Positions 1 to 32,399 of a stretch of 32,399 nt of DNA are shown one piece after another (the stretch's first letter is position 1; every line of letters begins with the position of its first letter). The notes under the pieces are model-generated. The model had not been told where the DNA came from. It did not search any database and saw only the letters and a list, made by a program, of their open reading frames with translations. Made by a program: the position numbers and the translations under genes. Source of the DNA: Rubrivivax sp. GTDB lineage: Bacteria > Pseudomonadota > Gammaproteobacteria > Burkholderiales > Burkholderiaceae_C. The stretch lies in contig JAEUPH010000127.1 in the NCBI GenBank assembly GCA_016790395.1, forward strand, positions 1 to 32,399, written 5' to 3'.

Positions 1-108
1 GCTTGTGGCCGCAACCAGCCCTCAGCCCCGCATGCCAACCCCGCCCGCCGCTCCTGATGGCCATGCCGCCCACCGCCCGCGCCCGGGCACCTGCCGCACC
101 TCGGCCCG

Positions 109-777
109 CTACCCGAGCCCCACGGCCACGTTGATCGCCAGCCCCAGCACGCACACGTTGAAGGCCCAGGCCAGCACGCAGTGCAGCGTGCCCACCGGTC
201 GCAGCATGCGGCCGTTGAAGGCCACGTCGGCGGTCTGGCCCGAGGTGCCGATGACGCAGGCGAAGTACATGAAGTCGCCGTAGGTCGGCTCCTTCGTGCC
301 GGGGAAGATGAGCACATCATCGCGGCCGATGGCGCGCGAGAGGTAGAAGTCGTGCGCGTACTGCACGGCGAAGACGGTGTGCGTGAACAGCCAGGAACTG
401 GCCACCGTCAGCCCCGCCAGCGCCACGTGCGGCAGCTTCTGCGGCCCGGGCAGGGCCTTCACGCTGGCCAGCTGCGAGAACACCGCCAGCAGCACGGCCA
501 CTGCCGCCAGCACCACCACCGCCACCGCCAGCACGCGCCCGTCGGCCTGGCGAACACCGCGGCGCTCGATGCGCGCCGGCGTGGCGCCGAAGGCCATGTG
601 CACCACGGCCAGCAGGTAGAACGCGGCGCAGGCGTTCCAGGCCCACAGCGCGCGTGAGGCCGGCTCGGCCATCCCCGCCAGCTGCAGCGCCGCGTAGACC
701 GCCGCCCCCACGCCCAGGGCCAGCCACAGGCGCGGCCGCGAACGCAGCACGCGCACCCAGCGGCGAGGGGCGTTCAT
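109..777 (-). CDS. DUF1345 family integral membrane protein
   Basis: A 222-aa inner-membrane protein of unknown function. Hydrophobic segments lie at about residues 17-35, 45-62, 80-105, 118-140 and 200-220. The C-terminal half carries the family signature: a soluble stretch FPGTKEPTYGDFMYFACVIG, then the TSGQTADV region and a last helix. In the DUF1345 family this region resembles the pore-flanking part of small ion channels, but no activity is established. The start is the first ATG in frame; no strong Shine-Dalgarno is visible. The gene is divergent from the DUF6502 gene and shares a 134-bp intergenic region with it. The family call is from remembered sequence pattern; the function is unknown. 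Confidence 0.85.
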   Translation of the reverse strand: MNAPRRWVRVLRSRPRLWLALGVGAAVYAALQLAGMAEPASRALWAWNACAAFYLLAVVHMAFGATPARIERRGVRQADGRVLAVAVVVLAAVAVLLAVFSQLASVKALPGPQKLPHVALAGLTVASSWLFTHTVFAVQYAHDFYLSRAIGRDDVLIFPGTKEPTYGDFMYFACVIGTSGQTADVAFNGRMLRPVGTLHCVLAWAFNVCVLGLAINVAVGLG

Positions 778-828
778 GCGGCGAGGCCGGTGGTGACCAT
801 CGGCCTATTGTTGCCGCTGGATACGTTT

Positions 829-878
829 GACGGGTCCGACTTCAGAGGGGGCGACAGATCGAAACCGACGGACCCGTC
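829..878. promoter_or_regulatory. 10-bp inverted repeat, candidate operator
   Basis: GACGGGTCCG (829-838) is repeated as its exact reverse complement CGGACCCGTC (869-878), with 30 bp between. The right copy is also part of a smaller palindrome, GACGG-AC-CCGTC (867-878). It lies between the divergent DUF1345 and DUF6502 genes. A role as a binding site for the DUF6502 protein or another regulator is inference. Confidence 0.45.
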
Positions 879-891
879 CGATCAACCAAAT

Positions 892-909
892 TTGGGATAA
901 ATTTCCCAA
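892..909. promoter_or_regulatory. AT-rich palindrome directly upstream of the DUF6502 start codon
   Basis: TTGGGA-TAAATT-TCCCAA has perfect 6-bp arms around a 6-bp AT-only centre and ends 2 bp before the ATG at 912. It sits where a ribosome-binding site would normally be, and no Shine-Dalgarno is seen. It is a conspicuous AT island in a very GC-rich window. It could be an operator or a -10 region of a (nearly) leaderless transcript. Both readings are inference. Confidence 0.45.
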
Positions 910-911
910 TC

Positions 912-1751
912 ATGAGTTCAACCGCCGAACCGGAACCGTCGCGCACCCTCGAGCGGGCCCTGGCGCGCCTGCTGCGCCCGGTGGTGCGGGTGCTGCTGCG
1001 CCACGGCATGCCCTACGCCGCCTTCGCCGACATCGCCAAGCAGGTCTACGTGGAAACGGCCATGCGCGATTTCGGCATCGAGGGGCGCAAGCCCTCGATC
1101 TCGCGCGCCTCCATCCTCACCGGGCTCACGCGCAAGGAGGTGCAGCGGCGCCTGGCCGGCGCGGCGGCCGGGCGTGAGGCTCCGGCGGAGCGCCACAACC
1201 GCGCCGTGCGCGTGCTGACGGCCTGGGTGCGTGACCCCGATTTCCTGGCCGCCGATGCCGCGCCCCGGGCGCTGTCGCCCGAGGGGGAGGACGGCTTCGC
1301 CGAACTCGCGCGCCGGCACAGCGGCGACATGCCGCCGCGCGCCGTGCTGGACGAACTGCTGCGCATCGGCGCCGTGCGCCAGCGCGACGACGGCCTCATC
1401 GAGCCCGTGGCGCGCGGCTACGTGCCGCAGCGCAGCGCCGAGGACAAGCTGCGCATGCTGGGCACCGACGTCGCCGACCTCGCCGCCACCATCGACCACA
1501 ACATCGAGCACGGCGCCACCGACCCCTTCTTCCAGCGCAAGGTCATGTACGACGGCATCCCGGTCGACGTGCTGCCCACCTTCCGCCGCTGGAGCGCCAC
1601 CTTCGCGCAGGCGCTGCTGGAGAAGCTGGACCGCTGGCTGGCGACGCGCGACGACGGCAGCGACGGGGGCCCCAAGGCTCGCGTCGGCGTCGGCATCTAC
1701 TACTTCGAAGACCCGTCCGGGCGCGGCCCGGACGAAGGACGTGCACCATGA
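912..1751 (+). CDS. DUF6502 family protein, putative DNA-binding regulator
   Basis: A 279-aa soluble protein. Residues 12-80 look like a winged or helix-turn-helix module: LARLLRPVVRVLLRHGMPYA, then SISRASILTGLTRKEVQRRL, where the second helix has a recognition-helix character. The middle (about 90-160) is an acidic linker region. The C-terminal part (about 175-265) includes IDHNIEHGATDPFFQRKVMY and a helical dimerisation-like stretch. I recognise the overall pattern as DUF6502; no function is established that I know of. It starts directly behind an AT-rich palindrome and overlaps the next gene by ATGA, so the two are probably co-translated. Autoregulation through the upstream dyads is plausible but inferred. 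Confidence 0.8.
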   Translation: MSSTAEPEPSRTLERALARLLRPVVRVLLRHGMPYAAFADIAKQVYVETAMRDFGIEGRKPSISRASILTGLTRKEVQRRLAGAAAGREAPAERHNRAVRVLTAWVRDPDFLAADAAPRALSPEGEDGFAELARRHSGDMPPRAVLDELLRIGAVRQRDDGLIEPVARGYVPQRSAEDKLRMLGTDVADLAATIDHNIEHGATDPFFQRKVMYDGIPVDVLPTFRRWSATFAQALLEKLDRWLATRDDGSDGGPKARVGVGIYYFEDPSGRGPDEGRAP

Positions 1752-2941
1752 ACCTCCTGCCCCGATTCCTGCCTGCCGCGCTGGCGGCGCTCCTGTCCCT
1801 CACGGCCTGCGGCGGCGGGGGCGGCGACGGCGGCGGCATCAGCGGCACTGGCCGCACCCAGGGCACGCTCAAGCTGGCGCTCACCGACGCGCCGGCCTGC
1901 GGCTACGACCATGTCCACGTCACCATCGAGCGCGTGCGCGTGCACCAGAGCAGCTCGGCGGCCGACGGCGACACCGGCTGGTCCGAGATCGCCCTCAACC
2001 CGGCACGCCGCGTGGACCTGCTGGCCCTGAGCAACGGCGTGCTGGAGGAACTGGGCCAGACCGCGCTGCCGGCCGGCCGCTACACGCAGATGCGGCTGCT
2101 GCTGGCGGCCAACGGCAACGCCGCGCCCTTCGCCAACAGCGTCACGCCCACCGGCGGCAGCGAGACCGCGCTCACCACGCCCAGCGCCCAGCAGAGCGGG
2201 TTGAAGACCGACATCGCCATCGACGTCGCCGCCGACCAGGTGGCCGACTTCGTGATCGACTTCGATGCCTGCAAGTCGGTCGTCAGGCGCGGCAACTCGG
2301 GCCAGTACAACCTGAAGCCGGTGATCACGGTGGTGCCGCGCCTGTCCGATGCCGGCCAGCGCGTGATCGGCTGGGTGTCGCCGGCGGTGGCGGCGGCGGG
2401 CGCCCAGGTTTCCGTGCAACGGGCCGGCCTGCCGGTGAAGGCCACCGCGCCGGACGCCACCACGGGCCGCTTCGTGCTGTACCCGGTGCCCACCGGCAGC
2501 TACGACCTGGTGGTGGCCGCCAACGGCCGCGTCACCGCCGTGATGACCGGCGTGCCGGTGGTCAGCACCGCCTTCACCTTCGTCAACAGCGAGACGCTGC
2601 CCATCGTGCCGCCGGCACTGGCGCTGCCCTTGCGCAATGTGGCCGGCACGGTCAGCCCGGCCACGGCCACGGTGCGCGCGCTGCAGACGCTCACCGGCGG
2701 GCCCACGGTGGAGGTGGCCTGGGCGCCGGTGGACGCGCTGAGCGGCGCTTTCGGCATCGTGCTGCCGCAGGAAGCGCCGGTGCGCCTGGCCTACGTGGCC
2801 AACCCGGTGTCGCTGCCCTGGGCGCCCGTGCACGCGGCCGCCGGCCGCTACACCGTGGAGGCCGCGAGCGCGGGCGTGCTGAAGACGCAGGCCATCGACA
2901 CCACCGCGGCGGTGCCGGCGCTGGCCTTCACGATTCCGTGA
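1748..2941 (+). CDS. DUF4382 domain lipoprotein
   Basis: A 397-aa secreted lipoprotein. It has a signal peptide with lipobox LTAC at about residues 17-21, then a Gly-rich spacer. The DUF4382 domain follows (about 35-200): GTLKLALTDAPACGYDHVHV, the VRVHQSSS strand and LPAGRYTQMRLLL. The C-terminal half (about 210-395) looks like beta-sandwich, carboxypeptidase-regulatory-like repeats (RFVLYPVPTGSYDLVVAANG). The start codon overlaps the DUF6502 stop (ATGA) and is preceded by GAAGGA at 1734-1739. The 3' end overlaps the convergent universal stress gene by 14 bp. It probably sits on the outer membrane or in the periplasm; ligand unknown. Confidence 0.85.
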   Translation: MNLLPRFLPAALAALLSLTACGGGGGDGGGISGTGRTQGTLKLALTDAPACGYDHVHVTIERVRVHQSSSAADGDTGWSEIALNPARRVDLLALSNGVLEELGQTALPAGRYTQMRLLLAANGNAAPFANSVTPTGGSETALTTPSAQQSGLKTDIAIDVAADQVADFVIDFDACKSVVRRGNSGQYNLKPVITVVPRLSDAGQRVIGWVSPAVAAAGAQVSVQRAGLPVKATAPDATTGRFVLYPVPTGSYDLVVAANGRVTAVMTGVPVVSTAFTFVNSETLPIVPPALALPLRNVAGTVSPATATVRALQTLTGGPTVEVAWAPVDALSGAFGIVLPQEAPVRLAYVANPVSLPWAPVHAAAGRYTVEAASAGVLKTQAIDTTAAVPALAFTIP

Positions 2942-3371
2942 CTTCCGAGGCGCGCACCAGCGTCACCGGCACCGGGCTGTGGCGCAGCAGGGCCTGCGCC
3001 ACCGGGCCGGGTTCGGCGCCGTCGCCACCGCCCACGCCGTGGGCGCCCATCACCACGGCGTCGCAGCCATGCTCTTCCAGCAGGTCCACCAGCACGTGGG
3101 CAGCCTGGCCGCCGGCCACCACGCTCTCGTAGGGCGCGCCGGCGGCGTCCAGCAGGGCTTCGGCGGCCTGCAGCAGGTCGGCGCCGGCGTCGCGGCGCAC
3201 CTGGTCGATGACGTCGGCATCGTGCGCCACGATCACCTCGTACAGCGAGGGCGGCTCCTGCACGTTGGCCAGCAGGAACTGGGCGTCCAGGCCGGCCGCG
3301 CGCAGGCCCAGCGCATGGGCCACGGCCGCCAGCGCCGACTTCGAACCGTCCACCGGCAGCAGGATCTTCAT
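2928..3371 (-). CDS. Universal stress protein, UspA family
   Basis: A 147-aa single-domain UspA-fold protein starting MKILLPVDGSKSAL. The nucleotide-binding tail GAHGVGGG...GPVAQALL matches G-x2-G-x9-G-(S/T), except that the last position is Pro instead of Ser/Thr, so ATP binding may be weakened. I place the start at the ATG whose first base is 3371, because AAAGGAG (3378-3384 on this strand) lies 6 nt upstream. The ATG at 3377 would sit directly on that site, and the longer reading to 3467 adds low-complexity residues unlike the family. It is divergent from the PatZ-like gene, and its 3' end overlaps the DUF4382 gene. Confidence 0.9.
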   Translation of the reverse strand: MKILLPVDGSKSALAAVAHALGLRAAGLDAQFLLANVQEPPSLYEVIVAHDADVIDQVRRDAGADLLQAAEALLDAAGAPYESVVAGGQAAHVLVDLLEEHGCDAVVMGAHGVGGGDGAEPGPVAQALLRHSPVPVTLVRASEVTES

Positions 3372-3377
3372 CGCCAT

Positions 3378-3384
3378 CTCCTTT
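3378..3384 (-). promoter_or_regulatory. Ribosome-binding site deciding the Usp start
   Basis: AAAGGAG on the minus strand, 6 nt before the ATG at 3371. It favours the 147-aa product over the upstream in-frame ATG codons at 3377 and 3467. Confidence 0.7.
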
Positions 3385-3397
3385 GGCGCGGGGCGCG

Positions 3398-3420
3398 CCC
3401 GGGCGAAGCGTACGCCCGGG
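3398..3420. repeat. Strong GC hairpin between divergent usp and patZ-like genes
   Basis: CCCGGGCG (3398-3405) and CGCCCGGG (3413-3420) form a perfect 8-bp stem around the 7-nt loop AAGCGTA. The stem can be extended by four pairs across a one-base bulge. It lies 27 bp upstream of the Usp start, inside its probable leader. It could be an operator, an mRNA leader structure, or chance in GC-rich sequence. Confidence 0.35.
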
Positions 3421-3475
3421 GCGCGGCGGCCGGCTTGCGGCGGGTCAGCCGTGGCGCTGTTGCACACTGCGGACC

Positions 3476-6166
3476 ATGAGCATCCGCCACCTCGACGCGC
3501 TGTTCGAGCCGCGCTCGGTGGCCGTCATCGGCGCCAGCGACCGTGCCGGCAGCGTGGGCGCCACCGTCTGGCGCAACGTGCAGGCCGGCGGCCTGGCCGG
3601 CCCTTGCTGGCCCGTCAACCGTCGGCACCGCCAGGTGGGCGGCGTGCGGGCCTACCCCGACGTCGCCAGCCTGCCCGAGACGCCCGACTTGGCCATCGTC
3701 TGCACGCCGCCGGACACCGTAGCCGGCCTGCTGGACGACCTGGGCCGGCGCGGCACGCATGCCGCCGTGCTGCTGACGGCCGGCTTCACGCCCGCGCAGA
3801 AGCAGGTCCTGCTGGACACCGCAGGGCGCCACCTGCTGCGCATCCTGGGCCCCAACTGCCTGGGCACGATGGCGCCGCACGCCGGGCTCAACGCCACCTT
3901 CGCCCACGTGGCCGCAGCCCCGGGTTCGCTGGCCTTCGTCTCGCAGTCGGGCGCGCTGGTCACGGCGGTGCTGGACTGGGCGCGCGGCCGCGGCATCGGC
4001 TTCTCGCACTGCATCTCGCTGGGCGAGCATGCCGACATCGACTTCGGCGACCTGCTGGACTGGCTGGGCAGCGACGCGCGCACGCGGGCCATCCTGCTCT
4101 ACATCGAGAGCATCGAAGGCGCGCGCAAGTTCATGTCGGCGGCGCGTGCCGCGGCGCGCAACAAGCCGGTGCTGGTGGTCAAGGCCGGCCGCTCGGCCGC
4201 GGGCCAGGCCGCCGCGGCCTCGCACACCGGTGCGCTGGCCGGCTCCGACCTGGTCTTCGACGCCGCCATCCGCCGCGCCGGCATGCTGCGCGTGGACACG
4301 CTGCAGGACCTGTTCGGCGCTGCCGAGACGCTGTCGCGTGCCGGAGCGCTGCGCCGCATGGCCGGCGAGGCCGCGCCGCTGTCACGCCTGACGCTGGTCA
4401 CGAACGGCGGTGGCGCCGGCGTCATGGCGGCCGACGCCGCCGCTGCCGCGGGGCTCGAACTGGCGCCCCTGACCGACGCACTGCGCGACGCGCTGGGGGC
4501 CGGCCTGCCCCCCAACTGGAGCCGCGCCAACCCGGTGGACATCATCGGCGACGCCCCGGTCACGCGCTACGTGCACACCTTGCGCACGCTGCTGTCCAGC
4601 CCCGACAGCGGCACCGTGCTCTTCATGCAGGCGCCGACGGCCATCGTGCCCAGCGAGGACATCGCCCGCGCCGTGGCGCCGCTGGCGCAAGACGCAGCGG
4701 GCCGGCTGCTCGGCTGCTGGCTCGGCGACGCCGCCGTGCGCGAGGCGCGCCGCATCTTCCACGACGCCGGCATCCCCAGCTTCGACACTCCCGAAGCCGC
4801 CGTGCGCGCCTTCTCCATGCTGGTGGACTACCGCCGCAACCAGGAGGACCTGATGCAGACGCCGGTGGCCGCCGTCGTGCCGGCGGCCGACATGGCCGCG
4901 GTGTCCACGCTGGTGGACGATGTGCTGGCCGACGGCCGCGAGTGGCTCACCGAGCCCGAGGCCAAGGCGCTGCTGGCCGCCTGCGGCCTGCCCGTGGCCG
5001 GCACACGCACGGTGCCGCCCGAGCCCGCGGCGGCGCTGGCGGCGGCGCGCGAGATCGGCTATCCGGTGGTGCTGAAGGTGCTGTCGCCGCAGATCACGCA
5101 CAAGAGCGACGTCGGCGGCGTGGCGCTGGACATCCAGGACGACGCTGCGCTGCTGGGCGCGGCCGCGGCCATCCTGCGCCGAGCCGCGCACCTGCGGCCC
5201 GACGCCACCGTCACCGGCTTCACCGTGCAGGCCATGGTGCGGCGGCCGCGTGCGCTGGAGCTCATCCTGGGCGCCGGCATCGACCCGCTGTTCGGCCCGG
5301 TGCTGCTGTTCGGCCAGGGCGGCACGGCGGTGGAAGTGGTGGCCGACCGCGCCGTGGCGCTGCCGCCGCTGAACCGGCCGCTGGCGCTGAGCCTGATGCG
5401 GCGCACACGCGTGTTCCGCCTGCTGCAGGGCTGGCGCGACGTGCCGCCGGCCGACGTGGAGGCCGTGGCCGGTGTGCTGATCGCGCTGTCGGAACTGCTG
5501 GCCGCCGAGCCGCGCATCGCCGAGATCGACATCAACCCGCTGCTGGCCGACGCCGACGGCGTCATCGCGCTGGACGCCCGCGTGCGTGTGCAGGCCGCGG
5601 CGCCGGGCGGGCGCGCGCACTTCGCCATCCGGCCCTACCCGGCCAGTCTGGAGGAGCGCTTCGAGGCGCTGGGCCGCACGGTGACGCTGCGCCCCATCCG
5701 CCCCGAGGACGAACCGCAGCACCTGGCCTTCCTGGCGAAGCTGGAGCCCCAGGACGTGCGCATGCGCGTCTTCTACAGCCGCCGCAGCATCGAGCACAGC
5801 GAACTGGCGCGGCTGACGCAGATCGACTACGAGCGCGAGATGGCCTTCCTGGCCACCGCGCCGCTGGCGGACGGCGGAGAGGAGACGCTGGGCGTGGCCC
5901 GCGCCATCGCCGACCCCGACAACCAGGACGCCGAGTTCGCCATCATCGTGCGCAGCGACATCAAGGGCGGCGGGCTGGGCCGGCGCCTGATGGACAAGCT
6001 CATCGCCTACTGCCGCGGGCGTGGCACGCGGCGCCTGGTGGGCACGGTGCTGGCGCGCAACGAGCGCATGCTGGCGCTGGCGGCGCGGCTGGGCTTCGAG
6101 ACCCTGCCGCGCGACGATGCCGACGAGGCCGTGACCGTGGCGCTGACGCTGCAGCCGCCGGCCTGA
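3476..6166 (+). CDS. PatZ-like protein: ADP-forming acyl-CoA synthetase domains fused to GNAT acetyltransferase
   Basis: An 896-aa cytoplasmic protein with the layout of bacterial protein lysine acetyltransferases Pat/PatZ. The CoA-binding Rossmann domain is at about 5-130 (FEPRSVAVIGASDRAGSVGA) and the succinyl-CoA-ligase-like domains at about 145-450. The ATP-grasp domain is at about 488-705 (YPVVLKVLSPQITHKSDVGG). The C-terminal GNAT domain is at about 733-890, with acetyl-CoA loop GGGLGRRL. His250 in SHTGALAGS occupies the position phosphorylated in ADP-forming acetyl-CoA synthetases, so ligase activity cannot be excluded. Enzymes of this kind acetylate and inactivate acyl-CoA synthetases. 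The ATG at 3476 is chosen because the family begins at MSIRHLDALFEPRSV; the upstream extension is compositionally odd. It ends directly against the convergent kinase gene. Confidence 0.88.
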   Translation: MSIRHLDALFEPRSVAVIGASDRAGSVGATVWRNVQAGGLAGPCWPVNRRHRQVGGVRAYPDVASLPETPDLAIVCTPPDTVAGLLDDLGRRGTHAAVLLTAGFTPAQKQVLLDTAGRHLLRILGPNCLGTMAPHAGLNATFAHVAAAPGSLAFVSQSGALVTAVLDWARGRGIGFSHCISLGEHADIDFGDLLDWLGSDARTRAILLYIESIEGARKFMSAARAAARNKPVLVVKAGRSAAGQAAAASHTGALAGSDLVFDAAIRRAGMLRVDTLQDLFGAAETLSRAGALRRMAGEAAPLSRLTLVTNGGGAGVMAADAAAAAGLELAPLTDALRDALGAGLPPNWSRANPVDIIGDAPVTRYVHTLRTLLSSPDSGTVLFMQAPTAIVPSEDIARAVAPLAQDAAGRLLGCWLGDAAVREARRIFHDAGIPSFDTPEAAVRAFSMLVDYRRNQEDLMQTPVAAVVPAADMAAVSTLVDDVLADGREWLTEPEAKALLAACGLPVAGTRTVPPEPAAALAAAREIGYPVVLKVLSPQITHKSDVGGVALDIQDDAALLGAAAAILRRAAHLRPDATVTGFTVQAMVRRPRALELILGAGIDPLFGPVLLFGQGGTAVEVVADRAVALPPLNRPLALSLMRRTRVFRLLQGWRDVPPADVEAVAGVLIALSELLAAEPRIAEIDINPLLADADGVIALDARVRVQAAAPGGRAHFAIRPYPASLEERFEALGRTVTLRPIRPEDEPQHLAFLAKLEPQDVRMRVFYSRRSIEHSELARLTQIDYEREMAFLATAPLADGGEETLGVARAIADPDNQDAEFAIIVRSDIKGGGLGRRLMDKLIAYCRGRGTRRLVGTVLARNERMLALAARLGFETLPRDDADEAVTVALTLQPPA

Positions 6167-9100
6167 TCAGCCGCCGCCCAGGCGCCGCCGCACGGTGGCC
6201 AGCAGGTCGTCCAGCGGCACGGGCTTGGTGAGGTACTCGTCGAAGCCGGCGGCCAGAGCGGCGTCGATGTCGCCCTGCAGCGCGTTGGCGCTGACGGCGA
6301 TCACCGGCACGTGCTGCGTGGCCGGGTCGGCGCGCAGGCGCGCCAGCACGCCAAAGCCGTCGATCTCGGGCAGTTGCATGTCCAGCAGCACCAGCGCGGG
6401 CCGCGCCTGCTGCGCCAGCTTCAACCCCTCGTGCGGGTGCAGCGCGCTGAGCAGGCGCACGCCGGGCAGGCGCTCCAGCATCGCGGCCATCAGCGCGACG
6501 TTGACTTCGTTGTCCTCGATGTACAGCACGGTGTGCAGGCCGGCGGTCGGCTCCGGCGCCGGCGCGCGCGGCGCGGGCAGGGCCGGCATCGCGGCCCCGG
6601 GCGTGGCACGCGGCAGGCGCAGCCAGAAGTCGCTGCCTTCGCCCGGCCGGCTGTCGACGCCGATCTCGCCGCCCATCGCCTGCACCAGGCGCCGGCTCAG
6701 CGCGAGACCGATGCCCGTGCCCTCGATGCCCGAGCGCGAGGCGGCCAGGCGCTCGAAGGGCTGGAACAGGCGCGCCTGCTCCTGGGGCGTGAGGCCGGGC
6801 CCGCGGTCGCGCACCGACAGCCGCAGCGTGCTGCCTTCGTCCTGCACCGCCACCAGCACGTCGCCGCCGGGGCGGTTGTACTTGATGGCGTTGGCCAGCA
6901 GGTTCAGCAGCACCTGCTTCAGGCGCCGCCGGTCGGCTTGCACGGCCAGGCCGTCCAGCCCTTCGGGCAGCGGGCGCAGCGGCACGCCGAACGAGACCGC
7001 CAGGCCCTGCACCAGCGCCAGACCCTCGCCCAGCAGCGGCGCCAGCGGCACGGGCACGCGGTCGAGCTTCATCTCGCCGGCCTCGATGCGGCCGAGGTCC
7101 AGGATCTCGTTGATCAGCTCCAGCAGGTGTCCGGCGCCGCGCAGGATCTCCTCCACCCAGCCCTGCTGCTGCGGCGCCAGCGGCGGGCGCTGGTCGCTCT
7201 GCAGCAGCTGGCCGAAACCGAGGATGGCGTTCATCGGCGTGCGCAGCTCGTGCGACATGTGCGACAGGAACTCCGACTTCGCGCGGTTGGCGCGCTCCGC
7301 CTCGTCGCGTGCTGCGATCAGCGCCTCTTCGGCGCGGTGGCGGGCCGTGATGTCCACCCCGAAGGCGTAGGTCGTGCGGCGGCCGTCGGCCTGCAGGGGC
7401 CCGGCCACGTGCGTGATCTCCATCACGATGACCCGCCCGTCGGCCGGATCGACGTAGTGGCGCACGGCCACCGAAGGCCAGCCCGCCCTGGCGCGGTCCA
7501 GCTGGGCGCAGACCTGCATCGCACGTTCGCCAGGCAGGGCCTCGTCCACGCGCAGGCCGATCAGGTCGGAGGCCGGGCGCCCGAAGACGGCCGCCGAGCG
7601 ATCGCTCACGTAGATGTAGCGGTTGTCGCGGTTCACCGCCGTGATGTAGCCCGGGAAGGCTGCGAGCAGCGCGCGCAGCTCCGCTTCGCTCTCGCGCAGC
7701 GCGCCCTCGGCCTCCTTGCGCGCCGTGATGTCGACGGCGAATCCGTAGAGCGCCGTGGCGGCCGTCTGCGGGTCGCTGCCGCGCACCAGCGTGACGTGCA
7801 GGTCCACCGGCGGGCCGCCCGGACGTTGCACGCGGTGCATCTCGAAATCCACCGTTTCGCCCGCCAGCGCCCGCCGGGCCGCCTCCTGCACGCGGGCGGC
7901 GCGCCGCGGCCCCAGCACCTCGGCCACGGGCCGGCCGACCAGGTCTTCGGGGGGCAGGCCCAGCAGGGCGGCCAGGCGCCGGTTGACGAAGGTGAACACG
8001 AAGCTGGCATCCAGCCGCGCGATGTGGCCGGGGAAGGCGTCCAGCAGCGCGCGCTGCGCCGCCTCGCGCGCTTCCAGGGCCGTGCGCTGGCGCTCGGCCA
8101 CGGTGATGTCGCGCGTGACCATGGCGATGGTCTGCACACGCCCGTCGTCGCCGGTCTGCGGGTAGTAGGTGGTCTCCAGCAGTCGCTCGTGGCCTTCGCA
8201 GATGTCGCGGATGCGCGCCACCTGCACCCGGCCGGTGGCGACGCAGTCCTGCACCGCGCGGCGGCGCTCGGGGGCCACGACGGTGGGTGCGGCCACCACG
8301 GCAGGGATGCCCAGCGCCTGCTCGCGCGGCACGCCGGTGTAGCGCGTCCAGGCCTCGTTGACCAGCAGGTAGCGTTCGTCCGTGTCGACGACGGACACGA
8401 CCTCGGTGATCGAGTTCACCGCCAGCTCGTAGCCACGCAGCGTGGCCTCGGCGCGCCGGCGCTCGCTGATGTCCGTCCACAGCCCGACCGAGCCGATGCG
8501 CCGGCCGTCGGCGTCGCGCAGCGGCGAAGCCTGGCACAGGCAGTGCACGCGCGTGCCATCGGGCCGCAGCAGCGAGACCTCGTAGTGGCCCAGCTCGCCG
8601 CGTGCGCGTTGCTGAAGCTCCCGTTCCAGCTCGGGCAGGGCCTCGGGAGCGACGAACTCGTGAGCGCGGCGGCCGAGCACGTCCTCGCGCGGACGGCCCA
8701 GCAGGTTCGCCATGCCGGGGTTGAGGTCGGTGGTGCGGGCGTCGGTGTCGATGAACCAGAAACCCTGCCGCGTGTTCTGCAGCAGGTCCTTCATGAGCTG
8801 GTGCTGGTGGTCCAGCTGCCGGTAGGCGCCGTCGGCCCGTTCGGCCTGCGCGCGCGCTTCCTCGGCGCGCTGCTGCGCGGCCAGGCGCAGGCGGATGGCC
8901 TCGCCCAGCGTGCGCTGGCCGCGCCGTGCGCCGACCACGCCCACGGCCACGATCACCAGGGCCAGCAGCCACATGGCGGTGGCCTGTGTCCCCGGCGCAC
9001 GCAGCGCCCCCAGCACCATGCCCAGCACCGGGAGCGCCGCGAAGGCGACCGAGGCGCGCAGGTCGAAGGTGGCGTGCACGAAGGCGCCCGCGGTGATGGC

Positions 9101-9466
9101 CGCCAGCGCGAACACGGCCAGCTCGGCGCTGTCGCTCAACGGGGGCTGCCCGGTCGCCAGGGCCAGCAGGCCCCAGACCGCCCCATGGCCCAGGAAGGCC
9201 AGGCGATGCCGGCGCAGCCAGGCCTCGGCATGCGCCACGGCTTCGGTGTCGTGGTGCTGCGCAGCGCCGACGGCGGCCCGTGCGGCCAGCGCCAGCGCCA
9301 GCGCCGTGCACCAGGCGGCCGCCCACACCGGCTGCGACGCGCCGACCGCGAAGGCCAGCAGCGCACCCACGGCCAGGCTGGTGACCAGCGTGACGGGCAG
9401 GACCTTCAGATGAAGCCGGATGCGTTCGCGGCTGAGTGCCGCGCGCAGCTCCGCATCGGTGACCAT
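6167..9466 (-). CDS. Membrane-anchored multi-PAS hybrid sensor histidine kinase
   Basis: A 1099-aa hybrid kinase. About six hydrophobic segments (residues 20-180) form an uncharacterised membrane sensor, followed by a short coiled coil (about 185-228). Four PAS domains follow at about 228-340, 342-465, 466-587 and 588-712. HisKA comes next, with phospho-acceptor His739 in SHMSHELRTPMNAILGFGQ. The HATPase (about 840-955) keeps the N box NLLANAIKYN, DRGPGL and GTGIGLALS. The C-terminal receiver has Asp1029 in LLDMQLPE and the conserved Lys in YLTKP. All catalytic residues are present. The internal receiver implies a phosphorelay to an unlinked phosphotransfer protein or regulator. It is divergent from nikR, and its stop abuts the convergent patZ-like gene with no gap. 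The input signal is unknown. Confidence 0.92.
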   Translation of the reverse strand: MVTDAELRAALSRERIRLHLKVLPVTLVTSLAVGALLAFAVGASQPVWAAAWCTALALALAARAAVGAAQHHDTEAVAHAEAWLRRHRLAFLGHGAVWGLLALATGQPPLSDSAELAVFALAAITAGAFVHATFDLRASVAFAALPVLGMVLGALRAPGTQATAMWLLALVIVAVGVVGARRGQRTLGEAIRLRLAAQQRAEEARAQAERADGAYRQLDHQHQLMKDLLQNTRQGFWFIDTDARTTDLNPGMANLLGRPREDVLGRRAHEFVAPEALPELERELQQRARGELGHYEVSLLRPDGTRVHCLCQASPLRDADGRRIGSVGLWTDISERRRAEATLRGYELAVNSITEVVSVVDTDERYLLVNEAWTRYTGVPREQALGIPAVVAAPTVVAPERRRAVQDCVATGRVQVARIRDICEGHERLLETTYYPQTGDDGRVQTIAMVTRDITVAERQRTALEAREAAQRALLDAFPGHIARLDASFVFTFVNRRLAALLGLPPEDLVGRPVAEVLGPRRAARVQEAARRALAGETVDFEMHRVQRPGGPPVDLHVTLVRGSDPQTAATALYGFAVDITARKEAEGALRESEAELRALLAAFPGYITAVNRDNRYIYVSDRSAAVFGRPASDLIGLRVDEALPGERAMQVCAQLDRARAGWPSVAVRHYVDPADGRVIVMEITHVAGPLQADGRRTTYAFGVDITARHRAEEALIAARDEAERANRAKSEFLSHMSHELRTPMNAILGFGQLLQSDQRPPLAPQQQGWVEEILRGAGHLLELINEILDLGRIEAGEMKLDRVPVPLAPLLGEGLALVQGLAVSFGVPLRPLPEGLDGLAVQADRRRLKQVLLNLLANAIKYNRPGGDVLVAVQDEGSTLRLSVRDRGPGLTPQEQARLFQPFERLAASRSGIEGTGIGLALSRRLVQAMGGEIGVDSRPGEGSDFWLRLPRATPGAAMPALPAPRAPAPEPTAGLHTVLYIEDNEVNVALMAAMLERLPGVRLLSALHPHEGLKLAQQARPALVLLDMQLPEIDGFGVLARLRADPATQHVPVIAVSANALQGDIDAALAAGFDEYLTKPVPLDDLLATVRRRLGGG

Positions 9467-9567
9467 GTGGGGAGGCTCCCTCGCGCCGGGCCGGTGCCGG
9501 GCGCCTGCGACGCATTATTGGCTCTCGGGCGGCGCACAATCGACGCCAACTGTCCGGGGCCTGCTGC

Positions 9568-10032
9568 ATGGAACGCTTCACCATCTCGCTCGACGAACAC
9601 CTGGCCCACGCCTTCGACGAGTGGATCGCCGTGCGGGGCTACGCCAACCGTTCGGAGGCCGTGCGCGACCTCCTCCGCGCCGAGCTGGAACGCTCACGCC
9701 TGAAGGCGCCGGAAGGCCTGGACTGCGTGGCCAGCCTGTCCTACGTCTACAACCACCACGAGCGCGAGCTGGGCGAGCGCCTGACGCGCATGCACCATGC
9801 GCACCATGACCTGGTGCTGTCGGTGATGCACGTGCACCTGGACCATGAGCACTGCCTGGAGACCGTGCTGCTGCGCGGGCCGGCGGGCGGCGTGCAGGTG
9901 TTCGCCGACAGCGTCTGCGCCGAGCGCGGCGTGCACCACGGCAAGCTGAACCTCATCAGCGTGGAACTGCACCAGCACCACCACCACGGCGATCCGCGGC
10001 AGCCGCACGTGCACCTGAAGCCGGCCACCTGA
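9568..10032 (+). CDS. nikR: Nickel-responsive transcriptional regulator NikR
   Basis: A 154-aa ribbon-helix-helix repressor. The DNA-binding domain is residues 1-45 (MERFTISLDEHLAHAFDEWI, then NRSEAVRDLLR). The ACT-like nickel domain carries all four high-affinity ligands by alignment with E. coli NikR: His77, His88, His90 and Cys96 (HVHLDHEHC). The core is followed by a longer His-rich tail (HQHHHHGD) that could bind extra metal. No nickel transporter, hydrogenase or urease gene lies in the window, so its targets are elsewhere. I could not find a convincing E. coli-type dyad operator nearby. The 101-bp region shared with the divergent kinase contains AT-rich patches (ATTATTGG, CACAAT) that may hold promoters, but none is convincing. 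The MBL-fold gene begins 53 bp downstream. Confidence 0.93.
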   Translation: MERFTISLDEHLAHAFDEWIAVRGYANRSEAVRDLLRAELERSRLKAPEGLDCVASLSYVYNHHERELGERLTRMHHAHHDLVLSVMHVHLDHEHCLETVLLRGPAGGVQVFADSVCAERGVHHGKLNLISVELHQHHHHGDPRQPHVHLKPAT

Positions 10033-10075
10033 GCCTCGCCCTGCGCGCGCTAGCATGCGCCGAAACGCCCCGCAC

Positions 10076-10080
10076 AGGAG
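10076..10080 (+). promoter_or_regulatory. Ribosome-binding site of the MBL-fold gene
   Basis: AGGAG, 5 nt before the ATG at 10086. It supports that start for the first gene of the homogentisate operon. Confidence 0.6.
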
Positions 10081-10085
10081 ACACG

Positions 10086-11060
10086 ATGTCGAGCGCGCCG
10101 ACCACCCCGGGCAAGGCCTTCGCCAGCCAGGCCGACCTGCAGGAGAAGCAGGTCAGTTTCACGCAGCTGTCCCCGCACGCCTGGGCCTACACGGCCGAAG
10201 GCGACCCGAACACCGGCGTCGTGATCGGCGACGACGCCGTGATGGTCATCGACACCCAGGCCACGCCGGTGATGGCGCAGGACGTCATCCGCCGCATCCG
10301 CGAGGTCACCGACAAGCCCATCCGCTACGTGGTGCTGAGCCACTACCACGCGGTGCGCGTGCTGGGCGCTTCGGCCTATGCGCCCGAACAGGTCATCGCC
10401 AGCGAGGACACGCTCGCGCTCATCCGTGAACGCGGCGAACAGGACAAGGCCTCGGAGATCGGCCGCTTCCCGCGCCTGTTCCGCAACGTCGAGAGCGTGC
10501 CTGCAGGCCTGACCTGGCCGACGATCACCTTCACCGGCAAGATGACGCTGTGGCTGGGCAAGCTGGAGGTGCAGGTCCTGCAACTGGGCCGCGGCCACAC
10601 CAAGGGCGACACGGTGGTGTGGCTGCCGCAGGAGCGCACGCTCTTCAGCGGCGACCTCGTCGAGTACGACGCCACGCCCTACGCCGGCGACGCCTACTTC
10701 ACCGACTGGCCGCAGACCCTCGACAACGTGGCGGCGCTGCAGCCCATGGCCCTGGTGCCGGGCCGTGGTGCGGCGCTGAAGGGCGAAGCCCAGGTGGCCG
10801 CGGGCATCGAGGGCACGCGCAGCTTCATCCGCGACGTCTTCGGCGCCGTCAAGGCCGGTGCGCAGCAGGGGCGCGACCTGAAGGCGGTGTACCGCGAGAC
10901 CCTGGAGGCCGTGCGCCCGAAGTACGGCCACTGGGTGATCTTCGACCACTGCATGCCCTTCGACGTGACGCGCGCCTACGACGAGGCCACCGCGCACCGC
11001 GACCCCCGCATCTGGACGGCCGAGCGCGACATCGAGATGTGGAAGGCGCTGGAGTCCTGA
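10086..11060 (+). CDS. MBL-fold metallohydrolase-like protein with altered metal site
   Basis: A 324-aa metallo-beta-lactamase-fold protein and first gene of the homogentisate operon. The usual HxHxDH motif reads HYHAVR (residues 86-91). The first two His and the later His171 (RGHTKGD) and Asp190 (FSGDLVEYD) remain. The Asp and His of the second metal site are Val90 and Arg91, and the last His (normally in GHG) is Arg227 in VPGRGAAL. Zn1 ligands are therefore intact and most Zn2 ligands are lost. It either uses one metal, uses a different chemistry, or is not a hydrolase. It is preceded by AGGAG. The next gene starts 10 bp downstream, so co-transcription with the FAD monooxygenase is very likely. 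Its role in aromatic catabolism is not known to me. Confidence 0.85.
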   Translation: MSSAPTTPGKAFASQADLQEKQVSFTQLSPHAWAYTAEGDPNTGVVIGDDAVMVIDTQATPVMAQDVIRRIREVTDKPIRYVVLSHYHAVRVLGASAYAPEQVIASEDTLALIRERGEQDKASEIGRFPRLFRNVESVPAGLTWPTITFTGKMTLWLGKLEVQVLQLGRGHTKGDTVVWLPQERTLFSGDLVEYDATPYAGDAYFTDWPQTLDNVAALQPMALVPGRGAALKGEAQVAAGIEGTRSFIRDVFGAVKAGAQQGRDLKAVYRETLEAVRPKYGHWVIFDHCMPFDVTRAYDEATAHRDPRIWTAERDIEMWKALES

Positions 11061-11070
11061 GCCGTCGGCC

Positions 11071-12681
11071 ATGCTGAAGACCTACACCTGGCCGCGCTTC
11101 GCCTACCGGCCGGCGCCGCAGCCGCAACCCGCCGTGCCGCTGGTGGTGGTGGGTGCCGGGCCCGTGGGCCTGTGCGCAGCCATCGACGCCGCGCTGCGCG
11201 GCCAGCCCGTGGTGCTGCTGGACGAGGACGACACGGTGAGCATCGGCTCGCGCGGCGTCTGCTATGCCAAGCGCACGCTGGAGATCCTCGACCGCCTGGG
11301 CGTGGGTGACGCCGTCGTGGCCAAGGGCATCACCTGGAACGTCGGCCGCACCTTTCACCGCGACCGCGAGGTCTTCGCCTTCGACCTGCAGCCCGAACCC
11401 GGCCACCGACGGCCGGGCATGGTGAACCTGCAGCAGTACCACCTCGAGGAGATCCTGGTGAAGCGCGCGGCCGGGCTGCCGCTGATCGACCTGCGCTGGA
11501 AGCACCGGGTCACCCAGGTGCAGCCCGACGCCGACGGGGTCACCTTGCAGGTGGACACGCCCGACGGCCCCTACATGCTGCGCTGCGACTGGCTGGTGGT
11601 CGCCGACGGTGCGAAGAGCCCCATCCGCCGCCAGCTGGGCCTGGACATCGAGGGCAAGGTCTTCCAGGACCGTTTCCTCATCGCCGACGTGCTGCTGGAC
11701 GGCGAGCCCTTCGCCGCCGACCGCACCGAGCGACGCTTCTGGTTCGAGCCCCGCTTCCACGGCGGCCAGAGCGCGCTGATGCACCGCCAGGCCGACAAGG
11801 TGTGGCGGCTGGACTTCCAACTCGGCTGGGACGCCGACCCCGAGGCGGAGAAGCAGCCCGAGCGCGTGGCCCCGCGCGTGCGCGCCGCGCTGGACGGGCA
11901 GGGCATGGCGCAGCTGGGCTTCGAGCTGGAGTGGTGCAGCGTGTACACCTTCCAGTGCCGCCGCATGCAGCGCTTCCGCCACGACCGGCTGGTCTTCGTG
12001 GGCGACGCGGCGCACCAGGTCTCGCCCTTCGGCGCGCGGGGGGCCAACTCGGGCATCCAGGACACCGACAACCTGATGTGGAAGCTCGACCTCGTGCTGC
12101 GCGGCCTGGCCCCGCAGGCGCTGCTGGACAGCTACGACGCCGAGCGCGGCTACGCCGCCGACGAGAACCTGCTCAACAGCACGCGCAGCACCGACTTCAT
12201 GACGCCCAAGACACGCGCCAGCCGCGTGCTGCGCGACGCCGTGCTCTCGCTGGCGGCCGAGCAGCCCTTCGCGCGCGGGCTGGTCAACAGCGGGCGGCTG
12301 TCGGTGCCGGCCACGCTGGTGCAATCGCCGCTGAACACCCCGGATGAAGAGCCCTGGGACGGCTGGATGCTGCCCGGCGCGCCGGCCGACGACGCGCTGC
12401 TGCCCGGCCACGGCGGCCCGGACGGCTGGCTGCTCGAGCGCCTGCCGCCGCAGTTCGTGCTGCTGCTCTTCAGCGACGTCGCCGCGCCCGGGCCCGAGGC
12501 GCCGGTGCCGGTGCTGCGCCTGCCCGCCACGGGCCTGGCGGCGCAGCGTTTCGGGGCCCGCGAAGGCAGCTGCGTGCTGCTGCGGCCCGACCAGCACGTG
12601 GCCGCCCGCTGGCGCGCCTTCGACATCGACAAGCTGCGCGCCGCCCTGGCGCGCGCCACCGCCCAGGAGGTGCGCCCATGA
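11071..12681 (+). CDS. FAD-dependent aromatic monooxygenase, probable 3-hydroxyphenylacetate 6-hydroxylase large subunit
   Basis: A 536-aa flavoprotein of the PheA/TfdB/MhpA class (FAD_binding_3). The dinucleotide fold VVVGAGPVGLCAAIDAAL has G28, G30 and G33. The DG-like motif is in WLVVADGAKSPIRR, and the second FAD-binding GD motif VFVGDAAHQVSPFGARG is around Gly311-Asp312. The C-terminal thioredoxin-like region lies at about 400-530. Substrate cannot be read from sequence. Context is strong: the next gene is DUF2783, coupled by ATGA, followed by homogentisate dioxygenase. In Pseudomonas putida U, a flavoprotein plus a small coupling protein (MhaA/MhaB) makes homogentisate from 3-hydroxyphenylacetate. 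I infer the same reaction here. A phenol or hydroxyphenylpropionate hydroxylase is the alternative. Confidence 0.8.
   Translation: MLKTYTWPRFAYRPAPQPQPAVPLVVVGAGPVGLCAAIDAALRGQPVVLLDEDDTVSIGSRGVCYAKRTLEILDRLGVGDAVVAKGITWNVGRTFHRDREVFAFDLQPEPGHRRPGMVNLQQYHLEEILVKRAAGLPLIDLRWKHRVTQVQPDADGVTLQVDTPDGPYMLRCDWLVVADGAKSPIRRQLGLDIEGKVFQDRFLIADVLLDGEPFAADRTERRFWFEPRFHGGQSALMHRQADKVWRLDFQLGWDADPEAEKQPERVAPRVRAALDGQGMAQLGFELEWCSVYTFQCRRMQRFRHDRLVFVGDAAHQVSPFGARGANSGIQDTDNLMWKLDLVLRGLAPQALLDSYDAERGYAADENLLNSTRSTDFMTPKTRASRVLRDAVLSLAAEQPFARGLVNSGRLSVPATLVQSPLNTPDEEPWDGWMLPGAPADDALLPGHGGPDGWLLERLPPQFVLLLFSDVAAPGPEAPVPVLRLPATGLAAQRFGAREGSCVLLRPDQHVAARWRAFDIDKLRAALARATAQEVRP
12665..12670 (+). promoter_or_regulatory. 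Ribosome-binding site of the DUF2783 gene
   Basis: A full AGGAGG, 7 nt before the ATG at 12678, inside the end of the monooxygenase gene. It supports translation of the 82-aa protein as a real gene. Confidence 0.7.
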
Positions 12682-12926
12682 ACACGCTGAAGGTGCAGTC
12701 CAACTTCGGCCGGCCCGGCCAGCGCGAGCGCCAGGCCTACAGCGCCGGCGACAGCTTCTACGAGATGCTGGTCGACGGCCACCGCGGCCTCAGCGACGCG
12801 CAGAGCGAGCTGATGAGCGCGCGGCTCGTGCTGCTGCTGGCCAACCATGTCGGCGACCTGGACGTGCTGCGCCAGGCCATTGCCGCCGCCCGCGTGGGCG
12901 TGATCGACAAGGAGACCACCGCATGA
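12678..12926 (+). CDS. DUF2783 small protein, probable monooxygenase coupling protein
   Basis: An 82-aa soluble, mostly helical protein. The conserved core is DSFYEMLVDGHRGLSD followed by ARLVLLLANHVGDLDVLRQA (about residues 31-72), which I recognise as DUF2783. It is coupled on both sides by ATGA overlaps: its start overlaps the monooxygenase stop, and its stop overlaps the hmgA start. Both have good Shine-Dalgarno sequences. That packing argues for fixed stoichiometry with the flavoprotein. The small MhaB coupling protein of the P. putida 3-hydroxyphenylacetate 6-hydroxylase is the functional model I propose. That link is inference from position and size, not from a motif. Confidence 0.82.
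   Translation: MNTLKVQSNFGRPGQRERQAYSAGDSFYEMLVDGHRGLSDAQSELMSARLVLLLANHVGDLDVLRQAIAAARVGVIDKETTA
12909..12914 (+). promoter_or_regulatory. Ribosome-binding site deciding the hmgA start
   Basis: AAGGAG, 8 nt before the ATG at 12923. It rules out the long in-frame extension that reads back into the monooxygenase gene. Confidence 0.7.
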
Positions 12927-14215
12927 GCGAACCGTCCTACCTCGCCGGCTTCGGCAACCAGTTCCAGAGCGAGGCCGTGCCCGGCGCGCTGCCGCAGGGC
13001 CGCAACAGCCCGCAGCGCGCGCCGCTGGGCCTGTACGCCGAACTGCTCTCGGGCACCGCCTTCACCGCGCCGCGTGCCGAGAACCGCCGCACCTGGATGT
13101 ACCGCCGCCAGCCCAGCGTCGTGGCCGGCGCCTACGAGCCGCTGGCGCACGCCTTCTGGAAGACCGGCGCCGCCGAGGGCGAACAGCCTCCGCCCGACCC
13201 GCTGCGCTGGCACCCGGTGGCCGTGCCCGAGGCGCCGGCGGACTTCATCGACGGGCTGCGTACGGTGGTGGTGAACGGTGACGTGGAAGCGCAGAGCGGC
13301 CTGGGCATCCACCTCGTGCGCTGCAACCGCAGCATGGCGCGCGCCTGCGTGAACGCCGACGGCGAGATGCTGGTCATCCCGCAACAGGGCGCGCTGCACG
13401 TGACGACGGAGCTGGGCCGCCTGCACGTGGTGCCCGGCGAAGTGCTGCTGCTACCGCGCGGCCTGGCCTGGCGCATCGCGGTGGACGGGCCGACACGCGC
13501 TTATGTCTGCGAGAACTACGGCGCGCCCTTCCGCCTGCCCGAGCTGGGCCCCATCGGCAGCAACGGCCTGGCCAACCCGCGCGACTTCCTGGCGCCGGTG
13601 GCCGCCACCGACGACGACGTGGGCGCCTGCGACATCGTTCGCCGCTTCGGCGGCCGACTGTGGGCCACGCGCGCGAAGAGCTCGCCCTTCAACGTCGTGG
13701 CCTGGCACGGCAACCTGGCGCCGATGAAGTACGACACGGCGAAGTTCATGGTCATCGGCAGCATCAGCTACGACCACCCCGACCCCAGCATCTTCACCGT
13801 GCTCACCAGCCCCAGCGACACCGCCGGCGTGGCCAACTGCGACTTCGTGGCCTTCGCGCCGCGCTGGATGGTGATGGAAGACACCTTCCGCCCGCCCTGG
13901 TACCACCGCAATGTGATGGCCGAGTTCATGGGCCTGGTGCACGGCCAGTACGATGCCAAGCCCGAGGGCTTCCGGCCCGGCGGCATGAGCCTGCACAACA
14001 CGCACGTGCCGCACGGGCCGGACACCGACGCGTTCGACAAGGCCAGCAGCACGCCGCTGGCGCCGCACAAGCTGGACGACACCCTGGCCTTCATGCTGGA
14101 AAGCCGCTGGCGCATGAAGCCCACCGCCTGGGCCCTGCAGGGCGAGGGCGGGCAGGCACTGGACCGCGCCTACGCCGATTGCTGGGGCGGCCTGGCCGAC
14201 ACCTTCAAGCCCTGA
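12923..14215 (+). CDS. hmgA: Homogentisate 1,2-dioxygenase
   Basis: A 430-aa enzyme that opens the homogentisate ring to 4-maleylacetoacetate using Fe(II) and O2, in tyrosine/phenylalanine and hydroxyphenylacetate catabolism. The N-terminal signature is YLAGFGNQFQSEAVPGALPQ. The iron ligands align with constant offset to the human enzyme: His328 (PPWYHRN), Glu334 (AEFMG) and His364 (VPHGPD). The length is normal for the bacterial family (about 430-440 aa). The open frame continues far upstream, but the start is fixed at 12923 by the family N terminus, the AAGGAG site and the ATGA overlap with the DUF2783 gene. fahA follows after 4 bp. Confidence 0.97.
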   Translation: MSEPSYLAGFGNQFQSEAVPGALPQGRNSPQRAPLGLYAELLSGTAFTAPRAENRRTWMYRRQPSVVAGAYEPLAHAFWKTGAAEGEQPPPDPLRWHPVAVPEAPADFIDGLRTVVVNGDVEAQSGLGIHLVRCNRSMARACVNADGEMLVIPQQGALHVTTELGRLHVVPGEVLLLPRGLAWRIAVDGPTRAYVCENYGAPFRLPELGPIGSNGLANPRDFLAPVAATDDDVGACDIVRRFGGRLWATRAKSSPFNVVAWHGNLAPMKYDTAKFMVIGSISYDHPDPSIFTVLTSPSDTAGVANCDFVAFAPRWMVMEDTFRPPWYHRNVMAEFMGLVHGQYDAKPEGFRPGGMSLHNTHVPHGPDTDAFDKASSTPLAPHKLDDTLAFMLESRWRMKPTAWALQGEGGQALDRAYADCWGGLADTFKP

Positions 14216-14219
14216 GCCC

Positions 14220-15548
14220 ATGACCGAAGCCGCATCGCTGCTGGACGCCACGCACGACCCGAACCTGCGCAGCTGGGTGGCCAGCGCCAACGCGCCGGGC
14301 GCCGACTTCCCGATCCAGAACCTGCCGCTGGGCCGCTTCCGCCGCCGCGCAGCCGAAGGCGAGACGCCGCAGGCCCCGCGCGCCGGCGTGGCCATCGGCG
14401 ATCAGGTGCTCGACCTGAAGCTCGCCAGCGAGCAGTGCCCCTGGCTGGGCGACATCTACCCACTGCTGGCACCCCTGGCCGCGGGCGACATCGCCGGCTT
14501 CATGCGCATGGGGCGTCCGGCCTGGAAGGCGCTGCGCGTGGCGCTGTCGCAGGCGCTGGCCGAGGGCAGCGAACAGGGTCCCTTCCTGGAGATGTGCCTG
14601 GTGCCGCGCGCCGAGGTGCAGATGGCACTGCCCTGCCGCATCGGCGACTACACCGACTTCTTCACCGGCATCCACCACGCCCGCGCCGTGGGCGCGCTGT
14701 TCCGGCCCGACCAGCCGCTGATGCCGAACTACCAGCACGTGCCCATCGCGTACCACGGCCGGGCGTCCTCCATCGGCATCGGCGGCGCCGTCAGGCGCCC
14801 GCACGGGCAGACGCGAAGTTCCGACGGTCCGCCGCGATTCGGCCCCAGCCAGCGCCTGGACTACGAACTGGAGCTGGCCCTGTGGGTGGGCGCCGACAAC
14901 CCGCTGGGCACGCCGGTGGACATGGCGCACGCCGAAGACCGGCTCTTCGGCATCGGGCTGCTCAACGACTGGTCGGCGCGCGACATCCAGGCCTGGGAGT
15001 ACCAGCCGCTGGGGCCTTTTCTGGCCAAGAGCTTCGCCACGTCCGTGTCGCCGTGGATCGTCAGCCTGGACGCGCTGGCGCCCTTCCGTCGCCCCTGCAC
15101 GCGGCCCGAGGGCGACCCCGAGCCGCTGCCGCACCTGGACTCGGCCTGGAACCGCGCCGCCGGGGCCTTCGACATCCGGCTGGAGGTGTGGCTGCAGACC
15201 GCCGCCATGCGCGCTGCCAGGTTGAACCCGGTGCGGCTGTCGCACAGCAACATGCTGGACGCCTACTGGACGCCGGCGCAGATGGTGGCGCACCACACCA
15301 GCAACGGCTGCAACCTGCAGGTGGGCGACCTCCTGGGCACCGGCACGCTCAGCGGCCCGGGGCCGGGGCAGGGGGGCTCGCTGCTGGAGCTGAGCGCCGG
15401 TGGCAAGGCGCCGCTGACGCTGCCCGATGGCCAGACGCGCAGCTTCCTCGAAGACGGTGACACCGTGATCCTGCACGCCTACTGCGCCGCACCGGGCGCG
15501 GTGCGCATCGGCCTGGGCCAGCTCGCCGGCACCGTGATGCCGGCTTGA
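14220..15548 (+). CDS. fahA: Fumarylacetoacetase
   Basis: A 442-aa hydrolase splitting fumarylacetoacetate into fumarate and acetoacetate, the last step of homogentisate breakdown. The FAH signature DYTDFFTGIHHARAVGALFR contains Asp146 (metal ligand) and His153 (general base), matching human Asp126 and His133. The metal-binding ELELALWVG and the LLNDWSARDIQAWEYQPLGP and FLAKSFATSVSPW blocks are also intact. The N-terminal SH3-like domain is about residues 1-130. It lies 4 bp after hmgA. No maleylacetoacetate isomerase gene lies in the window, so the isomerisation needs a gene elsewhere or a glutathione-independent route. Confidence 0.97.
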   Translation: MTEAASLLDATHDPNLRSWVASANAPGADFPIQNLPLGRFRRRAAEGETPQAPRAGVAIGDQVLDLKLASEQCPWLGDIYPLLAPLAAGDIAGFMRMGRPAWKALRVALSQALAEGSEQGPFLEMCLVPRAEVQMALPCRIGDYTDFFTGIHHARAVGALFRPDQPLMPNYQHVPIAYHGRASSIGIGGAVRRPHGQTRSSDGPPRFGPSQRLDYELELALWVGADNPLGTPVDMAHAEDRLFGIGLLNDWSARDIQAWEYQPLGPFLAKSFATSVSPWIVSLDALAPFRRPCTRPEGDPEPLPHLDSAWNRAAGAFDIRLEVWLQTAAMRAARLNPVRLSHSNMLDAYWTPAQMVAHHTSNGCNLQVGDLLGTGTLSGPGPGQGGSLLELSAGGKAPLTLPDGQTRSFLEDGDTVILHAYCAAPGAVRIGLGQLAGTVMPA

Positions 15549-15552
15549 ACGC

Positions 15553-15580
15553 GAAAAGCGCCGCTGCGCGCCCGCTTCTC
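15553..15580 (+). terminator. Weak stem-loop after fahA, possible terminator
   Basis: GAAAAGCG (15553-15560) can pair with CGCTTCTC (15573-15580) with one mismatch, around a 12-nt GC-rich loop, just past the fahA stop. There is no U-run, so it is not a typical intrinsic terminator. It may be an mRNA 3' structure or chance. Confidence 0.25.
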
Positions 15581-15623
15581 CGCACCTGACGCCGGGCCGG
15601 GGTCGCCAGAATCGGCAGCGACC

Positions 15624-16880
15624 ATGGAAGAACTGCGCCTCGCCGACGTTGCTGCCCGCGTGGTGGGTTGGCACAACCGCCACCCGCTGGCGCGGCGCAT
15701 CGGTGCGTCGCACGTGCACGCCATCGGCTATGTCGCGCTGCCCTTCAGCGGTGGCGGCGCCGCCACCGTGGCAGACGCGGCCGCGGAGCCCGAGGCCGAG
15801 GCGGCCGGCACCTTGCGCGAGCGTGCCGAGAAGCGTGCCCGGCAGGCCCAGGAACCGCCGGTGGTGCTGGAACTGGCGCTCGACCGCAAGACGCTCAAGC
15901 CGGCCTTCAGCGAGGACTTCATCGACCCCCTCTCGCCGCGCGAGGTGGCGCGCTTCGCGCGGGCCCACGCCCAGGCCCTGGCGCGCGCGCCGGCCGACGG
16001 CCCGCTGCGCACGGTGCGTGCCGAAGGCCAGGCCCCGCTGACGCTGTACCTGATGACGGCCGTGGTGGAGACCGGCACCCGCAAGAGCCGCGTGCTCATC
16101 GGTGGCGGGGCGAAGCCCCAGGTGCTGGGCCGCCGCGTCATGCAGCCGCAGCGCGTGGCCCTGGTGGCGCTGCCCCTGGTCGTGCTGGCGGCGGCCGGCA
16201 TCGCGCTTGGGCCGCACGACGGCGAGCCGGCCCCGCTGCTGGCATCCGCGCCGGCGGCATCGGCCGCAGCACTGGCGCCGGCCGCCGCGGCCTCGGTGGC
16301 CGCTTTGGCGGCGGTGCCGCCCGTGCCGGCGGCCTCCGGGCCGGTCGAAGCCCCGGCGGCGCCCGCCTCGGCGTCGCGCCCGCCCCAGTTGCCGGAAGCA
16401 CCGGCTTCGTCGGCGCTGGTCGTGGCGGCGCCAGCGCCCGCGCCGGCCGCCGACGACGGCCAGCCGCGCCTGGGCCGCATCCAGATGCCGTCGATCAAGC
16501 CGCGGCTGAACGCCCGCCTTGCCGCCGCCGAAGCCGCGGCGTCCGCCGCCGCCGCAGCGGTGGTCGCCGAGGCCCCGCCGCCGCCGCCGCCGCAGGCCCC
16601 GGCGGCGCCGCGTGCCCCGGCCAGCGCCGCGCCGCCGCCACCGCCAGCCTTCGCCCTGTCCACGCGCCCGCTGCGCACGCGGGCCGAGGCCGACCAGACG
16701 CGCGTGGCCATGAAGTCGCTGCTGGCCGCCATCGACGCCCGCGGCGTGCAGGTGGACGTGCTGCCCGAGGGCGACGACTGGCGCGTCGTCGGCATGCCCT
16801 TCGGCAGCCGCAGCGAGGCCGACAAGGCCCGCGCGCTGCTTGTTTCGCGCGGCATGAAGGTGCAGGTGGTCGGGTTCTGA
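15624..16880 (+). CDS. Ala/Pro-rich single-pass membrane protein with SPOR-like C terminus
   Basis: A 418-aa protein I cannot assign to a characterised gene. The N-terminal cytoplasmic domain (about 1-165) contains LRLADVAARVVGWHNRHPLA and a charged Arg/Lys-rich stretch. One transmembrane helix lies near residues 173-193. A long low-complexity Ala/Pro linker (about 200-345) includes a run of Pro near residue 315. The last 70 residues have the pattern of a SPOR peptidoglycan-binding domain: paired strands and helices ending DDWRVVGMPFGSRSEADKAR and a final VQVVGF strand. The linker is long enough to reach the cell wall from the inner membrane. A role in cell division or envelope is inference. 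It abuts the convergent acyltransferase gene with no gap. Confidence 0.75.
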   Translation: MEELRLADVAARVVGWHNRHPLARRIGASHVHAIGYVALPFSGGGAATVADAAAEPEAEAAGTLRERAEKRARQAQEPPVVLELALDRKTLKPAFSEDFIDPLSPREVARFARAHAQALARAPADGPLRTVRAEGQAPLTLYLMTAVVETGTRKSRVLIGGGAKPQVLGRRVMQPQRVALVALPLVVLAAAGIALGPHDGEPAPLLASAPAASAAALAPAAAASVAALAAVPPVPAASGPVEAPAAPASASRPPQLPEAPASSALVVAAPAPAPAADDGQPRLGRIQMPSIKPRLNARLAAAEAAASAAAAAVVAEAPPPPPPQAPAAPRAPASAAPPPPPAFALSTRPLRTRAEADQTRVAMKSLLAAIDARGVQVDVLPEGDDWRVVGMPFGSRSEADKARALLVSRGMKVQVVGF

Positions 16881-17471
16881 CTACTCGGCGTCGAACTGGT
16901 GGGCGTTGCGCCCGCGCACGCCGGCGTAGAAGGCCTTCACCTCGGCCAGGTCGGCCTGCACGTCGCCGCTGGTCGTGAGCACCGGGCCGATGCCGGCCTC
17001 CTTCTTGTGATAGTCCATGTAGGCCAGCAGGATGGGCACCTCGGCCTGCTGCGCGATGAACCAGAAGCCGGTCTTCCAGTGCCGCGTGCGGCCGCGCGTG
17101 CCTTCGGGCGGCACCACCAGCTGCATGGGCTGCCGCGCGGCACGCAGCGATGCGGCGGCGCTGGCCACCAGGTCGTGCGGCCCGCTGCGGTCCACCGGGA
17201 TGCCCCCCAGCCAGCGCATCACGCCGCCGAAGGGGAAGCGGAAGATGCTGGCCTTGCCCAGCCAGCGGATGTGCAGCTTCAGCACGAAGGCCGTCATCAG
17301 CGTGTAGGGCAGGTCCCAGTTGCTGGTGTGCGGCGCGGCGATCAGCACACAGCGCGTGGCCTGCGGCGGCAGCTCGCCGCGCAGCGTCCAGCCGTTGAGC
17401 CGCAGGAACACCCGGGACAGCCCGCGCATCACATGGCGCACCACAGGGGTTTCGAAGATCGTGACTTGCAT
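16881..17471 (-). CDS. PlsC-type 1-acylglycerol-3-phosphate acyltransferase family protein
   Basis: A 196-aa acyltransferase. Motif I is HTSNWD (His48, Asp53), the catalytic H-x4-D. Motif II is represented by the FPFGGVMRWLGGIPVDRS region. Motif III is PEGTR (residues 122-126). A hydrophobic stretch at the N terminus may associate with the membrane. At 196 aa it is shorter than classic PlsC (about 240 aa) and resembles the smaller LPLAT family members. It transfers an acyl chain to a lysophospholipid or related lipid; the exact substrate is not readable. It is divergent from the c-di-GMP operon. Its TAG stop directly abuts the SPOR-like gene's stop. Confidence 0.88.
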   Translation of the reverse strand: MQVTIFETPVVRHVMRGLSRVFLRLNGWTLRGELPPQATRCVLIAAPHTSNWDLPYTLMTAFVLKLHIRWLGKASIFRFPFGGVMRWLGGIPVDRSGPHDLVASAAASLRAARQPMQLVVPPEGTRGRTRHWKTGFWFIAQQAEVPILLAYMDYHKKEAGIGPVLTTSGDVQADLAEVKAFYAGVRGRNAHQFDAE

Positions 17472-17534
17472 GCCAGCTCAGGCGGGGAGGGGTCTGAATT
17501 GTGGCGTGGCCGCAGCATCCTGAAACAGAAGCTC

Positions 17535-17561
17535 TCAAGACTCAGGCGGCCGCGCCGATAA
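17535..17561 (+). promoter_or_regulatory. Candidate sigma-28 (FliA) promoter for the c-di-GMP operon
   Basis: A -10 box GCCGATAA at 17554-17561 matches the E. coli FliA -10 consensus at all eight positions. A -35 box TCAAGACT at 17535-17542 matches TAAAGTTT at five of eight, with the core CAAG form. The spacer is exactly 11 bp, the FliA spacing. Predicted transcription starts near 17568, about 45 nt before the ATG of the EAL gene and in the right orientation. It lies in the 142-bp region shared with the divergent acyltransferase gene. Confidence 0.7.
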
Positions 17562-17613
17562 CCGGTGCACGGGGGCCTGCGTGCAACGGGCCCGCTCACC
17601 GCATCGGCCCACC

Positions 17614-20223
17614 ATGACGTCCGACGAACCCGCCTTGCCGTCCTGCCCTGTCCGGCCGGGCGAAGCGCTGCCGGCCGAGGCCCTGGCCCGGGCCCTGGAG
17701 AGCGCAAGCTGGAACGCCAGCATGCTGGCGCGCACCGAGGCGCTGTGCCGCGCCGGCAGCTTCGAGATCCAGTGGCCCGACGGTGCGCTGAAGATTTCTG
17801 CCGGTCTGCTGCAGCTGGTCGGCGCCCGCCCGGACGCCCCCACCGCCAGCACGCTGGACGCGCTGGACTGGGTGCCCGAGGAAGAGCGTGCCTATGTGGC
17901 CGGCATCTGGCGCAATGCCGTCGTCGACGAACCCTTCGAGTTCCAGCACCGTCTGGTGACGGCCGCCGGCCAGCGCCTGGTGGTGCTGCACCGCGGCCTG
18001 CTGGGGCGCGACGGCCGCGGCGTGGCGCTGCTGCAGGACATCACGGCCCAGGTGGAGGCGGCGCAGCGCATCGAGACGCTGACCACCCATCACGACGTCA
18101 CCGGACTGCCCAACCGCGCCTGGCTGCTGGACCAGATCGACGCCGCCATGCACGCCGCGCAGTGGAGCCCCGACGGCCCCGGCTACGCCGTGCTGGCGCT
18201 GGACCTGCCGCGCATCGCCGAAGTGAAGAGCAACATGGGCTTCGGCGCCGGCGACACCCTGGCCATGGCCCTGGCCTCGCGCCTGCGGGAGGAAAGCCTG
18301 TCCAGCGCGCTGGCCGCCCACCTGGCCGAGACCGAGTTCGCGCTGCTGGTGGAACTGCCGCAGGGCAGTTCACGCGAGGCGCTGCTGGTACAGGCGCTGG
18401 ACCTGTGCCGCCGGCTGGAGCGGCCCGTGCGCCTGGGCGCCACCGAGGTCTACCCGCAATGCCGCATCGGCGTGGCCTTCTTCCCTGGCGACGCCGATGC
18501 GCCCGCCGCGCTGCTGGAGTGCGCGCAGACGGCGCGGCTGGACGTGCGCGAAGGCCAGGGCGTGGCGCGTTTTCGGCCCGACAGCACCACGCGCGCGCGC
18601 CGCGCCATGCAGGTGGAGGCCGCGCTGTGGCGCGCCGTGCAGATGGACGAGTTCGTCCTGCACTACCAGCCGCAGGTGGACCTGGTGAGCGGACAGGTCT
18701 GCGGCGCCGAGGCGCTGCTGCGCTGGCACTCGGCCGAGCTGGGCCTGGTGCAGCCGGGCGAGTTCATCCCCATTGCCGAGCGCTCGGGGCTGATCGGCGT
18801 CGTCGGCGACTGGGTGCTGCGCCAGGCCTGCACCGACGCCGCCCGCTGGCGCCAGGCGGGGCTGCGGCGGCTGCGTGTCTCGGTCAACCTGGCGGCCAGC
18901 CAGCTGCAGCGGCCCGACATCGCGGGCCAGGTGCAGGCCCTGCTGGTGGAGACCGGCGCCGACCCCGGCTGGCTGGGCGTGGAACTCACCGAGAGCATGG
19001 TGATGACCGACGTGGCCAGCGCCACCGCGTCCTTGCGCGCGCTCAAGGCCATCGGCATCCAGATCTCGCTGGACGACTTCGGCACCGGCTTCTCCAGCCT
19101 CAGCAGCCTGTCACGGCTGCCGATCGACGTGGTCAAGGTCGACCGCTCCTTCGTGCGCGACGTGACGGCCGACGCACAGGACGTCTCCGTCACGCGCGCC
19201 ATCATCCACATGACGCACGGCCTGCAGATGCGGGCGCTGGCCGAGGGCGTGGAGACCGAAGGCCAGCTCAGCCTGCTGGTGGCCGCCGGCTGCGACGAGA
19301 TCCAGGGCTACTGGTTCAGCCCCGCCGTCACCGCCGATGAACTGGCCGCGCTGGTGCGCGAGGGCCGGCGTCTGCCCGACCGCTACGTGCGCCGGGTCAG
19401 CACCGGGCGCCCGCGCACGCTGCTGCTGGTGGACGACGAGGACAACATCCTCGCCGCGCTCAAGCGCCTGCTGCGCCGCGACGGTTACCGCATCCTCACC
19501 GCCACCAGCGCCGCCGAAGGGCTCAAGCGCCTGGCCGAGGAGGAGGTGGACGTCATCGTTTCCGACCAGCGCATGCCCGGCATGACGGGCGTGGAGTTCC
19601 TGCACCGCGCCAAGGACCTCTACCCCGAGACGCTGCGCATGGTGCTGTCGGGCTACACCGAGCTGCAGTCCATCATCGACGCCGTCAACGAAGGCGCGAT
19701 CTACAAGTTCCTCACCAAGCCCTGGGACGACGAGCGCCTGCGCGGCCACGTGGCCGAGGCCTTTCGCCAGAAGGAGCTGGCCGACGAGAACCGCCGCCTG
19801 GCGCGCCGCGTCGACCGCGCCAATGCCGACCTCGCCCAGGTCAACGAGCAGCTGGGCCGGCTGCTGGCGCAGCAGCGCTCGCAGGCCGAGCTGCTGGAAG
19901 CCAGCGCCAGCAGCATGCGCGACGTGTTCGACGAACTGCCCGCCGCCGTGCTGGGCCTGGACGCCGACGGCACGCTGGGCTTTGCCAACCGCGAGGCCGA
20001 GCGCCTGCTGCCCGGCGTGGCCGCCCTGCTGGGCGACCGCGTGGCGGCGCTGCTGCCGCCGGAGGCCACGGCCGCGCTGGCACCGGGTGCCTCGGTGGCC
20101 TGCCCCGTCAGCGTCGTCGACGGTCACCTCATCCGCCTGCTCGCGCGCGAGCTGCCGGCGCGCCACGGCGAGCGCGGCCGCCTGCTGCTGTGCCTGCCTG
20201 CTGAACCCGCTCCCGTGCCATGA
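17614..20223 (+). CDS. EAL phosphodiesterase / degenerate GGDEF with REC and PAS domains
   Basis: An 869-aa soluble cyclic-di-GMP protein. The order is an N-terminal PAS-like domain (about 25-145), a degenerate GGDEF (about 150-320), EAL (about 330-585), REC (about 600-725), coiled coil (about 725-775) and a C-terminal PAS-like domain (about 780-865). The GGDEF signature is LAETEF (237-242), so it cannot make c-di-GMP. The EAL site is intact: Glu366 in EALLRW, VSVNLAASQL, ELTES, DDFGTGFSSL, VKVDRSF and EGVETEGQ. Active hydrolysis is expected. The REC has Asp651 in SDQRMPG and FLTKPW, like RpfG receivers. I use the ATG at 17614; a GTG at 17581 would add 11 residues. It is first in the operon, behind a FliA-type promoter. 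Confidence 0.9.
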   Translation: MTSDEPALPSCPVRPGEALPAEALARALESASWNASMLARTEALCRAGSFEIQWPDGALKISAGLLQLVGARPDAPTASTLDALDWVPEEERAYVAGIWRNAVVDEPFEFQHRLVTAAGQRLVVLHRGLLGRDGRGVALLQDITAQVEAAQRIETLTTHHDVTGLPNRAWLLDQIDAAMHAAQWSPDGPGYAVLALDLPRIAEVKSNMGFGAGDTLAMALASRLREESLSSALAAHLAETEFALLVELPQGSSREALLVQALDLCRRLERPVRLGATEVYPQCRIGVAFFPGDADAPAALLECAQTARLDVREGQGVARFRPDSTTRARRAMQVEAALWRAVQMDEFVLHYQPQVDLVSGQVCGAEALLRWHSAELGLVQPGEFIPIAERSGLIGVVGDWVLRQACTDAARWRQAGLRRLRVSVNLAASQLQRPDIAGQVQALLVETGADPGWLGVELTESMVMTDVASATASLRALKAIGIQISLDDFGTGFSSLSSLSRLPIDVVKVDRSFVRDVTADAQDVSVTRAIIHMTHGLQMRALAEGVETEGQLSLLVAAGCDEIQGYWFSPAVTADELAALVREGRRLPDRYVRRVSTGRPRTLLLVDDEDNILAALKRLLRRDGYRILTATSAAEGLKRLAEEEVDVIVSDQRMPGMTGVEFLHRAKDLYPETLRMVLSGYTELQSIIDAVNEGAIYKFLTKPWDDERLRGHVAEAFRQKELADENRRLARRVDRANADLAQVNEQLGRLLAQQRSQAELLEASASSMRDVFDELPAAVLGLDADGTLGFANREAERLLPGVAALLGDRVAALLPPEATAALAPGASVACPVSVVDGHLIRLLARELPARHGERGRLLLCLPAEPAPVP

Positions 20224-20411
20224 ACGAGACCGTTGCCCCACCGCTGCCCGGCCCGCCTGCCGGCACGCCCCCCCAGCCGCAGGCCCGCGAGGCCCGCATC
20301 GCGCACCTCTTCCGCGGTTCGCGCCGTCGCGGCCTCATCCACCCGCTGGAACACATCGTCCAGCAACTGCGCAGCGAGGCGACACCGCCGCTGCCGGAGC
20401 CCCTGCGATGA
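20220..20411 (+). CDS. Small 63-aa protein translationally coupled in the c-di-GMP operon
   Basis: Not a recognised family. The first 22 residues are Pro-rich (APPLPGPPAGTPPQPQ). A basic, probably helical core follows (ARIAHLFRGSRRRGLIHPLE, then HIVQQLRSE) and a Pro-rich tail. It overlaps the EAL gene stop and the HDOD gene start by ATGA on both sides, in a different frame from each. This packing is the main evidence that it is real; no Shine-Dalgarno is visible. It could be a docking peptide linking signalling partners. It could also be a non-functional spacer ORF that only maintains translational coupling. Confidence 0.55.
   Translation: MNETVAPPLPGPPAGTPPQPQAREARIAHLFRGSRRRGLIHPLEHIVQQLRSEATPPLPEPLR
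20396..20399 (+). promoter_or_regulatory. Ribosome-binding site of the HDOD gene
   Basis: GGAG, 8 nt before the ATG at 20408. It lies within the 63-aa ORF and supports 20408 rather than the open frame upstream. Confidence 0.55.
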
Positions 20412-21298
20412 TGCCCATCCTGGAGCGCGCGTCACACATCCCCGCGGAGGCCCTGCAACGCTGCCTGGGCAACCTGGCGCCCTTGCCGCAGGCGACGCTC
20501 GACGCGCTGCAAGCCCTTCGCGACGAGTCCCAGGGCAGCGAGGCCTGCGCCGAACTGCTGGGCCACGACCCCGCGCTCGCGGCGCGTGCGCTGCGCCTGG
20601 CGAACTCGGCCTTCTACGGCGTGCCCGGCCGCGTGACGCACCTGCGCGACGCCGTGCACCTGCTGGGGCGGCGCACGCTGTCTTCGCTGCTCACCGTGGC
20701 GCTGCTGGCGACGCAGACCCAGGCCCGGGCCGGCTCGCCGCTGTCCACGGCGGCCTTCTGGCGCCATGCGCTGGGCGCGGCCTTCGCGGCCCGCGGCATC
20801 GCCGAGGCGCTGCACATGGACGCCGAGCTCGCCTTCGTCACCGGGCTGCTGCACGACATCGGCCGCCTCACGCTGGTGGCGCACTTCCCCGGCGAACTGC
20901 GCGCCGCCATCCGCCTGGCGCAGGACGCCGACCAGGGCATCACCGAAGTGGAAGAAGAACTGCTGGGCACCAGCCACGTGCGGGTGGGCGCGATGGTGGC
21001 GCTGCACTGGCACTTTCCCCCTGGCGTGGCGCAAGCCATTGCCTTGCACCACGCGCCGGTGGCGGCTGCCGACGGCCGCGCCAGCCTGTCCGACGTGGTG
21101 CATGTGGCCGATGCCGTGGCCCATGCGCTGGACCTCAACGCCGACCCGCACGAACGCGTGCCGCCGCTGGACGCCGGCGCCTGGGAGCGCATCGCGCTGC
21201 CGCCGCGGGTGCTGCTGCCCGTGCTGCGCGCCGCCGAGCGCGGCGTCGCCGAGCTGAGCCTGGCGCTCGGCATCGCCCCCGAACCCCTGGCTGCCTGA
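20408..21298 (+). CDS. HDOD domain signalling protein
   Basis: A 296-aa soluble protein that is almost wholly one HDOD domain (about residues 15-215). Its landmarks are LLGHDPALAARALRLANSAF, YGVPGRVTHLRDAVHLLG, the HD-like GLLHDIGRLTLVAHFPGEL, and HVRVGAMVALHWHFP followed by IALHH. HDOD domains are non-enzymatic relatives of HD-GYP and usually act as scaffolds or output modules in motility and c-di-GMP networks. Here an HDIG motif is kept, but the full HD-GYP metal set is not seen. It starts at the first of two adjacent ATG codons, overlaps the 63-aa gene by ATGA, and is followed 3 bp later by the kinase. Confidence 0.9.
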   Translation: MMPILERASHIPAEALQRCLGNLAPLPQATLDALQALRDESQGSEACAELLGHDPALAARALRLANSAFYGVPGRVTHLRDAVHLLGRRTLSSLLTVALLATQTQARAGSPLSTAAFWRHALGAAFAARGIAEALHMDAELAFVTGLLHDIGRLTLVAHFPGELRAAIRLAQDADQGITEVEEELLGTSHVRVGAMVALHWHFPPGVAQAIALHHAPVAAADGRASLSDVVHVADAVAHALDLNADPHERVPPLDAGAWERIALPPRVLLPVLRAAERGVAELSLALGIAPEPLAA

Positions 21299-21301
21299 AT
21301 C

Positions 21302-22231
21302 ATGGACGACAAGAACTGCCAAGACTGCTGCCCCTACCACGCCCAGCTCGACGAGCTGCGCCGGACCAACGGCTCGCTGACCGAACTGAACAGCCAGCTG
21401 CAGCGCGCGCAGGACCAGCTGGTCCAGTCGGAGAAGCTGGCCTCCATCGGCCAGCTGGCCGCCGGCGTGGCGCACGAGATCAACAACCCCGTGGGCTACG
21501 TCTTCAGCAACTTCGGCACGCTGGAGAAGTACCTCGCCGAGCTGTTCCGCATGCTGGCCGCCTACGAGGAGGCCGAGCCCCTGCTGGCCGGCACGCCGGC
21601 GGCCGGGCGGCTGGCGGCGCTGCGCGAGGAGATCGAGCTGGACTACCTCAAGGAGGACGTGCCGCAGCTGATGAACGAATCGCGCGAGGGCATCAGCCGC
21701 GTGCGCAAGATCGTGCAGGACCTGAAGGACTTCTCCCACGTCGACGCGCGCCGCGAGTGGGAATGGGCCGACCTGCACCGCGGCATCGACAGCACGCTGA
21801 ACATCGTCAACAACGAGATCAAGTACAAGGCCGACGTGGTGAAGGACTATGGCCAGCTGCCGCAGGTGCAATGCCTGTCGTCGGAGCTGAACCAGGTGTT
21901 CATGAACCTGCTGGTGAATGCCGCGCACGCCATGCCCGGCGGCGAGAAGGGCCGCGGCACCATCCACGTGCGCACCGGCACCGAAGGCGGCGAGGTGTGG
22001 GTGGAGATCGAGGACAACGGCTGCGGCATCGCGAAGGAGAACCTCGGCCGCATCTTCGACCCCTTCTTCACCACCAAGGCCGTGGGGCAGGGCACGGGGC
22101 TGGGGCTCTCGCTGTCCTACGGCATCGTGCAGAAGCACCACGGCCGCATGGAGGTGGACAGCGAAACCGGACGCGGCACGCGCTTCCGCGTCACCGTGCC
22201 GGTGAGCCAGCCGGCGGAGGCCGCGGCGTGA
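21302..22231 (+). CDS. Soluble sensor histidine kinase with Cys-rich N terminus
   Basis: A 309-aa cytoplasmic kinase without transmembrane segments. The N-terminal 13 residues hold CQDCCPYH (Cys6, Cys9, Cys10, His13), a possible metal or redox site. A coiled coil follows (about 15-45). The HisKA-like helix carries phospho-acceptor His58 in GVAHEINNPVGYVFSNFG. An inserted helical region separates it from the HATPase: NQVFMNLLVNAAHAMPGG, EDNGCGI, FDPFFTTK and GTGLGLSLSYGIV. All ATP-binding boxes are intact. It has no receiver or PAS domain of its own. The REC domains in the first and last genes of the operon are the obvious partners. Its stop overlaps the GTG start of the HD-GYP gene. Confidence 0.92.
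   Translation: MDDKNCQDCCPYHAQLDELRRTNGSLTELNSQLQRAQDQLVQSEKLASIGQLAAGVAHEINNPVGYVFSNFGTLEKYLAELFRMLAAYEEAEPLLAGTPAAGRLAALREEIELDYLKEDVPQLMNESREGISRVRKIVQDLKDFSHVDARREWEWADLHRGIDSTLNIVNNEIKYKADVVKDYGQLPQVQCLSSELNQVFMNLLVNAAHAMPGGEKGRGTIHVRTGTEGGEVWVEIEDNGCGIAKENLGRIFDPFFTTKAVGQGTGLGLSLSYGIVQKHHGRMEVDSETGRGTRFRVTVPVSQPAEAAA
22216..22220 (+). promoter_or_regulatory. Ribosome-binding site deciding the GTG start of the HD-GYP gene
   Basis: GGAGG, 7 nt before the GTG at 22228. The in-frame reading continues far upstream through the kinase and HDOD genes; this site and the REC domain boundary fix the start. Confidence 0.65.
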
Positions 22232-23550
22232 ACGCCCCGGAGCGGCTGCTGGACGGGCTGTCGGCACCGCCGGGCGGACCGTGGACAGTGCTGTGCGTCG
22301 ACGACGAGAGCAACATCCTCTCGGCGCTGCGCCGTGTGCTGCGTGCCGCGGGCTACCAGGTGCTGCTGGCCACCGGTGGCGAAGCGGCGCTCGAGACGAT
22401 GCGCGGCTGGCCGGTGGACGCCGTGATCTCCGACATGCGCATGCCCGGCATGGACGGCGCCGCGCTGCTGGAGCAGGTGCACGCCGGCTGGCCGCAGGCC
22501 GTGCGCATCCTGCTCACCGGCCAGGCCGACATGAACTCCACCGTGGCCGCCATCAACCGCGGCCGCATCCTGCGCTACCTGGCCAAGCCCTGGGACGAGC
22601 CCGAGCTGCTGGCCACCGTCCGCGAGGGCGTGGAGAGGCTGGCGCTGGAACGCGAGAAGCTGCGCCTGGAGGCGCTGACGCAGCAGCAGAACGAGGAACT
22701 CAGGACCCTCAACGCCGAGCTGGAGCAGCGCGTCGCTGCGCGCACGGCCGAGCTCAGCGAGGCCAACCAGAAGCTGCAGCGCAACCACCTGAAGTCCATC
22801 AAGGTCTTCAGCAACCTGCTGGAACTGCGCGGCGAGCGCTTCGCCGGCCACGGCCGCCGCGTCGCCGAGACCGCGCGCGACCTGGCGCGTGCCATGGGCC
22901 TGTCCGAAGCGGAAACGCTGGACGTCTTCGTGGCCGGCCTGCTGCACGACATCGGCCTCATCGGCAGCTTCGACCGGCTGCTGACCAAGCCCATGGCGCG
23001 CTACTCCGACGAGGAGACCGCGCTGTTCCGCGAGCACACCAAGGCGGGCGAACAGTCGCTGATGGCGCTGGACGACATGCAACCCGTGCTGCCGCTGATC
23101 CGCGCCCACCACGAGCGCTGGGACGGCCACGGCTTCCCCGACCACCTGGCCGGTGCCGCCATCCCGGTGGGCGCGCAGATCCTGGCGGTGGCCGATGCCT
23201 TCGACGACCTGCAGCAGGGCCACATCGTCGAGGCCCGGCTCAGCGCCCAGGAAGCGCGCACGCTGATGCGACAGTCGCGCGGCACGCAGTTCAGCCCCGA
23301 GGTGCTGGACGTCTTCCTGCAGATCACCGAGCCCGAGGTCCCGAAGGCGCCGGCGCCGAAACTGCGCGTCGCCAGCGGCATGCTGGAACCCGGCATGGTG
23401 CTGGCGGCCGACCTGGTGTCCACGCGCGGCGTGCTGATGCTGACCAAGGGCCACCGCTTGACGGCATCGCTGATCCAGCGCATGCGCGAGTTCGAGGCCC
23501 GCGAGGGCGGGGCGCTGCAGATCCTCATCGTGCCGCCGCCGCTGGCCTGA
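22228..23550 (+). CDS. RpfG-type response regulator: REC plus HD-GYP c-di-GMP phosphodiesterase
   Basis: A 440-aa two-component output protein. The REC domain (about 18-140) has Asp69 in ISDMRMPGMDG and the LAKPWDEPEL end. A coiled-coil linker (about 145-190) precedes HD-GYP (about 190-370), with HDIG at His240-Asp241, the HHERWDGHG stretch, and GFP (302-304) where the name-giving GYP would be. The C-terminal extension (about 385-435, GMVLAADLVSTRGVLMLTKG) is common in this family. Tyr to Phe in GYP is conservative, and hydrolysis of c-di-GMP is still likely. The GTG start overlaps the kinase stop (GTGA). It is the operon's second phosphodiesterase and a natural phosphorylation target of that kinase. 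Confidence 0.93.
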   Translation: MNAPERLLDGLSAPPGGPWTVLCVDDESNILSALRRVLRAAGYQVLLATGGEAALETMRGWPVDAVISDMRMPGMDGAALLEQVHAGWPQAVRILLTGQADMNSTVAAINRGRILRYLAKPWDEPELLATVREGVERLALEREKLRLEALTQQQNEELRTLNAELEQRVAARTAELSEANQKLQRNHLKSIKVFSNLLELRGERFAGHGRRVAETARDLARAMGLSEAETLDVFVAGLLHDIGLIGSFDRLLTKPMARYSDEETALFREHTKAGEQSLMALDDMQPVLPLIRAHHERWDGHGFPDHLAGAAIPVGAQILAVADAFDDLQQGHIVEARLSAQEARTLMRQSRGTQFSPEVLDVFLQITEPEVPKAPAPKLRVASGMLEPGMVLAADLVSTRGVLMLTKGHRLTASLIQRMREFEAREGGALQILIVPPPLA

Positions 23551-23582
23551 GCGCTTCAGCAGCCCGGGGTACCATGCCACGC

Positions 23583-23588
23583 AGGAGG
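23583..23588 (+). promoter_or_regulatory. Ribosome-binding site deciding the start of the PPi-type phosphofructokinase
   Basis: AGGAGG, 8 nt before the ATG at 23597. It excludes the GTG at 23588, which would lie on the site itself. Confidence 0.75.
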
Positions 23589-23596
23589 TGTGTGGC

Positions 23597-24811
23597 ATGT
23601 CATCCGGCAAGATCCTCGTCGCCCAGGGCGGCGGCCCCACGGCGGTCATCAACCAGAGCCTGGCCGGCGTGGTGCTGGAGGCACGCCGCCACCATGGCGT
23701 GAGCCTGGTCTACGGCGCCCACCACGGCGTGCGCGGCATCGTCAACGAAGACCTGGTGGACCTCACGCGCGAGACCAGCCACAACCTGGAGATGGTGGCC
23801 GGCACCCCGGCCAGCGCGCTGGGCAGCACGCGCGACAAACCAGACCTGAAATACTGCCAGGAGATCTTCCAGGTGCTCAAGGCGCACGCCATCGAGCATT
23901 TCTTCTACATCGGCGGCAACGACAGCGCCGACACCGTGCGCATCGTGGCCGAGGAGGCGCAGAAGGCGGCCTACCCGCTGCGCGCCATCCACATCCCCAA
24001 GACCATCGACAACGACCTGGTCGGCAATGACCACACGCCGGGCTTCCCGTCGGCGGCACGCTTCGTGGCCCAGGCCTTCGCCGGCGCCAACCTCGACAAC
24101 GCGGCGCTGCCCGGCGTCTACGTGGGGGTGGTCATGGGGCGCCACGCGGGCTTCCTCACCGCCGCCAGCGCCCTGGGCAAGAAGTTCCCCGACGACGGCC
24201 CGCACCTCATCTACGTGCCCGAGCGCGTGTTCGAGATCGACCGCTTCCTGGCCGACGTGAAGGCCATGTACGACAAGCACGGCCGCTGCGTCATCGCGGT
24301 GAGCGAAGGCATCCACGACGCCGAGGGTGCGCCCATCATCACCAAGCTCGCCGCCGACGTGGAGAAAGACGCCCATGGCAACGTGCAGCTCAGCGGCAGC
24401 GGCGCGCTGGCGGATCTGCTTTGCGAGGAGATCAAGGCCAGGCTGAAGATCAAGCGCGTGCGCGGCGACACCTTCGGCTACCTGCAGCGCAGCTTCGTCG
24501 GCTGCGTCAGCGACGTCGATGCGCGCGAGGCCCGCGAGGTGGGCGAGAAGGCCGTTCAGTACGCCATGTGGGGCGAAGGCAGCGGCTCGGTGGCCATCCG
24601 CCGCACCGGCTTCTACTCGGTGGACTATGAACTGCAGCCCTTGTCGGCCGTGGCCGGCAAGACGCGCACGATGGAAGACGAGTTCATCTCGGCCTCGGGC
24701 ACCGATGTCACCGACCAGTTCAGGCTCTACCTGCGCCCCTTGCTCGGTTCGGGCATGCCGGATGCTTTCCGCCTGCGTCCCAACCCTGTTCCGAAGATCC
24801 TGAAGATCTAG
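23597..24811 (+). CDS. 6-phosphofructokinase, probable pyrophosphate-dependent type
   Basis: A 404-aa phosphofructokinase that interconverts fructose 6-phosphate and fructose 1,6-bisphosphate. The N-terminal GGGPTAVINQSLAG is of the pyrophosphate-type group. At the two diagnostic sites it has Asp109 (IGGNDSADT) where ATP enzymes have Gly104, and Lys135 (PKTIDND) where ATP enzymes have Gly124. Asp plus Lys is the classical PPi signature. The preceding residue is Asn108 where most enzymes have a metal-binding Asp. The catalytic TIDND base and the sugar-phosphate site MGRHAGFL are present. A PPi enzyme would be reversible and serve glycolysis and gluconeogenesis. The second, different phosphofructokinase starts 4 bp downstream. 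Confidence 0.9.
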   Translation: MSSGKILVAQGGGPTAVINQSLAGVVLEARRHHGVSLVYGAHHGVRGIVNEDLVDLTRETSHNLEMVAGTPASALGSTRDKPDLKYCQEIFQVLKAHAIEHFFYIGGNDSADTVRIVAEEAQKAAYPLRAIHIPKTIDNDLVGNDHTPGFPSAARFVAQAFAGANLDNAALPGVYVGVVMGRHAGFLTAASALGKKFPDDGPHLIYVPERVFEIDRFLADVKAMYDKHGRCVIAVSEGIHDAEGAPIITKLAADVEKDAHGNVQLSGSGALADLLCEEIKARLKIKRVRGDTFGYLQRSFVGCVSDVDAREAREVGEKAVQYAMWGEGSGSVAIRRTGFYSVDYELQPLSAVAGKTRTMEDEFISASGTDVTDQFRLYLRPLLGSGMPDAFRLRPNPVPKILKI

Positions 24812-24815
24812 CCCC

Positions 24816-25868
24816 ATGCACATCGGCATCCTCACCGGCGGCGGCGACTGCCCCGGCCTCAACGCGGTCATCCGCGCCGTCACGCTGGCCCTGGTGGGCC
24901 AGGGCGCGGCCAAGGTCACCGGCATCGAACGCGGCTTCCACGGCCTGCTCATCCGCCGCTCGCGCACGCTCACGCCCGAGAGCGTGGTCGACATCCTGGC
25001 CGAGGGCGGCACCATCCTGGGCACGCACAACAGCTGCGACCCTTTCCGCTTCGAAGGGCGCGACCAGAGCGAGCAAGCGCTGGCCTACGCGAAGGAACTG
25101 GGCCTGGACGCGCTGGTGGTCATCGGCGGCGACGGCACCATGAGCATCGCCCACCGCTTCGCGCACCGCGGCCTGCCCATGGTGGGCGTGCCCAAGACCA
25201 TCGACAACGACCTGCCCGCCACCGACCGCACCTTCGGTTTCGACAGCGCCGTGGCCGTGGTCTCCGAGGCGCTGGACCGCATCGCCACCACGGCGCGCAG
25301 CCACCAGCGCGTGATGATCGTCGAGACCATGGGCCGCTACGCCGGGTGGATCGCGCTGGAAGGCGGCCTGGCCGGCGGCGCCGACGTCATCCTGCTGCCC
25401 GAGCTGCCCTTCAGCGTCGAGGCCGTGGCCGCGCACGCGCGCCGGCGCGAGGCCGCCGGGCTGCACACGCTGATCTGCATCGCCGAAGGTGCGCGCGCCG
25501 AAGGTGAAGGCCTGACGGTGCGCGAGCGCATCGCCGGCAGCCCCGACCCGCTGCGCCTGGGCGGCGTCAGTGCCTGGCTCCAGCAGCGGCTGCAGCCGCT
25601 GGTGCAGAGCGAGGTGCGCAGCACGCTGCTGGGCCACACGCAGCGTGGCGGCACGCCCACCGCCTTCGACCGCATCCTGGCCACGCGTTTCGGATGGCAT
25701 GCCGCGGAGCTGGTGCTCAAGGGCGAGTTCGGCCGCATGGTGGCGCTGCAAGGCGACACCATCGTCAGCCACTCGATCGACGCCATCGCCGGCCACACGC
25801 GCCCGGTGCCCGCGGACGACCCGCTGCTGCAGGTGGCGCGCGGCACCGGCGTGATGCTGGGCACATGA
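24816..25868 (+). CDS. 6-phosphofructokinase, Gly/Lys (ATP-type group III) variant
   Basis: A 350-aa phosphofructokinase starting MHIGILTGGGDCPGLNAVIR. Diagnostic residues are Gly107 (GGDGT, ATP-like) and Lys127 (PKTIDND, shared with PPi enzymes). The G plus K combination is typical of group III enzymes, several of which use ATP; donor use cannot be settled from sequence. The MGRYAGWIAL substrate loop and LGHTQRGGTPTAFDRILATR, the FBP-binding block, are intact. The effector-binding residues of E. coli PfkA are not obviously conserved. It lies 4 bp after the PPi-type gene, and its stop overlaps the hydrolase start (ATGA), so all are one operon. It is only distantly similar to its neighbour, so this is not a recent duplication. 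Confidence 0.9.
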   Translation: MHIGILTGGGDCPGLNAVIRAVTLALVGQGAAKVTGIERGFHGLLIRRSRTLTPESVVDILAEGGTILGTHNSCDPFRFEGRDQSEQALAYAKELGLDALVVIGGDGTMSIAHRFAHRGLPMVGVPKTIDNDLPATDRTFGFDSAVAVVSEALDRIATTARSHQRVMIVETMGRYAGWIALEGGLAGGADVILLPELPFSVEAVAAHARRREAAGLHTLICIAEGARAEGEGLTVRERIAGSPDPLRLGGVSAWLQQRLQPLVQSEVRSTLLGHTQRGGTPTAFDRILATRFGWHAAELVLKGEFGRMVALQGDTIVSHSIDAIAGHTRPVPADDPLLQVARGTGVMLGT

Positions 25869-26728
25869 CGCTGCCCGCCGCGCTGCCGGGCGAGCGCCTG
25901 CGCTACGAGGGCCTGCACTGCTACGTCGACGGCAGCGGCCCGCCGCTGCTGCTGGTGCACAGCGTCAACGCGGCGGCCTCGGCGGCCGAGGTGCGGCCGC
26001 TGTACGAGCATGCCCGCCGCACGCGCACCGTGTTCGCGCCGGACCTGCCGGGCTACGGTTTTTCCGAACGCATCGATCGCCTCTACACCCCGCGCCTGAT
26101 GACCGACGCGCTGCACGCCACCGTGCGCCAGATCCAGGCCCGCTGCGGCCCGGCGCCGGTGGACGCGCTGGCGGTGTCGCTGGGCTGCGAGTTCCTGGCG
26201 CGTGCTGCCGTGGAGCAGCCCGCTGACTTCCGCCGCCTGGCGCTGGTCAGCCCCACCGGCTTCAACGGCAACGCCGTGCGCCGCGGGCCCCCGGGCAGCA
26301 CGCGTGCCGTGCCCGGCCTGCACCGCGTGCTGAGCCACCCGCTCTGGGCGCAGGGCCTGTTCAAGCAGCTCACGCGGCCGGGCGTGGTGCGTTTCTTCCT
26401 CGAGAAGACCTGGGGCGGCAAGGCCATCGACGAGGCCATGTACCAGTACGCCGTGGCCACGGCGCGCGAGCCCGGTGCGCGCTTCGCGCCGCTCAGCTTC
26501 CTGGGCGGCGGCCTCTTCAGCGCCGACATCCACAGCATCTACGAGGCGCTGGGCCAGCCCGTCTGGGCCAGCCACGGCGTGCGCGGCGACTTCACCGACT
26601 ACCGCGGCCTGGCCATGATCTCCGGCCGGCCGAACTGGCGTGTCAGCGTCTTGCAGACCGGTGCGCTGCCCTACTTCGAGCTGCCGGCAGAATTCAACGC
26701 CGCCATGGACGCTTTCTTCGCCGATTGA
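25865..26728 (+). CDS. Alpha/beta hydrolase-fold protein lacking the usual catalytic His
   Basis: A 287-aa alpha/beta-hydrolase. The oxyanion region is LLLVHSVNAAASAAEV, the early strand is VFAPDLPGYGFSER, and the nucleophile elbow is AVSLGC with Ser105. The acid may lie in GVRGDFTDY. The C-terminal block, which in this superfamily reads like GH-x-P-x-x-E, is TGALPYFELP with Ala267 in the His position. Either the base comes from elsewhere or the protein is not a classical esterase. The open frame extends upstream into the phosphofructokinase gene; the ATG at 25865 is chosen for its ATGA overlap and the domain start. Its stop overlaps the pseudokinase start by one base. The substrate is unknown. 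Confidence 0.85.
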   Translation: MTLPAALPGERLRYEGLHCYVDGSGPPLLLVHSVNAAASAAEVRPLYEHARRTRTVFAPDLPGYGFSERIDRLYTPRLMTDALHATVRQIQARCGPAPVDALAVSLGCEFLARAAVEQPADFRRLALVSPTGFNGNAVRRGPPGSTRAVPGLHRVLSHPLWAQGLFKQLTRPGVVRFFLEKTWGGKAIDEAMYQYAVATAREPGARFAPLSFLGGGLFSADIHSIYEALGQPVWASHGVRGDFTDYRGLAMISGRPNWRVSVLQTGALPYFELPAEFNAAMDAFFAD

Positions 26729-28236
26729 TGGACCCTTCGACCGCCGCGCCGCGCAAGCTCTCCGCCGTCGAGGTGCGGGTGCTCAGCCGCCTGCTGGACC
26801 ACGCGCAGACGCTCACGCCCACCGAGCTGGAAGACTTCGTCGAGCAGCTGCCGCCGGCGCAGCAGCCGCTGGTGCCGCGCCTGCGCGAGCGGCTGGCGCA
26901 GATCGCGCAGCCGCGGCCCGACCTGCCGCCGCCGCCGCCCAAGCGGCTGGAGCCGGTGAAGAAGCCGCCGTCGCGCCAGGGCGAGCGCGTGGGCGCGTAC
27001 CGGCTGTTGCAGGAGCTGGGCACGCCCGGCCCCGAGACGCTGTGGCTGGCCGAACGCGGCGAAGGCGCGGCCAAGGTCACCGTGGCACTGATGCTGCCGG
27101 CCGACGAGGCCGCGGCCGAGCGGCAGCTGGTGTCGATGCCCGAGCACCCCAACGTCGAGCGCCTGCAGTACGCCGGCATCGACGAGCGCGGCCGTCCTTT
27201 CCGCGTCATGCGCCGCGTGGAGGGTGTGCCCCTGCTTCAGCATGCCCGGCGGCGGCGCCTGAGCGCGGCGCAGCGCGTGCAACTGCTGCTGCCCGTGTGC
27301 CAGGCGGTGGCGCACGCCCACACCGAGCTGCTGGCGCATGGCGACATCCGCCCGGGCAACCTGCGCGTGGACGACGAGGGCCGCATCGTGCTGCTGGACT
27401 GGGGGCAGGGCCGGCTGCTGGTGCCGGTCACCGCGCTGGCCGACCTGCGCGCGCTGGCGCACCTGCTGGAGCAGGTGCTGGAAGGCAGTTCACCAGGGCC
27501 GGACCTGAAGGCCATCCTGCACCGCGCGCTGCACGCGCCGCCGGCCGACCGCTACCCCAACCTGCTGGCCTTCGTGGAAGACCTGCAGCGCGTGCTGGAG
27601 CACCGGCCCGTGCCTGGCGGGCATGCCACCGCGCTGCACCGCGCCACGCTGTTCGCGCGCCGGCACCGGCTGGCGCTGGCCGGCGGTGCCGTGGGCGTGC
27701 TGCTGCTGGCCACCGTGCTGAGCATGGCCGTGAACCACTTCCGCCAGAGCCAGCAGCAGGCCGAGCGTTCCAACCTCGCGCGCGCTTTCGTGATGGAGGC
27801 GCTGGGCGAAGCCGAACCGGTGGAAGGCGCTGCCAGCGCCGCGACGCCCGCGGTCGACCCCGCCTTGCTGGCGCCGCGGCTGCAGCGCGCGCTGGAACAG
27901 ACCCGCACCGGCTTCGACGGGCGGCCCGTGCTGCGCGGCCAGGTGCTCACCGAGCTGGCGCTGCGCTTCCGCGACCTCGGCCAGGGCGACACCGCCCAGG
28001 CCGTGCTTCGCGAGGCGGTGGACCTGCTGCAGGGCACGGCGCGCAGCGCCGACCCGGCGCTGGCGATGGCGCGTGCGCAGCTGGCCTGGCAGCTGGTGGA
28101 CAACCGCACCCCCGGCAGCGAGGCCAAGGTGCTGGCCGAGCAGGTGCTGGCCCAGTGCGGCGGCAGCGCCTGCGCGCCGGCGCGCCAGCGCGCCGAGGAG
28201 GCCTTGCAGCGCCTGCTGGCACCGGCTTCGAAGTGA
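26728..28236 (+). CDS. Membrane Ser/Thr kinase-like protein, probable pseudokinase, with periplasmic helical repeats
   Basis: A 502-aa Hanks-type kinase homologue. An N-terminal helical region (about 1-85, ending in a Pro-rich linker) precedes the kinase-like domain (about 90-300). It lacks a proper glycine loop, and the beta-3 VAxK lysine is Met122 in VTVALMLP. The catalytic loop reads HGDIRPGN, keeping Asp206 and Asn211 but with Arg for Lys. The DFG motif is DWG (Asp224). Loss of the ATP-orienting lysine suggests a pseudokinase or unusual ATP binding. A transmembrane helix at about 313-333 leads to a periplasmic tail (about 340-500) with TPR-like helices. The start overlaps the hydrolase stop (TGATG). 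It ends the phosphofructokinase operon. Confidence 0.85.
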   Translation: MDPSTAAPRKLSAVEVRVLSRLLDHAQTLTPTELEDFVEQLPPAQQPLVPRLRERLAQIAQPRPDLPPPPPKRLEPVKKPPSRQGERVGAYRLLQELGTPGPETLWLAERGEGAAKVTVALMLPADEAAAERQLVSMPEHPNVERLQYAGIDERGRPFRVMRRVEGVPLLQHARRRRLSAAQRVQLLLPVCQAVAHAHTELLAHGDIRPGNLRVDDEGRIVLLDWGQGRLLVPVTALADLRALAHLLEQVLEGSSPGPDLKAILHRALHAPPADRYPNLLAFVEDLQRVLEHRPVPGGHATALHRATLFARRHRLALAGGAVGVLLLATVLSMAVNHFRQSQQQAERSNLARAFVMEALGEAEPVEGAASAATPAVDPALLAPRLQRALEQTRTGFDGRPVLRGQVLTELALRFRDLGQGDTAQAVLREAVDLLQGTARSADPALAMARAQLAWQLVDNRTPGSEAKVLAEQVLAQCGGSACAPARQRAEEALQRLLAPASK

Positions 28237-28292
28237 GTGCGGCGCTGAATACATGACGTGCCCTGGCAGGTAGGCGGTGCCACCCTGCGCGC

Positions 28293-29036
28293 ATGCCCAC
28301 CCGCCGACGCTTCCTGGCCGCCGTCGCCACCACGCCCGCCCTGGCTGCGGAGGCCGCCCCAACGCTGTTCGAACTGCGCCGCTACCGCATGCGCCCAGGC
28401 CGTCGCGACACGCTGCTGGCCATGTTCGAGAGCGTGTTCCAGGACGCCTACGAGGCCGGAGGCACACGCATCGTGGGCAGCTTTCGGGACCTCGACGACG
28501 CCGACCGCTGGGTCTGGATCCGCGCCTTCCCGGACGCCGTCCAGCGCGGCCCCGCGCTCGCGAACTTCTATGGCAGCGCGGCCTGGGTGGCCGGGCGGGA
28601 GGCCGCCAATGCCACCATCGCCGACGTCGCCCCGGCGCTGCTGCTGCGGTCGCATCAAGAAGGCCTGCCGCCCGCCGATGCCGCGCCGGCCCCGGTGTTC
28701 GTGATCACGGTCCACCCGCTGGCGCCGCAGCATGCGGCGGCCTTTCCGGCCTTCTTCGACGCGACCGTGGCGCCCACGCTGTCGGCCCTGGGCGTGGCGC
28801 CCTTCGCCAGCTTCGTGAGCGACACGCGCCCGAATGCCTTTCCGCGCCAGCCGGTGCATGAAGGGCCGGTGTTCGTCAGCGTACAGCGCTTTGCCAGCCG
28901 GGCGGCCTGCGACGCCTTCATCGAAGCACGCCAGGCGGCCTGGCGCGGCAAGGTGCAGGCGGCGCTGGCGCGGCGCCTGGCCGGCCCGCTGGAGACCATG
29001 CGCCTTCAGCCGGCGCCGCGCTCGCGCTGGCGGTGA
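28293..29036 (+). CDS. NIPSNAP family protein with Tat-like signal
   Basis: A 247-aa protein. The N terminus MPTRRRFLAAVATTPALA looks like a twin-arginine export signal. Two NIPSNAP-type ferredoxin-like domains follow: about 24-120 (FELRRYRMRPGRRDTLLAMF, WVWIRAFPD) and about 130-240 (VFVITVHPLAPQHAAAFPAF). NIPSNAP proteins are dimeric alpha/beta-barrel-like folds without a settled biochemical role. It starts 56 bp after the pseudokinase gene and has no clear ribosome-binding site. Its last 31 bp overlap the convergent WYL regulator gene. Export is inferred from the signal alone. Confidence 0.85.
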   Translation: MPTRRRFLAAVATTPALAAEAAPTLFELRRYRMRPGRRDTLLAMFESVFQDAYEAGGTRIVGSFRDLDDADRWVWIRAFPDAVQRGPALANFYGSAAWVAGREAANATIADVAPALLLRSHQEGLPPADAAPAPVFVITVHPLAPQHAAAFPAFFDATVAPTLSALGVAPFASFVSDTRPNAFPRQPVHEGPVFVSVQRFASRAACDAFIEARQAAWRGKVQAALARRLAGPLETMRLQPAPRSRWR

Positions 29037-29986
29037 CGCGTGGCCATGCGCTGCGCCCAGCGCGCCACCAGCTCGCGCAGCGCCGGCGGCGCCAGCACTT
29101 CGGCCTCGGGCGCCAGCGACAGGACCAGGCGCGCGGCCTGCTCGTGGCTTTCGATCGGCAGGGTCAGCGTCGCCCAGCCGGCCGGCTGCGCCGGCACGGC
29201 GGCGGCCACGGCCCGGGCCGCGTAGCTGCCCTGTTCGGCCAGGCGCCGACGGGCCTCGGCCGATGCCTTCAGCGTGGCCGTCAGTGGCCGCAGTTCGCGC
29301 TCGAAGCGCTGCAGCGAGGCTTGCCACCATTTCGGCAGTTCGAAGCCGGCCGGCCGGTCGAAGCCGGCTTCGGTGACGGCCAGCGTGCGGATGGCGGCCA
29401 CCTTCAGCGTCATCGTGCGCGCCCCCTGGCGCACCACGGCATACCAGGTGCCGGCCTTGAGCACCAGGCCCAGCGGTTCGGCCTGCCAGCGCCGCAGACC
29501 CTTCCAGCTCTCGTACTCCAGGGCCACGCGACGCCGGTCCAGCACGGCGCGCATGAGGGCCGGCAGGTGCGCCGCCGGTTCGGTGTCCTGGTACCAGCCC
29601 AGCGGGTCGACGTGCAGGCTGTCCTGCAGGCGCCCGGCCAGCGCCGCCGTCTCGCCGGGCAGGGCCGCCAGCAGCTTGCCGCGCACACGCTGCGTCGCGC
29701 TGCCCAGGCCCAGCTCGCGCGCCGCGCCGGGCAGCCCCAGCAGCGGCAGCGCCTGGGCCTCGTCGGGCAGCAGGCCGGTGAGCTGCGTGCGGAAGCCCTC
29801 GCGCAGGCGGAAGCCGCCGCCGGGGCCGCGGTCGCCGATGACGGGCACGCCGGCGGCCGAGAGCTCGTCGATGTCGCGGTGGATGGTGCGCACCGAAACC
29901 TCGAACTCCTGCGCCAGCGCCTCGGCCGTGAGCCGCGGCCGCAGCTGCAGCAGGATCAGGATCGACAACAGGCGGCTGGCGCGCAT
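29006..29986 (-). CDS. YafY-type HTH-WYL transcriptional regulator
   Basis: A 326-aa regulator. The winged helix (about 1-65) is MRASRLLSILILLQLRPRLT then VSVRTIHRDIDELSAAGVPV, the HTH_11 pattern. The WYL domain (about 140-210) includes PLGLVLKAGTWYAVVRQGAR. The C-terminal WCX-like extension (about 225-320) includes KWWQASLQRFERELRP. WYL domains bind small ligands or nucleic acid and tune DNA binding. The gene is divergent from the DUF1579-like gene. Between them is a 15-bp palindrome (30006-30020), the best operator candidate in the window. Control of that gene and autoregulation are inferred. Its 3' end overlaps the NIPSNAP gene by 31 bp. Confidence 0.92.
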   Translation of the reverse strand: MRASRLLSILILLQLRPRLTAEALAQEFEVSVRTIHRDIDELSAAGVPVIGDRGPGGGFRLREGFRTQLTGLLPDEAQALPLLGLPGAARELGLGSATQRVRGKLLAALPGETAALAGRLQDSLHVDPLGWYQDTEPAAHLPALMRAVLDRRRVALEYESWKGLRRWQAEPLGLVLKAGTWYAVVRQGARTMTLKVAAIRTLAVTEAGFDRPAGFELPKWWQASLQRFERELRPLTATLKASAEARRRLAEQGSYAARAVAAAVPAQPAGWATLTLPIESHEQAARLVLSLAPEAEVLAPPALRELVARWAQRMATRHRQRERGAG

Positions 29987-30005
29987 CGGCAGGCCTCGGA
30001 AATCA

Positions 30006-30020
30006 TGACAAGGATTGTCA
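30006..30020. promoter_or_regulatory. Palindromic operator candidate for the WYL regulator
   Basis: TGACAA-GGA-TTGTCA has perfect 6-bp arms with a 3-bp centre. It lies 20 bp upstream of the WYL regulator start and 48 bp upstream of the DUF1579-like start. It overlaps a spurious in-frame ATG at 30005. TGACA/TGTCA half-sites are a plausible winged-helix operator; binding is inferred. Confidence 0.6.
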
Positions 30021-30056
30021 ACTGGCCGGATGCAGCATGGCGCATCCCGAACACCC

Positions 30057-30060
30057 GGAG
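30057..30060 (+). promoter_or_regulatory. Ribosome-binding site deciding the DUF1579-like start
   Basis: GGAG, 7 nt before the ATG at 30068. It favours 30068 over the ATG at 30005, which lies in the operator candidate. Confidence 0.6.
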
Positions 30061-30067
30061 AACGTGC

Positions 30068-30676
30068 ATGGATCCTCTGTCCCCCGAACGCCGCGACTGC
30101 CTGCAGTCCGCCACCGCGCTGGTGGTCGCTGCAGGCGTCTCGGTGTCAGTCCGGGCCGCCGGTGGCCCGACGGCGCCCACGCCCGGCCCGACGATGACGG
30201 GGCCCTCGCCGCGCCAGCGCACGCCGGGCAAGCCGGGCGACTTCGACTTCCTCAGCGGCCACTGGAAGATCCACAACCTGCGCCTGCTGGACGACGGCCG
30301 CTGGGACGAGTTCGAAGGCGAAGCCAGCTGCTTCGGCATCCTGGGTGGGGTTTGCAGCGTCGAGGAGCTGCGCATCCCGGCGCGCAAGTTCAGCGGCATG
30401 GGGTTGCGCCTGCTGGACCTCAAGCAGCAGCTCTGGGTGGACCACTGGGTCAGCGGCAAGTCCGGCGTGGTGACGCTGCCGGGGATGAACGGGTCCTTCG
30501 AAGGCGGCGCCGGTCTCTTCGAGGCCGACGACGAGGAGAACGGCAAGCCGGTGAAGTACCGCGGCGTGTGGGACCAGGTCAGCGCGCGCGGCTGCCGCTG
30601 GCAGCAGGCCAGCTCGCGCGACGGCGGGCGCAGCTGGGCGCTGAACTGGTCGATGCTGTGGACGCGCGCAGGCTGA
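30068..30676 (+). CDS. DUF1579-like secreted protein
   Basis: A 202-aa protein. The N terminus (about 1-37) has RRDC followed by a hydrophobic stretch (SATALVVAAGVSVSVRAA), consistent with a signal peptide, possibly Tat-like. The mature domain (about 65-200) starts FDFLSGHWKIHNLRLLDDGR and continues with SCFGILGGVCSVEELRIP and LRLLDLKQQLWVDHWVSG. This resembles the DUF1579 lipocalin-like beta-barrel family, in which the opening D-F-x-x-G-x-W is typical. Ligand and function are unknown. It is divergent from the WYL regulator and probably controlled by it. Its end lies 13 bp from the convergent PatZ-like gene. Confidence 0.7.
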   Translation: MDPLSPERRDCLQSATALVVAAGVSVSVRAAGGPTAPTPGPTMTGPSPRQRTPGKPGDFDFLSGHWKIHNLRLLDDGRWDEFEGEASCFGILGGVCSVEELRIPARKFSGMGLRLLDLKQQLWVDHWVSGKSGVVTLPGMNGSFEGGAGLFEADDEENGKPVKYRGVWDQVSARGCRWQQASSRDGGRSWALNWSMLWTRAG

Positions 30677-30689
30677 GCCGCGCCTGCGC

Positions 30690-32399
30690 CTACAGCGCCT
30701 TCGTCGCGATGCGGAAGTCCGGGTCTTCCGGGAAGGGGCCCAGGGTGAAGCCCAGGCTGTTCATCAGCTTGAACATCGGCTGGTTGTTGCTGAGGATGAG
30801 CCCGATGATCTCGCTCAGGCCCTTGCTGCGCGCCGACTCGATGATGGACATCATCAGCCGCGAGCCCAGGCCCTTGCCCGCAAAGTCGTCGGCCACCACC
30901 AGACTGAACTCGCAGCTGGTGCCGTCCGGGTTGGTGATGTAGCGGCTGACGCCGACGATGCGTTCGGTCTCGCTCACCGTGCCGTCGTCGGCCGTGCTGC
31001 GTTCCTTCACCACGGCCACCAGGGCCATCTCGCGGTCGTAGTCGATCAGCGTGAAGCGCGCCAGCATGCGCGTCGGCAGCTCGGGCATCTGGCTGGCGAA
31101 GCGGAAGTAGCGGCTTTCGGCCGACAGGCCGCGCACCAGCGCCTGCAGCATCTCGGCGTCGTCGGGATGGATGGGCCGGATGGTGTAGGCACCGCCGCCC
31201 TTCAGCGGCCATTCGCGGTCCTGGCCGGACGGGTAGGGCAGGATGGCCAGATGGCCGTAGGTGCCCGGCGAGGTGCCGGAGTTCTCGATCACGATGCGCG
31301 CGTCCACCGCCACGGCGCCGTGCTCGTCGACGATGATGGGGTTGATGTCCATCTCGCGCAGTTGGGGCAGCGCACAGACCATCTCGCTCACGCGCAGCAG
31401 CACGGTCTCCAGCGCGCCCAGCTCGGCCGCGGGGGCGCCGCGCCACTCGCCCAGCATCTCGGCCACGCGGGCGCGCGTGATCATCTGCCGCGCCAGGAAC
31501 TGGTTCAGCGGCGGCAGCTCCATCGCGCGGTCGGCGATGAGCTCGATCATCGTGCCGCCGGCGCCGAAGGTGATGACGGGGCCGAAGGCCTCGTCGGTGG
31601 TGAGGCCCACGAAGACCTCGCGGCCATGCTCGGGCCGGGCCATCGGCTGCACCGTGATGCCGTTGATGCGCGCCTGCGGCACGGCGCGCGCCACCGCGGC
31701 CAGCATCTCGTTGTAGCGGTCGCGCACCTGGGCGGCGTTGTGCACGTTGAGCACCACGCCCTGCACGTCGCTCTTGTGGCTGATGTCAGGGGAGTCGATC
31801 TTCAGCGCCACCGGGAAGCCCTGCTGGCTGGCGATCAGCATGGCTTCGTTGGCGGTGCGTGCGAGCATGGTGCGCGTCACCGGGATGTGGAAGGCGGCCA
31901 GCAGGGCCTTGCTCTCCATCTCGGTCAGCACGTTGCGGCGCTCGGCCAGCACGCCCTCGATGAGCAGGCGCGCGCCTTCGGTGTCCGGCGCCAGCCCGCC
32001 CACCAGGGGCGGCGGCGTCTGCTGCAGCAGCTGCTGGTTCTTGTAGAAGCTGGCGATGCTGTGGAAGGCGTCCACCGCGCCTTCCGGCGTGCGGAACACG
32101 GGCATCTTGCGTGCCGCCATGCGTTCGCGCGCCGGGCGCACGCTGGCTTCGCCCAGCCAGCAGCCCAGCACCGGCTTGGCGGTCGGCGTGAAGGCCGCGG
32201 CCACGGCGTCGGCGATGGCGTCGGTGTCCACACCGGCCTTGGGCGCGTGCAGGATCAGCACGCCGTCGGCGTCGCGGTTGGCGACCGCGGCCTGCATGGC
32301 CAGCACGTAGGCCTCGGGCGGGGCGTCCTCGCCCAGGTCGGCCACGTGGCCCACCTTCAGGCCCAGCGACTGCGCCCAGTCGGCGGCCAGCACGGCCGG
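30690..32399 (-). CDS. PatZ-like acyl-CoA synthetase/GNAT protein (partial, N terminus outside window)
   Basis: The C-terminal 569 or so residues of a second NDP-forming acyl-CoA synthetase/acetyltransferase fusion; the frame stays open to the right edge, so the N-terminal CoA-binding domain is missing from view. The visible parts are the end of the ligase domains (VLGCWLGEASVRPARERM), an ATP-grasp domain (FPVALKIDSPDISHKSDVQG, ITFGAGGTMIELIADRAMEL, REMDINPIIVDEHG), and a GNAT domain in the last 170 residues (YTIRPIHPDDAEMLQALVRG, acetyl-CoA loop GKGLGSRLM, IIGLILSNNQPMFKL). It is homologous to the gene at 3476-6166 but clearly diverged. It either acetylates proteins or works as an acyl-CoA ligase. 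Confidence 0.88.
   Translation of the reverse strand, partial: PAVLAADWAQSLGLKVGHVADLGEDAPPEAYVLAMQAAVANRDADGVLILHAPKAGVDTDAIADAVAAAFTPTAKPVLGCWLGEASVRPARERMAARKMPVFRTPEGAVDAFHSIASFYKNQQLLQQTPPPLVGGLAPDTEGARLLIEGVLAERRNVLTEMESKALLAAFHIPVTRTMLARTANEAMLIASQQGFPVALKIDSPDISHKSDVQGVVLNVHNAAQVRDRYNEMLAAVARAVPQARINGITVQPMARPEHGREVFVGLTTDEAFGPVITFGAGGTMIELIADRAMELPPLNQFLARQMITRARVAEMLGEWRGAPAAELGALETVLLRVSEMVCALPQLREMDINPIIVDEHGAVAVDARIVIENSGTSPGTYGHLAILPYPSGQDREWPLKGGGAYTIRPIHPDDAEMLQALVRGLSAESRYFRFASQMPELPTRMLARFTLIDYDREMALVAVVKERSTADDGTVSETERIVGVSRYITNPDGTSCEFSLVVADDFAGKGLGSRLMMSIIESARSKGLSEIIGLILSNNQPMFKLMNSLGFTLGPFPEDPDFRIATKAL

Follow-up and report, generated by a model that had tools for sequence, protein, structure and literature searches.

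A group of c-di-GMP signalling genes in the window (the whole stretch of DNA that was analysed, 32,399 nt) lies behind a sequence resembling a promoter for the flagellar sigma factor sigma-28 (FliA), which raises the question of whether these genes belong to a motility regulon and what they would do there. The sigma-28 consensus joins a -35 element of the TCAAG/TAAAG type to the -10 element GCCGATAA, as in TCAAG-N14-GCCGATAA. On the + strand of the window, TCAAGACT occupies 17535-17542 and is followed, after 11 nt, by GCCGATAA at 17554-17561. An earlier note had placed GCCGATAA 11 bp after TCAAGACT; its positions, spacing and orientation were all confirmed. Extended by one leading base, the box CTCAAG-N14-GCCGATAA at 17534-17561 is an exact (14/14) match. 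The box and the genes around it are as follows.

16881..17471, - strand: divergent acyltransferase (PlsC-like), a neighbour outside the cassette (Pfam Acyltransferase, 5.5e-12)
17534..17561, + strand: predicted sigma-28 (FliA)-type promoter box, CTCAAG-N14-GCCGATAA (exact match, shuffles, matrix score)
17614..20223, + strand: GGDEF (degenerate, AETEF)-EAL-REC-PAS protein of 869 aa, predicted c-di-GMP phosphodiesterase (Pfam EAL 1.5e-73, REC 3.2e-22, GGDEF 3.4e-15)
20411..21298, + strand: HDOD-domain protein, start at 20408 or 20411 (Pfam HDOD 8.2e-48; frame from 19823)
21302..22231, + strand: soluble histidine kinase with a VAHEINNP box (Pfam HATPase_c 7.1e-28, HisKA 3.9e-6)
22228..23550, + strand: REC-HD-GYP-type response regulator, its GTG start overlapping the kinase stop (Pfam HD_5 9.9e-37, REC 5.9e-22; frame from 20233)

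The box sits in the 142-bp intergenic gap between the PlsC-like gene and the ATG at 17614, and its end lies 52 nt from that ATG, in agreement with the distance of about 50 bp first proposed. The extended box occurs once in the window as an exact match and twice with up to two mismatches, against 0.03 matches expected from shuffles. Using a matrix trained without the window site, we obtained a score of 26.8 bits, within the span of the training sites (17.0-29.1). A shorter arrangement, TAAAG-N11-GCCGATAA, was also tried in the window and rejected, as its spacing is too short and its 2 matches (three mismatches) against 0.59 expected are near chance. A simple consensus scan of 17300-23700 returned neither a sigma-70-like promoter nor a + strand terminator. 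We consider it probable that 17534-17561 is a sigma-28 promoter, which FliA would recognize. Sigma-28 promoters of Campylobacter are reported, in an excerpt of PMC3847290, to start transcription 6-8 nt after the -10 element, and by analogy the transcription start here is predicted at about 17568-17570.

Matches were also counted in the source genome (G000, a metagenome-assembled genome of 3.93 Mb, 75% complete, in which the window is contig 209) and its genus. In this genome, TCAAG-N14-GCCGATAA had eight sites when up to one mismatch was allowed. Three of them are exact: the window site, a site lying between fliD and fliS, and a site ahead of a further GGDEF-EAL gene. The pattern CTCAAG-N14-GCCGATA, with up to one mismatch, gave 20 sites compared to 2 for the reversed pattern; four of the 20 lacked a 100-codon frame starting with ATG within a distance of 250 nt. 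Because the leading C was added after inspecting eight own-genome sites, the window site among them, these own-genome counts are not fully independent, while those of the other 40 genomes are. Across 41 genomes of the genus, own genome included, there were 789 sites and 274 control sites, and the motif outnumbered the control in 39 of 41, the reverse being true of G303 and G315. Given the ratio of 274 to 789, about a third of the box-class sites at such stringency may be background.

In the source genome, the genes behind this class of box include fliD, fliS, a chemoreceptor (MCP) gene and six EAL genes, and in genomes of the same genus, Pfam matches add MotA, a CheY-like protein and CheD. Judged by this content, the box class is a sigma-28 regulon. 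Genome- and genus-wide enrichment, together with the flagellar and chemotaxis targets, thus gives good support to the sigma-28 reading of the window box. Of 81 genus genomes, 72 had a FliA match above the cut-off. The source genome had none, with incompleteness (75% complete) as the likely reason; it has three flagellin-domain matches.

Further targets identified by Pfam comprise ComFB, a MarR-type regulator, an HD-GYP protein and several GGDEF or GGDEF-EAL proteins. The ComFB-domain gene (L240:2033-2332, Pfam on the L240 copy; also L201 and L227, hence three same-genus genomes) has its box 31-35 nt before the ATG; ComFB is a proposed c-di-GMP receptor. The MarR-type gene (L216:1384-1944, Pfam on the L216 copy; also L237 and L256, again three same-genus genomes) carries CTCAGG-N14-GCCGATAA 6-7 nt before the ATG.

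The link to c-di-GMP genes was then quantified. An EAL match was counted if a box lay upstream on the same strand and within reach of an open frame, a generous rule that tolerated distances of up to 2600 bp between box and domain. By this rule, 6 of 18 EAL matches in the source genome had a box, with 0.10 expected, and 24 of 118 did so when it was pooled with five others whose site lists are complete (six genomes in all), with 0.69 expected; G306 and G329, whose lists are also complete, were left out. The proportion varied among genomes, with only 1 of 16 in G319. In a group with boxes about 1940 bp away (L209, L252), the EAL genes may be operon-type cases, because the box is followed first by a frame of 133 codons. 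The box class also precedes 7TMR-DISM-GGDEF genes of the diguanylate-cyclase type (L169, L202), and therefore the regulon need not act in one direction. These patterns suggest that sigma-28 has taken control of several c-di-GMP genes in this Rubrivivax-like genus, and that the set of genes varies.

To follow the box outside the window, we applied a matrix built from 81 genus sites, the window site excluded, to 81 upstream regions in relatives. The scored regions took in longer N-termini, which many relatives have and which move the promoter upstream; many of the relatives are distant (40-50% identity), and orthology is not certain for all. Four of the 81 regions scored within the range of the training sites (L023, L099, L100 and L032) and 77 fell below it. 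Two of the four, L099 and L100, come from two species of one genus and have an in-frame ATG 21 nt after the box; in L023 this distance is 62 nt, and the L032 box has a 13-nt spacer. Eleven of the 81 regions reached 12 bits or more, compared to a mean of 0.98 and a maximum of 4 for 40 column-permuted matrices. None of the eight near-full-length same-genus relatives with upstream sequence reached 12 bits (best, 11.2). Another relative from the same genus, L160, which is partial, scored 15.4 bits, with an ATG 6 nt behind the box. The box-cassette link is thus recurrent but patchy among relatives, also as regards conservation in orthologous operons, by which the earlier note proposed to judge the box. 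Two Zoogloea loci (L079:1579 and L084:4802) have box-like sequences with 1 and 2 mismatches, ending GCCGATAC, some 95-145 nt before an EAL part matching the window protein.

This patchiness bears on a different reading, in which the window box arose by chance or is what remains of a former promoter, and the cassette is run by an unrecognized housekeeping promoter, perhaps as in same-genus relatives. The absence of a strong box in most relatives would fit such a reading, as would the AT-rich, box-free upstream regions of the same-genus loci L096, L155 and L159 (scores of 3.5, 4.7 and -7.9). We nevertheless judge it improbable, since all 14 positions match within a gap of 142 bp where the window as a whole should yield 0.03 matches at up to two mismatches, strand and distance are correct, boxes accompany six EAL matches of the same genome, far above expectation, and the consensus scan of 17300-23700 found no sigma-70-like site to take the place of the box.

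If the sigma-28 promoter reading is correct, the genes behind it would be linked to motility. In relatives, 19 of 30 loci have all four cassette genes, in unchanged order and on one strand; L026, L029 and L032 have no kinase between the HDOD and HD-GYP genes, and several of the remaining loci are cut by contig ends. In nine further same-genus loci with short flanks, the EAL gene was followed by the HDOD gene in eight. The kinase box showed no variation among all 35 aligned loci. We found no support for the five genes originally assigned to the operon: the signalling cassette comprises four, and the possible fifth is a phosphofructokinase gene at 23597, which begins 46 nt after the cassette and has its own GGAGG. 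A full five-gene operon was consequently rejected as unproven. Directly downstream of the cassette, the window holds two phosphofructokinase genes in tandem (23597-25868). On the other side, at 11071-15548, a homogentisate dioxygenase gene, a fumarylacetoacetase gene and an FAD-binding oxidase-type gene form an aromatic amino-acid breakdown cluster.

The operon had also been described as encoding two c-di-GMP phosphodiesterases. The EAL protein is a predicted phosphodiesterase with complete catalytic motifs (GAEALLRW, ELTE, DDFGTG, KVDRSF and EGVETE); the EAL site looks active and the GGDEF site (AETEF) looks degenerate. At least 31 of 39 aligned loci retain the EAL-motif glutamate, which some relatives have lost (GAQVHLQW and similar). 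The HD-GYP protein is the doubtful member of the pair. Canonical HD-GYP motifs read HDxGK and HHExxDGxGYP, and the window protein departs from them with HDIGL...HHERWDGHGFP, in which the lysine and the tyrosine are replaced. Relatives differ at both of these positions, and among the variants listed for them the lysine position is L, F, H, Q, V or K. This variation suggests a divergent subfamily, and the protein may not be an active phosphodiesterase.

Late in flagellar assembly, the anti-sigma factor FlgM leaves the cell and FliA becomes free. We propose that FliA freed at this stage would transcribe the four-gene cassette from 17534-17561 as one message with a leader of about 45 nt. Phosphate would then pass from the kinase to the receivers of the EAL and HD-GYP proteins, and their phosphorylation would tune c-di-GMP breakdown in cells that have started flagella. 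The cassette probably breaks down c-di-GMP. A fall in c-di-GMP after flagella have been built, as the earlier note proposed, is plausible where the EAL gene is concerned; the net direction may be either, since the same box class also precedes the diguanylate-cyclase-type genes. A tentative alternative, which shares the promoter claim and is not exclusive of our preferred model, is that the promoter works but supplies motile cells with a phosphorelay and c-di-GMP sensing module of either output sign, the degenerate GGDEF and HD-GYP domains serving as binding modules. The AETEF sequence and the missing HD-GYP lysine are in keeping with such a role, as are the 7TMR-DISM-GGDEF and ComFB genes behind the same box class and the loss of the EAL glutamate in some relatives. 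In contrast, the complete EAL motifs of the window protein, and the retention of that glutamate in most aligned loci, argue for phosphodiesterase activity, and we regard sensing as a possible but doubtful primary role.

Breakdown of c-di-GMP under sigma-28 control thus remains our preferred reading for the cassette, whose box, 52 nt from the ATG, is of the leadered type. The genes for fliD, motA and the MCP likewise have their ATG 58-85 nt from the box. Many other boxes of the class lie much closer to a gene. Among 101 sites in five genomes (every site of G000, G319 and G195, numbering 20, 20 and 19, plus 20 of 25 in G269 and 22 of 30 in G334), 29 were followed by the ATG of a frame of at least 100 codons at 4-10 nt from the -10 box, most often at 7; orthologous sites among the 101 are not independent, and 14 had no ATG-started 100-codon frame within 250 nt. 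Such sites were present in each genome (G000, 7/20; G319, 4/20; G195, 4/19; G269, 7/20; G334, 7/22). The same offset was found at 7 of 140 control sites with CTCAAG and no -10 element, and at none of the 9 with GCCGATA and no -35 element, a small control. The offset is also kept within orthologue groups: 6-8 nt for a membrane GGDEF-EAL protein (four genomes, five genes), 8 nt for CheD (two genomes) and 6-7 nt for the MarR-type regulator (three genomes). In the wider family, TCAAG-N14-GCCGATA-N(7-11)-ATG occurred in 88 of 299 genomes compared to 61 of 299 for N(20-24), counted with open frames unfiltered, which amounts to an excess rather than a clean separation. Short-offset boxes were seen in G000 and in the same-genus loci L133, L163-L181 and L182-L257, before c-di-GMP, sensor and chemotaxis genes.

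Because of the 6-8 nt start distance given for Campylobacter sigma-28 promoters in the excerpt of PMC3847290, transcripts from short-offset boxes would be leaderless or nearly so. Translation of such genes would bypass Shine-Dalgarno initiation, unlike that of fliD, motA and the MCP gene. On balance, we favour the view that, alongside the flagellar genes, sigma-28 controls a large branch for c-di-GMP and sensing in this Rubrivivax-like genus, and that transcripts from more than a quarter of its promoters would begin at the start codon or within a few bases of it, as leaderless mRNAs. In Campylobacter, the leaderless genes described in the same excerpt have sigma-70 sequences (PMC3847290), and in Leptospira, leaderless genes are under-represented in cell motility at 37 degrees, as stated in part of PMC5243855. 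In the PubMed Central literature, searched with limited wording, no report connecting leaderless transcripts with sigma-28 stood out. Should the leaderless arrangement prove real, such transcripts would have a flagellar sigma factor among their sources.

Collectively, these findings place a conserved Burkholderiales cassette (EAL, HDOD, kinase and HD-GYP) in a probable motility context. They suggest that c-di-GMP enzymes have repeatedly been put under the flagellar sigma factor in the Rubrivivax-like group, rather than in a single-gene case, and the patchy conservation offers a test bed for the rate at which links between sigma-28 and c-di-GMP are gained and lost.

Phosphodiesterase control by FliA is already known from Pseudomonas (bifA) and E. 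coli (yhjH, also called pdeH). The yhjH gene holds a class-3 position and encodes a phosphodiesterase controlled by the late flagellar sigma factor, as predicted for the window EAL gene; it differs from the window cassette in being a stand-alone EAL gene, with no linked kinase, HDOD or HD-GYP gene. Its induction with FliA is cited in an excerpt of PMC5300878. According to the same excerpt, bifA of P. putida KT2440 is a FliA-controlled phosphodiesterase gene that lowers c-di-GMP and aids swimming, while no sigma-28 consensus was found before bifA in P. aeruginosa PAO1 (PMC5300878). The window cassette thus resembles bifA both in joining a predicted phosphodiesterase gene to a probable sigma-28 promoter and in the patchy conservation of that link. 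Unlike the cassette, bifA of P. putida has an additional sigma-70-type promoter and its control has been shown experimentally, as reported in that part of PMC5300878. The window cassette, known from sequence alone in an uncultured Burkholderiales bacterium, differs in turn by setting four genes, with a kinase and two receiver domains, behind its box.
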